Shown here in pieces: positions 1 to 64,000 of a stretch of 64,000 nt of DNA. The notes below the pieces were generated by a model. That model worked only from the letters and a program-made list of their open reading frames with translations, was not told the origin of the DNA and made no database searches. Location: positions 3,348,001 through 3,412,000 of the forward strand of contig NZ_CP019082.1 of the NCBI RefSeq assembly GCF_001956985.1, given 5' to 3'. Source of the DNA: Paludisphaera borealis (lineage in GTDB: Bacteria; Planctomycetota; Planctomycetia; Isosphaerales; Isosphaeraceae). How positions within the stretch are numbered: the stretch's first letter is position 1; each line of letters opens with the position of its first letter. The translations under genes were made by a program, and so were the position numbers.

Positions 1-1
1 C

Positions 2-1048
2 TCGGAAGACGCCGTGATCTGGTACGAGAACCCGTCCTGGCGGAAGCACGAAGCCGTCCGGGGGGCGACGAAGCGCGACAACGTCTGCATCCAGGCCCAC
101 GACGTCGACGGCGACGGCCGCATCGACTTCACGGTCGGCGCGGGCTGGAAGCCTCCCGACACCGCCCACGCCGGCACCCTCCAGTGGATCGGCCGCGACG
201 CCGCCGGCGAGTGGCAGGTCCACCCGATCGACTACGACGAACCCTCGCTCCATCGCCTTCGCTGGGGAGACGTGAAGGGGAACGGCAAGAAGCAACTCGT
301 CGTCGCCCCGCTCCAGGGGCGCGGAACCAAGCCGCCGAACTGGGACGCCGGCCACGAGGTGCGCGTGCTCGTCCTCGACGTCCCCGGCGACCCCGCCCAC
401 CCGCACTGGCCGACGGAAGTCGCCGACGCCTCGCTGCACACGATCCACAACCTCCAGCTCGTCGACATGCTGGGCGCCGGCCGCGATCAGATCGTTCTGG
501 CCGCATGGGAAGGCGTCTACCGACTCGAACGCTCCGAGAAAGGCAAGTGGACCAAGGCCAAGCTCGGCTCGGGCGACCAGGAGAGCGCACCGTTCAAGGG
601 GGCCAGCGAAGTCAAGGTGGGACGGCTCGCGGACGGCTCGCACTACCTGGCGACCATCGAGCCCTGGCACGGAAACCAGGTCGTGGTCTACACGCCCCCG
701 AAGCAAGACGGAGCCCTCTGGCAACGGCAGGTGGTCGCCGCGCCCCTCGCCTGGGGCCACGCCGTCTGGTGCGCCAACCTTGACGGCGATGGCGACGACG
801 AGCTGATCATCGGCCAGCGCGACCGCAATCCGGCCGACGCCAAAGCCCCGCGCGGGCCGGGCGTCTTCGCCTTCGACCCCCGTCCGAGCGCCGACGGCCT
901 CGCGTTCGAGCGACACGCGATCGACGACGGCGGCATGGCCTGCGAAGACGCCGTGGCCGCCGACCTCGACGGCGACGGCCGAATCGACGTCGTCGCCGGC
1001 GGCCGCGCCACCCACAACCTGCGAATCTACTGGAACCAGCCGCGTTGA
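2..1048 (+). CDS. FG-GAP/VCBS repeat protein, C-terminal part (5' truncated by window edge)
   Basis: The frame is open to the left edge (Ser-Glu-Asp-Ala before the first possible GTG at 14), so the true start lies outside the window. The visible 345 or so residues hold several Asp-rich calcium-binding repeat motifs, for example DVDGDGRIDFTVG near the start, NLDGDGDDELIIG near residue 260 and DLDGDGRIDVVAGG near the C-terminus. Such repeats build beta-propeller folds in extracellular proteins, and planctomycetes carry many of them. No catalytic motif is visible. It ends with TGA and is followed by a long gene-free stretch. Substrate or partner cannot be inferred. A second FG-GAP protein sits at 43721-44908. 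Confidence 0.85.
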   Translation, partial: SEDAVIWYENPSWRKHEAVRGATKRDNVCIQAHDVDGDGRIDFTVGAGWKPPDTAHAGTLQWIGRDAAGEWQVHPIDYDEPSLHRLRWGDVKGNGKKQLVVAPLQGRGTKPPNWDAGHEVRVLVLDVPGDPAHPHWPTEVADASLHTIHNLQLVDMLGAGRDQIVLAAWEGVYRLERSEKGKWTKAKLGSGDQESAPFKGASEVKVGRLADGSHYLATIEPWHGNQVVVYTPPKQDGALWQRQVVAAPLAWGHAVWCANLDGDGDDELIIGQRDRNPADAKAPRGPGVFAFDPRPSADGLAFERHAIDDGGMACEDAVAADLDGDGRIDVVAGGRATHNLRIYWNQPR

Positions 1049-1579
1049 CGAAACGCGACGGCGGGCCGTCCCGAGGCCCGCCTACGTCCGAAAAACACTG
1101 CCGCCTCCCAAAATTCCCACAATCCCTCCCTTGCTTTTTGTTCATGAATTTTATTTAATCTTAAGAGCCTCCGTTTCGATGGGGGTCTTAAGCGGTACGA
1201 TTAGGGTTGCAACGAAGCAGGTTTCGGCGAAACGCCGCGTGTGAAAATCCTGCCCGTTCATCGGTGGATCGGCTGCTTCAGTCACCAACCGCAATCAGGC
1301 ACTACCAGCCTTGGATCGTTGAACAGACGACCTCCTTCGTGGAAAGCCGCGCCGAGACGGCCATCGGATCGGGCGGCGCTATTGCATTTGTCTGGTCGCT
1401 GCGCTCACCGAGTACTCCGAATACTTTCGTTCTTTCCGGGACGACGGCCCGACCTCGCCTGCTTCTCTCCCAGCGGCTTGAAGAACGGCCCATCAGGGGG
1501 GTTATGTCGCTTTTTGTATGAGATGGACGGCGGCGTCATGCGACTTTCCCGGACTTTCTGGAAAGGAAGGGCGTTTTCC
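1049..1579. other. Gene-free leader upstream of the Gly/Met-repeat gene
   Basis: About 530 bases without a convincing gene. It contains an AT-rich patch near 1131-1165 with a possible promoter, and an imperfect hairpin (CTTAAGA near 1160 pairing with TCTTAAG ending near 1194). The frame of the downstream gene is open back to 1241, but codons before 1580 look non-coding and lack a good ribosome site, so this is best read as a long 5' leader. Confidence 0.5.
1131..1159 (+). promoter_or_regulatory. Possible sigma-70-type promoter
   Basis: TTGCTT at 1131-1136, a 17-base spacer, then TTTAAT at 1154-1159, in an AT-rich patch of otherwise GC-rich DNA, about 420 bases before the start at 1580. Similarity to the consensus is moderate; there is no direct evidence of activity. 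Confidence 0.35.
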
Positions 1580-3196
1580 ATGTCTCTGACACGTTTCGAT
1601 GTTCGACATCTCGCGATCGCGGTGCTGCTCGGCGTCGCGCCGCTCTCCGTGGCGGCCGCCGACGATTCGGCGCCCAAGGCGAAGCCCGCTTCCGCGACGC
1701 AACCGCAACCCTCGCCTGAAGTTGATGACGTTCCGATGTACAACCTGCTCGACGCCATGCGCGACGGCCTGGTGAACGTCGAGGCCGAGGGGCGCGGCAA
1801 CGGCCGCATGACCGTCTCGGTCACCAACACCTCGAAACGCAAGCTTCGCGTCGTCCTGCCGCCGGGCCTCATCGCGCAGGGTGCCACCGGCCAGATGGGC
1901 GGCATGGGCGGAATGGGCGGCGGTATGGGTGGCATGGGCGGCGGCGGAATGGGCGGAATGGGCGGCGGCCGAGGCGGCATGGGCGGCGGCATGGGCGGAA
2001 TGGGCGGCCGAGGCGGCATGATGATGGGCGGCACGCTGCCCCCGACCATGGGCCTGATGATGCTCGGCCGGCTCATCATGTCGCTCGCCGGCGACCGCGA
2101 TAGTTGGGATCAGCGGTCCCTGATGATGGGCATGATGATGGGCATGGGCGGCGGAATGGGGGGCATGGGCGGCGGAATGGGCGGCGGAATGGGGGGCATG
2201 GGCGGCGGCATGGGCGGCATGGGCATGGGTATGCGGTCGGTGCCTCCCACGGGCCTTCCGTTCGCCGACATCAAGCCCGGCCAGACCCGCAACCTGCCGA
2301 CTCGGCTCGTCAGCCTTGAGCGCCCCGACGCCGAGAACGGCGTCAAGCTGCCCGCCGATGGGGAGAAGCTCCAGATCGGCGACATCACGCAGATCAACCA
2401 GGATCAGCGGGTTCAGAAGGCGCTCAAGCGGCTGGCCGCCGACAAGGCGAACATCTGGATCTCGCAGATGGTGATGTGGCGCGTGGCCTCGGGACTGGAC
2501 TGGGACTCCATCGCCCAGCTCTCCCAGAGTTGGGGCAACCCCTATGAGCTGACGATGGCCCAGGCGTTCGTCGACCGACTCGACAACCTGCCCGACGGCG
2601 AGACCGGCGTGATCCGGTTCCAGATCGACTCGGCCGACGCCAAGACCAAGCCCCTGGCCGACGAGCTGACCAAGGCGCTCAAGGACAAGCCGGTGCTCGG
2701 CCTGTGGGCGAGGGAAGAGATCCCCGCCGAGCCCCTGGGCCCGGCCATCGCCTGCCGCGTCCGGATCACCGAGAACGAGGCGACCGTCCTGGTCAACTCC
2801 AGCGACGCCACGGCCCAGAATTGGGTCCCCTACGGCAAGTTCACCGTGCCGATCGCTCGCAAGGACGGCAAGTTCGATACCCTCAAGTTCACCGACGCGC
2901 TGGCCGAGGGCGTGCTCAACCGAATGGTCCGGGCGCAGGTCGCCAAGGGGCCCAAGGTGAAGGGCAAGAACACGTACACGGTTCGCATCGACAACGCCTC
3001 GCCGCTGATCCTCAACGGCCTGGCCGTCCTCGGCGCGAGCGAAGGCGACGGCGACGCCCTCCACGCCCGGCAGCTCGCCGGCTTCAGCATCTCGCCGCGG
3101 CGGAGCCTGACCGTCCCCGCCACCGAAGAGGTCGCCAAGGAACTCGGCCTCAAGAAGAACGTCCACATCGTCGCCGCCGACCTCAGCCGACTCTGA
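1580..3196 (+). CDS. Secreted protein with Gly-Gly-Met repeats, unknown function
   Basis: I place the start at ATG 1580 because GGAAAGGAAGG lies 8-10 bases upstream and the protein then begins with a standard signal peptide (MSLTRFDVRHLAIAVLLG, cleavage after VAAA). The mature protein of about 510 residues has two blocks of Gly-Gly-Met repeats, roughly residues 105-155 and 180-215, separated by a Met-rich segment (MGLMMLGRLIMSLAGDRDSW). The C-terminal 300 residues are ordinary globular sequence with no motif I recognise. Codon use remains typical of the window. The repeats are encoded by short near-identical DNA repeats and may vary in length between strains. A strong intrinsic terminator follows 45 bases after the stop, so the gene is probably monocistronic. 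Confidence 0.85.
   Translation: MSLTRFDVRHLAIAVLLGVAPLSVAAADDSAPKAKPASATQPQPSPEVDDVPMYNLLDAMRDGLVNVEAEGRGNGRMTVSVTNTSKRKLRVVLPPGLIAQGATGQMGGMGGMGGGMGGMGGGGMGGMGGGRGGMGGGMGGMGGRGGMMMGGTLPPTMGLMMLGRLIMSLAGDRDSWDQRSLMMGMMMGMGGGMGGMGGGMGGGMGGMGGGMGGMGMGMRSVPPTGLPFADIKPGQTRNLPTRLVSLERPDAENGVKLPADGEKLQIGDITQINQDQRVQKALKRLAADKANIWISQMVMWRVASGLDWDSIAQLSQSWGNPYELTMAQAFVDRLDNLPDGETGVIRFQIDSADAKTKPLADELTKALKDKPVLGLWAREEIPAEPLGPAIACRVRITENEATVLVNSSDATAQNWVPYGKFTVPIARKDGKFDTLKFTDALAEGVLNRMVRAQVAKGPKVKGKNTYTVRIDNASPLILNGLAVLGASEGDGDALHARQLAGFSISPRRSLTVPATEEVAKELGLKKNVHIVAADLSRL
1893..2232 (+). repeat. In-gene short tandem repeats encoding Gly-Gly-Met
   Basis: Two clusters (about 1896-2028 and 2126-2232) of GGCATGGGCGG-like units encode the Gly/Met runs of the protein at 1580-3196. 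The units are close to identical, which makes slippage or assembly error possible. Confidence 0.85.
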
Positions 3197-3241
3197 GCCG
3201 AGCCGACCGTCGCGACCGAACGAACGACTCCAACCAAACTG

Positions 3242-3280
3242 ACCGCCCGACGCGAACCGCTCGCGACGGGCGGTTTTTTT
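3242..3280 (+). terminator. Intrinsic terminator
   Basis: ACCGCCCG (3242-3249) pairs with CGGGCGGT (3267-3274) and is followed by seven T. It lies 45 bases after the stop at 3196. Confidence 0.85.
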
Positions 3281-3376
3281 CGTCGGGCGTCGCGCGGTCG
3301 AACTCCTCTCTGGCTTTTCACGGACATCCGTAGTACGATCCTCGCGTTCAGCCTTACAACAGTAGGAGGAGGCGCG

Positions 3377-4606
3377 ATGCGGATTCTCATCACTTCGGCC
3401 GTTTATCTCTTCCTCGCCACAACAGGCGCGGCCCAGACGACGGAGCCGCAGTCCGTCGGCGAGTCGTACAAGGCGCTTCGGAACGAGTGGGATTCGAGGG
3501 AGAAGGCTCGCCAGAACGCCTTTGAGAAGGCCGCGACCGAAAAGGAGCGGGAAGCGGCGGCGAAATTGAATCCGGCGAGCGAGCTGGAAGCGTACATCGA
3601 CCGATTCCTCGCCGTGGCCGAGCGCGATCCGAAGGACGCGGGCGCGCGCGACGCGCTTTTTTGGATCCTGGAGACGGGGCGTTGGGCCGACCACAACGCC
3701 CCCAAGCGGCGTCGCCAGGTCGATCGGGCGATGGACCTGGTCCTGGAACACCATCGAAACGACGACGGACTCGGTTCGATCCTGCCGAACCTGGTCAACT
3801 ACCCAACAGCCAAACGCGACGGCTTCCTGCGGGCGGTTTACGAGACGACGACGGCGCGCGCGGTGAAAGGGCCGGCCTGCTGGGGCCTGGCGGAATACCT
3901 GAGGATCCAGGCGGGCCTGGCCGAGGATCTCAAGCGTCCGAAGCCCGACGAAACCGACATGCGGCTCCTTGAACGACGGTACGGAAGCTATCTGGACCAT
4001 CTCCGCTCGTGCGACCCCGGCGCGATGCTCAAGGAGTCGGAGGCGCTCTGCGAGCGGGCGCTCGACGAGTACGGCGATCTCCCGTACCGCCGCGGGTCGA
4101 TCGATAAGGCGTCGAAGAAGACCCTCGCCGACGTCGCAGAGCGGACGCTGAACGAGATCCGCCACCTGGCCGTGGGAAACGAAGCGCCCGAGATCGTCGG
4201 CCAGGACGCGGACGGAACGACCTTCAAGCTGAGCGATTATCGAGGCAAGGTCGTCGTGCTGACGTTCTCGGGCAACTGGTGCGCCCCTTGCCGGGGGATG
4301 TATCCCCAGGAACGCGAACTCGTCGAGCGCCTGAAGGACAAGCCGTTCGCCCTCCTGAGCGTGAACACCGACGAGAGCAAGGACACGCTCCGAAAGTCGA
4401 TCCAGGACCGCGAAGTCACCTGGCGATGCTGGTGGGACGGCCGCACCGACGGCCCGATCTGCGCAAAGTGGAGCATCTACAGCTTTCCGACGCTCTACCT
4501 CCTCGACGCCCAAGGCGTGATCCGCTCCAAGGGTCTGGGGGGCAAGGCGCTCGACGAAGCGGTGGACGCCCTTCTGACCGAGATCAAAGACCTCTCCAAA
4601 CCATGA
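3377..4606 (+). CDS. TlpA-like thioredoxin-fold protein, exported
   Basis: ATG 3377 is preceded by AGGAGGAGG at ideal spacing and opens a signal peptide (MRILITSAVYLFLATTGAAQ). Residues 25-270 are a helical, charged region without a recognised domain. The C-terminal 140 residues are a peroxiredoxin/TlpA-type thioredoxin fold: GNEAPEIVGQDADG, then FSGNWCAPCRGMYPQERE with a WCAPC redox centre near residue 302, and later SFPTLYLLD with the cis-proline. The protein is 409 residues, much longer than a plain TlpA (about 150-180), because of the N-terminal region. It is probably a periplasmic thiol-disulphide enzyme. A paralogue of the same architecture follows 61 bases later, so the two are likely co-transcribed tandem duplicates. 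Confidence 0.85.
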   Translation: MRILITSAVYLFLATTGAAQTTEPQSVGESYKALRNEWDSREKARQNAFEKAATEKEREAAAKLNPASELEAYIDRFLAVAERDPKDAGARDALFWILETGRWADHNAPKRRRQVDRAMDLVLEHHRNDDGLGSILPNLVNYPTAKRDGFLRAVYETTTARAVKGPACWGLAEYLRIQAGLAEDLKRPKPDETDMRLLERRYGSYLDHLRSCDPGAMLKESEALCERALDEYGDLPYRRGSIDKASKKTLADVAERTLNEIRHLAVGNEAPEIVGQDADGTTFKLSDYRGKVVVLTFSGNWCAPCRGMYPQERELVERLKDKPFALLSVNTDESKDTLRKSIQDREVTWRCWWDGRTDGPICAKWSIYSFPTLYLLDAQGVIRSKGLGGKALDEAVDALLTEIKDLSKP

Positions 4607-4667
4607 TCGCAACGGCTTCGTGTTCATCTCCCATCCCTCGCCGTCTCTCTCCGGAAAGGCATCGGTG

Positions 4668-5843
4668 ATGTACTCGACGATCCTTGCTCTCCTGGCGCTG
4701 CTCATCCTCCCCGGCTCGGACGAACCCGCCGCGAAGAAGACCGACGAGGTTTCCAAGCAGCGGAGGGACGAATTCCACAAGCTGACCGTCGCAAACTTCG
4801 AGAACCGAGAGAAAGGCGGCGGTCTACCGTGGAATCACTTCGCGTCGCGCCATGTGGAACTCGCCGAGAAGAATCCCGAGGATTCTACCGGCTACCTGTC
4901 GCTGGAGGCCCTGGCGCTTGGCGACTCGTTCTCGACCGAGCCGACGGGCGACGACGCCATTCCTTACTTCTCGAAGGCGATCGACCTGTTAATCCGACAC
5001 CACGTGCAAGGGGGGCGGGCGTCCGATCTCGCTCAGCTCTTGGCATCACCTTCGCACTTCGGGTCGGCGTCGGCCCAGACCGAGCGATTCCTCCGGGAGG
5101 TCCTCGAAAAGAATCCGTCGGCCGAAACCCGGGCGGGGGCCGCGCTCAGCCTGGTCCGCTTCCTCAAGGGCAGGGCCGACCTCGCGCGTCGGCTGGAGGG
5201 CGACGACGGCGGGGCGCTCGCTCGACGGCTGGAAGCGACGTGGGGGCGTCCCTACCTGGAAGCCCTGAAGGCCTGTGATCCACAAAAACTGGACCAAGAA
5301 GCCGAGGGCGTCTCCCGGCGCGGTCTGAAAGAGCACGCCGAGTACTGGAAACGCCAGTCGCTTCCAGGACGCCAGGCTCTGGAGATCAACGGCGAGGACG
5401 TCGCCGGAAAGCCCATGTCCCTGAGCCAGTTCCGGGGCAAGGTGGTCGTGCTCTCGTTCTGGGGGTTCGGCTGCCTCCCATGCCGGGCGATGTTCCCGCA
5501 CGAGAAGGCGATGGTGAAGCGCATGGAAGGCCGCCCGTTCGTCCTGCTGGGCGTCGACGCCGACCTCGACCGGGCGAAGACCCTGGAACGTCTCGCCAAG
5601 GAGGGGATCACCTGGCGGTCGTGGTGGGACGGCGGCGAGAAGACGGTCGGACCGATCGCGGACGCCTGGCAAATCCGGTGCTGGCCCTCCGTCTTCGTGA
5701 TCGACCACAAGGGCGTGATCCGCTACCGAGACTTCCGCGGCAAAGAGCTTGAACTGATGGTCGATTTGCTCGTTTCGGACGCGGAAAAGGACCAGGACGC
5801 CGGCGTCCCGGCCGGGCGGGCCCAGTCCGCGCGAACGCCCTGA
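4668..5843 (+). CDS. TlpA-like thioredoxin-fold protein, exported (tandem paralogue)
   Basis: The start at ATG 4668 gives a short signal peptide (MYSTILALLALLILPGS) with GGAAAGG 8 bases upstream; the frame is open further upstream but that part is not signal-like. The architecture matches the neighbour at 3377-4606: a charged helical N-terminal region, then a TlpA/peroxiredoxin domain with FRGKVVVLSFWGFGCLPC and a CLPC redox centre, and a C-terminal CWPSVFVIDHKG segment with the cis-proline. The CxxC loop differs from its paralogue (CLPC against CAPC, GFG against GNW), suggesting a different redox potential or partner. The protein is about 391 residues long. Likely a second extracytoplasmic thiol oxidoreductase of the same operon. 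Confidence 0.83.
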   Translation: MYSTILALLALLILPGSDEPAAKKTDEVSKQRRDEFHKLTVANFENREKGGGLPWNHFASRHVELAEKNPEDSTGYLSLEALALGDSFSTEPTGDDAIPYFSKAIDLLIRHHVQGGRASDLAQLLASPSHFGSASAQTERFLREVLEKNPSAETRAGAALSLVRFLKGRADLARRLEGDDGGALARRLEATWGRPYLEALKACDPQKLDQEAEGVSRRGLKEHAEYWKRQSLPGRQALEINGEDVAGKPMSLSQFRGKVVVLSFWGFGCLPCRAMFPHEKAMVKRMEGRPFVLLGVDADLDRAKTLERLAKEGITWRSWWDGGEKTVGPIADAWQIRCWPSVFVIDHKGVIRYRDFRGKELELMVDLLVSDAEKDQDAGVPAGRAQSARTP

Positions 5844-5871
5844 ATGCGCGCGATTCGGATCTTACCCTCCG

Positions 5872-6408
5872 TCACAGACGGCCGATCCACTCCGACGACG
5901 GCAGGACTTCGCTGAGGAACTGCTGCTGGGCGCAGAGGATCGACTGCTGGAGTTCCTCGGCGGTCACCCGGCCGGCGGAGTTCGAGAGGGGCAGGGTGCC
6001 GGTGGCGTCGCTGAGGAACTCGGCCTTGAACCCGCGGTGGACGGCCTGGCGGGCGGTGGTGTCGCAGCACATGTGGGTCATGTAGCCGGCGATCGTGACC
6101 GTATCGATCCCGCGCTTGCGGAGCCAGTCCTCCAGCGGGGTATTGGTGAAGCTGCCCGGCAGGGTCTTCTCGATCCGCAGGTCATGGGGCCGTCCGGCCG
6201 CCTCGGGGTGAAGCTCCCACTCCTTGCTTCCCTTGCGGAAGATGGGTTTGTCCGTCGTGTGGTGCTGGATCACCACCACCGGAATCCGCCCTTCCGCCGC
6301 GTCCATCACGGCGAGAATCCGGTCGAGATGACCGACCGGGTAGGTGATCGGCAACGCTCCGGTGAAGTATTCGTTCTGCACGTCGATGACGAGTAAGGCG
6401 CGGCTCAT
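5872..6408 (-). CDS. Isochorismatase-family cysteine hydrolase
   Basis: The 178-residue protein has the full cysteine hydrolase fold signature: MSRALLVIDVQNEYF with catalytic Asp9, a lysine at about 81 (IEKTLPGSF), and GYMTHMCCDTTARQA with the nucleophile at Cys114. This Asp-Lys-Cys triad is shared by isochorismatases, nicotinamidases and N-carbamoylsarcosine amidases. The substrate cannot be assigned from sequence; an adjacent extra cysteine (Cys115) is present. It is convergent with the thioredoxin gene, 28 bases away, and no terminator is evident between them. The length is normal for the family. Confidence 0.9.
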   Translation of the reverse strand: MSRALLVIDVQNEYFTGALPITYPVGHLDRILAVMDAAEGRIPVVVIQHHTTDKPIFRKGSKEWELHPEAAGRPHDLRIEKTLPGSFTNTPLEDWLRKRGIDTVTIAGYMTHMCCDTTARQAVHRGFKAEFLSDATGTLPLSNSAGRVTAEELQQSILCAQQQFLSEVLPSSEWIGRL

Positions 6409-6515
6409 GATCGGCTCCAGGAAACGCGGAAGGCGAGGAGGATTCCTCCGGCCGGAGGATCGGTCACTGCCATTCTACCCGGAGCCGACTCGAAAGGTTT
6501 GTTGCGGTCGATGAG

Positions 6516-7184
6516 CTATGCGGCCTTCGCTCGTTGGGATCTTCCCATCAGGGCGAAGAACCCAGTCGCTCCGGCGAAGACAAGCCAGGCCCCGGGCTCG
6601 GGAACAGTGGCGTCGGTGAGTTCGCCGTAAATGTCGACCGCGACGACGGGAGTTCCCGGCGTCCGACTCCAGAGCGCCATGTCGTCTCCTCGAACCTCGC
6701 CCAATTTGAGCCTCAACTCGCCGATTCCAAAACCCCCGATATAACCACCGAAAGGGTCCATACGGTTGTACATACCCTGTATGATCATACCAGCCGCGAC
6801 GGTCCCGTCCGGGTGGACCGTGCCGCTGATTTGCACATCAAGCGAGATGGGGAGTTCGATGGGGGCGATCGGCTTCCCGTCGACGGCCGAAATCGTGAAG
6901 TCCACCCTCACTCCCTCGTTGTCGAACGTAAATCCATCCCTAGGCGATGTCTGATGGATGAGCACCGTGCCGAGTTTGATGATCGAATCCGGCGCGGCCG
7001 TACCGTTCTCAACGCCTTGGAACTCGAACACCGGCGAATTCCCCAGACCACTCATCGGGCCCGGCCACGTCGTGCTGTACGTGATCTGGGGCGGGATCGG
7101 GCTGGCGTCAGCCGTCCCCAGCGGCAAGGCGGCGAGGGCGGCAAGAACCATGTATCCGTACCGATGCTTGCGAGTCCGTGCCAT
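6516..7184 (-). CDS. PEP-CTERM sorting domain protein
   Basis: It starts with a signal peptide (MARTRKHRYGYMVLAALAAL, cleavage near ADA) and ends with a classic PEP-CTERM anchor: VPEPGAWLVFAGATGFFALM followed by an Arg-rich end. AGGAGG precedes the start at good spacing. The 170-residue mature middle (for example THRDGFTFDNEGVRVDFTI-like strands) is beta-rich and Gly-rich, without catalytic motifs. In known systems such proteins are exported and processed by exosortase at the PEP motif, then attached to the surface or to exopolysaccharide. No exosortase gene lies in this window. Role unknown. Confidence 0.88.
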   Translation of the reverse strand: MARTRKHRYGYMVLAALAALPLGTADASPIPPQITYSTTWPGPMSGLGNSPVFEFQGVENGTAAPDSIIKLGTVLIHQTSPRDGFTFDNEGVRVDFTISAVDGKPIAPIELPISLDVQISGTVHPDGTVAAGMIIQGMYNRMDPFGGYIGGFGIGELRLKLGEVRGDDMALWSRTPGTPVVAVDIYGELTDATVPEPGAWLVFAGATGFFALMGRSQRAKAA

Positions 7185-7605
7185 TTCATCCTCCTGATGT
7201 CTGCGGGAGACGGATCACCTCGACCGAGGGCGAACGTCGCCTTCGGATCTGATCGCGCCCGGGCGAGGCATGCGGGCAAAAGCTGGAGCTTCTGAGGGAG
7301 GCCGAACTCTACGGCCGCTCAGAAACAGGCGAAGCAGGCTTCAATCAAGTCACGGAAGTTCCGATCAGCGTGAAACGGTGCTCGGCTGGCGGCGATCATA
7401 GACCCCGACACCCATTCGGCCAACACATATCGATCCCGGCATGGCATCATGAGCAAGATTTAATGCTTGCGAGCCGGCAGCCGATCCGAGCAGCATCGAC
7501 GCCTGGTTTCTCCGTCCAACAACGGTCCCTTCGGTGCGATGAGGGTCGCAATTCGATAGAGTAAGGCTGGGTGAAGCGTCGGTTCGAAAATAGAGGGAGA
7601 TCGCC
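7185..7605. other. Divergent intergenic region, no gene seen
   Basis: About 420 bases between the PEP-CTERM gene (minus) and the quinone oxidoreductase gene (plus). I see no coding signal or RNA gene. An imperfect hairpin lies at 7290-7324 (TTCTGAG and GGCCG pairing with CGGCC and CTCAGAA), in the leader of the minus-strand gene. Promoters for both genes must lie here, but none stands out. Confidence 0.5.
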
Positions 7606-8589
7606 ATGAAAGCCGTCGTCATCACGGGCCAGGGGGGCCCCGGGGTGCTGGAGGTCCGGGAGGTTCCCACGCCGGAGGCGGGGGGCGACCTGATCCGGGT
7701 TCGGGTGCGGGCGTGCGGGGTGAACCGGGCCGATCTGTTGCAGGCCAGGGGACACTACCCAGCGCCCCCGGGCGTTCCGGTCGACATCCCGGGGTTGGAG
7801 TTCGCGGGCGAGGTCGAGGCGGTCGGGCCGGCCGTCGCGGGGCAGGTGAAGGTCGGCGACCGGGTGTTCGGGATCGTCGCGGGAGGCGCCCAGGCCGAGT
7901 TCCTGGTGACGCATCCTCGAATGGTCGTCGCGATTCCGTCGAACCTCGATTTCGAGGCCGCCGCGGCGGTCCCCGAGGTCTTCATCACGGCGCACGACGC
8001 CTTGACGACGCAGGGGAGGCTGGCGCCCGGCGAGCGGGTCTTGATTCACGCGGCGGGGAGCGGCGTGGGCACGGCGGCGGTGCAGATCGCCCGGGCGATG
8101 GGATGCACCGTGCTCGGTACGTCGCGGACGGCCGAGAAGCTCGAAAGAGCCAGGGCGCTCGGGCTCGACGTCGCGATCGTCAACGCGGATGGCGCGTTCG
8201 CCGACGCGGTGAACGAACAGACCCAAGGGAAGGGGGTCGAGGTGGTCCTCGACCTGATCGGCGGCCAGGCGCTGGCGGGAAACCTGGCGGTCCTCGCGAA
8301 ACGAGGGCGGCTGGTCGTGGTCGGCCTCCTGAGCGGGTCGAAGGCGGAAATCGACCTGGGGGTGTTGCTGGGCAAGCGGATCATGGTGGTCGGCACGACG
8401 CTTCGGGGCCGCCCGCTGGAGGAGAAGATCGCGGCCGTCCGGCTGTTCGAGGCCCAGGTGGTCCCCTGGCTGGAACGAGGGGTCGTGAAGCCGGTGGTCG
8501 ACTCGGTCTTCGCGCTGGAAGACGTCCGCGACGCCTATTCGCGGATGGCGTCTAACGAGGGCTTCGGCAAGGTCATTCTGCGGCTCTGA
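7606..8589 (+). CDS. NAD(P)H:quinone oxidoreductase, zinc-free MDR family (PIG3/zeta-crystallin-like)
   Basis: A 327-residue medium-chain dehydrogenase/reductase. The N-terminal GroES-like part is MKAVVITGQGGPGVLEVREV with ACGVNRADLLQARGHYP, the signature of the zinc-independent quinone oxidoreductases related to PIG3. The Rossmann NADP site is HAAGSGVGTAAVQIARAMG near residue 147. The catalytic-zinc ligands of alcohol dehydrogenases are absent. GAGGGAGA lies 6 bases before the ATG. The 3' end overlaps the convergent ABC ATPase gene by 17 bases. It likely reduces quinones or alpha,beta-unsaturated carbonyls with NADPH; the natural substrate is not known. Confidence 0.93.
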   Translation: MKAVVITGQGGPGVLEVREVPTPEAGGDLIRVRVRACGVNRADLLQARGHYPAPPGVPVDIPGLEFAGEVEAVGPAVAGQVKVGDRVFGIVAGGAQAEFLVTHPRMVVAIPSNLDFEAAAAVPEVFITAHDALTTQGRLAPGERVLIHAAGSGVGTAAVQIARAMGCTVLGTSRTAEKLERARALGLDVAIVNADGAFADAVNEQTQGKGVEVVLDLIGGQALAGNLAVLAKRGRLVVVGLLSGSKAEIDLGVLLGKRIMVVGTTLRGRPLEEKIAAVRLFEAQVVPWLERGVVKPVVDSVFALEDVRDAYSRMASNEGFGKVILRL

Positions 8590-9304
8590 CCTCGGCGGGC
8601 AGACCGTTCGAGACCTCGGACGAAGCGGGCGAGCCGTTCGGGCCGCCCACGAGCTGGCCGTCCTGGATCTCGAGGACCAGGTCGTGCGGGTTGATGAACC
8701 GGCGGTCGTGAGTGACGACCACGAGGGTCGTGTGGTAGGCCTCCTGGAGCGACCGCAGGATCTTGTAGATCTCGTCGCCGGTCTTGCTGTCGAGTTCGCC
8801 GGTCGGCTCGTCGGCCAGCACCACCAGCGGCTTCTTGACGAGCGCCCGGGCGATGGCCACGCGCTGCTGTTCGCCGCCGGAGAGCTGGTACGGGCGATGG
8901 TCGAGGCGGTCGCCGAGGCCGACCCGGGTGAGCAGCTCAGCGGCGTCGGCTCGCTGCTGGGCCGTCACCCCGCGCGGGAGGAACGGGATCAGGACGTTCT
9001 CGACGGCGGTCAGGTTGTTGATCAGGTTGAACGACTGAAAGATGAAGCCGATCTTCTCGCGACGGTAGACGTTCTGGGCCGCTTCCGACATGGCGACGAG
9101 GTTTTCGCCGTCGACGAAGATCTCGCCCTGGGTCGGCCGGTCGACCGCGCCCAGCATGTAAAGCAACGTGCTCTTGCCCGAGCCGCTCGGTCCGACGATG
9201 AAGGCGAACCGGCCGCGATCGATGTGGCAATGGATGCCGCGGAGGGCGTCGACCGTGCGCGTTCCGCTCTTGTACGACTTCCAAGCGTTCACCACGTCGA
9301 TCAT
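8573..9304 (-). CDS. ABC transporter ATP-binding protein (LolD/MacB-type)
   Basis: A 243-residue ATPase with Walker [10 protein letters not shown] (residues 38-46), signature LSGGEQQ (141-147), Walker [11 protein letters not shown] (161 onward) and the H-loop VVTHD. The [12 protein letters not shown] sequence and small size are typical of the LolD/MacB/FtsE group, which power FtsX-like permeases. The permease gene lies 40 bases upstream on the same strand, so the two form an operon and a probable complete exporter half-pair. The last 20 residues ([19 protein letters not shown]) are a low-complexity tail. The gene overlaps the 3' end of the convergent oxidoreductase gene. Confidence 0.95.
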
Positions 9305-9344
9305 CGGCCGACCTCGGGAAAGCAGTCAGATGCGCATCGTTCCA

Positions 9345-10565
9345 TCAGTGAGAACCCAGGCGGATGGCTTCCATGGGGACCATCCGCGCGGCGCGCCAGG
9401 CGGGGTAGAGCCCTCCCAGCGTGCCCATCACGATCGACAGTCCGACGCCCAGGGCGAGCGAGTACGGCGTGATCCCCAACCGCAGGCCGCCGTTGATGAA
9501 CTGGTTCGCCAGCGAGGTCCCCGCCAGGGCCAGGATGCAACCAACCACGCCGGACAGCAAACCGAGAAAGGCGCTCTCAAGCGTGACCAGGCTGAGGATG
9601 TTGGTCTGCGACCAGCCGTTGGTGCGGAGCACGCCGAATTCGACGAACCGCTCGGTGGTGCTCATGAGCATGGTGTTGACGATCCCCACGATCCCCACCA
9701 GCAGGGCGAGGCTCACGGTCATCATCAGGAGCTTGTCGACCTCTCCCATCAGCGAGCCGAAGTCGGCCTGGACCTCGTTCATGCTCCGGGCGTCGACGCC
9801 CGGCTCGTCGCGCTCGATCGTCTGGCAGAGGGCCTCGTAGCCGGGAGGGTTGTCGGCCTCGACGTACATGCTCGATACCAGCTCGGCGGGCATCTTGAGA
9901 ATCTTGCGGGCCGACTCGATGTCCATCACGACGACGACGTCCAGAAGCAGCGAGCCGGTATCGTAGATGCCGACGATGTTGAACACGGTCTCGGAGATCT
10001 TGAGGGTGCCGCCGACCTGCCGGGGCTTGCCCTCCGCGTCGGGGAAGTTCTTGGCGATCTTGCGGCTGATGACGATGTTCGTGGAGCCCCGGTCGCGGTC
10101 GTCGAGGAACCGCCCCTCGCCGTGCTCGCGGACCGACCGAGGGAACACGGCGCTCTTGAGGTTCTTGTGGGCGGGGATGTCCTGCCCCGAGATCACCGTC
10201 TGATCCCAGAGCGCGCCCGGGCCCTTCTTCGACATCAAGCCGCCGACGCTTCGCGCCAGCAGGCCCTGACCTTCGACGTTGGGGGCGAGGCCCCAGACTT
10301 CCGGAGCGACGGAGCGGACGCCGGGAATCTTGCGAATCCGGGCGGCCAGGTCGGCGGGGAGCGTGCTGAAGACGGGGCTCGGCGCGTTCTCGCGGATCAC
10401 CATCACGCCTTCGATCTGGCTGAGGGTGTCGCCGACCATGTTGCGAAGGCCGTTGGAGAGGCTGAAGAGGCCGAGCACGCCGAGGATCGGGATCGACAAG
10501 CCGATGAGGGCCAGAAGCGTCCGCATGGGGCGGGTCAGCAGATTTCGCCAGGCGAAAATTCCCAT
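9345..10565 (-). CDS. ABC transporter permease (FtsX/MacB family)
   Basis: A 406-residue permease with the MacB/FtsX layout: an N-terminal membrane segment (about residues 16-38), a large periplasmic domain (about 45-280) and three C-terminal membrane segments (about 285-400) ending YPAWRAARMVPMEAIRLGSH, a conserved tail of the family. It pairs with the ATPase gene immediately downstream. Such transporters export lipoproteins, peptides or drugs, or drive envelope processes mechanically; the cargo cannot be told from sequence. No membrane fusion protein gene is adjacent. Confidence 0.93.
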   Translation of the reverse strand: MGIFAWRNLLTRPMRTLLALIGLSIPILGVLGLFSLSNGLRNMVGDTLSQIEGVMVIRENAPSPVFSTLPADLAARIRKIPGVRSVAPEVWGLAPNVEGQGLLARSVGGLMSKKGPGALWDQTVISGQDIPAHKNLKSAVFPRSVREHGEGRFLDDRDRGSTNIVISRKIAKNFPDAEGKPRQVGGTLKISETVFNIVGIYDTGSLLLDVVVVMDIESARKILKMPAELVSSMYVEADNPPGYEALCQTIERDEPGVDARSMNEVQADFGSLMGEVDKLLMMTVSLALLVGIVGIVNTMLMSTTERFVEFGVLRTNGWSQTNILSLVTLESAFLGLLSGVVGCILALAGTSLANQFINGGLRLGITPYSLALGVGLSIVMGTLGGLYPAWRAARMVPMEAIRLGSH

Positions 10566-10707
10566 CAGTTCATCGATCCTGAGTCCAACCGACGGCCCGA
10601 CCGCCGCAACGGCGGCCTCAATGGGCCTGGAACGGGCCGCCGCGCCGGAGAGCGTTCTCTCGCGGAGCGGCGGACCGGTTCTTAATCGTCAGAGTCGGCC
10701 GGTGTGG

Positions 10708-13700
10708 TCACTCGGCGCCTGACTCGTGAGCCGGCGAGGTCGCGTCGGGCTTGGGCTGCTCGGCGGGCGAAGAGTGGCGTTCGGCACCCGGCTCCGAACC
10801 GGCGGGAGCGTCCGGCTCGTCCACGCGGGTTTCCCAAAGCTGCTTGAGCTGACCGAAGGTCCGCAACGGCACGCTGCCCGCGATCGCGTCCTTCGAGAGC
10901 GGCGGCGGGGGAGGCGCGGGACGAGCGGGCCGCGGCGCGGGGGCGGGGCCGCGATCAGCTCCCGGTCCCGGCCTGCCGGGACCGAATCGACCGCCGCCGG
11001 AGCCGTACGAACCGCCGCGCGGTCCGCCCCGACCCTGGCCGGGACCGCCGCCGGGACGACCGCCGCCGGAACCGCCCTGAGGCCGTCCCTCGCCGCGACC
11101 GGGCCCCGGACCGCCTGAAGGTGCCGGGCGATCGCGATCGAAACGCCGGGGGGCGCCCTCGCCGGGCGTGGGGGAGGGCACGACGCCGACCGGAGGCGAC
11201 GTCAGGGCCGAGCCGCTGGGCCGGGGCCCTCGGCCACGTCGGCCTTCGCCTTGCCCTTGCGGCTGGCCTTCACCGCGACGGCCAGGTCCGCCGCCAGGTC
11301 CGCCGCCACCCGCCCCGCGATGGCGTTCGGTGCCGGGCTTGACCATCGTCAGCGAGACCCGCTTCCGATCCTGGTCGACCGACATGACCCAGACGGTCAC
11401 CACGTCGCCGACGCTCACCACGTCGTGCGGGCTCTTGATGTAGCGGTTGGCGAGCTGGCTGATATGGACCAGCCCCGAATCCTTGAGGCCGATGTCGACG
11501 AACGCGCCGAAGTCGACCACGTTCAGGACCGTCCCCTTCAGCTCCATCCCAGCGGCCAGGTCTTCGAGCTTGAGGATGCCCTTCTTGAAGATCGGCTTGG
11601 GGAGGTCGTCGCGGGGGTCGCGCTCGGGACGGCCGAGGGCCTCGATGATGTCGCGGAGCGTGAACTCGCCGATCTCGAGGTCCTTCGAGATCTGCGCCAC
11701 GTCGGCTTCGGCCAGCTTGGTCCGAAGCTCGGGAAGCTTCTCCTTGTCGCGGACGACCTCGGGCTCATAGCCGAAGGTCTGCAAGAGCCGGGTCGCGGCC
11801 TCGTAACTTTCGGGGTGGACCCACGTCCGGTCGAGCGGGTGAGGGCCCTCGCCGATCTTGAGGAAGCCGGCCGCCTGGGTGAAGGTGGCCGCGCCGACCC
11901 CCTCGACCTCGATCAGCTCGTCGCGGGTGGCGAACGCGCCTTTCTCCTTGCGACGGTCGGCGATCCGCCGGGCCGTCAACTGGTTAAGGCCCGACACGTA
12001 CCGGAGCAGGGGGACGCTGGCGGTGTTGAGGTCGACGCCGACGAAGTTCACGCAGCTCGAAATCACCGCGTCGAGCGAATCCTTGAGCTGCTTGGGGCTG
12101 ACGTCGTGCTGATAAAGCCCGACGCCGATGTTCTGAGGCTCGATCTTGACCAGCTCGGAAAGCGGGTCCTGAAGCCTCCGACCGATCGAGATCGCGCTGC
12201 GGAGCGTGGCGTCGAAGTCGGGCAACTCCTCGCGTCCGATCGGGCTGGCCGAGTAAACGCTGGCGCCAGCCTCGTTGACGATCACGTAGGCGAGCTGCGC
12301 CAGGACGGGATCGGCTGAGTGGGGTGCCGGCGGAGTCTGCGGTGGCGGGGTCGATTGAGACGACCGAGACCGCGATCCCCGTGATCGTCCCTCGCCACGG
12401 CCTCGGCGCGACTCTTTGGCGGGTGTCGGCGCAGCGGCGGCTTCCCCGCCCTCCGTCGCCGGGGTATCGCCGCTCGCTTGGGAAGGCGCTTCGAGGGCGG
12501 GTTCGGCGGCCGGCGCTTCAAGAGCCGGTTCGGCCGCGGGCGCCTCAAGGGCCGGCTCGGCGGGCGCTTCGACGCGGACCGCGTGAGCATGAGACTCGGC
12601 GGCCGGCGGCGGGGCGTCGTGCCCGGCTTCTTCCGTCGGGTGCGCCTGGTGGTTGGTCGACGGCGATTCCGCGGAGGCGGTCTCGGTCTCGGCGCTGGAT
12701 TCGGACGAGGCCGAGTCGGGGGCGCCGCCGGAGATCGGCGGCAGATCCTCGATCGGTTGCTCGTGAGCCGGCTCGGGCTCGACCGCGTCGGCGTGCGGAT
12801 GCGCCTGGTGCTCGGAGACGTCCGGCGCGACGACCGCTTCCGCTTCGGGCGTTTCGATCGCGACGGCCGGTTCGGCGGGGGCCGTCACGGTCGCGGTCGC
12901 AGCGGCAGCTTCGGCGGCGGCGCGGGCCTCGGGGTTCTGACTGAACTCGACCCCTTCGGCGATGATCTCGGCGACCATCTCCTCGGTCTCGCGGCAGGCG
13001 GTGCCGTTGCCGATGGCGACGACGCCGACGTTGTACTTGCCGACGAGGTCCTTGATGAACAGCTTCGCCTCGGAGCGACGGCCCTGGGGGGCGTGCGGGT
13101 AGACGATCGCCTGGTCGAGCAGGTTGCCGTTGGGATCGAGAACCGCAAGCTTGCAGCCCGACCGAAGGCCTGGATCGATGGCCAGGACGACCTGCTTGGG
13201 GATCGGAGGCTGAAGCAGCAGGCTGCGGAGGTTGCGGGCGAAGACGTCGACCGCGTGCTTCTCAGCGGCTTCGGTCAGGTCGCGGCGCACCTCGCGCTCC
13301 ATGCTCGGCAGGATCAGCCGGTCGAGCGAGTCGAGGGCGGCGGCGTGGAAGATCTCGCCCTGGGGATGGGCGTCAAGCGGGAGCTGACCCATGAAGGCGG
13401 CCTCGAGATCCGGCCGGGGGACTTCCAGCTTGACCTTGAGCGGGCCTTCCTTGTCGCCTCGGTTGATGGCGAGCACGCGGTGGGGAGGGACCTGCGCAAG
13501 CGGCTCGGAGTAGTCGAAGTAGTCGCGGTACTCGAGCCCTTGGCCCTCGGGGACCTCGCCCTTGGTCGTGACGACCTTGCCGGTCTTCCAGACGGTCTTG
13601 CGGACGGCGTCGCGCACCGAAGCCATCTCGCTGATGGCCTCGGCGAGGATGTAGCCGACCCCTTCGAGGACCTTCTCGGCCGTCTCGAGACCCTTCTCGG

Positions 13701-14154
13701 CGTCGATGAACTCTTGGGCCGCGGCCGTCAAATCGGTCAGCGTCTCGTCGCGGTTCCAGACCCGCAGCGCCAGGGGTTCGAGCCCCTTCTCGCGGGCCTC
13801 GGACGCCTTGGTCCGCTTTTTCGGCTTGAACGGCAGGTAGAGGTCTTCGAGCCGCTTGAGACTCTCGGCCGCCCGGATCGCCGCGGCGAGTTCCGGATCG
13901 AGCTTCTCTTGCTTCTCGATCGCCTTGAGGATCGTTTCCTTACGCTCGGCGAGCTCGCGCAGTCGCTGTACACGAAGTTGGATCTCGCGGATCACGACCT
14001 CGTTCAGATTTCCGGTCCGCTCTTTGCGGTAGCGCGTAATGAAGGGGACGGTGTTGCCTTCGTCCAGTAACTGGACGACGCTTTCCACCTGAACGCGCCG
14101 GATCTGCAGGTCTTGCGCGATTCGGCCCAGGTCGACCTGAATCGGGTTGTCCAT
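10708..14154 (-). CDS. tex: Tex-family RNA-binding transcription accessory protein with a long acidic insertion and RGG-like tail
   Basis: Tex core: N-terminal helical domain (VQLLDEGNTVPFITRYRKER), YqgF/RNase H-like domain beginning VVLAIDPGLRSGCKLAVLDP, helix-hairpin-helix region (DLNTASVPLLRYVSGL) and S1 domain (GAFVDIGLKDSGLVHISQL). I prefer ATG 14154 over the upstream GTG 14172 because AGAGG lies just before it and Tex proteins begin close to this point. The protein is about 1148 residues, against about 770-780 for ordinary Tex. The excess comes from roughly 210 Ala/Glu/Pro-rich residues inserted within the YqgF domain between GNGTACRETEE and VNEAGASVYSASP, and a Gly/Arg/Pro-rich tail of about 250 residues after S1. 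Tex acts on RNA and transcription complexes in the cytoplasm. Confidence 0.92.
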   Translation of the reverse strand: MDNPIQVDLGRIAQDLQIRRVQVESVVQLLDEGNTVPFITRYRKERTGNLNEVVIREIQLRVQRLRELAERKETILKAIEKQEKLDPELAAAIRAAESLKRLEDLYLPFKPKKRTKASEAREKGLEPLALRVWNRDETLTDLTAAAQEFIDAEKGLETAEKVLEGVGYILAEAISEMASVRDAVRKTVWKTGKVVTTKGEVPEGQGLEYRDYFDYSEPLAQVPPHRVLAINRGDKEGPLKVKLEVPRPDLEAAFMGQLPLDAHPQGEIFHAAALDSLDRLILPSMEREVRRDLTEAAEKHAVDVFARNLRSLLLQPPIPKQVVLAIDPGLRSGCKLAVLDPNGNLLDQAIVYPHAPQGRRSEAKLFIKDLVGKYNVGVVAIGNGTACRETEEMVAEIIAEGVEFSQNPEARAAAEAAAATATVTAPAEPAVAIETPEAEAVVAPDVSEHQAHPHADAVEPEPAHEQPIEDLPPISGGAPDSASSESSAETETASAESPSTNHQAHPTEEAGHDAPPPAAESHAHAVRVEAPAEPALEAPAAEPALEAPAAEPALEAPSQASGDTPATEGGEAAAAPTPAKESRRGRGEGRSRGSRSRSSQSTPPPQTPPAPHSADPVLAQLAYVIVNEAGASVYSASPIGREELPDFDATLRSAISIGRRLQDPLSELVKIEPQNIGVGLYQHDVSPKQLKDSLDAVISSCVNFVGVDLNTASVPLLRYVSGLNQLTARRIADRRKEKGAFATRDELIEVEGVGAATFTQAAGFLKIGEGPHPLDRTWVHPESYEAATRLLQTFGYEPEVVRDKEKLPELRTKLAEADVAQISKDLEIGEFTLRDIIEALGRPERDPRDDLPKPIFKKGILKLEDLAAGMELKGTVLNVVDFGAFVDIGLKDSGLVHISQLANRYIKSPHDVVSVGDVVTVWVMSVDQDRKRVSLTMVKPGTERHRGAGGGGPGGGPGRRGEGQPQGQGEGRRGRGPRPSGSALTSPPVGVVPSPTPGEGAPRRFDRDRPAPSGGPGPGRGEGRPQGGSGGGRPGGGPGQGRGGPRGGSYGSGGGRFGPGRPGPGADRGPAPAPRPARPAPPPPPLSKDAIAGSVPLRTFGQLKQLWETRVDEPDAPAGSEPGAERHSSPAEQPKPDATSPAHESGAE
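12310..12950 (-). repeat. Low-complexity acidic insertion in tex, with internal 27-base-type repeats
   Basis: This stretch encodes about 213 Ala, Glu, Pro and His-rich residues, including three copies of an ALEAPAAEP unit near 12490-12560. It interrupts the YqgF domain of the Tex protein at a surface loop position, with conserved Tex sequence on both sides. Confidence 0.8.
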
Positions 14155-14505
14155 GGAGCCTCTACTCTGCACCAGGTGTGACGACGACGGCGAGAAGGCG
14201 GGTTCCCTCAGCCGACTGGCTGGATCTCCGCCTCAAAAGACGGCTCGCGGTTCTATCAGAGCGCACGAAAACGCCTAGCCTTATAACAAGTTTGGACACC
14301 TTAAATGATCGATGTCGGCTTGTCAAGAACCCGGCCAGACGGAATCGCTCGCTCGCGTCTCCTCGGCGTCGAATCGTGGGAAGGAACGGGGGGGAATCGG
14401 TGAATCACATACGAGACTGAGGCGCGGGCGAGCCGAGGGGGGGAACCTCGTCGGCGACGCCCGCGCGCGGCGGAACCGGCGACGGTCGCGAACGACGCGA
14501 GGCCG
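14155..14505. other. Intergenic region upstream of tex
   Basis: About 350 bases between tex and the next minus-strand gene. No gene is seen. It holds an AT-rich patch and a candidate minus-strand promoter. Confidence 0.5.
14298..14326 (-). promoter_or_regulatory. Possible tex promoter
   Basis: On the minus strand a perfect TTGACA (14326-14321) is followed after 17 bases by TAAGGT (14303-14298), a poor -10 element. It lies about 145 bases upstream of the tex start. Confidence 0.35.
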
Positions 14506-15090
14506 TCAGCCGCCCTTGTTCCAGTTGAAGTAGAACGGGTATGGGAACGGACCGGGGCCCGGCACGCCGGGATCGAGGTCGTAGATCGGCACGTAGGTGC
14601 CTTCCTGGTAGTACGACCCCACCGGCTTGAACGGGTGGAGGACCCCCTGGACGAAGCGGAGCGAGCGGTTCCCGGGGCGGCACGAGGCGTCGATCTTGCT
14701 CTCGCCGGGGTTGCCGTAGAAGAACGGGTAGACGCTCTCGGTGCATTTGGCTTTCCAGCCCATGCCGTAGAGCCCCTGGTCCTTGACGCCGTCGACGTGC
14801 TTCACCAGCCCGCGGTCGGCGTACCGCGTGCCGTAGAAGTTGTCCCGATGCGGGTCGGGCGGGAGCCGGCCGGGGATGTCGGCGAACCGCATCAAGAGCC
14901 CGCTGCGCTCATGCACGTCGGGGACGCGCGGCTGCGGGGCCTGGGCCCTCGCGGTCGACCCAGCGAGCGCGACGGCCAGCAGGGCGAGCAGGCCGAGGCC
15001 CGGGGCGGTCGCCCTCGCGGTCCGGCGCCGAGAGCGGGAATCGGACGGAGCGGTCCGAACGCGCGGCGAGTCGAGGAGTAACCCTGGCAT
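14506..15090 (-). CDS. Secreted hypothetical protein
   Basis: 194 residues. An Arg-rich N-terminus is followed by a hydrophobic stretch (GLGLLALLAVALAGSTARAQA), which reads as a signal peptide with cleavage after ARA. The mature 145 residues are rich in Tyr, Pro and Gly (HRDNFYGTRYADRGLVKHVD, VGSYYQEGTYVPIYDLDPG) and contain two cysteines (KCTESVYP and SCRPGNRS) that could form a disulphide. No family is recognised. The next genes upstream on this strand also encode secreted proteins, but spacing gives no clear operon. The true start could be internal, as the Arg-rich lead is long for a signal peptide. Confidence 0.7.
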   Translation of the reverse strand: MPGLLLDSPRVRTAPSDSRSRRRTARATAPGLGLLALLAVALAGSTARAQAPQPRVPDVHERSGLLMRFADIPGRLPPDPHRDNFYGTRYADRGLVKHVDGVKDQGLYGMGWKAKCTESVYPFFYGNPGESKIDASCRPGNRSLRFVQGVLHPFKPVGSYYQEGTYVPIYDLDPGVPGPGPFPYPFYFNWNKGG

Positions 15091-15220
15091 GTCTTCCTCT
15101 CCACAAACGGTTTCGCCCGGACGTCCTGTCCGGACTGGGGCTTGGTCGGACTCGACGAAGGCCCGGCGCGGGTCGCGCCGGGCCTGGTCGAATTGTTACG
15201 GCTGCGATTCTCCGGGATCG

Positions 15221-16276
15221 TCAAGGAGCGTCGGGGCTCATCGGAGGGAACGCGAAGAAATCGCGAGGCGAACGGGTCGTCACGATGTAGGGAACGTATC
15301 CGGGCGTGAGCGGAACCGGGCCGCCGGGGCCCACGAAGTAGTCGAACTTCTGCTTGTGAAGCAGGCCCATCGGGGATTTCAGCAGGCCGTGGAGCTTGCT
15401 TCCGAGCCCCTGGAGGCAGTTCTTGCATCCCGCTCCGCCGCAGTTCGGGCAGCCGCCGCCGTGGCCGAAGCCCGACAGGAGACCGCAGCCGCCGCACGAG
15501 CCGCACAGGCCCTTGAGCCCATGACCCGCGCCTTGGCATCCCGAGCACGGGTCGCCGATTCCCGCACCGCCGCAAGGGCCGCAGCCGTTACCGCCGCAGA
15601 GGCGGCAGCGGAGCTTGTTCGCCAGCCCGCCGAGGTGCGAGTGAAGACCGCCGAGCCCGCATCCCGTCTGACCACAGGCAACCTGGGCGGTGGGCTGCAC
15701 GACGGCTTGTCCGGTCGGAAGAGCCTGGCTGGTCGCAGCCACTCCGGCGGGGTGGTAGGGCCCGTAGCTCTTGGCGTGGCCGACGACGGGTCCGGCCGCG
15801 ACCGCGCCGTAGCCGCCGTGACCGTGGCCCGCCAGGCCGGTTCCCAGTCCCGAGCCGTGCTTGAAGAGGCCCAGGCCCGAGCAGAACCCGCAGCCGGCGC
15901 CGCTTCCGCCGTGTCCGAGGCCGGAATGACTACCAAGTCCACCTCCATCGCCGTGCCCGCAACCGTCGCCGCAGCCCGCGCCGTGGCCGAGTCCGTGAAG
16001 CTTGCCGCCCAGGTGCGAGGCCGCACCCGCCAGCGAGCCCTTAACATGCCCGACGCCCTTGGCCGCCTGGCCGAGGGGGTCCTTGGCGTAGTGTCCATAA
16101 GGAACCGGGGGGGCGAAGTATTCGCCGCCGGTGTTGAAGTCGTACGCCGGAACCTCTCCGGGAAGCGTGGAATGCAACCGCCAGCCGTCAGCCTTTGCGG
16201 GCGCACTCAGGCTCATCCCGAGCCCCGCGGCCACACACAAGACGAACGCGGTCTCTCGCCGTTTTCCGAAACGCAT
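15221..16276 (-). CDS. Secreted Gly/Cys/His-rich protein with CxxCxG repeats
   Basis: The frame is open to 16495, but ATG 16276 starts a proper signal peptide (MRFGKRRETAFVLCVAAGLG, cleavage after AKA). The mature protein is extremely rich in Gly and His (roughly residues 75-175), followed by a Cys-rich block (about 215-290) with repeated CxxCxG-type motifs such as CRLCGGNGCGPCGGAG, CSGCQGAG, CGSCGGCG and CPNCGGAGCKNC. These resemble the zinc-binding repeats of DnaJ, yet there is no J domain. The C-terminus (FDYFVGPGGPVPLTPGYVP) is Pro-rich. A metal-binding or disulphide-crosslinked envelope protein is plausible; function is unknown. Confidence 0.78.
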   Translation of the reverse strand: MRFGKRRETAFVLCVAAGLGMSLSAPAKADGWRLHSTLPGEVPAYDFNTGGEYFAPPVPYGHYAKDPLGQAAKGVGHVKGSLAGAASHLGGKLHGLGHGAGCGDGCGHGDGGGLGSHSGLGHGGSGAGCGFCSGLGLFKHGSGLGTGLAGHGHGGYGAVAAGPVVGHAKSYGPYHPAGVAATSQALPTGQAVVQPTAQVACGQTGCGLGGLHSHLGGLANKLRCRLCGGNGCGPCGGAGIGDPCSGCQGAGHGLKGLCGSCGGCGLLSGFGHGGGCPNCGGAGCKNCLQGLGSKLHGLLKSPMGLLHKQKFDYFVGPGGPVPLTPGYVPYIVTTRSPRDFFAFPPMSPDAP

Positions 16277-16554
16277 GGTCAATCCCTTACCTGAGTCGCG
16301 TGAATCCTCCTGAAGTTGTCCGGAAGCAAGCGAGCGGACGACCGATGGCGGCCCTGGGCTTCCTGCGCGGGGGGCGAGCCGACGGTCTCTTGCGGCCATC
16401 TTCTGGCCTTGCCATTGTCCATCGGTAGGGGAGGCCCGCGATCTCGACCGAATCCGAAACTCCCGAGACGCAAAAAGTCCGACCCCCCGGCGCAAGCCAA
16501 GGGATCGGACCAGTTTCGTCAGGCGTCAGATTCGTCGCGAAGGACGGTGATCGG

Positions 16555-17376
16555 TCAACGGCCCTTGTCGTAGACCATCGACGCCGGCAGCTCGGTCACC
16601 GGTCCCGCGCCGTCCTCGTAGGAGATCATGGCGTGCCCCTCGCGGCTCTTGTACGCGTTGGAGTCGCGATGGAGCCGGCGCAGGTCGGGCAGGCCGAGCA
16701 GGTGCGAGATGATCCGGGGACGGCCGCCGACGGGGCCTCCCAGGGCGGTCTGCGCGGGGATCATGCTCGTCGGCATGACCGACGGGTCGCGCTGGCCGGG
16801 GCGGGGGCCGCCGGCCGCCATCGCGTTGAACGGGGTGAGGTTCCCCTGGCTCGACCGCGAGACCCCCACCGGGGCCGGGTCGGGGCCGCCCACCACGGCG
16901 TGGCCGGCGGGCATGCCCGACGCCATCATCTCGCCGCTCGCCACCGCGTGGCCGGCCGGATAGGCGTCGGCCTCGGTGACCGTGACCGGTCCGACGACCA
17001 CGGCGCCCGCCTCACAGGCGGCGCAGCCGGTCGAACCGATCGCTTGATTGCCGTGGTTGTGGCCCTGGTGGACGACCCGGCCCTGGGGCGCGGCCGACGG
17101 CGGGGGCGGAACGTCGACGCCGCTCTCGGCCTTGGCCCGCGCCCGCTGGCACTCGGTGCAGTGCCGCCAGCCGAGCAGGCCCTTGTGATTGTGCTTCGCC
17201 GCGGGGGCCGGGGCGACGGCTTCCATCCCCTGCTGATAACCTTCCGGCGCCTGATTCAGGATGATCGGCGCGGAGGGGGCGTAGCCGCCCGCCTGCTGAG
17301 CGACCGCGCTGGCGGTCAGAGGGGCCGCGAGGGCCATTGCGAGCAGTCCTGGGCCAAACCGTGTCGGGAAACGCAT
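16555..17376 (-). CDS. Secreted hypothetical protein with a HCTECQ motif
   Basis: ATG 17376 is preceded by AAAGGAG at 7 bases and gives a signal peptide (MRFPTRFGPGLLAMALAAPL, cleavage after AVA). The 273-residue protein has LLGWRHCTECQRARAKAE near residue 65, a Cys pair further on (GCAACEAGAVVVGPVTV), and a conserved-looking C-terminus (RRLHRDSNAYKSREGHAMIS). The middle is Pro, Gly and Ala-rich. No domain is recognised. It shares the start context (MRF, signal peptide) and Cys/Gly character with the neighbour at 15221-16276, suggesting related envelope roles. Confidence 0.72.
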   Translation of the reverse strand: MRFPTRFGPGLLAMALAAPLTASAVAQQAGGYAPSAPIILNQAPEGYQQGMEAVAPAPAAKHNHKGLLGWRHCTECQRARAKAESGVDVPPPPSAAPQGRVVHQGHNHGNQAIGSTGCAACEAGAVVVGPVTVTEADAYPAGHAVASGEMMASGMPAGHAVVGGPDPAPVGVSRSSQGNLTPFNAMAAGGPRPGQRDPSVMPTSMIPAQTALGGPVGGRPRIISHLLGLPDLRRLHRDSNAYKSREGHAMISYEDGAGPVTELPASMVYDKGR

Positions 17377-17678
17377 GAGGGAACTCCTTTCCCAAGGTCT
17401 GCGCTCGACGCCGCGTCGAAAATCCTCGCCGCGGCGGTCAAAGCGCCTAACCAGTGCGGTCGAAACCGGGCCGGCCTTCTCTATCCTTCTCGACCTTTTC
17501 GTGCGAGCGGCAGGATTCCACCTCCGCCCGACCGGCATCCCAGGGCCTCCGGCCCGGAGATGGCTTCGGCGCGACGATCGATCAACCGCCCACGCCGGGC
17601 CCTCCCGATACATCCCCTATCATCGGCACATCGCAGCCCAGCCTTTCGGAAAATCCGGACTTTGACGCCGAGAAGGTC
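17377..17678. other. Gene-free stretch
   Basis: About 300 bases between two minus-strand genes. Apart from the ribosome site of the downstream gene I see nothing identifiable here. Confidence 0.4.
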
Positions 17679-18986
17679 TCAGCCGAACAGCTCCGCGACC
17701 GGCTTACCGCCGTCGACGATCTTGATCGGCCGGCCGATGGCCGTCATGTTCTCCTTGGCTGCGTCGACCTTGAGCGCCTGGCAGAACGACGCCATCAGAT
17801 CGGGGACGGTCACCGGGCGGTCCTTGACCTCCGAGCCGTCGGGGCTCGACGCGCCGATGACTTGCCCCCCCTTGACCCCGCCGCCGGCCAGGGCGACGTT
17901 GAAGACTCGGGGGAAATGGTCGCGGCCGGCGTTGCCGTTGATCTTCGGCGTGCGGCCGAACTCGCCCATCCAGACGACCAGGGTGTTGTCGAGCATTCCC
18001 CGCTGCTTGAGGTCGGTTACCAGCGTCGCGAAGCCCGGATCGACCTGGCCGGCGAGGGTCGCGATCCGCTCGTTGTTCTGCTGGTGCGTGTCCCAGCCGT
18101 TCATGCGGACCTCGACGAACGTGACGCCCGACTCGACGAGCCGGCGGGCCAGCAGGCAGCCCTGGCCGAACGGGGTCTTGCCGTAACTCTCGCGAATCAC
18201 GGGGCTTTCTTCCTCCAGATTGAAGGCCTTCATCTGCGGCGAGAGGACCATGCGGGCCGACTGGGCGTAGAGCGCCCGGTGGTCGCGGACGCGGTCGGCA
18301 CCGCCCGCCTGCTCGAAGCCGGCTTTCTCCAGGTGGTTGAGCAGGCCGAGCCGCCGCTTGAACCGGCCGTCGGGCACCTTCGGCTGGGTGTTGTCCGGAG
18401 TCCGCTGGGCGTTAGCCACCACGAACGGCTCGAACGCCGCGCCGAGGAACCCCGCGCCGGTCGTCGCGCCGCCGATCGAGACGATGTGCGGCAGGTCGAA
18501 CTTGCCGTCGCCGATCTCGGAGGCCGCCGCGCAGCCGATGTGCGGGTGCTTGAGCGTGGCCGTCGGCACGTAGCCGGTGTGCAACTGATAGTTGGCCCGC
18601 TGGTGGTTCCCTTCCTTGTTGGTCATCGACCGGATCAGGGCGACGTCGTTCATGACCTTCGCGGTCTTCCCCCACGACTCGGCGATCGAGATCCCCGGCG
18701 CGGCCGTGGCGATGGCCTTGGTCGCCCCGCCGTGCTCGGTCCCTGGCTTGGGATCGAACGTTTCAAGCTGGCTCGGGCCGCCGTTCATCCAGAGCAGGAT
18801 GCACGACAGCCGCTGCTTGCGCAGCTCGTCGGCCCGAAGGGTGATCAGGTCGGTGAAGCTGACCGGCAGCACGCCTCCGGCGGCCAGGGCCGTCGCCCCC
18901 AGACCGATCGACCGCAGAAACCCGCGACGGCCGATGACGCCCTCGCGACTCATGGCTACCTGGACGATGCTCGATTCGGTCTTCAT
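17679..18986 (-). CDS. DUF1501 (sulfatase-fold) exported protein
   Basis: Start at ATG 18986, giving 435 residues with an N-terminal Tat-type signal: GRRGFLRSIGLGATALAAGG. The body has DUF1501 hallmarks: LRKQRLSCILLWMNGGPSQL, ETFDPKPGTEHGG, NGWDTHQQN and VVWMGEFGRTPKING. DUF1501 proteins adopt an alkaline-phosphatase/sulfatase-like fold and in planctomycetes are nearly always encoded next to a DUF1549/DUF1553 protein, as here. Their biochemical activity is not established. Unusually, the two genes of the pair are separated by a 290-base region carrying a palindromic repeat array. Confidence 0.95.
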   Translation of the reverse strand: MKTESSIVQVAMSREGVIGRRGFLRSIGLGATALAAGGVLPVSFTDLITLRADELRKQRLSCILLWMNGGPSQLETFDPKPGTEHGGATKAIATAAPGISIAESWGKTAKVMNDVALIRSMTNKEGNHQRANYQLHTGYVPTATLKHPHIGCAAASEIGDGKFDLPHIVSIGGATTGAGFLGAAFEPFVVANAQRTPDNTQPKVPDGRFKRRLGLLNHLEKAGFEQAGGADRVRDHRALYAQSARMVLSPQMKAFNLEEESPVIRESYGKTPFGQGCLLARRLVESGVTFVEVRMNGWDTHQQNNERIATLAGQVDPGFATLVTDLKQRGMLDNTLVVWMGEFGRTPKINGNAGRDHFPRVFNVALAGGGVKGGQVIGASSPDGSEVKDRPVTVPDLMASFCQALKVDAAKENMTAIGRPIKIVDGGKPVAELFG

Positions 18987-19040
18987 GGCACGAGGCTCCC
19001 GGGGCTTGAAAATGGAGTTTGGGGTCGGCCAGGTCCGAAT

Positions 19041-19229
19041 ACAAGCCCGAAGCGCCAGCGAGTGAATCTCCGGTCGGCCGTTCGAATACCACTCACTCGC
19101 TGGCGCTTCGGGCTTGTACTGGAATCCATTCACTCGCTGGCGCTTCGGGCTTGTACTGGAATCCATTCACTCGCTGGCGCTTCGGGCTTGTACTGGAATC
19201 CATTCACTCGCTGGCGCTTCGGGCTTGTA
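19041..19229. repeat. REP-like palindromic repeat array (five copies)
   Basis: The core CACTCGCTGGCGCTTCGGGC with TTGTA after it occurs four times in direct orientation, starting at 19094, 19131, 19168 and 19205 (period 37). A single inverted copy lies at 19041-19066. The same core in inverted pairs occurs at 48530-48602 and 60647-60740. This looks like a dispersed REP-type family, here expanded between two genes of one probable operon. Confidence 0.9.
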
Positions 19230-19277
19230 TTGTGGGAGGATGGGCGTCGCCCACCGCTCCCATTAGCGTTTGGGATT

Positions 19278-21158
19278 TCAGCGTCGCGAGATGAACTCGG
19301 TCGTGTTCACCAGGCTCCAGTAGATGTCCTCGAACGCCTCGTTCCGGTTGCCGACGGCGGCCAGATGGTCGGCGCAGATCTGGACTTCCTTGGCCGTCGG
19401 CCGGCGCGACAGGACGCGGAGGTAGAGGGCGTCGAGCGCGGCCTTCTCGTCGGGGGCGGAGGCCAAGATCCGGCCCAGCACGGTCCCCGGCTTGGCTTGG
19501 GTCCGGTTGTGGACGACCGGCCCGTTCATCAGGAAGAGGGCCTGGGGGATGGTGCCGAGGACCTCGTCGCCGGCGATCGAGGGATCGGCCCCGAAGAGGG
19601 CGTTGAACGAGCCGCGAAGACCGCCGGCGCGGACGGCCTTGGCCTGTCCCTTGGCGGCGGCCGGAGCGCCGGCCAGGCCCGCGGCCTCGATCGCCTTCTT
19701 GCCCTTGGCGGGGCCGCCGTTCGACGTGAGGACGGCCGGAACGGGGGCCTTCTTCCCGTCGTTGGTCGCGGGGATCTCGGCGGGGAGCCCCAGGGCGAGT
19801 TCGAGCGCTTCGAGGATCTGGTCGGAGCGAAGGCGGCTGGGGCAGTTGGAAGCGAGCTGGGTCTTGCCGGCCGGCGAGGCCGTCGCGCGAACCCGACGCT
19901 GATATGTCTTGGTGTTGAGGAGGGTCCGGAAGAGCCAGCGGACGTCGTAGCCCCCCTTCTGCCACTGGTCGGCGAGGGGTTCGAGGATCTCGGCGGCCTT
20001 GGCGGTCCGTTCCGGCCCGAGGTCGTCGACGGCGTCGTAAAAGCCTTCGCCCATCAGGACCGTCCAGACGCGGTTGACGTACGACCGGGCGAACCAGGGA
20101 TTGTCCTGACCGGTCACGTACGACGCGGCGAGGTCGCGAAGCTGCTTCGTGGTCATCCCATCGGGCAGCTTCTGGGACGACTGCGACGAGGAGAGGAAGA
20201 ACCGGGGGGAGACGGGAATCTGCTTCTTGGGGTCGTTGTTGTCGGGCCGGCTGTACCGCGTCCGGGGGAGGGGCTCGACCGCGAAGACCGGGCGCTGGCC
20301 CATCATGGCCTTCTGGACGTTCCGGGGCCGGGCGCCGGCGAAGAACGCGGCGAACTCGTGGAACTGCTGCTGCTTCCACGAGTCGGTCTTGTGGTCGTGG
20401 CACTGGGCGCACTGGATCTGCACGCCCATGAACACCCGCGAGACCTCGCCGGCCAGCTCGACGGGCTTCACCTCGTTCGCCAGGGCGAAGGCGACCGCGC
20501 CGTTCTCGTCGTTGCGGCCGGTGGCGGTGATGATGTCGGCGACGATCTCGTCCCACGGCCGATTCCCTTGAAGCTGCTTGCTCAACCAGTCTTCGAGCGC
20601 GTCGTAGCGGATCTGCGCGACGTTCTGGTTGGTCGCGTGGAACCGGACCACGTCGCGCCAGTAGCGGGCCCAGTTGCGGGCGTGATCGGGGCTTCCGAGC
20701 AGTTCGTCGATCAGCCTGGCCCGCTTGTCGGTCCGGCTGTCGGCGACGAACGACCGGACCTGCTCGGGGGTCGGCGGCGCGCCCGAGACGTCGAAGTGGA
20801 CTCGACGGACGAACTCGACGTCGCTGGTGATCGGCGCGGGGGTGACCTTCGGGCTGTTCTTGGCGAGGAAGGCGGCGATCTGCGTATCGAGGTCGGCCGA
20901 CGTGATCGTCGGAGCCGTGACCGTCCGCTTCGGCCTCGGGGGCGAGGGGGGCGCGGGCTTGGCGGGTTTCGGAGCGGTTTTGGGCTTGGCCGTGGCCTCG
21001 GCTTTCGGCGGCGCGGCGGCCGGCTTGTCGTCGGCGATCGTCCTGGGGCCGAACGCGGCCAGGACGGAAACAGCGACGAGGGCGTTCAGGCCGAGCAGCG
21101 AGGCGGCTCGCCTCCTACGGCTCGGATCTCGGTCGATGACGACGACATTCGCGAGCAT
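19278..21158 (-). CDS. DUF1549/DUF1553 protein (PSCyt2-PSD1 type)
   Basis: Start at ATG 21158 (a TTG at 21179 is open but lies within the Shine-Dalgarno-like GAGGGGGAG). An N-terminal signal or anchor (RRAASLLGLNALVAVSVLAA) is followed by an Ala/Lys/Pro linker, then DUF1549 (TSDVEFVRRVHFDVSGAPPT; MGVQIQCAQCHDHKTD with a CxxCH motif) and DUF1553 (RSYVNRVWTVLMGEGFYDAV; LRVLSRRPTAKEV). The protein has 626 residues, somewhat short for the family because it lacks an N-terminal cytochrome domain. It lies upstream of the DUF1501 gene on the same strand, the canonical planctomycete pair. The CAQCH motif suggests haem, unproven in this family. Confidence 0.95.
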   Translation of the reverse strand: MLANVVVIDRDPSRRRRAASLLGLNALVAVSVLAAFGPRTIADDKPAAAPPKAEATAKPKTAPKPAKPAPPSPPRPKRTVTAPTITSADLDTQIAAFLAKNSPKVTPAPITSDVEFVRRVHFDVSGAPPTPEQVRSFVADSRTDKRARLIDELLGSPDHARNWARYWRDVVRFHATNQNVAQIRYDALEDWLSKQLQGNRPWDEIVADIITATGRNDENGAVAFALANEVKPVELAGEVSRVFMGVQIQCAQCHDHKTDSWKQQQFHEFAAFFAGARPRNVQKAMMGQRPVFAVEPLPRTRYSRPDNNDPKKQIPVSPRFFLSSSQSSQKLPDGMTTKQLRDLAASYVTGQDNPWFARSYVNRVWTVLMGEGFYDAVDDLGPERTAKAAEILEPLADQWQKGGYDVRWLFRTLLNTKTYQRRVRATASPAGKTQLASNCPSRLRSDQILEALELALGLPAEIPATNDGKKAPVPAVLTSNGGPAKGKKAIEAAGLAGAPAAAKGQAKAVRAGGLRGSFNALFGADPSIAGDEVLGTIPQALFLMNGPVVHNRTQAKPGTVLGRILASAPDEKAALDALYLRVLSRRPTAKEVQICADHLAAVGNRNEAFEDIYWSLVNTTEFISRR

Positions 21159-21369
21159 GACGGCGTTTCTCCCCCTCAAGCTGCGTTCCGGCTTCGCGCA
21201 GCCGCGCGAATTCGATCCGACGCGGTCCCTATCAAGAACTTAGCCCGCCGATCGTCGGCAACTAGGCGCGTTCAATGATTATGGAACACCGGCGACCGTG
21301 CGTGGTGTCGCGGATTCGCGGAAAGTCGCCCCGACGGGGAGGCGGAGAAGGGGGGCGGTCGGCTTGGGT

Positions 21370-21693
21370 TCAGACGATCGAGATGATCAGCACGCTCAGA
21401 ACGACGAGGCTGACCACGGCGAGGAGGCCGGCGGGCATGAACTTGCGGCTCTTGGTGACGAAACGGTAGTTGAAGAACAAGCAGAGGAACAAGGCGATGA
21501 TCGTGGCGAACACGAGCCCTTCGTAGGGTCGCCAGAAGCTGACGCCGAGCGCGATCAGCGTGGCCGAGGCGCAGCCGACGCCGGCGATCAGCGACGGTCG
21601 GCTGCCGGCCTTGACGAACCCCATGACGCCGCCGCCCGCCAGCAGGAGGGTGTAGATAAATAGGACGACGCGGGCCGTTTGGAAGGTGAACAT
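21370..21693 (-). CDS. TMEM14-like small membrane protein
   Basis: ATG 21693 gives a 107-residue protein of almost purely hydrophobic character with four membrane helices: MFTFQTARVVLFIYTLLLAG, the GVMGFVKAGSRPSLIAG turn, a third in ATLIALGVSFWRPYEGLVFA and a fourth LLAVVSLVVLSVLIISIV. The GG-MGF-KAGSRPSL signature matches the TMEM14 family, which occurs in mitochondria, plastids and many bacteria. Bacterial function is unknown. The ORF is open upstream to 21888, but that sequence is not membrane-like and is unlikely to be translated. Confidence 0.85.
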   Translation of the reverse strand: MFTFQTARVVLFIYTLLLAGGGVMGFVKAGSRPSLIAGVGCASATLIALGVSFWRPYEGLVFATIIALFLCLFFNYRFVTKSRKFMPAGLLAVVSLVVLSVLIISIV

Positions 21694-21897
21694 GGTGGTC
21701 GGGCGTCCTATGGCGAGCGGGGGGTTGATCTCAATGAATGTAGGGAGCGGACGCGTCGTCGTCAACGACCTGGCGCGGCGGTGAACGCCGAGAGGGCGAA
21801 CCTCCCGCCGATCGTCGGGCGTGGCCCGGATCGACGAGAGACTCGCCCTCCCGTTTACTGCGGCTTGTTCGGACAGCGGAGGAACCAAATGTCCGCG

Positions 21898-22365
21898 TCA
21901 GGGCGTCTCGCCCGGGGGCGGCGGCGCCGGCACGTTGTTGGGCGGCGGCGCCGGCAGATTGCCGGGCTCGGGCGGGGCGGGAACCTTGACCCCCTCGTTG
22001 GGCACGGCACCCATCGGCCCGGAGTTCACGTCAGTCGGCCGGCCGAACTGATTCTGGACCCCGGGGACTCCCCCCGGCGCCGGCGTCTGCGTGGTCGTCG
22101 GGGCCGCGTTCCCGGGAACGTCGATCCCCATCGACCGCATCCGAGCCCGCTGGGTGGCCGCCTGGGTGTTGGCCCAGGGGAACTCAGGACCGCTCGGGAA
22201 ATATTGAACGTCATCGTGCATGTACTTGCCCGAAGGCAACGTCATGCCGGCGTATTCGACCTGACAGCCGACCGAGGGCAAGATCACGCCCATCGCCAGC
22301 GCCGTCCAGAGCGCCACCCGACGGCGTGTGGCCTCTCGTGGTGAACCCATGCCGGGCAACCCCAT
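21898..22365 (-). CDS. Putative lipoprotein, Pro-rich
   Basis: Start at ATG 22365, with AAGGAGG 8 bases upstream. The N-terminal segment RRRVALWTALAMGVILPSVGC ends in a lipobox (PSVGC), predicting lipid attachment at a cysteine near residue 34. The adjacent mature sequence (CQVEYAGMTLPSGKYMHDDV, then YFPSGPEFPWANTQAATQRA) looks conserved in character, while the C-terminal 60 residues are Pro-rich and disordered (APPPPGETP at the end). 155 residues. Function unknown; an envelope location is likely. It is divergent from the pseudouridine synthase gene. Confidence 0.8.
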   Translation of the reverse strand: MGLPGMGSPREATRRRVALWTALAMGVILPSVGCQVEYAGMTLPSGKYMHDDVQYFPSGPEFPWANTQAATQRARMRSMGIDVPGNAAPTTTQTPAPGGVPGVQNQFGRPTDVNSGPMGAVPNEGVKVPAPPEPGNLPAPPPNNVPAPPPPGETP

Positions 22366-22705
22366 TGCTTCCACCCTCCTTGGCGTCTTCGGCGGCGCTC
22401 TTCCCTTTAACCGAAGGGGGGCGGTCCGCCGTGGGGAGTCGTATCCTCAAGCCCGACGACCGGATGCGAAACGCAGGGCTCGCGAGCGGAGTCCGCTCTC
22501 GAAAACCACACTCGTTCACCCGCGTTACGGTCGTCGGGCTTCTTGCTCGGTTAAGGAATCGGCCGGATGGGACGGTCAAGCCCAATGATTCCGTGGGTTT
22601 CGGCAAAATGGTCGGGCCAACCCCCCGATTCACGCCGCGGCCCGCTTGCGGGTATACTGGTCCCATTCGACACCGCAACGGCCCGCATCCGTATTTTGGG
22701 ATCTT
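22366..22705. other. Divergent intergenic region
   Basis: About 340 bases between the lipoprotein gene and rluA-like gene. No gene or RNA recognised; it should carry promoters for both. Confidence 0.4.
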
Positions 22706-23626
22706 ATGACCACGATGAAGAACCGGCTCGACAAACTCGTCGCCGAGCAATTCAAGCTGTCGCGGCGCGGAGCGCGCGAGGCGATCCTCCGCGGCCAGAT
22801 CGACGTCGCGGGCGAGCGCCGGCTCGATCCCGCCGACGAGATCGAAGCGGGCGAAGAGCTGTCGTACCACCCGAACCGCCCCAGGCCGGAGGTCGCCGCG
22901 CGCAACTTGCGGGTCCTCTACGAGGATCGCGACATCCTGATCATCGACAAGCCGACCGGCTTGCTCTGTCAGCCCACGCAAGCTCGCGAGCGTGACACCT
23001 TGCTTGAACGCGCAGGGCGCTACCTGGCGAAGAAGCGCGGGGTGGATCGCCCCTACGTCGGCGTGGTCCACCGGATCGACCAGCAGACGTCCGGAGTGAT
23101 CCTGGTGGTGATCTCGCCGCGCGCGTTGCGACCGTTCCAGAATCTCTTCCGCACCCACACGATCGAGCGCAGCTACCTGGCGGTCGTCGAGGGGGTGTTC
23201 TTGACCCCGTCGGGCCGCATCGACCTGGCGCTCGTCGGCGACGCCGGCGACGGCCGCCGGGGGACCGCCCGCGAGCCGGGGGAGGGGACCCCCGCGACGA
23301 CCCATTTCCAGGTCGTCGAAAGCTACGGCCGCGCCGCGAGCCTGGTGGCCCTCCGGCTCGAAACCGGCCGCACCCACCAGATCCGCATCCATCTGGCGGC
23401 CATCGGCCATCCGGTCGTCGGCGACGCCGTCTACGGCCGTCGCGGCCGCGCGGTGTTCCCCATCCGGTTCCCCCGCCAGGCGCTCCACGCCGAGGCCCTC
23501 GGCTTCATCCACCCACTCTCCGGCCAGCCGATCCGCGTCGAATCCCCACTGCCGGCCGATTACGTCGCCCTGATCGACGAGCTGAAGCACAAGTTCGGCG
23601 TCACGCGAGTCGCCTCGGCCGACTGA
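22706..23626 (+). CDS. RluA-family pseudouridine synthase
   Basis: Start at ATG 22706 (MTTMKNRLDK); a second ATG at 22715 is possible. Residues 1-60 form an S4-like RNA-binding domain (NRLDKLVAEQFKLSRRGARE). The catalytic domain follows: VLYEDRDILIIDKPTGLLCQ, VGVVHRIDQQTSG with the catalytic Asp in HRIDQ, and RTHQIRIHLAAIGHPVVGDA. 306 residues, normal for the family. It isomerises uridine in rRNA or tRNA; the target site cannot be assigned from sequence. It converges on the phosphatase gene with 6 bases between stops. Confidence 0.93.
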   Translation: MTTMKNRLDKLVAEQFKLSRRGAREAILRGQIDVAGERRLDPADEIEAGEELSYHPNRPRPEVAARNLRVLYEDRDILIIDKPTGLLCQPTQARERDTLLERAGRYLAKKRGVDRPYVGVVHRIDQQTSGVILVVISPRALRPFQNLFRTHTIERSYLAVVEGVFLTPSGRIDLALVGDAGDGRRGTAREPGEGTPATTHFQVVESYGRAASLVALRLETGRTHQIRIHLAAIGHPVVGDAVYGRRGRAVFPIRFPRQALHAEALGFIHPLSGQPIRVESPLPADYVALIDELKHKFGVTRVASAD

Positions 23627-23632
23627 CCGAGA

Positions 23633-24661
23633 TCAGGACGGGGTTTTCGGACCCTGGAAGACGGGGAACTCCTCGGTGGGCTCGGCCGAGCTCGCCGACG
23701 GCTGGCGGTACTCGACGGTCTCGTTCTCGGGCTTGGGGATGGTGTAGCCGGCCACGATGATGGTGATGTTGTCCCTGCCCCCGTTGTCAAGGGCCATGTC
23801 GAGCAGGGTCTGGGCGGCCTGCTGCGAAGGCTCGCGGCGGGCGAGGCTCGCGGCGATCGCCGGGTCTTCGACCATGTCGCTGAGGCCGTCGCTGCACAGG
23901 AGGATCTGGTCGCCGTCCTCGATCCGCAGCCAACGGACGTCGGCCTTGATCTTGCCGCGATGCCCTCCCAGGTAGTTGGTCAGCGTGTTGCGGCGTGCGT
24001 GCTGGCGAACCTCTTCCTCCTTGATCTGCCCAGCGTCGGCCAGCGCCTGGGCGACCGTGTGGTCGCGCGTGAGCTGGGTCAAGACGCCGCCCCGGTACAG
24101 GTAGGCGCGTGAGTCGCCGACGTGGATCAGGAACAGGTGCGAGCCGACGCTGTACGCCAGGGTCATCGTCGTACCCATGCCGAAGAGGCGGCGGTCGGAC
24201 TCGCTCTTGCGGGTGAGCCGGCGGTCGATTTCCTGGAAGTACATACTCATGCGTTCCAGCAGTTCGCGCGCTTCCTTCTCGTTGATCTTGAAGCCCCACT
24301 TGACCGACTTGTCGGCGAGCTTCAGGCCGGTGCTGATCGCCAGCATACTGGCGACGTCGCCGGCGTTCATGCCCCCCATGCCGTCGGCGACGACCATCGA
24401 ATAGCCGTCCTCGCCCAGCCCTTGGGGCAGTTGCCCCTGTGGGAGGTTGTCGAGCAGGACTTCGAGCGTCCGGGAGACCTTGGCGACCATGAAATGGTCT
24501 TCATTCCGCTGCCGGACCCGGCCGGGATGCGACACCGCGCCGAGGTCGACGTGCACCGAGGTGCTGTGCGGCTCCTTGGGAACCGCCCGCGTCCCGGTGC
24601 TGAGCGGGCTGACCAGGAACTCGTACTCCGCCGTCTCGATCTTGACCGGACAGGCCGACAT
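23633..24661 (-). CDS. PP2C-type protein serine/threonine phosphatase
   Basis: 342 residues with complete PPM/PP2C motifs: HPGRVRQRNEDHFMVAKVSR (motif 1), VVADGMGGMNAGDVAS (metal-binding Asp and Gly), FLIHVGDSRAYLYRGG, LTRDHTVAQALADAG, LLCSDGLSDMVEDP and GGRDNITIIV. The metal-coordinating aspartates are all present. An extra loop of about 25 residues (VSRTLEVLLDNLPQGQLPQG) lies between motifs 1 and 2. No membrane segment is seen, so it is likely cytosolic and probably reverses Ser/Thr kinases such as the many PknB-like kinases of planctomycetes. No kinase gene is adjacent. Confidence 0.94.
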   Translation of the reverse strand: MSACPVKIETAEYEFLVSPLSTGTRAVPKEPHSTSVHVDLGAVSHPGRVRQRNEDHFMVAKVSRTLEVLLDNLPQGQLPQGLGEDGYSMVVADGMGGMNAGDVASMLAISTGLKLADKSVKWGFKINEKEARELLERMSMYFQEIDRRLTRKSESDRRLFGMGTTMTLAYSVGSHLFLIHVGDSRAYLYRGGVLTQLTRDHTVAQALADAGQIKEEEVRQHARRNTLTNYLGGHRGKIKADVRWLRIEDGDQILLCSDGLSDMVEDPAIAASLARREPSQQAAQTLLDMALDNGGRDNITIIVAGYTIPKPENETVEYRQPSASSAEPTEEFPVFQGPKTPS

Positions 24662-24918
24662 GGCGACGCTCCCGTGGTTGCCGAAGCACTTCAGCCTTCC
24701 ACCGCGCGATGGGATGGGACTAGATCACCTTAGCATCCTCATCCCAGCGGACGGAACGCCCCTCCCTCCGCGAATTTCGAGCCGCCGGGCCGATCGCGCC
24801 GATTGACGGCGCCCCCCGGCCGGGTTAAGACAGCATCCGACGAACTTCGGAGATCCCTCGAACCCAAACGCAATCGCCCGCGCCCGAGCGTCGACGACGA
24901 CGTTCGGGTCCGGATGCA

Positions 24919-25776
24919 ATGCAAGAACGAAAGGCGACATTCGCTATGCTGACGCTGACCTTGACGCTCGCGGCGGCCCTCGCGACGGCGGCGAACGACC
25001 AGGACGCGAAGGCGGTCGACGCCGGCGCTGGCGCGGGCGCCGTCTGGACGCCGCTGTTCAACGGCAAGAACCTCGACGGCCTGTACACCTTCCTCCAGAA
25101 GCACGGCAGGAACGCCGACCCCGACGGCGTCATCACGATCGAAGACGGCACGATCCACCTCTACAAGAACGCCGAGGACAAGAGCCAGGTGGTGATGGGC
25201 TACATCGGCACCGACAAGGAATACGGCGACTACCACCTGCGGCTCCAGTACCGCTGGGGCCAGAAGAAGTTCGAGCCCCGCTACAAGCTCAAGCGCGACG
25301 CCGGCCTGTACTACCACGTCACCGGCCCCGACGCCGTCTGGCCGCGCGGGCTTCAGTACCAGATCGAGCAGACCAACGTCGGCGACCTGATCACCCTCTT
25401 CGGCATGCAGCTCGACACCACCATCGACCCCAAGACGGCCGACTTCGTCATGCCCAAGTACCCGGCCTATCAAGCCCCGAAAGACGGCGGCCAGCCCCAC
25501 GTCCTCGGCGGCAAGGGCATCGCCTACCAGGCCCACGTCGCCGGCTCGGTCGAGAACGACGACTGGAACACCGTCGAGGTGATCGCCCGCGGGACCGAGA
25601 TCGTCCACATCCTCAACGGCAAGGTCGTGAACCAGGGGACCAACGTCCGCTTCCTCGACCCCGAGAAGCCCGACGCCAAACCCGTCCCCCTCACCCGTGG
25701 CCGCATCCTGCTGGAAATCGAAGCCGCCGAGATGTGGTTCCGCAACGTCGAGATCCGCCCGCTCGAAGCGAAGTGA
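24919..25776 (+). CDS. DUF1080 (3-keto-disaccharide hydrolase domain) exported protein
   Basis: ATG 24919 gives a charged n-region followed by LTLTLAAALATAAN; ATG 24946 is an alternative start that removes the charges. The body is a DUF1080 jelly roll: FNGKNLDGLYTFLQKHG, EYGDYHLRLQYRWG, and the C-terminal GRILLEIEAAEMWFRNVEIR. Members include glycoside-acting proteins and are abundant in planctomycetes and Verrucomicrobia. The family was renamed after a 3-keto-disaccharide hydrolase, but activity here is unproven. 285 residues. A probable terminator follows at 25792. Confidence 0.92.
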   Translation: MQERKATFAMLTLTLTLAAALATAANDQDAKAVDAGAGAGAVWTPLFNGKNLDGLYTFLQKHGRNADPDGVITIEDGTIHLYKNAEDKSQVVMGYIGTDKEYGDYHLRLQYRWGQKKFEPRYKLKRDAGLYYHVTGPDAVWPRGLQYQIEQTNVGDLITLFGMQLDTTIDPKTADFVMPKYPAYQAPKDGGQPHVLGGKGIAYQAHVAGSVENDDWNTVEVIARGTEIVHILNGKVVNQGTNVRFLDPEKPDAKPVPLTRGRILLEIEAAEMWFRNVEIRPLEAK

Positions 25777-25791
25777 CGCAGTTCAAAAACG

Positions 25792-25831
25792 GGGCGGAAG
25801 CCGCTCGAACCGAGCCGGCCTTCCGCCCTTT
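25792..25831 (+). terminator. Probable intrinsic terminator
   Basis: GGGCGGAAG (25792-25800) pairs with CTTCCGCCC (25820-25828), followed by TTT and, after CGA, another TTT. It lies 15 bases after the DUF1080 stop. Confidence 0.6.
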
Positions 25832-25930
25832 CGATTTCGACGCCTGGGCCGGACGACCGCGCAAGAAGCTGGGAGCGGTTCGCATTCGCCGAGCCAAAGG
25901 CCTCCAAATTACCCAAAGGGCCTCGGAATA

Positions 25931-26003
25931 AAGGAATGACCCTTCGCCCTCCCCTCCAGGACGCCTATTGAAGGCCGGAACATGAACTGACACCGGGTTT
26001 TGC
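25931..26003. repeat. Left inverted arm flanking the rloAB unit
   Basis: Read on the minus strand this contains AAAACCCGGTGTCAGTTC, then TTCCGGCCT, then GGGCGAA and GTCATTCCT. The same blocks in the same order occur on the plus strand at 29156-29214, so the two segments form imperfect inverted arms about 3.2 kb apart. Confidence 0.7.
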
Positions 26004-26030
26004 TCTAGGCCGGAAGCGTGGAATCTGACA

Positions 26031-26160
26031 AGCATGTCTGCCAGAGGTTTCCTGGCGACACCCCATTGATTTTGTGATTTTCTCTCGATAGAGTTCGAAA
26101 GGTGTCCTGGGATTTGTCTGTCCTCCCTAAATCCTGCGAAAGTATCGAGGCAGACATGCT
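26031..26160. promoter_or_regulatory. Perfect 12-bp inverted repeat around the rloA start
   Basis: AGCATGTCTGCC at 26031-26042 and its exact complement GGCAGACATGCT at 26149-26160; the second copy spans the rloA start codon (ATG 26156). It could be an operator or allow leader RNA to mask the start. Function is inferred only. Confidence 0.45.
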
Positions 26161-27532
26161 AATCAACTTCACGGTCGAATATTATCGCTCATTCGGCACC
26201 GAGCAGACCCTTAATATGCTCGCCACCTCGCTAAAGGACCATCCTGGTCATTGCGTACAAATCCCTGCCACTGACAAAAGCGTTCTGCAGACTGGGGTCA
26301 TATATGGGGCCAATGCCTCGGGCAAATCCAATCTCATAAGGGCGATGTTGTTCGCCCAACAATTAATTTTGGGACGGACTACCCTCAAGGCACTCGCTCA
26401 ATCACGCTTCCGCTTCGTAAAGGAGGAGAAGCCGGCTTCATTCGAGTTTCGCTTTCTCGCTAATGGGCAAGTATTCGTATATGGCTTCACGACTACTCAT
26501 GAGACGATAATCGAGGAGTGGCTCGACGCTTCATCCAATACTGGCCGCGAGACCAATGTATTCACGCGTCAAAAGGAAACGATTGATATTGGGAGGCTGC
26601 GATCACTTGCAGAGGATGTGGCGATATCTCGAAAGGCACTGCGGGCTCTCAAAGACCTCGGGGTCCGAGATGATCAATTGCTACTCTCCAAAATTGTCGA
26701 GTTGCCCAATCAGAGTCGCGGCAAATTGCTGAACAGGGTTGCTTGGTGGCTAAGCAAATGCCTGACGACCGTCCCCGCCGAGTCCCACTACGCTCCACTG
26801 ATGGATATGATCGACGTGGACGAAGACTTCCGAAGATTTTGTGGCACCTTCCTCAAAAACGTCGGCACGGGGATTGATGACTTAAGCATCGAGAAGGCTA
26901 AGATAGATGCGGATAAAATCCCCAAGCAGATGCTCGACCATTTGCAGTCACCAGAAGGCGAAAACACGGCGTTGCTGATCGGAGGTCCGGGCGTAGCTCT
27001 AGAACTTGATGCAGACGACCCAACCAAGGTCATCCGAAAACATCTCAATGCCAAGCACGAGGTGAACAACGAGGATTACTCGATCTCCTTCCAAGAGGAA
27101 TCGGACGGCACTCAGCGTTGCCTTAGTTTGCTTCCTGCTCTCTATCATCTCACGCAGGAGCCCAGGGTATTTATAGTTGACGAAATTGATCGTAGCTTGC
27201 ACCCGCTACTCTGCCATGCGTTATTGAAACTCTTCCTCGATGAGTGCCCTGGTCATTATCAGCAAATGATCGTCACAACCCACGAAACCCACCTACTCGA
27301 CCTCGATCTTCTCAGGCGGGACGAGATCTGGTTCATGGAGAAGGATAGCCAGCAACAATCGCGACTGTCTTCGCTAGGAGATTGGAAGACCCGCAAGGAT
27401 CTTCGAATTGAGAAGGGTTATCTTCAGGGACGGTTTGGCGGCATCCCGTTCATCGGCCACACCAAAAAACTGAAGGACATGATTCATTGTCCGGCCAACG
27501 GAATTTGGAATGAGGAAGAAACGACCACTTGA
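26156..27532 (+). CDS. rloA: RloA/AbiLi-like AAA ATPase (defence)
   Basis: Start at ATG 26156 (MLINFTVEYYRSFG), the typical opening of AAA15-type OLD/RloA-like ATPases; the open frame back to 26102 is probably not translated. Walker A is GVIYGANASGKSN (residues 48-59), Walker B VFIVDEIDRSLHP near 340, and the switch TTHE near 372; an ABC-type signature region EESDGTQRCLSLLPALY precedes Walker B. 458 residues. rloB follows with a 23-base overlap, the same order as in RloA-RloB and lactococcal AbiLi-AbiLii phage-abortive systems. Codon use is much more AT-rich than neighbouring genes, a sign of transfer. Likely the ATP-driven sensor or regulator of the pair. Confidence 0.85.
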   Translation: MLINFTVEYYRSFGTEQTLNMLATSLKDHPGHCVQIPATDKSVLQTGVIYGANASGKSNLIRAMLFAQQLILGRTTLKALAQSRFRFVKEEKPASFEFRFLANGQVFVYGFTTTHETIIEEWLDASSNTGRETNVFTRQKETIDIGRLRSLAEDVAISRKALRALKDLGVRDDQLLLSKIVELPNQSRGKLLNRVAWWLSKCLTTVPAESHYAPLMDMIDVDEDFRRFCGTFLKNVGTGIDDLSIEKAKIDADKIPKQMLDHLQSPEGENTALLIGGPGVALELDADDPTKVIRKHLNAKHEVNNEDYSISFQEESDGTQRCLSLLPALYHLTQEPRVFIVDEIDRSLHPLLCHALLKLFLDECPGHYQQMIVTTHETHLLDLDLLRRDEIWFMEKDSQQQSRLSSLGDWKTRKDLRIEKGYLQGRFGGIPFIGHTKKLKDMIHCPANGIWNEEETTT

Positions 27533-28106
27533 CCGCGAGGCGACGCCTGTCCGTGACGCAAGCTTGGTCGTCATCGCCTCCGAAGACAAGTACGCTGTTA
27601 AGCAGTACTTCGATTTCTTCGAATCCACTAAAATACAATTTCGCGTGCTCGAAACGTCCGATGGAAAATCGGCACCGGAGTATGTACACGAACGGATCAG
27701 CGAGTACATCCGTGAGTTCGAGATCGGCGAAGGTGACACCTTGTGGGTCGTCTGCGATTGTGATCACTGGGTACAGCCGGGTCACATCCAGAATCCGACT
27801 CATGTCATACAAGAGTGTCGCAAGAAGCACATCGAGGTCGCTTTGAGCAACCCATGCTTTGATCTCTGGCTACTACTTCATTTCGCTGACTTTCCCGAGG
27901 AAGAAAAGCTTACTTGCGACGAAGTGGCAACTCAACTCCGCACTGCTGTAGGCGGCTACGATAAGAAAAAGGTCTACAACCTAGCGATTGATGACGAGAA
28001 AGTGTCGAGTGCGGTTAAGAGAGCGCGTGACAATCCTCGGCCGCGAATGGGTATCCCGATTCGACCACAGACTGAGAGGCTATCCCGTAATTCTAGAAGA
28101 TCGTAA
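27510..28106 (+). pseudogene. rloB: RloB/AbiLii-like protein, 3' end displaced by an IS5-family insertion
   Basis: ATG 27510 lies inside the rloA 3' end. Residues 1-188 are native RloB: a glutamate-containing segment (VVIASEDKYAVKQYFDFFES), an acidic DxD strand (TLWVVCDCDHW) as in Toprim-like nucleases, and the family signature LSNPCFDLWLLLHFADF. After Thr188 the frame enters the IS and ends at a stop at 28106 with unrelated residues (ERLSRNSRRS). Joining 28075 to 29014 removes the IS plus one TGA duplication and continues the frame to TAA at 29126-29128, giving 226 residues with a C-terminal TDIHLIILSLIEK helix that fits RloB ends. The present product is probably inactive. Confidence 0.85.
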
Positions 28107-29013
28107 ACTCTTGTCCTCCCAGGAGGTTCGCAGGATTCATCGCCGCAGGAGCACCGTTCGATGCGTAAGCCCTACCCGTCCGACCTGACCGACGAACAGT
28201 GGGCGATCGTCGAGCCCTTGATCCCCGTTCCCCAGGTCGGACGGCCCCGGACCAACGACATGCGGGAGGTGCTCAATGCCATCCTCTACCTCAACCGCTC
28301 GGGGTGCCAGTGGGATATGCTGCCGCACGACCTGCCGGCCAAGAGCACCGTCTACAACCACTTCGCCCAGTGGCGGGACGACGGCACATGGCAACTCATC
28401 CTGGACGCCCTGCGCCGCCAGGTCCGCACGACGGCCGGGCGGGAGCCGTCCCCAAGCGCCGGGAGCATCGACAGCCAGACGGTCAAGGGGACCGAGACAG
28501 GGGGCGAACGGGGCTACGACGGCGGCAAGAAGCTGACCGGCGTGAAACGACATATCATCGTGGATACGCTGGGGTTGCTGCTGGTCGTGGCGGTCTCGGC
28601 GGCGTCCGCCGACGACGGGACGCACGCCCCCCAGGTGCTGGGGCGGCTGACGGCCGAGCATCGAAGCCGGTTGGCGTTGGTCTGGGGCGACGGCAAGTAT
28701 CGCAACCACCACCTCGACGGCTGGCTGGCGGAGGCCTCGGCCGGGTACAGGATCGAGGTCGTGGAGCGGCCGCCGGGAAGCCAAGGGTTTGTGAAGCTGC
28801 CGAGGCGCTGGGTGGTGGAGCGGACGTTCGCCTGGCTGGGGCGGCATCGGCGACACAGTCGGAATTACGAGCACCACGCCGAGAGCAGCGAGTCGATGAT
28901 CCGCATCAGCTCTATTCATCGCATGCTCAAGTTCTTGAAGCCCGATCGCTCAAGGCCGGCGATCCCGTTCAAGTACCATAAAAACCAGGACATCATTACG
29001 GGATAGCCTCTGA
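28073..29013 (+). mobile_element. IS5-family insertion sequence with 3-bp target duplication
   Basis: The element spans 28076-29010 (935 bp). Its ends are perfect 16-bp inverted repeats GAGGCTATCCCGTAAT (28076-28091) and ATTACGGGATAGCCTC (28995-29010). Flanking TGA at 28073-28075 and 29011-29013 is a 3-bp duplication of TNA type, as made by several IS5 subgroups. It carries a single intact transposase gene in the same orientation as the rloB it interrupts, and its base composition is GC-rich like the core genome. Confidence 0.95.
28161..29006 (+). CDS. IS5-family transposase
   Basis: 281 residues, intact. N-terminal DUF4096-like segment ([48 protein letters not shown]) and DDE nuclease domain: first Asp in [10 protein letters not shown], second Asp in [12 protein letters not shown], Glu in [17 protein letters not shown]. 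The gene lies between perfect terminal repeats, with GGAGG at about 28121 well upstream and no strong closer site. Because ends, target duplication and gene are all intact, the element is probably active or recently so. Confidence 0.96.
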
Positions 29014-29147
29014 CATCCATCTTATTATCCTGTCTCTAATAGAGAAGGGTGTCATCTCGGTGCGTCGCAGGCAGGAGACAGCTCGTGGGGCGAGGAAGCG
29101 GAATACAAGGGACGTGAAGGGCGATTAATCGAGCTAAGGAAAACCCG

Positions 29148-29214
29148 GTGTCAAGGAAAACCCAGTGTCAGTTCTGGTTTCGGCCTACCTCGGGGCGAAA
29201 ACGGAGTCATTCCT
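29148..29214. repeat. Right inverted arm flanking the rloAB unit, with a short internal duplication
   Basis: AAAACCCAGTGTCAGTTC, TTTCGGCCT, GGGCGAA and GTCATTCCT, in order, complement the left arm at 25931-26003. Just before it, GGAAAACCCGGTGTCAA at 29138-29154 is a partial direct duplicate of the arm's first block. The arm lies 28 bases after the original rloB stop codon. Confidence 0.7.
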
Positions 29215-29266
29215 AGGCCGGGGCGGGGGGAACCGCTTGAGCCATCGGCTTATTTCGGATTCGTAT

Positions 29267-30454
29267 TCAAGTTGAGTGGCCCGCTTCCGTCTCGGTCGCC
29301 TGGGCGTCGCCTTCGTCGACATCGGGGCGCGTGAACGGGGAGAAGTCGGGTGACTCGAAAAGCGACAGGTACGGATCGTAACGATAGCGTCGATTTCGCT
29401 GAAAGCCGGTCGTCTCTCGCAGAATTCCCGCCTCGGCGAACTGCTCGACGTACTTGCCGGCGGTCGGAAAACCGCACCCGAGCCGCTGCTGGACCATGTG
29501 GATCGAGACGAGCGGCTGCTCGAAGAGGTAGTCGAGGAGCGCCTGGTGCTTCACCCGCTGCCGATGCTCCTCCCGCAGTGCCAGAATCTTGCGGGCGGTC
29601 TCCGTGGCCGCCTGGCTGACCTCGAAGACGCCCCGCAGGAAGAACTTGATCCAGCCTTCCCAGTCGCCCGATTGGCGGATCGCCGTCAGCCGGTCGTAAT
29701 ACTCCGCCCGGTTCGCCTTGAGAAAGGAGCTGAGGTAGAGCAGAGGGCGGTGGAGAATCTCTCGCTGGCAGAGCAGGAACGTGATCAACAGCCGCCCGAC
29801 CCGCCCGTTGCCGTCGATGAAGGGGTGGATTGTCTCGAACTGGGCGTGGGCGAGAGCGCAGTGGATCAGGACGGGGAACGTCTCGTCGTCGTGGAGGAAC
29901 TTCTCCAGGTTGTCGAGCGCCGAGTGCATCTGGTGGACGGGGGGAGGCACGAAGGCCGCCGTGGCGAGCGTGCAACCCGCGGGACCGATCCAGTTCTGGC
30001 TGCGCCGGAAATCGCCGGGCGTCTTCTCGCCCCCTCGCACTCCTCGCAGAAGCCGCTCGTGAATCTCACGGATGAGCTTCAGGCACAGGGGCAGGTCTTT
30101 CAGGCGGCCGAGCCCGAAGTTCATGGCGTTGACGTAGTTGACGACTTCGCCGACGTCCTTCGGAAGATCAGCCCCCTTCTCGTCCAACTCAAACTGGAGC
30201 ACATCCTCCAGAGTGCTCTGGGTTCCCTCGATCTGGGAACTGAGCACCGCCTCCTGTCGCACGAACATGGCCACGAACAGGTCCGGGTTCGGCAAGATCG
30301 ACGTGACCCCGTCCAGCCTCCCAAGCGCCCGATCGGCCCTCGACATCAGGTTGATCGTCTCGGCGTCGAGCACCGGCGGCGGATCGGGCGGCAGAGGAGC
30401 CGGGACGAAAGCCCGGTATCCCTCGACCTGTCGGATAAATTGACCGGCTCGCAT
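29267..30454 (-). CDS. Fic-family protein (probable AMP-transferase), self-inhibited type
   Basis: 395 residues. The Fic core motif is complete: IHPFIDGNGRVGRLL near residue 210, with the catalytic His. An N-terminal motif SSQIEG near residue 73 matches the inhibitory [ST]xxxE[GN] helix found before the Fic core in class II proteins, so the enzyme is likely auto-inhibited. The C-terminal part (LLDYLFEQPLVSIHMVQQRL; FPTAGKYVEQFAEAGILRET) is a winged-helix DNA-binding domain. Such Fic-wHTH proteins are common as solitary bacterial enzymes. It lies just outside the right arm of the rloAB unit on the opposite strand; a functional link is possible but unproven. Confidence 0.92.
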   Translation of the reverse strand: MRAGQFIRQVEGYRAFVPAPLPPDPPPVLDAETINLMSRADRALGRLDGVTSILPNPDLFVAMFVRQEAVLSSQIEGTQSTLEDVLQFELDEKGADLPKDVGEVVNYVNAMNFGLGRLKDLPLCLKLIREIHERLLRGVRGGEKTPGDFRRSQNWIGPAGCTLATAAFVPPPVHQMHSALDNLEKFLHDDETFPVLIHCALAHAQFETIHPFIDGNGRVGRLLITFLLCQREILHRPLLYLSSFLKANRAEYYDRLTAIRQSGDWEGWIKFFLRGVFEVSQAATETARKILALREEHRQRVKHQALLDYLFEQPLVSIHMVQQRLGCGFPTAGKYVEQFAEAGILRETTGFQRNRRYRYDPYLSLFESPDFSPFTRPDVDEGDAQATETEAGHST

Positions 30455-31285
30455 CGGAACACCTGTCCTCTATCGCTATTCTACGATCGTGTAAGACAGC
30501 CGAAAGGCAGCCACCCATGTTACACGAAACAGAGACTTCCTTTAACATGACGGCTCAAATTGGCTTTGGCCGGACGGGGTCAGTTTGGCAGGGCGGGGTT
30601 GTTCTTAATTTTAGACGCAGATTGGGAATTCTGGGTCATCTTGAGTCCGGGGTCGTCAATCGATCTCATGGCCGACCCGATGAGGCGTACGTCCTTCCAG
30701 ATCAGCCAGAGGACGTCCCAACAATAGGAACGGCCTTTTTCAGAACCCCTGCCTCGTGGAGTAAGTTCATACTGGGTGATTAGCTTCGCGGCGTTCTTTC
30801 CCAATCTGGATGCGGTGGCGAACGAGCCTCGAAGGCGGCTTCGCGGACTTGTCGGAAGATGCGAAAACCGCGCGGACGAACCCAATCCGGAAAGCCCTTG
30901 AGGGGCTTGCGGAGAATACGAAAACCGCGCGGACGAACCCAATCCGATCGGCGACGGGCGAGAGGCCGGGCGGTCTTCGGTCGGCCGTTCCGAGCGGGAA
31001 GGAGTCGGGAAATTCTTGCGATTCAGCGCGATCGAAGCCAATTCGACATACGGCCGCAAGATCTCACTACAAAATGCTTTGCGTTCACAGAGCGGCCAAA
31101 CTGAGGCGCGCGATCGAAGCCAATTCGGCGAGTCGCGGCGGTGCGGTCGATAAGGCTGGGATCGAAGGTCGAGGCGGTCGGCGACGATCCGAAACGGGGA
31201 ACGATCGAAGCCAATCGCGGCGGCGGTGCGGTCGTGGTGCTTTCGGAGAAAATGAAGCCAATTTCCGCGCCCAGGCCGGTCCGGG
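30455..31285. other. Repeat-rich gene-free region
   Basis: About 830 bases. Open frames here have composition unlike genes and no ribosome sites. It holds a 57-base tandem duplication (CGAAAACCGCGCGGACGAAC core at 30862 and 30919) and degenerate copies of CGATCGAAGCCAATTCG near 31029, 31111 and 31202, with a weaker copy near 31250. It separates the Fic gene from the rhomboid gene and looks like decayed repetitive DNA. Confidence 0.65.
30862..31217. repeat. Degenerate short repeats
   Basis: CGAAAACCGCGCGGACGAAC continued by CCAATCCG occurs at 30862-30889 and 30919-30946 (period 57). CGATCGAAGCCAATTCG occurs at about 31029-31045 and 31111-31127, and truncated at 31202-31217. Confidence 0.8.
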
Positions 31286-32104
31286 CTAATACCCCTGATA
31301 GGGCGAGGTCTGCCATCCCTGGAGGTGGGCGTCCATGGCTTTGATGTACTGGGCGCGGTTGTAGAAGAGGAGCGCGACGAGGATTCCGGTGGCCGCGCCG
31401 CCGACGTGGGCGAGGTAGGCGACGCCGCCGGATTCGCCCATCTTGCCGAACGCCTGCGAGCCCAGGTAGATCTGCAGGACGATCCAGCCGCCGATCACGA
31501 CCACCGCCGGCAAAACCGTAATGAACCGAAAAACCAGCACGCGGATCTGGTTGTGCGGGAACCAGACGACGTAGGCCCCCATGATCCCCGCGATGGCACC
31601 CGACGCGCCGAGGGTCGGGATCATCGAGTTCGGCGCGGCGGCGATCTGGAGCAACGATCCGGCGAGCCCGCAGGCCAGGTAGACGATGAGGTAGCGGACC
31701 TCACCCAGCACCTCCTCGACGTTGTCGCCGACGATCCAGAGGTAGAGCATGTTGCCGGCCAGATGCATCGGACTGCCGTGGAGGAACATCGACGTGAACA
31801 GGGTCAGCCAGATCGGGATCGGGCAGGGGGCGTGGGGGATCACATCCGGCGGCGCGTTGGCCGGAATCCGCTCGCCGAACGGGTCGCGCGGGTCCTGGAC
31901 CCGGACCGCCTGCTGCGGATTGACGATCGGCTCGTCGATATCCCTGTTGTGCGTGATCTCCCAGGGTGTGGCCGCCAGGGCGAACTTGAAATCCTCGCCG
32001 CGATCGACCTGGACCACGTACATCACGACATTGATCGCGATCAGGGCGTACGTGACGAACGGGGTGATCCGGGTCGGTTGCAGGTCGCCGAGGGGGAGAA
32101 CCAT
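31286..32104 (-). CDS. Rhomboid-family intramembrane serine protease
   Basis: 272 residues. Membrane helices start at TPFVTYALIAINVVMYVV. Family landmarks are the LFTSMFLHGSPMHLAGNMLYLW segment with HxxxN, the catalytic serine in PTLGASGAIAGIMGAY, and the catalytic histidine in YLAHVGGAATG. A hydrophilic insert of about 65 residues (residues 38-100, DRGEDFKF to ANAPPDV) follows the first helix. Rhomboids cleave single-pass membrane proteins; the substrate is unknown. The start MVLPLGDLQPTRITPF is typical of bacterial rhomboids. There is a run of gene-free repeats downstream. Confidence 0.94.
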   Translation of the reverse strand: MVLPLGDLQPTRITPFVTYALIAINVVMYVVQVDRGEDFKFALAATPWEITHNRDIDEPIVNPQQAVRVQDPRDPFGERIPANAPPDVIPHAPCPIPIWLTLFTSMFLHGSPMHLAGNMLYLWIVGDNVEEVLGEVRYLIVYLACGLAGSLLQIAAAPNSMIPTLGASGAIAGIMGAYVVWFPHNQIRVLVFRFITVLPAVVVIGGWIVLQIYLGSQAFGKMGESGGVAYLAHVGGAATGILVALLFYNRAQYIKAMDAHLQGWQTSPYQGY

Positions 32105-32318
32105 GAAGGGGACTCGAATCGAAAGGGGCGGGAGGGGCCGCTCGCCGGATGCGAGGACGCCGGTCTGGGATCACGCCCGTCCATTTTGTGTCCGGCGGGC
32201 GTTCTTGAAAATCCCTCTCCGGCGGAAGCCGACGGTCCTCCCGGCCACAATGATGAGTTTGAAGGCTTTGCTTGCCCATGAATCGGGCGGCGTCTGGGGA
32301 TCGGGAAGCGAGGACGGT

Positions 32319-32843
32319 TCAGGCCCAGAGCGGCTTGTCACCGATCTCGGTTTCGAGCTTCTCCCACTCCTTGCGGACCTGCGAGAGGCCGAAGGCGCAC
32401 AACTCGAACTGGTCGCTGAGCCGCCGCAGGACCGGCCGATCGTCGGTCCGGGCGCTCAGGGTGCTCGCCAGGTAGTAGGAGCGTTTGCCCTGTTGCTGAT
32501 AGTTGATCAGGCAGTCGGGCGATTGCTCGCCGCGAAGCTTGCCGAGCGCCTCGGGGTAGACGCCGGTCCAGAAGAGGGTGAAGTCGCCGACGTGGCGGTA
32601 GCACTCGCCGCGGCGCTCCAGGTCGGCCGCCGATTCGGCCTCGGCGACCATCTTCAAGACCTCGAACAGCGGGCGGCCCTGCTTGTCGCGAACCTGCCCG
32701 ATCGGCTGGCTCGGCACGAACGCCGCCAGAAGATTGGAGACGTAGCCGACGAGCGACGGGTCGCCGACGCCGAGCTCCATCATGAACGTCGATTCCGTCA
32801 GCCCGCGAAACAGCCGGTGGAGGGGATGCGATTCGGAAATCAT
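32319..32843 (-). CDS. Conserved-looking hypothetical cytosolic protein
   Basis: Start at ATG 32843 (MISESHPLHRLFRGLTEST), 174 residues. No signal peptide or membrane helix. The sequence is alpha-helical with several aromatic and Cys residues (RRGECYRHVGDFTLFWTGVY; GKRSYYLASTLSARTDD; DQFELCAFGLSQVRKEWE). Codon use matches core genes, so it is a real gene, but I do not recognise the family. It is divergent from the beta-CASP hydrolase gene. The frame is open to 32879, but that lead is not needed. Confidence 0.75.
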   Translation of the reverse strand: MISESHPLHRLFRGLTESTFMMELGVGDPSLVGYVSNLLAAFVPSQPIGQVRDKQGRPLFEVLKMVAEAESAADLERRGECYRHVGDFTLFWTGVYPEALGKLRGEQSPDCLINYQQQGKRSYYLASTLSARTDDRPVLRRLSDQFELCAFGLSQVRKEWEKLETEIGDKPLWA

Positions 32844-33325
32844 GCGTGATTTCTCCGAACGGGGGTGATCCTCACCCAACGAATGAAAGAAGGGATGGAG
32901 ACGGTGGCTTCCGACCTTTCGATTACGACCGAACTATCAGAAAAACTCGAATGGGAGCCGCGAGCCCGCTATAGCAAATGATGCGCCTCGACCCGAAATC
33001 GATCAAGCAGGGTTGCGCCGAATCGTCGGAGAATGTGGATTCCGCCCAGACTAGAACGCGGCCCGTTGCGAAGAGTGACACCATGAATGCCCGCGCGGAG
33101 ACGGCTTCGCGCTCAACCTTGATCGGAAGGCGGGTTCCTGTCATGATGAAATGGGGAGATGTTGCAGGCGCGTCGGTTTTTCGACGGAGCCCCGAGCGGC
33201 GCTCTCCGAGCAGCGGTCGTTTCCCGACGAACGCTCAAGAAGGGAACGCGAACAACGGCGATCGCGTAGTCGAGCCCGGTCCTGGGACCGTCTTGCCTCG
33301 GCGCGAGCGTCAGGAGGTTTTTGGG
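32844..33325. other. Divergent intergenic region
   Basis: About 480 bases between a minus-strand hypothetical gene and the plus-strand MBL gene. The plus frame is open across most of it but codon use is poor; I see no gene. Promoters should lie here. Confidence 0.5.
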
Positions 33326-34711
33326 TTGCGAATCACGTTTCACGGAGCAACCCGGCAAGTCACGGGAAGCGCTCATCTCTTGGAGATCGGTCCCCATCGC
33401 ATCTTGCTCGATTGTGGGTTGTTCGACTCGGATCGAATCGATCCGGCGAGTCCCAACCGCGTCCTCCCCTTCGACCCCCGCTCGCTCGACGCGGTGGTGG
33501 TCTCGCACGCCCACAACGACCACATCGGCCGGCTCCCCTATCTGGTGAAGGAAGGCTACGCCGGCCGGATCTTCACCACGCCGGCCACCGGCGACATCGC
33601 CAGCATCATGCTCCGCGACAGCGCCCGCATCCAGCGCGAAGACGTGCGGATGGCGCACATCCGGCATCCCCACATCGAGACGCCCGATCCCCTGTTCGAC
33701 CTGCTCGACGTCGAGTGGTTGGTCGAGCGTCTGGAGCGGGTGCGGTACGAGGAGCCGCGCGAGATCGTCCCCGGGGTCACGCTCACCTACCACGACGCCG
33801 GCCACATCCTGGGCTCGGCGATCGTCCAGATCGACTACAAGGAGGACGGCCGCGACCGCCGGTTCGTCTTCACCGGCGACCTCGGCCGGCGCAACACGAG
33901 CCTGCTCCCCGACCCGGCCGTAGTCAAGAACATCGACATCCTGGTCTCCGAGAGCACCTACGGCAACCGCGAGCTTGAGCCCTACGAGCGGCTGATGAAG
34001 CAGCTCCACGCGATCGTCGCCCGGGCGATCCGGCTCCAGAGCAAGGTCGTGATCCCGGCGTTCAGCTTGGGGCGGACCCAGCGGATGGTCTATTGCCTGC
34101 AAGAGCTGTTCGCGACCCACAAGCTGCGGCCGATCCCGATCTACGTCGACAGCCCGCTCGCCAACCGACTCACCGAGGTCCATCGCGACCACCCCGAAGC
34201 CTACACCCCGCACGCCCGGGCCCTGATGGACAAGGACCCGCTCTACTTCGGGTCGAAGTACGTCGAGTTTTGCCAGACCTTCGACGACTCGCGCCGGCTC
34301 AACTACCAGCGCGGGCCGATGATCGTGATCTCGTCGTCCGGCATGTGCGAGGCCGGCCGCATCCGCCATCACCTCCGGCACGTCGTCTCCGACCCCGACA
34401 ACGCCATCGTGATCGTCAGCTACCAGGCCGAGGACACCATGGGCCGGAAGATCTCCGAAGGAGTCGAGCGGCTCCAGATCCTCGACCACTGGTACGACCT
34501 GAACGCCGCCGTCTACGTCCTCGACGGCTTCTCCGGCCACGCCGACCGCAACGACCTCGCCTGGTGGTACGAACAGACCGGCGGCGAGATCGAACACGGC
34601 TTCCTCGTCCACGGCGACCCTGAAGCCATGGAAGCCCTCACCCCCGTCCTCCAGCCCTTCGTCAAAAACCCCGTCAAGCTCCCCGAGTTCCACGAAAGCT
34701 TCGAGGTCTGA
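33326..34711 (+). CDS. Metallo-beta-lactamase fold / beta-CASP RNase-like hydrolase
   Basis: I choose TTG 33326 because AGGAGG lies 8 bases upstream and homologous proteins open with the LRITFHGATRQVTGSAHLLE strand; the frame is open to 32978 but that part is not protein-like. 461 residues. Zinc ligands are in VVVSHAHNDHIGRLP (HxHxDH), the following His in YHDAGHILGSA and Asp in FTGDLGRRN. The beta-CASP part includes VIPAFSLGRTQRMVYCLQEL, SSSGMCEAGRIRHHL and DGFSGHADRNDL with the C-terminal His. This is the family of CPSF73-like RNA endo/exonucleases; a role in RNA turnover is likely. Confidence 0.92.
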   Translation: MRITFHGATRQVTGSAHLLEIGPHRILLDCGLFDSDRIDPASPNRVLPFDPRSLDAVVVSHAHNDHIGRLPYLVKEGYAGRIFTTPATGDIASIMLRDSARIQREDVRMAHIRHPHIETPDPLFDLLDVEWLVERLERVRYEEPREIVPGVTLTYHDAGHILGSAIVQIDYKEDGRDRRFVFTGDLGRRNTSLLPDPAVVKNIDILVSESTYGNRELEPYERLMKQLHAIVARAIRLQSKVVIPAFSLGRTQRMVYCLQELFATHKLRPIPIYVDSPLANRLTEVHRDHPEAYTPHARALMDKDPLYFGSKYVEFCQTFDDSRRLNYQRGPMIVISSSGMCEAGRIRHHLRHVVSDPDNAIVIVSYQAEDTMGRKISEGVERLQILDHWYDLNAAVYVLDGFSGHADRNDLAWWYEQTGGEIEHGFLVHGDPEAMEALTPVLQPFVKNPVKLPEFHESFEV

Positions 34712-34854
34712 GCACACGCCGAGAGCCGGCTCGGTCCACAACCTTGAGTACGTCCCAGCCCGGCTCAATGTCTTACATCTGTAATATGCCGTGACGATCC
34801 TCGGACGAGCGGGCACTACTTTCCGGAGACCCGATCCCAAGGAGATCGACGGAC

Positions 34855-37227
34855 ATGGCGGGCGGCCCAGCGGATCAGTTGCATCGACTGTTGAACATCG
34901 GGACGGCCGGGACGGCGTCGGACGGCGAGTTGCTGGACCGGTTCGTCGCGGGCCGCGACGAGGTCGCGGAAGCGGCCTTCGAGGAGCTGGTGAGCCGGCA
35001 TGGGCCGTTGGTCCTGCGGGTCTGCCGGAGCGTCCTTCACGACGCGCACGACGCCGAGGACGCCTTCCAGGCCGTCTTCCTCGTACTGGCGAACCGGGCC
35101 GGTTCGGTCCGCGAGCGGGGGTCGGTCGCGAGCTGGCTGTTCGGCGTCGCGCACCGCGTGGCGATGCGCGGCAAGCGCCGGGCCGCGCGGAAGCGGGCGC
35201 TCGATCGGCTCGTCGCCGAACGGACGCCCGAGGGCTATCTTGCGGCGGTCGAAGATCCCGACTGGGAGATCCTCCATGAGGAGATCGCGGCGCTTCCCGA
35301 GCGGCTTCGCGCCCCCGTGGTGCTCTGCGGCCTGCAAGGGCTGACGTACGACGCGGCGGCGATGCGGCTCGGGGCGTCGGCCGTGGCGGTCCGAGGCCGA
35401 CTGGCCCGGGCGCGCGAGAAGCTCAAGCGGCGGCTGACCCATCGCGGCGTTACGGTCTCGGCCGGCTTCCTCGTCGCCGGCTCGGTCCGTCAGGCGGAGG
35501 CGGCCGTGCCCCCGTCGCTCGTCCATTCCACCCTTCGCATCGCCCAGGGGTTCCTCGCCGGCGGCGAGGCCGCGGTCCTGGCGCGGGGAGTCTTGAATTC
35601 CATGTTTCTGAACCAACTCAAGATCGCGGCGATCCTGCTTTGCCTCGGCGCCTGGGGAGGACACCGCCTCTGGAGCGCAGGCGCCGCGGAAGAGCCGGCC
35701 CGGAAGTTCACGCAGGCTCCGAAGCCGAAGCAGCCCGAACCCCCGCCCCCCGCAGTCTACCGGCTGTCCGGCTCGGTGCGGGTCGAAGGGACCGGCGAGC
35801 CCGTGCCGGGGGCGCGGATCACCGTGATGCTTGAGGAAGCGGTCGAACGTCGCCCGGACCGGTTGCGCGAGGTCGCGTCGGGCGTGGACGGCCGTTTCGC
35901 TTTCAACCTGGAGCCCGGTCAGGCCAGGCTCTGGATGTTCCGCCCCCCGGTCGGCTACTGGTCGCCCGGCGGCAATATGACGTCTCAAGAGGCGTTCGTC
36001 CTCACGCGGTCTCATCCAGTCCACCAGAAAGACTACGTCGTGCGCCGGGGGACCGTCTGGTCGCTCGGCTTCCTCGGTACGGACGGCAAGCCGTTGAAGG
36101 GGGGCGTGTCCGCGTCGTACCAGAACGGCTTCGTCACGGCTGAGGCCGATCGAGCGGGCCGATTCCCCCTGACCCTTCCCGCCGAAGCAGGCGAAGCCAT
36201 GGTCGTCGCGGGCGAGAATGCGACCCCACCAACTCCGAATAGAAAGCCGATTATGACGCCTCTCAAGTGGGCGGCGGGGTTCCGGCCCGACTTCGTGCGC
36301 AAGGTCGAGCGGGTCGAGAACGCTTATCGCCTTACGGACGATCACGATCGGACGGCGACGATCAACGATGCGCCCCAAACGCTTCCCGACGGTTCGGGCG
36401 GCCCGCTCCTGCGCGGTGGGGGAGGCCGAGTGGAACCGACGCTCGTCGACGGCAAGCTGATGGTCCGTTGCGTCTTCTCAGAGGCTGAGCCCGTGGCCCT
36501 CGGCGCAGCAGTCGGCCGGGTCGTCGATGGTGATGGGCGACCCATCGAGGGGGTCCGCGTCGGGCTCAGGGTACACATCGAGTCGGCGAGCGGGCTAAGC
36601 TCTTCATTAGGGCTCCTGCTACATAACGAACTCCAGGAGAAGACCGACCGCGACGGCCGGTTCCACATCAACGGCCTCTCGAACAAGAATGGCTCGGACA
36701 AGTCCAGGGGCTACTCATTGGCACTGTGGAAGAAAGGCCTCGCCAGTCAGGAGTCGCCGAAGTTCACCTTCCAACCAGGACCGGGCGATTCCCCTCACGA
36801 GCTTGCTCCCATCCGCATGGAGCCGGGCGTCTCCTTGAGCGGGATCGTGATCGATCCCGATGGGAAGCCGGTTGAAGGTGCCTGGGTGCGTCCGATCGAC
36901 GGCTTCGCGATCGGGCAGTTGTTCACGAAGACGGACGCGTCCGGGAAATTCGTCCTCGGCGATCTGCCCAAGAGCTTCGTGAACCTCCAAGTCCAATACG
37001 GTTCGCTCGCGGCAAGGGCCGGGGCTGTTGCATCCGACGACGATGAGGGTCTCAAGATCCAGCTCCGTCCCGAGTCGGACTCGGCGAATCAGTCCTTCCA
37101 AGTAGCCCCCCCCCAGCACCCGGCAGCCCGGCCCCGCCTATGTAGTACGAAGACCGACGCAGATTTCTTCCGGTTGTGGGAAGCCTTTTTCAGTCGCGAG
37201 ATCGATAATGCCTTGAAGCGACCTTGA
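34855..37227 (+). CDS. ECF sigma factor fused to a membrane anchor and carboxypeptidase-regulatory-like domains
   Basis: 790 residues. Residues 20-110 are sigma region 2 (AAFEELVSRHGPLVLRVCRS; HDAEDAFQAVFLVLANRAGS) and about 135-185 region 4 (LPERLRAPVVLCGLQGLTYD; RLARAREKLKRRL). A hydrophobic segment near 245-262 (FLNQLKIAAILLCLGAWGG) is a probable membrane anchor, followed by a Pro-rich linker and at least three carboxypeptidase-regulatory-like beta domains (YRLSGSVRVEGTGEPVPGAR; VGRVVDGDGRPIEGVRVGLR; SGIVIDPDGKPVEGAWVRP). Such C-terminally extended ECF factors are known in planctomycetes. The extension probably senses an extracytoplasmic signal and replaces a separate anti-sigma factor. 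The last 55 residues look atypical after a nine-C run at 37106-37114. Confidence 0.92.
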   Translation: MAGGPADQLHRLLNIGTAGTASDGELLDRFVAGRDEVAEAAFEELVSRHGPLVLRVCRSVLHDAHDAEDAFQAVFLVLANRAGSVRERGSVASWLFGVAHRVAMRGKRRAARKRALDRLVAERTPEGYLAAVEDPDWEILHEEIAALPERLRAPVVLCGLQGLTYDAAAMRLGASAVAVRGRLARAREKLKRRLTHRGVTVSAGFLVAGSVRQAEAAVPPSLVHSTLRIAQGFLAGGEAAVLARGVLNSMFLNQLKIAAILLCLGAWGGHRLWSAGAAEEPARKFTQAPKPKQPEPPPPAVYRLSGSVRVEGTGEPVPGARITVMLEEAVERRPDRLREVASGVDGRFAFNLEPGQARLWMFRPPVGYWSPGGNMTSQEAFVLTRSHPVHQKDYVVRRGTVWSLGFLGTDGKPLKGGVSASYQNGFVTAEADRAGRFPLTLPAEAGEAMVVAGENATPPTPNRKPIMTPLKWAAGFRPDFVRKVERVENAYRLTDDHDRTATINDAPQTLPDGSGGPLLRGGGGRVEPTLVDGKLMVRCVFSEAEPVALGAAVGRVVDGDGRPIEGVRVGLRVHIESASGLSSSLGLLLHNELQEKTDRDGRFHINGLSNKNGSDKSRGYSLALWKKGLASQESPKFTFQPGPGDSPHELAPIRMEPGVSLSGIVIDPDGKPVEGAWVRPIDGFAIGQLFTKTDASGKFVLGDLPKSFVNLQVQYGSLAARAGAVASDDDEGLKIQLRPESDSANQSFQVAPPQHPAARPRLCSTKTDADFFRLWEAFFSREIDNALKRP

Positions 37228-37265
37228 GATCTGGAACCCCACGAGCAAGGTTCGGAGCGATCTTC

Positions 37266-37964
37266 ATGGAGCACGAACTTTCCGCCGGCCCAAGCCCTGA
37301 ATACAGAATGTTTCCGTGGCGCGCGACGGCCGTCCGGGGGCTCGGGTCGGTGAACCTGGGGCTCGGGGCGCTGGATCTCGGGCTGGCGGCGGTTTACGGC
37401 GTGTTGCGGGCGGGACAGTTTCCAAGCTCGGAGTTCAATCCGCAGGCCTTGTTCTTCTCGATGCTCGTGGAGGTCGGGAAATGCTGGCGGGCGCTCGAGC
37501 TCGATCCCTATCTCGGCGACCTGGCCGGGCAGGGGACGCTCATGCTGTTCAACCATCCGCCGTTCTATGACGCCTACATGGAAGCGATGCTCGCCCTCCA
37601 CATGGGCCTGGCGTTCCTGCACCTCGGGCTGGGGGCGGGTCTGCGGCGACTCGATCGGCGAGCCCTGCGCGTCCAGGGCGCGCTGGCGACGGTTGGGATC
37701 GTGTTCGCCTGGCTGACCTTCCCGGCGCTCGGCGCGGCGGTCGCGTCCGTTCCCCTCGCGGGGGTGGCGGCGCTCACCTGGCCCCCGATCCGCGAGGCGG
37801 CCGATCAACCTTCGAAGGGGGTCAGCCGGTCGCTTCGAGCCATCGTGGCGACCTGGACGCTGGCCGTCGTCCTTATCCCGATCGCCTTGGTCCTCGTCGA
37901 AATCGGCATGATCCAGACCGGGATCTTCGTCCATCACTGGTACATAACGATATTTAACGCATAA
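37266..37964 (+). CDS. Multi-pass membrane protein, unknown function
   Basis: Start at ATG 37266 with GGAGCG 8 bases upstream. 232 residues with about four or five membrane segments: [70 protein letters not shown] and [20 protein letters not shown]. No catalytic motif is visible. It starts 38 bases after the sigma factor stop on the same strand, so it may be co-transcribed and could be part of the same signalling unit, but this is inference. Confidence 0.78.
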
Positions 37965-38095
37965 GCGCCGCCGCGCCCTACAGTCGACGGACGCCAGGCA
38001 CGCTCAATCGCTCCATTGACAAAAGTCGGACTCCCAATTACTCTTGTCAGAGAGCAGGGGGGGATTTGGGTCCGCTTGGCAACGAGGCGTCCGTC

Positions 38096-39058
38096 ATGAA
38101 CCGCACTTCGCAACCGGTCGGCGCGCGTGGTTTCACCCTGATCGAGCTGCTGGTGGTCATCGCGATCATCGGGTTGTTGATCGCGCTGTTGTTGCCGGCC
38201 GTGCAGTCGGCGCGCGAGGCGGCGAGGCGGGCTCAGTGCTCGAACAACCTCAAGCAGATCGCGCTGGCGATGCACCTCTACCACGAGACGTTGAACGTCC
38301 TCCCGCCCGGCTATTTCACCGTGGACGGCCCGCCCAACGTCGGCGAGATCGGCAACGGCTGGGCATGGGGATCGATGATCCTGGACCGCCTGGAGCAGCG
38401 ACCGCTGTACAACTCCATCAATTTCAGCCTCCAGATCGCAGACTCCGGATCGCAGACCGCGCGCTCGGCCCAGCCCTCGGTTTTTCTCTGTCCCAGCGCG
38501 ACCCGGAGCGGTCCGGCCTCGTTCCACTTCCCCAAAGCCGCGCCGCTTCTGCCGACGGATCTGTCGGCGTCGCAGTACATCGCCTGCGCCGGCTCGCATT
38601 TCGAGCAGGATTACAGTTTGGATCGCGGCAACGGCGTCTTGATTCGCAACCACGCGTTTGGTTTGCGCGACGTCCGCGATGGTTCGAGCATGACGCTCTT
38701 GATCGGGGAGCGGTCGAGGAACGTGGCTGACGGCACCTGGGTCGGCGTCGTCCCCAACGGGATCGTCGAGCAGGCGAGGCAATGCACCGACCCGAACTGG
38801 TCTTACCAGGTTTGCGGTGGGGCGTACGGGATGGTCCTGGCCTTCACCGACCTTCCCCTGAGCGAGCCGGCCCCGATCATCGGCCTGAATTCCCCGCGAG
38901 CGGGGGGCGACTCGTTCTGGGGGCTCCACCCGGGCGGCTGTAATTTCTCGTTCTGCGACGGCTCGGTGAGATTCATCAAGCAGACGATCAACCCCTACAT
39001 CCTCTCGGCGCTCGCGACTCGTGACGGCGGAGAGGTGGTAGGGGGCGACCAGTTCTAG
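38096..39058 (+). CDS. DUF1559 protein with prepilin-type N-terminus
   Basis: Start at ATG 38096 ([20 protein letters not shown]). The type IV prepilin cleavage and methylation signal [21 protein letters not shown] is followed by the planctomycete DUF1559 start [22 protein letters not shown]. The C-terminus has the usual [20 protein letters not shown] block (H-x-G-G-x-N-x-x-F-x-D-G-S-V-F). 320 residues. These proteins form very large families in planctomycetes and are thought to be pseudopilins or surface proteins exported by a type II/IV-like system. It is convergent with trpA, 19 bases away. Confidence 0.95.
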
Positions 39059-39077
39059 CAGAACGGGCGGCGAACGA

Positions 39078-39905
39078 TCAGCTCGCCTTGGGTTCGAGCG
39101 CGGCGGCGAGTTCACCGACGAAGTCGCCGATCTCCTTGACGATCTCGGAGCGCGAGCGGTTGACGGCGTCGCCGAGGCGGCGGACCAGGGCGCTGCCGAC
39201 GATCAGGCCGTCGGCGACGGGGGCGAGCTGGCGGACCTGGTCGGGGGCGCCGATGCCGAAGCCGATGCAGATCGGCAGGTCGGTCTGGGTCCGCAGCCAG
39301 GCCACGTTGTCCTTCAGGTCGGCCGGCAGAGCCTTGCGCTCGCCGGTGATGCCGGCCACCGAGACGTAGTAGATGAACCCGGTGGTGAGCCGGGCGATCT
39401 CGACGGCGCGGTCGCGGGGGGTGGTCGGGGTGATGAGCTGGATCAGCTTGAGGCCGCGAAGCGTCGCCTTCTCCTGGAGCGACTCCGACTCCTCGACCGG
39501 CAGGTCGGGGACGATCAGGCCGTCGAGGCCCGCCGTGGCGGCGTCGTTGAGGTAGCGCTCGACGCCCACCCGATGGATGATCGAGTACGAGACCATTGAC
39601 ACCATCGGCGTCTCGCGGACGGCGTCCGAGCCTTCGGCGCGGAGCGTGCGGAGGGTCTGGAAGACGTGCGACACCTTGATGCCGTGCTGGAGCGCCCGGT
39701 GGTAGCTGGCGGCGATGACCGGGCCGTCGGCGATGGGGTCGGAGTAGGGGATGCCGACCTCGATCAGGTTCGCGCCCCGGCCGACCAGCTCGTGGATCAG
39801 AACCGCCGTGGTGGCCAGGTCGGGGTCGCCGGCCGTGATGAACGGCATCAAGGCCCGTCGGCCCTCAGCCTTGAGGCGGGTGAATAGGGCGTCAATGCGG
39901 TTCAT
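39078..39905 (-). CDS. trpA: Tryptophan synthase alpha subunit
   Basis: Start at ATG 39905, 275 residues. Catalytic Glu49 (LIEVGIPYSDPIADGP) and Asp60 are in place, as are the phosphate-binding GFGIGAPDQVRQL and VGSALVRRLGD segments. It cleaves indole-3-glycerol phosphate to indole and glyceraldehyde 3-phosphate and passes indole to TrpB. trpB lies upstream on the same strand, with a 160-base gap that carries a perfect 32-bp hairpin, which is unusual since trpB and trpA are commonly overlapping or closely spaced. Confidence 0.97.
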   Translation of the reverse strand: MNRIDALFTRLKAEGRRALMPFITAGDPDLATTAVLIHELVGRGANLIEVGIPYSDPIADGPVIAASYHRALQHGIKVSHVFQTLRTLRAEGSDAVRETPMVSMVSYSIIHRVGVERYLNDAATAGLDGLIVPDLPVEESESLQEKATLRGLKLIQLITPTTPRDRAVEIARLTTGFIYYVSVAGITGERKALPADLKDNVAWLRTQTDLPICIGFGIGAPDQVRQLAPVADGLIVGSALVRRLGDAVNRSRSEIVKEIGDFVGELAAALEPKAS

Positions 39906-39958
39906 GGGGGAGTGGCTCTGAGAAGACGCAATAGGCATGCGAATGCCGTAAAATTCAT

Positions 39959-40041
39959 GGGTGCCACGGGTTCCGTACCCGGACCCCGTGCTGGTCCAAA
40001 CCTTGCGTACACGGGGTCCGGGTACGGAACCCGTGGCACCC
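39959..40041. repeat. Perfect 32-bp inverted repeat between trpB and trpA
   Basis: The arm 39959-39990 (GGGTGCCACGGGTTCCGTAC continuing to CCCCGTG) is exactly complementary to 40010-40041, with a 19-base loop. There is no T-run on either side, so it is not a standard terminator. In mRNA it would form a very stable hairpin between the trpB and trpA cistrons. It may be a copy of a dispersed palindromic family. Confidence 0.95.
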
Positions 40042-40064
40042 AAAGAAGTTCGATGGGTCGAGGG

Positions 40065-41327
<1,263 letters not shown>

Positions 41328-41517
41328 CAGCGCGCGATCCTTCATCTTCAAGTCGAGGACGATCCGCATGCGACCTCGCGGGCGGCCCTGCGAGTCGGAG
41401 GGGACGAACATCTATTTTCGAAGGTTGTGGTCCAGCGGGTCAAGGGAGAACCCCTCTCGCCAGGACATCCCCCGCTCGCCGAAGGTTCGCAAACCGGCGG
41501 GCGCCGGCCGGTTTCCG

Positions 41518-41961
41518 TCAGATCTCCGACGTCGCTGGCTCGTCGGCGTCGACATCGACTTCGTCGCCGGGATAGAAGTCGAAGAACGCCTGGCCGGCGA
41601 GATAATCGGTCATCGCCTTGCGGACGGACCGCAATTGCTTGACGAACCGCGAATACTCGCGGACCAGTCGCTGGCGCTCGGCGTCGGGCATCTCAAGAAT
41701 GTCGACGTAATACCGACGATGCCGGGTCTGATCGCGAAAGCTCCACAACCGCTTGATCTTCAGACCCGACTCGACGTCGTCGTATTCGAGCATCCGGGCG
41801 TACTGGCGGGCCTTCATCTTCTTGGCGTACTGGATCAGCTCGACGTCGGTCTCGAATCCGTCGATCCGGTCGATCCACGAGACGATTTGCTCGGTGCTCA
41901 ACCGAGGCCCGTTCTCGGCGCAAAGCTCTTTCAGACTGGCGACGATCTCGGCAGGTCCCAT
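41518..41961 (-). CDS. Hypothetical protein, all-helical and charged
   Basis: Start at ATG 41961 after GGGAG; 147 residues. The sequence is strongly helical and charged: GPAEIVASLKELCAENG, then VSWIDRIDGFETDVELIQY, AKKMKARQYARMLEYDD and ERQRLVREYSRFVKQLRS; it ends with an acidic tail (PGDEVDVDADEPATSEI). No signal peptide or membrane segment. I do not recognise the family. Codon use is normal for the genome. It lies between trpB and a divergent cytochrome gene. Confidence 0.75.
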   Translation of the reverse strand: MGPAEIVASLKELCAENGPRLSTEQIVSWIDRIDGFETDVELIQYAKKMKARQYARMLEYDDVESGLKIKRLWSFRDQTRHRRYYVDILEMPDAERQRLVREYSRFVKQLRSVRKAMTDYLAGQAFFDFYPGDEVDVDADEPATSEI

Positions 41962-42212
41962 GCGTGCTTCTCCCAACACGTCGCGGCCGGCTCGTCCTCG
42001 TCGTGAGGGAAATCCGGCTTGCGCATCGACCAATCCCGCGCACCTTCCATAAATCCGCTTGACAGGCCCATTCTAGCCACCCGCCCAAACCATGTCGATG
42101 GACCCGTGTACAATCTGTACATAATTCCGATGCGACTGTTTCCGATTGGCGACGCGCGACTATAAAATCGAAGACGAACCAACACCGCGCGGCCGAGGAG
42201 CGAGGCGTCACC

Positions 42213-43613
42213 ATGCGACGGAGAATCAATCGGCAAAGCTTCCGCGTCGTCCTGGCCTTGCTCGGCGCCCTGGGTTGGACAGCTTGCCCCTCAGCCTCGG
42301 CCGGCGAGGCGCCGACACCGCCGAAGCCCGATCGCGAGGCCGTCGAGCGCGGCCGAAAGGCGCTGACGGAGCGCGGGTATCTCTATGCGGAATGGTCGGA
42401 CGCCGCCTATCGGGGCGCGTCGAAGTACTGGGACGAGCCCGCGCCCGATCCCGAGAAAGACCCCGAGGGCTACGCGCGCGCGTTCGGCCGCCACTACGGG
42501 TTTCATCCCGCTCCCTATCCCAACGACGGCCTGCCGATGGGCCTAAAGCGGAGCGTCAAGCGCGACGGCGTGACCCGAGGCATGCAGGTCGACTGCATGG
42601 TCTGCCACGGCGGCTCGATCGGCGGCAAGAGCTACGTCGGGCTGCCGAACACGCAGATCGACTACGAGACCTTCTTCCTCGACATGTTCCGGGCCGACGG
42701 CCGCCGCATGCCGATCATCCCGTTCATCCTGGGGACGGCCCGGGGGACGACCAACGCCGGGATGATGTCCGTGGTCTTGCTCAGCTTCCGCAACTCCGAC
42801 CTCTCGCGCCGGACGTTTCCCGTGCCGATGGGGTCGAACCTCCCCGAGCTGGACGCCCCGCCGTGGTGGGTCCTCAAGCGGAAGACGATGATGTACTACG
42901 ACGGCCGCACGCCGGCCGCCTCGGCCCGGGCCAACATGCAGTTCCTGCTCGCCGAGAAGAGCCTCGCCGAGTTCCAGGAGCTGGAGCCGACGTTCCGCGA
43001 CATCCAGGCGTACCTGATGAGCATCGAGCCGCCGAAGTACCCGTTCCCCATCGACGCCCCCCGAGCCGATCACGGACGGGTCGTCTTCGAGAAGTCCTGC
43101 GCGCGGTGCCACGGCACCTACGGCGAGACCGTTTCGTACCCCGGCAAGATCGTCCCTCTGGACGTCGTGGGGACCGACCCCGAGCGCATCCGAGGCATGG
43201 CCGACCGCGCCGTCGCCCACTACAACACGACCTGGTTCGCCGAGAAGCATCCCGTCCAGACCGACGAAGAAGACGGCTACCAGGCGCCGCCGCTCGACGG
43301 AATCTGGGCGAGCGCACCGTACCTCCACAACGGCTCGATCCCGACCCTGAACGCCTTGCTCGATTCGTCGACCCGCCCGAAGCGATTCACGCGCCCGCCG
43401 TCGACCGATTTCGAGCACTACGACTCACAAAGGGTCGGCTGGAAGTTCGAGGAGGTCGCCGAGCCGGCAACGACCAAGAAGCGGAACAGCTACGAGGCCC
43501 ACTTCATTTACGACACCTCGCGGTACGGCCTCAACAACGGCGGCCACACGTTCGGCGACAAGCTCAGCAAGGACGACCGGGCCGACCTGATCGAGTACCT
43601 CAAGACGCTGTAG
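42213..43613 (+). CDS. Di-haem c-type cytochrome, RoxA/peroxidase-like
   Basis: 466 residues with a signal peptide (RVVLALLGALGWTACPSASA). Two CxxCH haem sites: VDCMVCHGGSIGGKSYVG near residue 130 and SCARCHGTYGETVSY near 295. The C-terminal half has PPLDGIWASAPYLHNGSIPT, shared by RoxA-like and cytochrome c peroxidase-related proteins. It is probably a periplasmic redox protein. The substrate is unknown; RoxA itself cleaves rubber, but the family is broad. No operon partner is evident apart from the FG-GAP gene 107 bases downstream. Confidence 0.9.
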   Translation: MRRRINRQSFRVVLALLGALGWTACPSASAGEAPTPPKPDREAVERGRKALTERGYLYAEWSDAAYRGASKYWDEPAPDPEKDPEGYARAFGRHYGFHPAPYPNDGLPMGLKRSVKRDGVTRGMQVDCMVCHGGSIGGKSYVGLPNTQIDYETFFLDMFRADGRRMPIIPFILGTARGTTNAGMMSVVLLSFRNSDLSRRTFPVPMGSNLPELDAPPWWVLKRKTMMYYDGRTPAASARANMQFLLAEKSLAEFQELEPTFRDIQAYLMSIEPPKYPFPIDAPRADHGRVVFEKSCARCHGTYGETVSYPGKIVPLDVVGTDPERIRGMADRAVAHYNTTWFAEKHPVQTDEEDGYQAPPLDGIWASAPYLHNGSIPTLNALLDSSTRPKRFTRPPSTDFEHYDSQRVGWKFEEVAEPATTKKRNSYEAHFIYDTSRYGLNNGGHTFGDKLSKDDRADLIEYLKTL

Positions 43614-43720
43614 CGCGGTGCACGTGGGCGAGGGGCCGATTACAATAACGTCGTCCAAAGCCGCCGGGCGGCGAGGGGCCGTCCGGCCGCATCCACATTT
43701 CAACCTTCGAGGGATGAGCC

Positions 43721-44908
43721 ATGACATTGACGTTGCTTTCAATGCTCCTGGTGGCCACCGGGCCTGGCGGCGGCTCCGCCGAGTTCCAACCTCCGGTCCG
43801 ACTCAAGGCGGGCGACGTAGCGGTCCGGGTCGAAAGCCCGGGCTACGCGGCGCCTTGCTGGGCCGACATCGACGGCGATGGGAAGAAGGACCTTCTCGTC
43901 GGCCAGTTCAAAGGAGGAAAGATCCACGTTCACAAGAACCTCGGCGACGGCAAGCTCGCGCCATCCGAATGGCTGAAGGCCGAAGGCGCGGTGGCCGAAG
44001 TCCCCGGCGTGTGGTGATGCACCAGCTCGACTCCACAGTTTGTGGACCTCGACGGCGACGGACGTCGCGACATTCTCTCCGGATCGTATTCCCGCATGCA
44101 GAACGACATGGCGGGGCTGTTCCAGGTCCTGTACGGCAGGGAGGACGGGACGTTTCGTCGGGCGGAAGTCCTGAAGGGCACCGACGGCGAACCGCTCATC
44201 ATCCCGCTCAAGGGCCGGCAGATGACCGAGAACATCTGCACTCGTCCCTTCGCCATCGACTGGGACGGCGACGGAAACCTCGATCTCGTGGTCGGCACCT
44301 TCGCCGGCACGTTCCACCTCTTCAAGGGGCAGGGCAAGGGCAAGTTCCCGCCGGAACCTGAAGAGATCAAGGTGGACGGTAAGCCTCTGAAGATCGACGG
44401 CTACCACAGCGACCCGTTCGTGGTCGACTGGGACGGCGACGGCGACCTCGACCTCATGAGCGGTTCGAGCGAGGGCGGCGTACAATGGGCCGAGAATCGC
44501 GCCGGGCCGAGCAAACCTCCGCGGCTCAAGCCCTTCCGATCGCTGATCGATCATGGCCCACGGCTCGATTACGGCCAGGTCTTGCGCGAGGCGGACCTCA
44601 CGGGGCCTTCGGGCGACACGCGAATCTGGGTCGACGACGTCAATTCCGACGGCAAGCTCGACATCCTCGTCGGCGACATGACGCCGCTGATCTCCCCATC
44701 CGGTACGCTGACCGAGGCGGAGTTCAAGAAGAAATTCGCCGATTGGAACGCGTCGATCGGCGAGGCGGCCAAGGAGTTGAATGCCGCGGGCGCCGACCCG
44801 AAAAAGCAAAATGAGGCGCAGCAGCGTTACCAGAAGCTCTACGACCAGCGAAGCGATTTCATGAAGGAAGACAGGACGGGCTTCGTCTGGTTGTATCTGC
44901 GGAAATAA
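43721..44908 (+). CDS. FG-GAP repeat protein with in-frame TGA at codon 99: candidate selenoprotein
   Basis: One frame of 396 codons runs from ATG 43721 (signal peptide MTLTLLSMLLVATGPGGGSA) to TAA 44908, broken only by TGA at 44015-44017. The two halves are in the same frame, so this is a single-codon interruption and not a frameshift. Five calcium-binding-type repeats span it: one before the TGA (CWADIDGDGKKDLLVG) and four after (VDLDGDGRRDILSG; AIDWDGDGNLDLVVG; VDWDGDGDLDLMSG; VDDVNSDGKLDILVG). The codons around the TGA read Val-Trp-TGA-Cys-Thr-Ser. A hairpin with a GUU loop starts 9 bases after the TGA, matching bacterial SECIS rules. Either selenocysteine is inserted, or the gene carries a nonsense mutation or sequencing error. 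Confidence 0.7.
44027..44052 (+). promoter_or_regulatory. SECIS-like hairpin after the in-frame TGA
   Basis: TCGA (44027-44030) pairs with TCGA (44049-44052); a small internal loop follows; TCCACA (44032-44037) pairs with TGTGGA (44041-44046); the apical loop is GTT (44038-44040). The loop G is the 21st base after the TGA. Known bacterial SECIS elements have a G among the first loop bases and lie about 16-37 bases after the UGA. Confidence 0.55.
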
Positions 44909-44953
44909 GCTCGCCTCCCTCGGAAGAACGTGAATTGGCCCCGACCAGACCTC

Positions 44954-45023
44954 TTTGGAGTGCGGAAGCTTGCTCCCGCCTGGACCGCGTGTCACGTGCG
45001 GCGGCGAGCCGCCGCACTCCACA
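44954..45023. repeat. Imperfect inverted repeat
   Basis: TTGGAGTGCGG at about 44955 and the complementary CCGCACTCCA near 45012, with Cys-codon-like GC-rich arms between them (GCTTGCTCCCGCC against GGCGGCGAGCC). It lies between two convergent genes and resembles intergenic palindromes elsewhere in the window. Confidence 0.6.
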
Positions 45024-45032
45024 ACCTCGGCA

Positions 45033-45060
45033 TGTGACCGGCCCCCAGAGGCCGGTCACA
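45033..45060. terminator. Perfect 11-bp hairpin between convergent genes
   Basis: TGTGACCGGCC (45033-45043) pairs with GGCCGGTCACA (45050-45060), six-base loop. It sits 26 bases beyond the M19 dipeptidase stop, between two converging genes. No T-run follows, so termination is only a guess. Confidence 0.4.
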
Positions 45061-45085
45061 AATCGAATCACTTCCAGATCTCACC

Positions 45086-46354
45086 TCAATCGTCATGCGG
45101 CTTCTCGACCTTGACCTCGTCGACGGCCGGCGGGGTGGTCGCCTGGAGCGTCTTGGCGACGGCTTCGGCTTCGCGGAAGGCGCGGAGGACGTTGGCGCCG
45201 AGGATCTTGTGGACGTCGGTTTCGGAATAGTCGCGGCGGAGGAGTTCCTCGGTCAGCCGGGGGAAGCATGAGACGTCGTCGAGGCCCACGGGCCAGCTCT
45301 GGATGCCGTCGAAGTCGGAGCCGATGCCGACGTGGTCGATCCCCGCGACTTTCACCATGTGGTCGATGTGGTTCGCCACATCCTGGATCGTCCCGCGAAT
45401 CTTGCCGTCGTCGGTCTTGAGCCATGCCTCGAAGGCCTTCGTTCGCTCGGCGCGGTCGGCGTGCTTCTTGCGGATCTCCTCATTGATCTTACGGACCTTC
45501 TCGGCATAGCCGGGGACGATGAAGCCCGAGTAGAAGTTGACCATGATCACGCCGCCGTTCGCCTTGACCGCTTTGAGGACGTCGTCGGGGACGTTGCGGG
45601 GCGAGGGGCAAATCGCGAAGGCGCTCGAATGGCTGGCGATAACCGGGGCCTTGGAGACGCGGAGGGCGTCGGCCATCGTCTCGGCCGAGACGTGCGAGAT
45701 GTCGACCAGCATGCCGAGTCGGTTCATCTCGCCGACGATTGTCTCGCCGAACGGCGTCAGGCCGCCGTGCTTGTGCTCGCCGTTCGCGGCGTCGGCCCAC
45801 GAGAGCGTCGTGTTGTGGGTCAACGTCATGTACCGCGCGCCGAGCTTGTAGAACGCACGCAGCTCGGCGAGGCTGTCGTCGATCGCCACGCCCCCCTCGA
45901 TCCCGATCAGCGACGCGATCTTGCCGGCGCGAACGATCCGCTCGACGTCGGCGGCGGTGAGGGCGAGTTCCAGGTCGTTCGGGTGCTTCGCGACCAGGCG
46001 GTGGACCAGGTCGATCTGCTCGACGACCGTCTTGGTCGGGTGGGCGTGCTCGCTGGGGATGTAGACCGACCAGAACTGGGCCTTCACGCCCCCCTCGCGG
46101 AGTCTCGGGACGTCCGTCTGTCCGGTGTTCAGCCGCTTGGAGAGGTCAAATTTCGTCAGCGCGCTGTCGCCCTCGGTCCGGAGCAGCCAGGGAAGGTCGT
46201 TGTGGCCGTCGAACAGCATCCCCGAGGCGTGGACCGCGCGGGCGCGCTCCGAGACCGCCCCCGGCTCGTCGGCTCGCGACGCTCCTGCCAGCGTCAACGC
46301 CGAAGCCAGAACCGCGAGGATCATCGAAAGGCCAACCGCTTCCCGGTGCAACAT
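45086..46354 (-). CDS. Membrane dipeptidase-like peptidase M19, exported
   Basis: 422 residues with a signal peptide (LSMILAVLASALTLAGASRA). M19 metal ligands are present: FDGHNDLPWLLR (HxD), the bridging Glu in IGIEGGVAIDD, and His in LVDISHVS and VIASHSSAFAIC; later HVGIGSDFDGI. The enzymes hydrolyse dipeptides, often D-amino-acid containing, using two zinc ions. The C-terminal 30 residues are a charged tail (VDEVKVEKPHDD). A second, unlinked M19 protein lies at 61565-62653 and lacks a signal peptide. Confidence 0.94.
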   Translation of the reverse strand: MLHREAVGLSMILAVLASALTLAGASRADEPGAVSERARAVHASGMLFDGHNDLPWLLRTEGDSALTKFDLSKRLNTGQTDVPRLREGGVKAQFWSVYIPSEHAHPTKTVVEQIDLVHRLVAKHPNDLELALTAADVERIVRAGKIASLIGIEGGVAIDDSLAELRAFYKLGARYMTLTHNTTLSWADAANGEHKHGGLTPFGETIVGEMNRLGMLVDISHVSAETMADALRVSKAPVIASHSSAFAICPSPRNVPDDVLKAVKANGGVIMVNFYSGFIVPGYAEKVRKINEEIRKKHADRAERTKAFEAWLKTDDGKIRGTIQDVANHIDHMVKVAGIDHVGIGSDFDGIQSWPVGLDDVSCFPRLTEELLRRDYSETDVHKILGANVLRAFREAEAVAKTLQATTPPAVDEVKVEKPHDD

Positions 46355-46525
46355 CTGTCACTTCCTCCTTCGCGTTCGTCCCGGCCGTCGTGGTCTGCGA
46401 GGACACCCATTCTGCGAGCAAGCCAGCGTCGAAAACAACCAACGCCTCCTCGATTTCCTCGCCGAGATGCCGTAGCCTGGTCGGAAGGTGGATGCTCGAT
46501 CTGGCCCGACCTGGGAGGCTCAAAA

Positions 46526-47002
46526 ATGACTCCGCCGCTCTTGGACGCCGGGCGACGATCACCGGCGCGGGTCGTCGAGATCGAGGTCCCTGAAGAACCC
46601 CCTTCGTTCGCCTGCAACCTGGCCGCCGCGATCTTCAGCTTCGTCCTCCTGGCGGTGGTGGATGTTTTCTCATCCCAGTTCCTTATGGTGCTCTTCACCG
46701 CGTTCGAGGACGCCTGCCTCCTGATCCTCGAATTCCTTCCGTACGGCCCGATCGTGGACGCGGCCCTGGGTGCGATCGTGCTGACGTTGATCGCGGTCGC
46801 CTTGCAGCTCTTTCAGCGCTATTGGCGGTTCCCGAGCTGGCTCCCGCTCGCGCTGGCCTGGCCCACGGCCTGGATGCTGGTCGCGCCCTCGGCCCTCGAA
46901 CACGGCGACTGGGCGTCGTGGCTCATCCTCGGGACTCTCGGCGCCGGCGTCTTCTGCTCCCATTGGCTCTGCATTCTGCTCGCCCAGGAAGCGTGGGATT
47001 GA
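46526..47002 (+). CDS. Small multi-pass membrane protein
   Basis: ATG 46526 has GGGAGG 7 bases upstream. 158 residues with about four membrane helices: ACNLAAAIFSFVLLAVVDVF, LMVLFTAFEDACLLILEFLP, VDAALGAIVLTLIAVALQLF and WLILGTLGAGVFCSHWLCIL. No motif indicates function. The frame is open far upstream, but only as the shadow of the opposite-strand dipeptidase gene. It is divergent from that gene. Confidence 0.78.
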   Translation: MTPPLLDAGRRSPARVVEIEVPEEPPSFACNLAAAIFSFVLLAVVDVFSSQFLMVLFTAFEDACLLILEFLPYGPIVDAALGAIVLTLIAVALQLFQRYWRFPSWLPLALAWPTAWMLVAPSALEHGDWASWLILGTLGAGVFCSHWLCILLAQEAWD

Positions 47003-47304
47003 GGGGCGACCCGGTCAAAGTGATTTGAGACCTGGTGACGACGGGCCACGCCCACTCCACGTAAGCTCCTTAACAGTCAAATTTTAGGGCTGGCATCACC
47101 CACCGCGCGACGGCCACGAACCAGGACAATGGGATCGGAGCCACGCACCGGGAGCGCCAATCGAGACGCGGCTGAGGGCCGGGGTGGTCGAGTCGGGCTG
47201 GAATCGGGTACACTGGCGGATCTTGAAAGCCGGCGGTGGTTCCGGCTGGGATTCTCGCTGGACCTCGTTCGGTCCAATTTCTCTTTCCGCAGACGAGGTG
47301 CCTC
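47003..47304. other. Gene-free stretch
   Basis: About 300 bases between the membrane protein gene and the small zinc-ribbon gene. I see no gene, hairpin or recognisable promoter. Confidence 0.4.
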
Positions 47305-47427
47305 GTGCCGTTGCGTCCCCGCAAGAAGAGCTGGCGTCAGAGCAAGTTCGGTGTCTGCAAGAAGTGCGGTGGCGGCCTTCGTCGCCGCGCCACCCGCTGC
47401 AAGAAGTGCTCCGAAGCCCGCGGCTGA
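47305..47427 (+). CDS. Small zinc-ribbon protein (40 residues)
   Basis: GTG 47305 with AGG 6 bases upstream gives a 40-residue basic protein. It opens PLRPRKKSWRQSKF and continues with CKKCGGGLRRRATRCKKC: two CxxC pairs 14 residues apart, a minimal zinc ribbon, surrounded by Lys and Arg. The size, charge and zinc ribbon recall small ribosomal or RNA-binding proteins, but it is not one of the standard ribosomal proteins that I can name. It is too short for many gene finders. A longer in-frame start at 47236 exists but adds unconvincing sequence. Confidence 0.7.
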   Translation: MPLRPRKKSWRQSKFGVCKKCGGGLRRRATRCKKCSEARG

Positions 47428-47649
47428 GCCTGCCGCCGGCCCATCAACGCGTCGCCGGACCATCAAAATCGGGGCGGATTCGGCGAACGGACCGCCGGAT
47501 CGCATCGTATGATGTTCTTAGCGGCGCGTCGTCCTGCGCGGTCTTTCGGATTTTTCCGTCGAACCGCGCCCCCCGGCCGAAACGCGATTCCGGCGCCGGC
47601 GGCCCTTCAACTCAACGGGCCGAGACTTCCCATTCAGGAGACTCCCGAA

Positions 47650-48408
47650 GTGGCCACGAGTAATCCCGCTTTCTCTCAGGATATGTTCGCCGGCTACAAC
47701 CAGGTGTACGGCGCGCCTCGCAGCATGGTCACGACCGTGCAAGGGACGATGTCCAAGACGTTCCTGCTCCTGGCCATCCTGTCGGGCACCGGCCTCTGGG
47801 CGTTCCACACGATGGCGGCCGGCCAGCTTGCCTATCCCGTCGTCGGCGTCTCGGCCCTGGCCGGGTTCGTGCTGGCGATGGTGACCATCTTCAAGCCGAC
47901 CATCTCGCCCTGGACCGCGCCGGTGTACGCGGCGATGCAGGGTGTCTTCCTCGGCTCACTCTCGCAGATCGTCGAGATGCGGATGGGAGTCAAGGGGCCT
48001 CATGGCATCGCGCTCCAGGCCGTCTCGCTGACGGTCGGCACGCTGCTGGTGATGCTGTTCCTGTACGCGAGCGGGACGATCAAGGTCACCGAGCGACTCA
48101 AGGCCGGGATCATGATGGCGACCGGCGCGGTCTGCTTGTTTTACGTGGTCTCGATGGTGCTGGGCTTCTTCGGCGTAGCGGTGCCGCTGATCTTCAGCGC
48201 CACGCCCGCCGGCATCGGTTTCAGCCTGTTCGTCTGCGGACTGGCGGCGTTCAACCTGCTGCTCGACTTCGACTTCATCGAGGAAGCGGCTCGCCGCGAA
48301 GCCCCCAAGTACATGGAGTGGTACGGCGCGTTCGGCCTGATCGTCACCCTGGTCTGGCTCTACCTTGAACTGCTCCGCCTGCTCCAGAAGCTCAACAGCC
48401 GCAACTGA
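47650..48408 (+). CDS. Bax inhibitor-1/YccA-family membrane protein
   Basis: Start at GTG 47650, with AGGAG 9 bases upstream, gives 252 residues (VATSNPAFSQDMFAGYNQVY); the frame is open back to 47509 but without a better site. Seven membrane segments follow, with family features such as GTMSKTFLLLAILSGTGLWA, the conserved LLLDFDFIEEAARREAPKYM and EWYGAFGLIVTLVWLYLELL. The bacterial members (YbhL, YccA, BsYetJ) are linked to calcium leak or protease regulation. A strong terminator follows. Confidence 0.92.
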   Translation: MATSNPAFSQDMFAGYNQVYGAPRSMVTTVQGTMSKTFLLLAILSGTGLWAFHTMAAGQLAYPVVGVSALAGFVLAMVTIFKPTISPWTAPVYAAMQGVFLGSLSQIVEMRMGVKGPHGIALQAVSLTVGTLLVMLFLYASGTIKVTERLKAGIMMATGAVCLFYVVSMVLGFFGVAVPLIFSATPAGIGFSLFVCGLAAFNLLLDFDFIEEAARREAPKYMEWYGAFGLIVTLVWLYLELLRLLQKLNSRN

Positions 48409-48444
48409 GCCGGCCGACGGACGAGCGACGCCTTGAAACACGAA

Positions 48445-48491
48445 AGGCCGGCCGACGCGACAACCATCGCGTCGGCCGGCCTCTTTTATTT
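48445..48491 (+). terminator. Strong intrinsic terminator
   Basis: AGGCCGGCCGACGCGA (48445-48460) pairs perfectly over 16 bp with 48467-48482, six-base loop CAACCA, followed by CTTTTATTT. It ends the Bax-inhibitor-1 gene. Confidence 0.93.
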
Positions 48492-48529
48492 CACGGATCA
48501 TGACCACCGGCGGTCGGAGGCCGATCATG

Positions 48530-48602
48530 CAAGCTCGAAGCGCCAGCGAGTGAATTCCTCGCCGGCTGTCCGGATCATTCACTCGCTGGCGCTTCGAGCT
48601 TG
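48530..48602. repeat. REP-like inverted pair
   Basis: A 26-bp perfect inverted repeat, 48530-48555 and 48577-48602, with a 21-base spacer. The core TCACTCGCTGGCGCTTCGAG matches the family at 19041-19229 with one base changed symmetrically in both arms (GAG for GGG), a compensatory change. Confidence 0.93.
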
Positions 48603-48627
48603 TATCGGCCCCCTCGGGCGACGCGCC

Positions 48628-49800
48628 TTACGCCCCGACGTTCACCCACTGGCGCTTCTTGGCGCTGTCGGCGATGGCCTCGCAGATGCGGACTTCGCGG
48701 TCGCCGTCGGCGAACGTGGGGAAGTTGGCTTTGCCTTTGCAGCCCGAGGCGATGAAGCTGTAGAACGCCAGGTCGAGCTGCTTGAAGGCGTCGGGGAAGC
48801 CTTCGGCGTGGCCGCCGGGGTAGTGGCTGAACTCGCCGGCCTCGGCGCTGAGCAGCGACGGGTCACGGTTGAGGACCTGGTTGGCGGCCCCTCGGCGTCC
48901 CAGCCAGAGCAGCTCGGGCGCCTCGCTGTCCCAGACCATCGAGCCTTCGGTGCCGCAGACTTCCAGATACAGCCGGTTCTTGCGGCCGCCGTGCATCTGC
49001 ATGACGTGGAAGAGGCCGCGCGCGCCGTCCGACAGGTGCATCAGGACCGCGCCGTAGTCTTCGGTGACGATCTTGACCGGCTCGGTGGCCTTCTTGACGG
49101 CGGTCGGGCTGGTGTAGGTCTCGGCGCCGCCGATGGGGCGGTTGCGGTGGGGGTGGAAGGTCGCGAGGTCGGCGTTGACCGACTCGATGTGGCGGCCGGT
49201 GACGAACTGGGCGAGGTCCATCCAGTGGGTGCCGATGTCGGCGATGGCGCGAAGGTTGGTGTGGCCGTCGGGATCGACCCGCCAGTTGTAGTCGTCTTCC
49301 AGCAGCAACCAGTCCTGGGTGTACGAGCCGCTGACGCTGAGGATCCGGCCGAGGTCGCCGCGGGCGACGCGGGTGTGCATCTCCTGGCAGAGCGGGTAGA
49401 ACCGCAGGTTGTAGTTCACGCCGGCCGCCAGGTTGGGATGGGCCGCCGCCAACTTGACCAGCTCGGCGGTCTCCTTCGAGCTGATCGCCAACGGCTTCTC
49501 GCAGAGGACGTGCTTGCCGGCCTGGAGCGCCTTCTTGGCGTGCTCGAAGTGGATGTTGTTGGGCGACGCCAGGTGCACCGCGCCGACGGACGGGTCGGCG
49601 AGCAGCTCGTCGAGCGTGTTGTAGATCTTGGGAATGCCCAGCCGGTCGGCCAGGGGCTTGGCCTTCTCGGGCGAGATGTCGAGCAGGCCGGCGACCTGCA
49701 CGCCGATCCGCCGCAGCGCCTCGGCGTGCACCGGGCCGATAAAGCCGCCGCCGATCAGGGCGACCTTGGGGGGATTGCTCAAGGCGTGGGGAGCACCCAT
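48628..49800 (-). CDS. Gfo/Idh/MocA-family oxidoreductase
   Basis: Start at ATG 49800, 390 residues. The N-terminal NAD(P) fold begins [20 protein letters not shown], with the EKP motif in [12 protein letters not shown]. The C-terminal substrate domain contains [15 protein letters not shown] with the likely catalytic His and a Tyr-rich segment. It oxidises or reduces a sugar or inositol derivative; the substrate is not predictable. A second family member lies 222 bases upstream on the same strand, suggesting a catabolic cluster. Confidence 0.94.
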
Positions 49801-49895
49801 CGAATTAGTCCTCTCGGGCACGGTGGGCGAAGCCCACGTTCTTGTCGGATTGGGGGAGGAAATCGTCGCTGCGTTTTCAATGATCGGAATTCGTG

Positions 49896-50011
49896 GGGTG
49901 GGCATCGCCCACCATTGGATTGCACATGGGCCGAGGCCGAACGCCCTTCTCCCCTCTGGAGGGGAGAAGGCATGCTCGCGACAGCCTGTTAATGGTGGGC
50001 GATGCCCGCCC
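49896..50011. repeat. Inverted palindromic repeats (GGTGGGC family)
   Basis: GGGTGGGCATCGCCCACCAT plus T (49896-49916) and AATGGTGGGCGATGCCCGCC plus C (49991-50011) are inverted copies with one mismatch in 21. Each is itself partly palindromic. A related GGATGGGCGTCGCCCACC occurs at about 19239-19256. Confidence 0.85.
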
Positions 50012-50022
50012 TACCCGTAGGT

Positions 50023-51204
50023 TTACTTCACATCGCTGAGGGCCACGGGCCGACGCTCGACGGCGGAGATCAGGGCGGCTTCGAGGACGCGCTGGGTCTG
50101 GTAGGCGTCGACGAAGTCGGGAATCGGCACAACAGGCTCCTGGCCGTCGAGGACGCGAAGGATATCGTACGCCTGGTTCACGAAGCCGTGCTCGTAGCCC
50201 AGCACGTGGGCGTCGGGCCACCAGTTCTCGGTGTAGGGGTGGTCGCCGCCGTGGGTGCACATGATCGTCGTCCAGCCCTGCACGGCGCGGGGGCGGGTGG
50301 CGTCGTAGTACTGAAGTTCGTTCATGCGTTCGAAGTCGAACTTGATGGCTCCCTTGGAACCGTTGATCTCGAACCCGTTGCGGTTCTGGTTGCCGGTGGC
50401 CTGGCGGGCGGCCTCGTAGCTGGCGACGGCGCCGCCGGAGAACCGGGCGAGGAACAGCACGGCGTCGTCGACGGTGACCGGTCCGGTCTGGTCGCCGGAG
50501 CCGACGCCCGCCGCGATCCCGCCGGCGGTGGAGCCCGCCACGATCTTCCGCTGCTTGATGAACGTCTCGGCGATCGCGCCCGAGATCTCGGTGATCTCCT
50601 CGCCGGTCACGAACCGGGTCATGTCGATGATGTGGGCGTTGAGGTCGCCGTGCGAGCCGGTGCCCGCGCCTTCCTTCTGGAACCGCCAGATGAGCGGGAT
50701 CGAGTCGTCGGCCCAGTCCTGGAGGTAGAACGCGCGGACGTGGCGGATCTCGCCGAGCGCGCCGTCCTTGACCAGGCGGTGGGCGAAGGCGACGGCCGGG
50801 CAGCGGCGGTAGTTGTACCAGACGAACGTCTTGGCCTTCGACGCCTTGGCCGCGTCGACCATCTTCTTGGCCTCGGCCAGCGTGCCGGCGATCGGCTTCT
50901 CGCAAGCGACGTGCTTGCCCGCGGCGAGGGCCGCCAGGCAGACCTCGGCGTGCATGTTGTTCGGCGTCACGACGTCGACCAGCTCGATGTCGGGCGACGC
51001 GACGGTCGCGCGCCAGTCGGTCGAGGAATTCTTCCAGCCCCAGTGGTCGGCGAACGTCCGGGAACTCTCGGCGTTCCGGCTGCACGATGTGTGCATGACC
51101 GGCTGGGCCGTCAGCTTGAAGAACTTCTTCACCTGCGACCAGGCGTTCGAGTGGGTCCGGCCCATGAAGCCTTCGCCGATCATGGCCACGTTGATTTCAC
51201 GCAT
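50023..51204 (-). CDS. Gfo/Idh/MocA-family oxidoreductase
   Basis: 393 residues. MREINVAMIGEGFMGRTHSN is the dinucleotide-binding start, with VTPNNMHAEVCLAALAAGKH and ACEKPIAGTLAEA carrying the EKP motif. The C-terminal domain has GSHGDLNAHIIDMTRFVTG with a catalytic-type Asp and His. Substrate unknown. Same strand as, and upstream of, the related gene at 48628-49800; the spacer between them carries palindromic repeats. Confidence 0.94.
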   Translation of the reverse strand: MREINVAMIGEGFMGRTHSNAWSQVKKFFKLTAQPVMHTSCSRNAESSRTFADHWGWKNSSTDWRATVASPDIELVDVVTPNNMHAEVCLAALAAGKHVACEKPIAGTLAEAKKMVDAAKASKAKTFVWYNYRRCPAVAFAHRLVKDGALGEIRHVRAFYLQDWADDSIPLIWRFQKEGAGTGSHGDLNAHIIDMTRFVTGEEITEISGAIAETFIKQRKIVAGSTAGGIAAGVGSGDQTGPVTVDDAVLFLARFSGGAVASYEAARQATGNQNRNGFEINGSKGAIKFDFERMNELQYYDATRPRAVQGWTTIMCTHGGDHPYTENWWPDAHVLGYEHGFVNQAYDILRVLDGQEPVVPIPDFVDAYQTQRVLEAALISAVERRPVALSDVK

Positions 51205-51603
51205 TCAGGAGACCCCTTGAAGGAGACCGACGAGCCTCGGGACCGGTCCGGCGGCACGGGCCGGACGAGGAACGACGGGAGACCGGCGCAAGCCGAGGGT
51301 GGTCGCGGCTCAAACTTCGAGCCACGGAAAACCCTCGCTCGTCCGGCGCGACCGACCCAGGCTCACGCGCGCGAGAAACCGGGCGGTCCGCCCGGCGGCT
51401 CGCGATGAGGAACGCCAATATAGCCGCCGCCTGGAGTCCGTCCAAGAGCCGACCGGCGCTCAACCGGCGCTTCCAAACAGGGCGGCCCCGAACACCTCGC
51501 TCGTGCCCCTTGATCCGACGCGTCGACCGCCGTAGCCTGTCTGAACCACGGGGCTCGGCTTCAAACATCCGCCATGGATGCAAGAACTCGTCAGGAGGAC
51601 GGA
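51205..51603. other. Divergent intergenic region
   Basis: About 400 bases between the oxidoreductase gene and the SRPBCC gene. No gene or structured element seen; promoters for both strands are expected. Confidence 0.4.
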
Positions 51604-52002
51604 ATGACGACGTACGCCGCCAGACTCATCAGCGTTTCCATCGATTGCAACTGGCGCGAGGTCTACGACTTCACCGCGGAGCCGACGAATTTCCCGCTCT
51701 GGGCGTCCGGCCTGGCGTCGGGGGTGGAGAACTCGGGCGACGACTGGACGGCCCAAGGGCCCGAGGGGCCGATCCGGATTCGCTTCTCGCCCCCCAACGA
51801 GTTCGGCGTCCTCGACCACGTCGTCACCGTGGCGCCGGGCGTCGAGATCCGGATTCCCTTGCGCGTCGTCGCAAACGGGACCGGCAGCGAAGTCACCCTG
51901 ACCCTCTTCCAGACGCCGGGCATGAGCGACGAGGCGTTCGCGGCCGACGCCGAGTGGGTGCAGAGCGATCTCCACGCCCTCAAGGCGTTGATGGAATCCT
52001 GA
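51604..52002 (+). CDS. SRPBCC-fold (START/polyketide cyclase-like) protein
   Basis: ATG 51604 follows AGGAGG at 6 bases. 132 residues. The fold is suggested by ISVSIDCNWREVYDFTAEPT (strand, then helix entering the pocket), FPLWASGLASGVENSGDDW, the FGVLDHVVTVAPGVEIRIPL strands and the long C-terminal helix DAEWVQSDLHALKALMES. SRPBCC proteins bind hydrophobic ligands; no catalytic function is evident. No neighbour suggests a pathway. Confidence 0.8.
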   Translation: MTTYAARLISVSIDCNWREVYDFTAEPTNFPLWASGLASGVENSGDDWTAQGPEGPIRIRFSPPNEFGVLDHVVTVAPGVEIRIPLRVVANGTGSEVTLTLFQTPGMSDEAFAADAEWVQSDLHALKALMES

Positions 52003-52384
52003 GCCGCCCGTGCGTCGAGAGGTCTGCCGTTCGATCGAATCGGCCCTTGGCGGCGCTCCGGACGCCTCCGGCGAGCGATTCAGTCCGCTTGAACCGGCCA
52101 CGATTCCAAAGGAGCGGCGGTTGATGCATCGCCCGGCTCGACACCTTCACGCAGTGAGCAAAACATTCAGGCTCCCGATGGGTTTCAAGGTGACGGGAAA
52201 TTCACTCAGGGCCGGCCTGTTGTAGCTGGCCTCTGTGAGGCCGGCTGGCCTGAAGTAATCCCTCGGCGCACGTCCCGGGGCCACAGACCCCGGCTACAAT
52301 AAGAGGCCGGTCCCTCGGCCCGCGAAGGATTCACGGCCATCACCCTGGAATCCTTTATGAGCCAATATCAAAGGAGCAAACTAC
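52003..52384. other. Intergenic region with palindromic repeat
   Basis: About 380 bases. It holds the inverted pair at 52220-52299 and a further GAGGCCGG fragment at about 52303. No gene is seen. Confidence 0.5.
52220..52299. repeat. Imperfect 25-bp inverted repeat
   Basis: TTGTAGCTGGCCTCTGTGAG with GCCGG (52220-52244) against the complement of 52275-52299, TTGTAGCCGGGGTCTGTGGC with CCCGG. Differences between the arms keep the inner palindrome (GGCCTC/GAGGCC against GGGGTC/GGCCCC), typical of dispersed intergenic palindromes. Confidence 0.75.
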
Positions 52385-52912
52385 GTGAAAGATTACTCAC
52401 ATCTTCTGGCAAAACTGTCGCCCGCCGGGGGACCCGCCCCCGCCGGGGAACTAAGGCATCTCGTGGACCAGTGCGGGCGGGATCCGAACTCGGTGGCCTG
52501 GTTCGCGTCCGCTCTCCCTGGCAGCGGGTATTGGCGAGCGGGCAACTCCGTATGCGTGATTTTCCACCATCCGGATCAATCTCCGAGAGTCGAGGCCGTG
52601 GTCGCCCGCGTCCTTTCCAAGGAGCTGGTGAATGCGCCGCCGGAAGACGCGGAAGTCCAAGAATTCTACGGAGAATGGCGTGACCAACTCAGATTTTGGT
52701 GGCCCTTGGGCGGAAAGCGACCCAACGCGGCGGGCTGCGATATCGTGTTGACTGAATTCGACTCGCTGGACGCGATTCCAGGACGCCAATGGAGAACAGG
52801 GAACACCGCCTCTAAATCGTTCACGGCGAGATGCAGTCTCGCGGGCTGGGCGTTCGACGAAACCTTCAACACACTGGATTGGATTCAGAGCCTGCCTGGA
52901 ATTCGCCCTTAA
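52385..52912 (+). CDS. Hypothetical cytosolic protein
   Basis: GTG 52385 follows AAAGGAG at 8 bases. 175 residues with no signal peptide or membrane helix. Notable segments are HLVDQCGRDPNSVAWFASAL, SVCVIFHHPDQSPRVEAVVA, QEFYGEWRDQLRFWWPLGG and the C-terminal GWAFDETFNTLDWIQSLPG. Base composition is a little lower in GC than neighbouring genes. No family recognised; not part of an obvious operon. Confidence 0.7.
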   Translation: MKDYSHLLAKLSPAGGPAPAGELRHLVDQCGRDPNSVAWFASALPGSGYWRAGNSVCVIFHHPDQSPRVEAVVARVLSKELVNAPPEDAEVQEFYGEWRDQLRFWWPLGGKRPNAAGCDIVLTEFDSLDAIPGRQWRTGNTASKSFTARCSLAGWAFDETFNTLDWIQSLPGIRP

Positions 52913-53089
52913 AGCTGGCAGGCGGAACAGGAAGGCCGGACATCGATCGGCCGCGCCCCCGGGTCTCCTCTTGCGGCTCGTCCGGCTGCCAAGCTAGGCT
53001 CAACGAGGCGGGCCCGGGGGCGACGCCGGCGCGTCGATCGGCGGGCCGAGGGGAATCGCCCGGGGCGTCGTCGCCGGAAGGTCGTTGCG

Positions 53090-54277
53090 ATGAAACGATG
53101 CAAGATGCGAGTCGGGATGGTGGGAGGAGGCGGGCCGGCGAGTTTCTTCGGGGCGCCGCACCGGCGGGCGATCTTGATGGACAACTCGGCCGAGTTGACC
53201 GCCGGCGCGCTGCGGAGCAGGGCCGACGAGTCGCTGGCTTCGGCCGACGAGCTGTTCTTCACGCGCGGGTATCCCGATTGGAGCAGTCTGGTCGAGGCCG
53301 AATCCGCCCTGCCGGACGACCAGCGGATCGACTATCTGACGATCGTCACGCCCAACGACGCCCATTTCGGCCCCGCCGAGGCCGCCGCCCAGGCGGGAAT
53401 CGCGGTCCTCTGCGAGAAGCCGCTGACCACGAACCTCGACGAGGCCCGCCGGCTTCACGCGACGGTCAAGGCCGCCGAGATCCCGTTCATCGTCGCCCAT
53501 ACCTACACCGGCTATCCGATGGTCATGCTGGCCCGCGAGCTGGTGCGCGACGGCCGGATCGGCGAGATCCGCAAGGTCGAGGCCTGGTATCCGCAGGGTT
53601 GGCTGGCGTCGCGGCGGGAAGAAGAGGGGAACAAGCAGGCGTCGTGGCGGACCGACCCCGCCCAGGCCGGGGCGTCGGGATGCGGCGGCGACATCGGCTC
53701 GCACGCCTATGAGTTCGTCCGGTTCGTCGCCGGCCTTCGCGCCGTGAAGCTGTCGGCCCGGATGAAGTCGATCGTCCCCGGCCGGGCGCTCGACGACGAT
53801 TTCACGGTTCTGGCCGAGCTGAACAACGGCGCGATCGCCACGATCACGGCGTCGCAGATCACGATCGGCGCCCAGAACGACAACGGCTTCCGGATCATCG
53901 GCACGGCCGGCACGCTCTCCTGGCGGCACACCCACTTCGACCAGCTCGAATTCTTTGAGGCCGACCACACGGTCCAGATCTACCGAGCAGGGGCCGACTA
54001 CCGGTACATGCCGGCTTCGATCAAGCCGTACCTCCGCCTCCCCCAGGGCCATCCCGAGGGCTTCCACGAGGCGCTCGCCAACCTGCACCGGACGCTCGAA
54101 TGGACGATCCGCAGGCGGCGAGGCGAAGACGCGCCGACGCCCTACGATCACCCGGGGATCGGCGACGGCCTCGCCGTGATGGCGTTCCTTGACGCGGCCG
54201 TCGCCAGCGCCGCCGACCACGGCGCGTGGGTCGACGTGCTTCGAGCCGGTTCGACCACGGGGAGAAACGAGCCGTGA
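53090..54277 (+). CDS. Gfo/Idh/MocA-family oxidoreductase
   Basis: 395 residues. N-terminal Rossmann start [20 protein letters not shown], a variant in which a Pro-Ala-Ser segment follows the glycine motif, then [19 protein letters not shown] and [15 protein letters not shown]-terminal domain with [18 protein letters not shown] carrying the catalytic-type Asp and His. Substrate unknown. Its stop overlaps the GTG start of nikR by four bases (GTGA), implying translational coupling to a nickel regulator, an unexpected pairing. Confidence 0.93.
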
Positions 54278-54795
54278 AAGACGTCCTGACGAGGTTCAGC
54301 GTGGCGATCGGCGGCGAGCTGCTCAAGCGGTTCGACGTCTATTGCGAAAAGCACCGCTACCCGAATCGCAGCGAGGCCGTCCGCGGCTTGATCCGCGCCG
54401 CGTTGATCGAAGAGGCCGTCGATGAGGAGACCAGCGACGCCATGGGCGTCGTCACCCTGATCTACGACCACCACGCCGGACGGGTCGCCGAGCGGCTCAC
54501 CGACCTCCAACACGAGCAGATCAACGCGGTCGTGACCACCACCCACGTCCACCTCGACGCCCGCCGCTGCCTCGAAGTGATCCTCCTGCGCGGCCGCACC
54601 AAGATGGTCCGCAAGCTGGCCGACGACCTGATCGGCACCAAGGGCGTCGAAACCGGCCGGCTCGTCCTGGCGTCGGCGTCGTCAATCCTTCACGAGGGCG
54701 AAGCCGAGGCCGAAGGCCACTCGCACCCACATCCGCATCCGCACGGCGACCACGAACATGGCCACGGTCACAGTCACAGTCACAGTCACGACTGA
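54274..54795 (+). CDS. nikR: NikR-like nickel-responsive regulator with a His-rich tail
   Basis: GTG 54274 overlaps the upstream stop (GTGA). 173 residues. Residues 1-45 form a ribbon-helix-helix DNA-binding domain (LTRFSVAIGGELLKRFD; RYPNRSEAVRGLIRAALI). The ACT-like metal domain holds YDHHAGRVAERLTDLQHE and TTTHVHLDARRCLEVILLRG with the His, His and Cys nickel ligands. The last 25 residues are almost all His alternating with Ser, Pro, Gly or Asp (GHGHSHSHSHD at the end), absent from E. coli NikR. The tail may bind or store nickel or other metals. No nickel transporter or enzyme gene is in the window. Confidence 0.93.
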   Translation: MKDVLTRFSVAIGGELLKRFDVYCEKHRYPNRSEAVRGLIRAALIEEAVDEETSDAMGVVTLIYDHHAGRVAERLTDLQHEQINAVVTTTHVHLDARRCLEVILLRGRTKMVRKLADDLIGTKGVETGRLVLASASSILHEGEAEAEGHSHPHPHPHGDHEHGHGHSHSHSHD

Positions 54796-54802
54796 GGCGA
54801 CG

Positions 54803-55195
54803 TCAGGATTCGAACGCGGGGGCGTCGGGATTCTGGGTGAAGGATTCGAGGGCTTCGTCCTCGGTATCGTAGATTTCCGCCAGCTTATCGAGGCCGATGA
54901 TGTCGGCGCCGATGCGGACGTCTTCGGTCATGCCGCAGAATTTGACCGAGCGAGCCTGTTCCTTGGCCTTGGCGACGAGCCTGAAGAACACCGCGAAGGC
55001 GGTGCTGCCGATGAAGTGCGTTCGGCTCAGGTTGACGAGCGTCTTCGCGGCCCACTCCTGGGCGACGACCAGCCCAAGCTCGTAGGAAAGCTCCTCGGCC
55101 TGGTTGGGGAAGCGCAGTTCCTTGGCCAGCACCTCGACGACCGCCACGTCGCCGACCATGCTCATCTTGATGAACTCGAATTCCGGGTTGGACAT
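54803..55195 (-). CDS. STAS-domain protein (anti-sigma factor antagonist-like)
   Basis: Start at ATG 55195 (MSNPEFEFIKMSMVGDVAVV), 130 residues. The fold follows the STAS pattern: strand VVEVLAKEL, helix FPNQAEELSYELGLVV, strand KTLVNLSRTHFIGSTAFAVF with the serine at the usual phosphorylation region, and VKFCGMTEDVRIGADIIGLD. The loop SRTHFIGSTAF corresponds to DCSxVxxIDSSGL in SpoIIAA, with IGST in place of DSSG. It ends with an acidic tail. It may act in partner switching, but no anti-sigma kinase gene is near. Confidence 0.85.
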   Translation of the reverse strand: MSNPEFEFIKMSMVGDVAVVEVLAKELRFPNQAEELSYELGLVVAQEWAAKTLVNLSRTHFIGSTAFAVFFRLVAKAKEQARSVKFCGMTEDVRIGADIIGLDKLAEIYDTEDEALESFTQNPDAPAFES

Positions 55196-55300
55196 CGACC
55201 TGGTTCCCGTTCGGTTCGACCTGGACTTCATGACGACGACGATTTTGACCGTCGCCTACTCCGAAGTATAGCAAACGAAAGGCCGAAACGGGCCGGGGCG

Positions 55301-56479
55301 TCAAGAACGGCCGCGATCAGCGGATTCGAGAAGCCAGAGCAAAAACGGCAACGCCTTCTCGAACGGCGGATCGAACCGCGACAGCTCGAGCGCGGCGGCG
55401 GCGCGGCGGGCGGGTTCGAGGCACTCGGCGTACACCGTGCTCGGCAGCCGGCAGTAATCGGGAGAGTCGGCGTGGATCTCGATGTCGGGCGACTCGGCCG
55501 ACGGGCGGCAGAGCCGGAACGTTTCGAGACCGTCTTTTCCGCGGGCGGTGATCGTCACGCTCAGCAGCCGGGGGTACAACGGACGCGGGTCGGCGAACGG
55601 CCTGGTGCGGACCTCGACCCCCAGCGGCCCCGCCGGACCCTCGAAATCCGCGCGGAGGCGGCTGCCGGAATCGGTCGCTTCGAGCGACGGCTCGCCCCGG
55701 GTCTTCCAGTCGAGCTGACCGGCCAGCCACGAGGCCAGCCAGAGCGCGAGGCGAGGAGGCGTGGAGGCGTCGGGCGAGAGAGCCTCGATCTGGACCGAGT
55801 CGATGCGACGGAGGGTTTCCAGGTGGTCGGCCGAGTCGAAGAACCGGGCGATCAGCTCGCGCCAGTGGGCCAGGCCGTACCAGACGGAGTCGCGACTGCA
55901 CGAGCTGATCGCGGGGTCCAGGCCCAGCTTGATCGCCGCGGCCGACGCGCCGGGGTCGGGCAGGTCGAGGAGAATCCGCGAGCTCTCCTCGCCCAGATTG
56001 TGGAACAGCCGTTCGTGCAAGGTCGGGTCGGTCGTCCACCAGAGGATGAGCGGGAGGTCGGCTTCCAGCAGCGGGCGGACCGCCCCGGGGATCAGGTCGA
56101 GCGCCTGCGGGCCGGCTCGCAGGACGATCCGCTCGGAGCAGACTTGCGGCGAGCCCGGATCGGGGAGGTGGCAGACCGCGGAGACCTCGGCGGTGATCTT
56201 CCGCTCGGGCCCGTCCGACTCCCTCAGGACGATCGTCCGGCAGGGGAACTTGGCGACGACCGTCTCGAGCACCGGGCCCAGGCCGTCCGTCTCAGGGATG
56301 AGCCGTTCGACCACGAGGTTGGCCAGGACGATCCGGGTGACGTTCGGGTGCTCCAGCTCGGGCCCGCCGATCCGTTCGGCCGCCGGCCCCCAGAGCTGTT
56401 CGAGCGTCGTGTTGATCCGGGGCAGGTCCACGGGAATCCCTTGCCCCTCCAGGAACGCATCCGAACTCGACCCGGCCAT
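55301..56479 (-). CDS. opcA: OpcA-like glucose-6-phosphate dehydrogenase assembly protein
   Basis: Start at ATG 56479 (MAGSSSDAFLEGQGIPVDLP), 392 residues. Typical OpcA features: TRIVLANLVVERL near the start, LWWTTDPTLHERLFHNLGEE, and DSVWYGLAHWRELIARFFDS; it ends PFLLWLLESADRGRS. OpcA binds and allosterically activates G6PD in cyanobacteria and actinobacteria. zwf lies upstream on the same strand but is separated from opcA by a 730-base segment with a low-GC orphan gene, so an ancestral zwf-opcA operon seems to have been interrupted. Confidence 0.9.
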   Translation of the reverse strand: MAGSSSDAFLEGQGIPVDLPRINTTLEQLWGPAAERIGGPELEHPNVTRIVLANLVVERLIPETDGLGPVLETVVAKFPCRTIVLRESDGPERKITAEVSAVCHLPDPGSPQVCSERIVLRAGPQALDLIPGAVRPLLEADLPLILWWTTDPTLHERLFHNLGEESSRILLDLPDPGASAAAIKLGLDPAISSCSRDSVWYGLAHWRELIARFFDSADHLETLRRIDSVQIEALSPDASTPPRLALWLASWLAGQLDWKTRGEPSLEATDSGSRLRADFEGPAGPLGVEVRTRPFADPRPLYPRLLSVTITARGKDGLETFRLCRPSAESPDIEIHADSPDYCRLPSTVYAECLEPARRAAAALELSRFDPPFEKALPFLLWLLESADRGRS

Positions 56480-56617
56480 GTCCGCCGCCCCCCGTTCGCG
56501 ATTGGATTGAATACGGTGTTTCCCTTCGAAACTCGGAAACGAGGGCTGGCTCCGAGAGTACCCAGTCGCCGCCTGTCCCCGTTGCGTCACACCTCTAGCC
56601 GCCTGGCCTTTGGCCAT

Positions 56618-57172
56618 TCAGTCTTTCGTGAGCGTCCATGAGAATGTACGCGCCACCACCTCTATATAGCTATCGTGACCACAAATCATAAAATGCTTAA
56701 AATCGTCAGCCTTGGGCGATAGAATCCGCAACCAATCCGAGAACTCGATCGAGTAAACCCCTGGGTCGGGACACAGCCCTGTCTGACGCCAGGTGTTCCA
56801 GAAACGCCTTTGAAATTCTTCGACACCGTCGCGGATGGAATAATCTACGTTAATCATGCTCCAGTCATATAGCGATTCTTGAATAATCTCAGAATCGCTG
56901 AAGCCCGGGAGGAGGCGACTAGCAAGGGAATCGTGAAATACGACTTCGATGTCATGGTACACCGACTCCTGCTGCTGTTCATGTGCATCTTTGTCGCTTG
57001 TCGCGTTCGCTTCATTAGAAAATTGGATGGGACCGAAGAAGCCGCTCAGCCGAATACGCGTGGGACCATCTGAAGCACTTTCAAAAGCGAACAGTTGGAG
57101 GCGCGGACATCCGCTGTCAACCTTCCACGGCACCGAGAGGGGAACTAGAGTTGGTTTTGTCACCGGAATCAA
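56618..57172 (-). CDS. Low-GC orphan between opcA and zwf
   Basis: 184 residues, no signal peptide or membrane helix. Segments such as SGFFGPIQFSNEANATSDKD, HDIEVVFHDSLASRLLPGFS and FSDWLRILSPKADDFKHFMI look like an ordinary globular protein, but no family is recognised. Codon use is clearly more AT-rich than in the genes on either side, and no strong ribosome site is visible before the start. It is probably an acquired gene inserted between zwf and opcA. Size and context would fit an immunity or orphan protein, with no positive evidence. Confidence 0.6.
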   Translation of the reverse strand: MIPVTKPTLVPLSVPWKVDSGCPRLQLFAFESASDGPTRIRLSGFFGPIQFSNEANATSDKDAHEQQQESVYHDIEVVFHDSLASRLLPGFSDSEIIQESLYDWSMINVDYSIRDGVEEFQRRFWNTWRQTGLCPDPGVYSIEFSDWLRILSPKADDFKHFMICGHDSYIEVVARTFSWTLTKD

Positions 57173-57206
57173 CTGTCCCCTGTCTCCAGTCCAATGATTA
57201 TACGCT

Positions 57207-58760
57207 CTAGAGTCTTCGCCATTTCGTCCCGTCGGCTTTCACCAGACGGTCGGAGGCTTCGGGGCCCCAGCTTCCAGCGACGTACGAGTCGGGCGGGGGG
57301 GCGTCGGGGAGTTCCCAGGCGTCGAGGATCGACGTGATGAACCGCCAGGCGTTCTCGACCTCGTCGGTGCGGGTGAACAGCGTGGGATCGCCGAGCATCA
57401 CGTCGAGCAGCAGGCGCTCGTAAGCCTCCGGCGGCGGGACGGCGAACGCGGTTCCATAGCGGAAATCCATCCGGACCTCCTGGAGCCGGCGCCGCGAGCC
57501 GGGGATCTTGGCGGCGAAGGTCAGGCTGGCCCCTTCGTTGGGCTGGATGCGGAGGACGAGCTGGTTGCCGGCCGAGTCCTCCTCGGATTCGATGTCGAAC
57601 AGCTCGGTCGGCGGCCGGCGGAACTGAATGGCGATCTCGGTCGCCCGCTTCGGCAGCCGCTTGCCGGTCCGGAGGAAGAACGGCACGCCAGCCCACCGCC
57701 AGGTGTTCAACTCCAGCCGCATCGCCACGTAGGGCGCGGTGTGCGAGTCGGGCGGCACACCCTTCTCTTGAAGGTAGCCGGGGACCTCCTCGCCCTCGAT
57801 CGAGCCGGCGGCGTACTGCGCCCGCACGACGTTGCGGTAGACGTCTTCAGGCTTCCAGTGGGGGAGGGCCTGAAGCACCTTGACCTTCTCGCTCCGCACG
57901 GCGTCGGCCGAGAGGTCCACCGGCGGCTCCATCGCGACCAGCGACAGGAGCTGCATCATGTGGTTCTGAACCATGTCGCGAAGCGCGCCGGCGGTGTCGT
58001 AGTAGGCGCCCCGACCGCCGGACATGCCGACTTCCTCGGCGACGGTGATCTGCACCGACGCCACGTGCCGGCGGTTCCAGATCGGCTCGAAAATGCTGTT
58101 GCCGAACCGGAACGCCAGGATGTTCTGGACGGTCTCCTTGCCCAGATAATGGTCGATCCGGTAGACCTGACTCTCGTCGAGCACCCGCGACGTCGACCGG
58201 CTGAGCGCCCGGGCGCTTTCGAGGTCGTGACCGAACGGCTTCTCGATGACGACCCGGCTCCAGGGGGAGTCTTGCTGCCAGTCGTAGACCAGGTCCGCGT
58301 CGCCAAGCTGGCCGATGATCTGCTCGAAGAACTCGGGCGAGACCGCAAGGTAGAAGATCCGGTTCCCCTTGGTCCCATGCGTCCGGTCGAGTTCCTCAAG
58401 CTTCTCCTTGAGGTTCTTGAACGACTCAGGGTCGTCGAACGTGCCCGACGCGAACACCAGGCGCTCGGCGAACGCCGGCCAGACCTGGGCGAAATCGGGG
58501 CCGCCGTCCTTGGCCAGCGATTTCTCGTATTCCTTCCGCAGGTCGTCGTCGGTCCAGTCGCGACGGCCGAAGCAGACCACGGCGCATTCGGCGGGGAGGT
58601 TGCCGCCGCGATAGAGGTTGTAGAGCGCCGGGACGAGCTTGCGATGCGCCAGGTCGCCGGTCGCCCCGAACAGGACCAGGGCGCAAGGCTCGGGCGCCCG
58701 TGACCGCGGCAACGCCTGCCGCAACGGGTTGGACTCGGGCGCGATGGTCGGCTCCGCCAT
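57207..58760 (-). CDS. zwf: Glucose-6-phosphate 1-dehydrogenase
   Basis: Start at ATG 58760 (MAEPTIAPESNPLRQALPR), 517 residues. NADP-binding CALVLFGATGDLAHRKLVPA, substrate and active-site RIDHYLGKETVQNILAFRFG, and EKPFGHDLESAR are all conserved. The enzyme oxidises glucose 6-phosphate to 6-phosphogluconolactone, making NADPH for biosynthesis. The probable activator gene opcA lies downstream beyond the low-GC insertion. Confidence 0.97.
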   Translation of the reverse strand: MAEPTIAPESNPLRQALPRSRAPEPCALVLFGATGDLAHRKLVPALYNLYRGGNLPAECAVVCFGRRDWTDDDLRKEYEKSLAKDGGPDFAQVWPAFAERLVFASGTFDDPESFKNLKEKLEELDRTHGTKGNRIFYLAVSPEFFEQIIGQLGDADLVYDWQQDSPWSRVVIEKPFGHDLESARALSRSTSRVLDESQVYRIDHYLGKETVQNILAFRFGNSIFEPIWNRRHVASVQITVAEEVGMSGGRGAYYDTAGALRDMVQNHMMQLLSLVAMEPPVDLSADAVRSEKVKVLQALPHWKPEDVYRNVVRAQYAAGSIEGEEVPGYLQEKGVPPDSHTAPYVAMRLELNTWRWAGVPFFLRTGKRLPKRATEIAIQFRRPPTELFDIESEEDSAGNQLVLRIQPNEGASLTFAAKIPGSRRRLQEVRMDFRYGTAFAVPPPEAYERLLLDVMLGDPTLFTRTDEVENAWRFITSILDAWELPDAPPPDSYVAGSWGPEASDRLVKADGTKWRRL

Positions 58761-58881
58761 GTTTCCGGCTCTCCCGCGCAATTGCGGCATGACAAACATC
58801 GATGCTGTTCGGATTCTGGTATCCGAAGCGCGAGGGCTCGCCCCCGCGTCGCCGTCCGATTCTAGGAACCCGCCGCGCCCC

Positions 58882-58964
58882 CTTCAAGCCCGGCCGGGAT
58901 TCTCGACCAGGGCGGCTGATCAGGCTGCGCCGTCAACGTCGGCGTCATACAGCACGTGGTCGGA
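58882..58964 (-). repeat. Conserved 83-base 3' element, copy A
   Basis: Covers the last 14 codons, the stop and 38 bases of downstream DNA of paralogue 1, including palindromic CCCGGCCGGG. Copies B and C differ from it at only a few positions. Confidence 0.88.
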
Positions 58965-59384
58965 TCGAGAAGGCGCGGCTTTTTTCGACCAGCGAGCGAT
59001 CAGCTCACGCATGAACTCAGAAAGCACCCAAACGACTGTGAGGCCGGTGGCAACGCCGAAGAGCGTGATGATGAAGGCTGCCAGAAACGTCGCACGTTGG
59101 AAAGCGGCCATGACGACGAAGAACGACACGGAGGTAAGCATCGTGACATCATCGGCCCGTCGGCTGACGAGGTGGAAGCCTCCCCAACTGAGCAGCGTCG
59201 CAAGTGCCGCTCCCATCGGACCGGCGGCGGCCGAGACGAGATCGTATCCCTTGCATAAGCCCCAGGCGGTCGAGCCGATAACCAGGATGATCAAGATCAA
59301 GACGACGCCGAACCAGATCTTGGCCTCCGAGACCTGCTTCACGGGCTGACCGCCCGATTCAAATTCCGCGGCCGGTCCATTCAT
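58920..59384 (-). CDS. Four-helix membrane protein, paralogue 1 of a tandem trio (DADVDGA tail)
   Basis: Start at ATG 59384, preceded by AGGATC; 154 residues. Segments: EAKIWFGVVLILIILVIGST, then GPMGAALATLLSWGGFHLVS, SRRADDVTMLTSVSFFVVMA, and AFIITLFGVATGLTVVWVL, i.e. about four membrane helices. The C-terminal tail DHVLYDADVDGAA is shared with the two genes upstream. The motif WGxFHLxSRRxxD is also common. Function unknown. The tail is polar and acidic and may be a partner-binding tag. Confidence 0.82.
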   Translation of the reverse strand: MNGPAAEFESGGQPVKQVSEAKIWFGVVLILIILVIGSTAWGLCKGYDLVSAAAGPMGAALATLLSWGGFHLVSRRADDVTMLTSVSFFVVMAAFQRATFLAAFIITLFGVATGLTVVWVLSEFMRELIARWSKKAAPSRSDHVLYDADVDGAA

Positions 59385-59465
59385 GATCCTGCTTCCCTTC
59401 GATGTTCTGATCCCTGACAAGCCAAACGCCCGCCTCAAGTCACGCTTCGATTCGATGCCACGCCC

Positions 59466-59548
59466 CATTCAAGCCCGGCCGGAATTCTCGACCAGGACGG
59501 CTGATCAGGTCGCGCCGTCAACGTCGGCGTCGTACAGCAGGTGGCCAG
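59466..59548 (-). repeat. Conserved 83-base 3' element, copy B
   Basis: Same element after paralogue 2; the palindrome reads CCCGGCCGGA here. Spacing from copy A is 584 bases. Confidence 0.88.
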
Positions 59549-59957
59549 ATTGAGGAGTGGAGGTTTTCATCGAGCCGCGAGGCACCCGAAAGCCTACAAG
59601 CCAGAAGAATGCAAGGCCGCCGGCGCTCGCGACCAGAGTAATTACGAAGGCTTTAGTGAAGGTCCCGTGTCGTCCGCTGGACGCGAACAATGTTCCGGCC
59701 ACTCCGACGATCGCGAAGCCGTCGTTGGGTCGTCGACTGGCAAGGTGGAAGGTTCCCCAGGCAAGCATGAGCCCCAAGGCCGCGCCGGTCTTGGTGGAAG
59801 CTATCGACGCGAGATCGACTCCCTCTCGCAGGTCAAACAATGCAGCAATGGCGATTCCAACAGCCACGGCCCCACAAGCCGCAAGCCAAATCCTTGCCTC
59901 CGTCATCGGCGGCTTGGGCGGATCGTTCGGTTTGAGTGTCGAAGCCGATCCGCTCAT
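59505..59957 (-). CDS. Four-helix membrane protein, paralogue 2 of a tandem trio (DADVDGA tail)
   Basis: Start at ATG 59957 in the same context as paralogue 1 (GAGCAGGATC before the ATG); 150 residues. EARIWLAACGAVAVGIAIAA, GAALGLMLAWGTFHLASRRP, IVGVAGTLFASSGRHGTFTK and AFVITLVASAGGLAFFWLVG give four helices; the tail is PQSGHLLYDADVDGAT. Core identity with paralogue 1 is low by eye, while the tail and surrounding DNA are almost the same. The open frame upstream to 60212 is the neighbour's repeated tail DNA and not part of the gene. Confidence 0.82.
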   Translation of the reverse strand: MSGSASTLKPNDPPKPPMTEARIWLAACGAVAVGIAIAALFDLREGVDLASIASTKTGAALGLMLAWGTFHLASRRPNDGFAIVGVAGTLFASSGRHGTFTKAFVITLVASAGGLAFFWLVGFRVPRGSMKTSTPQSGHLLYDADVDGAT

Positions 59958-60037
59958 GATCCTGCTCCCCGCCTGTTCCGGCCCCTGACAGGCCAACGCC
60001 AACCTCCACGTCACGGTTCGATTCGGGGCCGCGACCC

Positions 60038-60120
60038 CTTCAAGCCCGGCCGGGATTCTCAACCAGGGCGGCCGATCAGGTTGCGCCGTCGACGTCGGCG
60101 TCGTAGAGCAGGTGGCCGGA
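60038..60120 (-). repeat. Conserved 83-base 3' element, copy C
   Basis: Same element after paralogue 3. Spacing from copy B is 572 bases. Confidence 0.88.
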
Positions 60121-60540
60121 TTGGGGAGGGCTGGCTTTGGGGGACTGGTAATCCAAGGCACGTCGCAAGGATCTCCCTGTGACCGCACACAGGGAGCAGA
60201 CGACCAAGGCACCGGCGAGTGATAGGGTGAAGTTTGTAAGCAAGGATCGCTGCCCTACCCCCTCGCCCAACAGCCCGCCTAGCCCTGTGAACCACCAGAT
60301 GTCTTCGTGACGTCGACTGACGGCGTGGACTACCCCCCATCCGAGCAGAAACCCCAATGCCGCGGCGACTCGACCGGAAACCAAGGAACCGAGATCCTTA
60401 CCCGCGCAATGATCCCAGATGGAGAAAAAGACGACGTTCACGCCCACCATCGCGAGAGCGCCGAACCAAATCTTGAACTCCGAGGGCGGGGTCCACGCCT
60501 TGGCGTTCGCTTGAGGTTTCTTCACCTGGTCGCCCATCAT
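60076..60540 (-). CDS. Four-helix membrane protein, paralogue 3 of a tandem trio (DADVDGA tail)
   Basis: Start at ATG 60540 (MMGDQVKKPQANAKAWTPPS) with GGAGTGGG upstream; 154 residues. EFKIWFGALAMVGVNVVFFS, AAALGFLLGWGVVHAVSRRH, IWWFTGLGGLLGEGVGQRSL and LTNFTLSLAGALVVCSLCAV give four helices; tail PPQSGHLLYDADVDGAT. It is the first gene of the trio in transcription order. Gaps between the three genes are 118 and 120 bases, and these gaps are themselves conserved. Confidence 0.82.
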   Translation of the reverse strand: MMGDQVKKPQANAKAWTPPSEFKIWFGALAMVGVNVVFFSIWDHCAGKDLGSLVSGRVAAALGFLLGWGVVHAVSRRHEDIWWFTGLGGLLGEGVGQRSLLTNFTLSLAGALVVCSLCAVTGRSLRRALDYQSPKASPPQSGHLLYDADVDGAT

Positions 60541-60907
60541 CCCACTCCTCGCCGGATCGCGTCGCGAACGAATCGGCATGATGCCGCAGGGGACGCCCGA
60601 CCTCATGAAAATGGGGCGATGGGGAATCACGCGGGCGGCCTCCCGATACGAGCCCAAAGCGCCAGCGAGTGCTTTGTTTTGCGTCCGCTGACTCGGCACA
60701 CCGGCCGAGGGAATTCACTCGCTGGCGCTTCGGGCTTGTATTTCACTCCTCGATCGTCCCGCGGGTTGATCCGTCCTCATTTTTAATCTTTTCGCGACTC
60801 GAAATCCATGCTTTCAAAATTGCACCACGCATCGTCGTGCCTGTAGAGTATTCGTGAGACGAATGGACGTCCGAACGAGCCGCCGCGACCCCAACCGAGA
60901 AACGACC
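60541..60907. other. Divergent intergenic region with REP-like pair
   Basis: About 370 bases between the trio (minus) and a plus-strand membrane protein gene. It contains the inverted REP-like pair at 60647-60740 and an AT-rich patch near 60775-60850 suited to a plus-strand promoter; no clear consensus hexamers. Confidence 0.5.
60647..60740. repeat. REP-like inverted pair
   Basis: TACGAGCCCAAAGCGCCAGC with GAGTG (60647-60671) and CACTCGCTGGCGCTTCGGGC with TTGTA (60716-60740) are inverted copies with two mismatches in 25. Same family as 19041-19229 and 48530-48602. Confidence 0.9.
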
Positions 60908-61441
60908 ATGCTCCGATCAGGATCGCACCGGACGGTTCCCTTCCAGATGCTCCTCTTCGGCCTGGTCTTGATCGGGGCCGAGGCGTATCAGGAGGCGGGC
61001 AAGCAAGCGGCGGAATTCGCCGTGAAGGGCTCGCTCCAGAAGCTCTTGATCCAGGTCCCCGCCGGGCTGATCGCGGTGTTCATCGCCTCCCGGTTCATGG
61101 ATGTCGACGTCGACCCGCTCCACGTGATCGCCCTGAAGGTAGCCGGGATCACGGTCCTCGCCGAAGGGGTGGCCTGCTGGGTTCCGGTCCCGTTTTTCAG
61201 CATGATGGCCGAGCTGACGGTGATGCTCATCGGTTTTTTCTGGCTGTTCGAGCTGAGCAAGTGGGAGACCTATTTTCTCGTCCTGCTCAATTTCGCGGCC
61301 CTCTTCGGCACCCGCTACGTGGTCGACAACTACATGTCGTCGCCCCGGTCGTTCTGGTCGACTTCCTCCCCCGCCGGCCGGCGCAACGCCCCCCCCCGGG
61401 CGCACAACCGAAGCTCGGGCGGCCTGATCCGGATCGAGTGA
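60908..61441 (+). CDS. Multi-pass membrane protein, unknown function
   Basis: ATG 60908 is chosen because it opens close to the first helix; ATG 60863 is possible. 177 residues with about four membrane segments: VPFQMLLFGLVLIGAEAYQE, LLIQVPAGLIAVFIASRFMD, IALKVAGITVLAEGVACWV and MAELTVMLIGFFWLFELSKW; then ETYFLVLLNFAALFGTRYVV and a polar Arg/Ser-rich tail. No motif gives a function. It precedes the M19 gene by 123 bases on the same strand. Confidence 0.75.
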   Translation: MLRSGSHRTVPFQMLLFGLVLIGAEAYQEAGKQAAEFAVKGSLQKLLIQVPAGLIAVFIASRFMDVDVDPLHVIALKVAGITVLAEGVACWVPVPFFSMMAELTVMLIGFFWLFELSKWETYFLVLLNFAALFGTRYVVDNYMSSPRSFWSTSSPAGRRNAPPRAHNRSSGGLIRIE

Positions 61442-61564
61442 CGAACCGCGACGCGCCTTCCTCCCGCCGCCGGCCGGTTCCATTCGGACGCGGATATGCA
61501 ACAATCAGTGTCGGACTCGCTGGGATCGAGAGCGCTGGGGACGTTGCGGGATCGAGGCGGAACA

Positions 61565-62653
61565 ATGAGACGGCTGTTCGACGGGCATCTGGATCTTTCG
61601 TGGAACGCGCTGGGCTGGAATCGGGACGTCACGATCGACCTCGACGCGCTGAATCGCTCGGAAATCGGCCTGACCGATCATCCGGGCCGAGGCCGGGCGA
61701 CGACGACGCTCCCCGAGATGCGGCGGGCGGGAATCGCGCTTTGCCAGGCGACGCTCCTGGCCCGGGCCAAGCCCGACGAACCGCGAGGCGGCCAGGTGCT
61801 GGCCCGGGCGACCCTCGATTCGTGCTGCCAGGAGATCGCCTCGGCGACGGCCCGGGGCCAGCTCGGCTATTACGAGCTGCTCGAACGCCGGGGCCTGCTG
61901 CGGCGGATTCGCACGGCGACCGAACTCGACGCCCACTGGACGAAGTGGGAAGCCGACCCCGCGAACGAGCCGATCGGCTACCTCCTGGCGATGGAAGGGG
62001 CCGACCCGATCGTCGAGCCTTCCCACGCGGCCGATTGGTGGGAACTCGGCCTCCGCTCGGTCAACCTGGCGCACTACGGCCCCAGCCGGTACGCCATGGG
62101 GACCGGCGGCGACGGCCCGCTGACCTCCTCGGGGGTCGAGCTGCTCAAGGAGTTCGAGCGGCTGGGGATGATCCTCGACGCCACGCATCTGTCCGATACG
62201 AGTTTCTTCCAGGCTCTCGACGCTTTCTCGGGGCCGGTGCTGGCCAGCCACAACAACTGCCGGGCGATCGTGCCCGGCCAGCGCCAGTTCTCGGACGAGC
62301 AGCTCAAGCTGTTGATCGAGCGCGGGGCGGTGATCGGCGCGGCGTTCGACGCCTGGATGCTCTACCCGGGTTGGGTCCGGGGCAAAACCCAGCCCGAGGT
62401 CGTGGGGCTGGAAGCGGCGGCCGACCACGTCGACCACATTTGCCAGCTCGCCGGTAATAGTCGCCACGTCGCGATCGGCAGCGATCTCGACGGCGGCTTC
62501 GGCACCGAGCAGACTCCGCGCGACCTGATCCGGATCTCCGACCTCCAGAAGCTCGAAGCCGTGTTCGCGAGCCGAGGCTACTCGGAGCAGGCGATCGACG
62601 ACGTGTTCCACGGCAACTGGCTGCGGTTCTTCCGGAAGCACCTCCCGGCCTGA
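61565..62653 (+). CDS. Peptidase M19 (dipeptidase-like), cytosolic
   Basis: Start at ATG 61565 (MRRLFDGHLDLSWNALGWN), with GAGGCGG upstream; 362 residues. Metal ligands: FDGHLDLSW (HxD), Glu in AMEGADPIV, His in LDATHLSD and LASHNNCRAI; then HVAIGSDLDGGFG. No signal peptide, unlike the M19 protein at 45086-46354, so the two probably act in different compartments. Substrate specificity is unknown. Confidence 0.92.
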   Translation: MRRLFDGHLDLSWNALGWNRDVTIDLDALNRSEIGLTDHPGRGRATTTLPEMRRAGIALCQATLLARAKPDEPRGGQVLARATLDSCCQEIASATARGQLGYYELLERRGLLRRIRTATELDAHWTKWEADPANEPIGYLLAMEGADPIVEPSHAADWWELGLRSVNLAHYGPSRYAMGTGGDGPLTSSGVELLKEFERLGMILDATHLSDTSFFQALDAFSGPVLASHNNCRAIVPGQRQFSDEQLKLLIERGAVIGAAFDAWMLYPGWVRGKTQPEVVGLEAAADHVDHICQLAGNSRHVAIGSDLDGGFGTEQTPRDLIRISDLQKLEAVFASRGYSEQAIDDVFHGNWLRFFRKHLPA

Positions 62654-62688
62654 GGGTTCCCGTACTCGAGCGGACCGGAGCGACGCGA

Positions 62689-64000
62689 GTGGCCGAGATC
62701 TCTGGGAACGAGCGCGCGTGGAGCGACCAGGCCCGCGCGCTGGCCGCCGAGGGCGCCGAGACCGACCCGGTCGACCGCCTGGCGCGGCTGCTGGCGCACA
62801 TCGAGGCCGGCCGTCGGCTGCGCAGGCCCCTCGACCGCCAGATCATGGACGACGAAGGCGAGCAGGTCCGCCGCCTGATCGTCCGCGGCGTGGCCGTGCT
62901 GCGGCAGGCGGTCGACGACCTGCTCGACGCCTGCCTTCCCGATACGGCGGCGCAGCGAATGGTCGCCGCGAAGCTCAAGGAATGGCTGGGCCTGGAACGC
63001 CTCGCGCTCCAATCGATCACCGCCGCCGCCCAGCGCGGTCCGCTTAGCCAGGCGATGGCGCTGGAGGCGATGCGCGGCGACGTCGAATGGTTCGGCCTGC
63101 TCGCCGCCCGGCTCGATCGCGAGCGCGCCGCCGGCCGCGCGGCCTGGATCGAGGTCGAGCTGGCGCGGATTCGTAAGTCGCTGATCCAGGAGGCCGGCCG
63201 GGGGGCCGACGACCGCGCCGGCAAGCGACTGATCGCCCGCTGCGAACGGATGTACGGCGTCTTGATCGAGCGGCGCGTCCAGAAAGAGCTGTCCGGGACG
63301 GTTCAGAACGCCCCTCCCGAGCGACTCGAAGCGATCCGGCTCCAGCTCTCGCGGCTTCAAGCTCGAATCGACTCGTCGCAGCCGATCGGCGACGGCGAGG
63401 CGGCCGGCGCGGGTATCGAGCTTGAGCCGTGGTCGGAAGCCCTGCGCGTCCGCCGCGTCGAACTCGCCGGCCTGGCGGAGTCGGAGCTGCTGAACGCCGA
63501 GCCGGCCGCCGCGCGACGGTCGTCCGACCTGATCGTCCAGGCCGTCCACGACGATCTGAGCGAGACCATCACCTTCCTCGAAGACATGCCGGTCGACCGG
63601 GCCGCGCGCCGGCTCGAACTGGCGCTCGAAGACCTCGATCGGCTGATCGCGACGTTCCGAAAGCTCAAGGACTCGATCGACCGCTTGCAGGAACGCCGAT
63701 CGAAATTCGACGCCGCCCAGACGATGAGCCGCGAGAGCGACGACCTGGACGAATGCCGGCGACGGGTCGACCGAAACATCCTCAAGACGCGCCGCCTCCG
63801 CCGCCGGGTCCGCAGCGAGTGGCAAGACAAAGCGCTGGCCATGCGGCTTCAGAACCTGCTCGGCCGCCGCGGCGTGAAGATCCTCGAAAACGTCATCCTC
63901 GTCTTGATCTTCGTGCTCACCGGCCTGATCATCAGCGAAACGCTGCTCGACCGGGCGGGCCGGCTCAGCGAGGCCGACCGCGCCTGGTTCGCCTGGGTCG
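62689..64000 (+). CDS. Large coiled-coil protein with membrane segment, 3' truncated by window edge
   Basis: An uninterrupted frame from GTG 62689 to the right edge (437 codons seen). The first 380 residues are Arg, Glu and Leu-rich, with long helical stretches (ATFRKLKDSIDRLQERRSKF; DDLDECRRRVDRNILKTRR). From about residue 395 a hydrophobic helix follows (ILENVILVLIFVLTGLIISE), then ADRAWFAWV at the edge. A soluble helical regulatory part before a membrane domain would fit an ion-channel-like protein, but the membrane domain is cut off, so this is a guess. The gene starts 35 bases after the M19 stop and may share its transcript. Confidence 0.72.
   Translation, partial: MAEISGNERAWSDQARALAAEGAETDPVDRLARLLAHIEAGRRLRRPLDRQIMDDEGEQVRRLIVRGVAVLRQAVDDLLDACLPDTAAQRMVAAKLKEWLGLERLALQSITAAAQRGPLSQAMALEAMRGDVEWFGLLAARLDRERAAGRAAWIEVELARIRKSLIQEAGRGADDRAGKRLIARCERMYGVLIERRVQKELSGTVQNAPPERLEAIRLQLSRLQARIDSSQPIGDGEAAGAGIELEPWSEALRVRRVELAGLAESELLNAEPAAARRSSDLIVQAVHDDLSETITFLEDMPVDRAARRLELALEDLDRLIATFRKLKDSIDRLQERRSKFDAAQTMSRESDDLDECRRRVDRNILKTRRLRRRVRSEWQDKALAMRLQNLLGRRGVKILENVILVLIFVLTGLIISETLLDRAGRLSEADRAWFAWV

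Follow-up and report, generated by a model that had tools for sequence, protein, structure and literature searches.

In the genome of the planctomycete Paludisphaera borealis we identify a gene for an FG-GAP repeat protein whose single in-frame TGA, codon 99, is in our reading decoded as selenocysteine (Sec), to which we assign a probability of roughly 0.97; no peptide or selenium measurement exists. The gene lies in a stretch of 64,000 nucleotides, referred to below as the window. The overall explanation, an exported propeller with a Sec99-Cys100 redox pair fed by the alpha domain of DsbD, we hold to be likely. Strong support exists for the reading frame, the pairing of TGA with Cys among homologs, the constraint on the RNA, the Sec machinery and the fusion of DsbD_N to relatives; export, the position of the pair in the propeller, the flow of electrons and catalysis are inferred.

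One reading frame with a single internal TGA

Automatic ORF calling cuts the region into two frames. As the initial annotation had proposed, these are one frame split by a single TGA: 395 codons run from the ATG at 43721 to the TAA at 44906-44908, with exactly one internal TGA at codon 99, in the peptide context V-W-TGA-C-T-S-S (Table 1). Pfam places FG-GAP repeats both 5' and 3' of the TGA, and the joined reading matches PF13517 with 89.6 bits (cut-off 26.9) versus 42.5 and 67.9 bits for the two halves. Homologs of the encoded protein start with typical signal peptides or a lipobox.

Table 1. Features of the gene in the window, and neighborhood coordinates for one subfamily of homologs
Feature	Position	Strand	Remarks
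Putative selenoprotein gene, FG-GAP repeat protein	43721..44908	+	395 codons and TAA, one internal TGA
Ribosome-binding-like GAGGGA	43709..43714	+	6 bases 5' of the ATG; from sequence
Probable export signal, residues 1-21	43721..43783	+	hydrophobic, ends G-G-S-A-E; read from the sequence, no signal-peptide program
DxDGDG calcium-loop motif, blade 1, residues 49-57	43865..43891	+	
TGA codon 99, predicted to be read as selenocysteine	44015..44017	+	60 inspected genes have TGA at this codon, 13 have TGC/TGT
Codon 100, Cys vicinal to Sec	44018..44020	+	Cys in nearly all homologs
Lower 4-bp helix	44027..44052	+	44027-44030 with 44049-44052; present here, conservation absent
SECIS-like apical hairpin UCCACA-GUU-UGUGGA	44032..44046	+	+15 to +29 from the TGA; apical G 44038 invariant
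DxDGDG motif, blade 2, residues 109-117	44045..44071	+	
DxDGDG motif, blade 3, residues 180-188	44258..44284	+	follows Cys173, a residue that is the same throughout the main clade
DxDGDG motif, blade 4, residues 236-244	44426..44452	+	follows His229, which the first alignment keeps in 34/36 rows
DxNxDG motif, blade 5, residues 306-314	44636..44662	+	
Helical hairpin within the last blade, residues 332-379	44714..44857	+	structure model
Neighborhoods of the G-U-D-I-G-F-C subfamily	L084:576-3665 and 4925-6151; L087:574-3606; L086:4219-5427		

Homologs carry TGA or Cys at the aligned codon

Alignment with homologs, which the initial annotation had put forward as a check, gave either TGA or Cys at codon 99. 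Thirteen close relatives from public GTDB genomes (56-68% identity) have TGA at the aligned codon without exception (13/13), within the peptide W-U-C-T-S-S, and all are labelled planctomycete save one MAG labelled Verrucomicrobiales. For this close TGA member (L033), which lies on a contig of that label, transfer and misbinning remain unresolved.

A search of the class found members in 48 of 398 genomes, with 39 distinct TGA genes, 12 genes with TGC or TGT and four divergent paralogs with Asp, Thr or His. The TGA forms show the motifs W-U-C-T-S-S-T-P-Q, Y-U-C-I-G-S-S-P-Q, G-U-C-V-G-F-T-P-Q, N-W-U-C-V-G-M and G-U-D-I-G-F-C-P-Q; in the last, the partner Cys is shifted, Asp standing at the position of codon 100 and Cys four residues further on. 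The Cys forms read Y-C-C-V-G, N-W-C-C-V-G or F-C-C-T-G, and the 12 of them occupy three separate places in a maximum-likelihood tree. At the level of the phylum, a profile search of 392 planctomycete genomes (E <= 1e-60) returned 125 matches in 98 genomes, about a quarter of those sampled, some with two to four copies. By a hand tally from the table of matches, 118 contain exactly one internal TGA (one of these also a TAG) and seven contain no stop. When 23 of the loci were opened, 22 had the TGA at the same place with the same motif (L113 repeats L057) and one, L116, had Cys. Altogether 60 TGA genes and 13 Cys genes were inspected one by one; the other phylum matches were left unopened. The initial annotation would have been refuted by homologs with an unrelated, non-Cys residue and no conserved hairpin. 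The alternation of TGA and Cys and the hairpin are both conserved, and unrelated residues are found in the four divergent paralogs.

Some members are notable for their surroundings. In two genomes a pair of TGA-bearing members is separated by no more than a few kb (G746:C1:3126506-3131891 and G544:C1:2881623-2884052), the first of these genomes having four family members in all. Two divergent paralogs, L082:3335-4621 (-) and L091, lack a TGA and show Asp-His in place of Sec-Cys, the redox pair being apparently absent; the former adjoins an M56-peptidase-WD40 protein. The subfamily with the shifted Cys has as neighbors very large proteins that combine ECF sigma-factor regions with WD40 propellers (L084, L087), and also WD40 genes.

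A hairpin 3' of the TGA is under constraint in TGA genes

In bacteria, the small apical loop of a SECIS element opens with a G, which lies 16-37 nt 3' of the UGA. The hairpin found here satisfies this rule, its loop G being the 21st base after the TGA, as the initial annotation had noted, and this base is G in 60/60 TGA genes. Of the 4 + 6 base pairs originally described, the upper 5-6 hold across the family, with the five pairs joining +15 to +19 with +25 to +29 formed in 58-60 of the 60 TGA homologs, a level of conservation that greatly exceeds chance; the lower helix (UCGA/UCGA) is not conserved, its third pair forming in just 21/60. Minimum-energy structures from single-sequence folding of the region were variable, so we based the hairpin on conservation; an Rfam search of it returned nothing relevant.

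Codon choice within the hairpin points the same way. In TGA genes Thr104 is encoded by ACT in 30/30 cases (9.6% elsewhere in these genes), Pro105 by CCA in 36/38 (background 9.9%) and Val108 by GTG in 37/37 (background 39.5%). CCA is found at the Pro105 position in none of the Cys homologs, and the rare ACT-CCA codons are fixed in TGA genes only. At +18/+26 a compensatory G-C replaces A-U in 5/60 genes, coupling a silent Pro change to a Val-to-Ala change. Pairing as observed was reached by 0 of 5000 shuffles, which ignore relatedness and give no formal probability. The comparison of sequences thus strongly supports the inference that the hairpin is kept beyond what the protein needs and that selection at the RNA level acts in TGA genes only. 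The Cys gene L097 bears, over the codons aligned to 99-112, an apparent remnant of the hairpin seen in its Sec sister L088, which suggests that Sec was replaced by Cys in that gene.

Selenocysteine machinery in the genome and across the phylum

The machinery for Sec insertion, named in the initial annotation as a further check, is complete in the 7.65-Mb genome of P. borealis: selA (476.4 bits) directly adjoins selB (319.6 bits, above the curated cut-off), and both selD (354.7 bits) and selC, the gene for tRNA-Sec (78.8 bits; anticodon tca according to ARAGORN), are present. Each refuting condition set by the initial annotation that could be examined was thereby decided in favor of the selenoprotein reading.

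In the class, selA occurs in 31/32 genomes with a TGA form versus 2/12 with a Cys form, although 8 of these 12 belong to one genus and are hence not independent events. The phylum set, which includes one Cys-form genome (G575), has selA in 76/79 genomes and in 43/43 of those at least 90% complete; the three without it are all incomplete. The one exception among the 32 TGA genomes of the class (G224) is a 790-contig assembly that has a TGA member but no selA. Cys forms are found mostly in genomes without selA, and the main Cys lineage lacks it. In a further genome with a TGA family member, selA is reported with an internal TGA and TAA (G699:C70:13854-15215), possibly a broken gene or an assembly error.

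Predicted fold

The AlphaFold2 model (pLDDT 86.4, pTM 0.85) consists of strand groups with a helical hairpin inserted in the last, in agreement with the beta-propeller-type fold expected at the outset. Our reading of the strand list gives five predicted blades, each opening with a DxDGDG-type loop, and the protein is probably an exported, calcium-binding five-bladed beta-propeller, export being an inference. Sec99, Cys100, Cys173 and His229 would be placed around the propeller axis; this arrangement is inferred from the register of the repeats and comes without distances. Foldseek retrieved generic propellers only, with TM-scores of about 0.3-0.5. We rejected inferring a function from such generic matches or from those of a PDB sequence search.

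Association with the DsbD alpha domain and a proposed redox role

In Escherichia coli, the alpha domain of DsbD hands electrons from DsbD to periplasmic thiol proteins. This domain (DsbD_N, PF11412) recurs in and around members of the family. It is fused to the C-terminal end of a TGA member (L128, 47.4 bits) and to the N-terminal end of a Cys member (L097, 35.4 bits). It also appears at the C-terminal end of the Cys member L077, where the Pfam score of 16.5 bits is below the cut-off and a profile built from the neighbors in genus g27, which itself includes L077, scores 201 bits. In genus g27, DsbD_N is encoded by an adjacent lipoprotein gene in 8/8 loci, and at L061 a gene with a double DsbD_N domain is divergent from the Sec member. 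As the genome of P. borealis contains only two DsbD_N loci, such repeated proximity is unlikely to be due to chance. A genetic link between the family and the DsbD alpha domain is therefore present, but not at the window locus itself: most loci, that in the window included, have no DsbD_N gene nearby, and for these we assume that electrons are delivered from DsbD in trans.

The recurrence of DsbD_N, together with the role of the alpha domain in E. coli, leads us to take Sec-Cys as a redox pair reduced by domains of the DsbD-alpha type. In the mechanism we propose, SelB, tRNA-Sec and the hairpin just 3' would decode UGA codon 99 as Sec, and Sec99 and Cys100 would form a vicinal selenol-thiol pair in the loop that leads into the inner strand of blade 2. 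Most likely, this pair would cycle in the periplasm between its reduced form and a selenenylsulfide, with electrons supplied by DsbD-alpha-type domains, and the protein would act as a thiol-disulfide or peroxide-type reductase of unknown substrate. We favor this DsbD-coupled role over its absence with only modest confidence; the substrate is unknown and thiol exchange is without biochemical data. A counterpoint is provided by the four divergent paralogs, whose aligned residue is Asp, His or Thr and which indicate that the propeller can serve without a redox pair. The chances are about even for the wider proposal that members across the phylum are exported selenoenzymes, with a calcium-binding FG-GAP propeller, a catalytic Sec-Cys and a dedicated reductase of the DsbD-alpha type. 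In this proposal the partner Cys moved in some subfamilies and Sec changed to Cys more than once, partly with loss of the Sec machinery.

The gene upstream in the window (42213-43613) encodes a di-heme c-type cytochrome related to RoxA, cytochrome c peroxidase and MbnH. Since MauG-like enzymes modify Trp and the Sec has a Trp beside it, a functional link to this cytochrome suggested itself; we rejected it, as this neighbor is absent from every homologous locus examined. Comparison of the homologous loci revealed no conserved neighbor of the gene in the window.

Alternative readings of the Sec-Cys pair and of the TGA

Sec could be inserted and yet serve chiefly, along with Cys100, as a ligand of a metal such as copper or mercury, the site lying in the central opening of the propeller and including His229 and Cys173. 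The near-constancy of His229 (34/36 rows), the presence of Cys173 throughout the main clade and a His-Cys-Cys at the His229 position in the Cys clade of g27 would fit such a site, as would the CU motifs in mercury-related selenoproteins of a published catalogue (PMC13188914). Yet Cys173 is lost outside the main clade, His229 is replaced in several TGA subfamilies, and the DsbD_N fusions indicate thiol exchange. We consider this reading unlikely; of the unusual redox or metal site first suggested, the redox function has gained independent support from these fusions, while metal binding is neither demonstrated nor excluded.

We are equally doubtful that the propeller serves mainly in binding or adhesion, in the manner of a lectin or integrin, with the inserted Sec forming with Cys a structural or regulatory redox switch. 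FG-GAP lectins are the best Foldseek matches by E-value and integrin alpha chains the best matches of the PDB sequence search, but these reflect the shared repeat, the lectins reaching TM-scores of only 0.34-0.35, and a structural use explains poorly both the strict conservation of Sec or Cys and the DsbD_N fusions.

The TGA itself might be read through with another residue, either Trp or, by means of an unusual tRNA, Cys or Ser, or by a programmed read-through that is free of selenium. Sec-like tRNAs of an unusual kind, inserting Cys or Ser, do exist in some bacteria. The genome, however, has a normal tRNA-Sec along with selA, selB and selD, the nearest relatives without TGA have Cys and never Trp, RNA-level selection on the hairpin is confined to genes with TGA, and the main Cys lineage is without selA, which leaves this reading very improbable. 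That the TGA is a nonsense mutation or sequencing error in a pseudogene or between two genes, as the two frames of the ORF caller might suggest, can be ruled out for practical purposes, since the same TGA recurs in dozens of independent assemblies phylum-wide, the frame has no second stop and conservation of the protein extends to either side of the TGA.

Relation to known proteins and significance

With FG-GAP/VCBS propellers (PF13517, PF01839; integrin alpha, PVL lectin) the family shares the DxDGDG calcium-loop repeat and the exported propeller; it differs in having five repeats with a helical hairpin and, ahead of blade 2, a Sec/Cys-Cys loop. Where this loop lies, a generic VCBS protein from Agrobacterium shows a gap, and plasmid-borne VCBS proteins were set aside as distant, the one inspected being without the loop. 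Adjacent Cys and Sec are known from thioredoxin reductase, and a vicinal disulfide from the propeller of PQQ methanol dehydrogenase; the resemblance to these adjacent pairs is one of working principle only, with no sequence relation expected. DsbC, DsbG and CcmG are thioredoxin-like partners of DsbD. The propeller is not homologous to them, even though DsbD_N occurs in fusion with family members or next to them. SELENBP1 binds selenium and does not encode Sec. It resembles the family as a beta-propeller tied to selenium and thiols, with no relation detected; the accessible part of one source describes SELENBP1, or methanethiol oxidase, as a copper-dependent thiol oxidase (PMC10362175).

With known bacterial selenoproteins the family has in common the UGA, selABCD, a SECIS hairpin directly 3' and Cys homologs. 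A 2026 review of 119 prokaryotic selenoprotein families and subfamilies, in which most characterized selenoproteins are thioredoxin-like, contains no FG-GAP, VCBS or propeller entry (PMC13188914), no NCBIfam model (June 2026) exceeds its cut-off with the protein of the window or with four further members, and a full-text literature search, outside the scope of which most subscription journals lie, found no paper meaningfully joining the terms. The family is thus apparently uncatalogued. The supplement to a 2016 paper (PMC4807772) names candidate selenoproteins for two planctomycetes, and as this source was accessible only in part, an earlier listing of one member is not excluded. Since a standard ORF caller cuts such genes at the TGA, the family has probably been annotated as fragments.

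The initial annotation had remarked that selenoproteins of this fold were unfamiliar; what it described belongs to a phylum-wide family and is not a single oddity. Judging by our scan, a single phylum contains well over a hundred selenoprotein genes that belong to one uncatalogued family, and the calcium-binding propeller would become a host for selenocysteine. The family may be one reason why Planctomycetota retain the Sec system, and the natural occurrence of Sec or Cys forms in different genera would allow a direct test of the benefit of selenium outside the cytoplasm.
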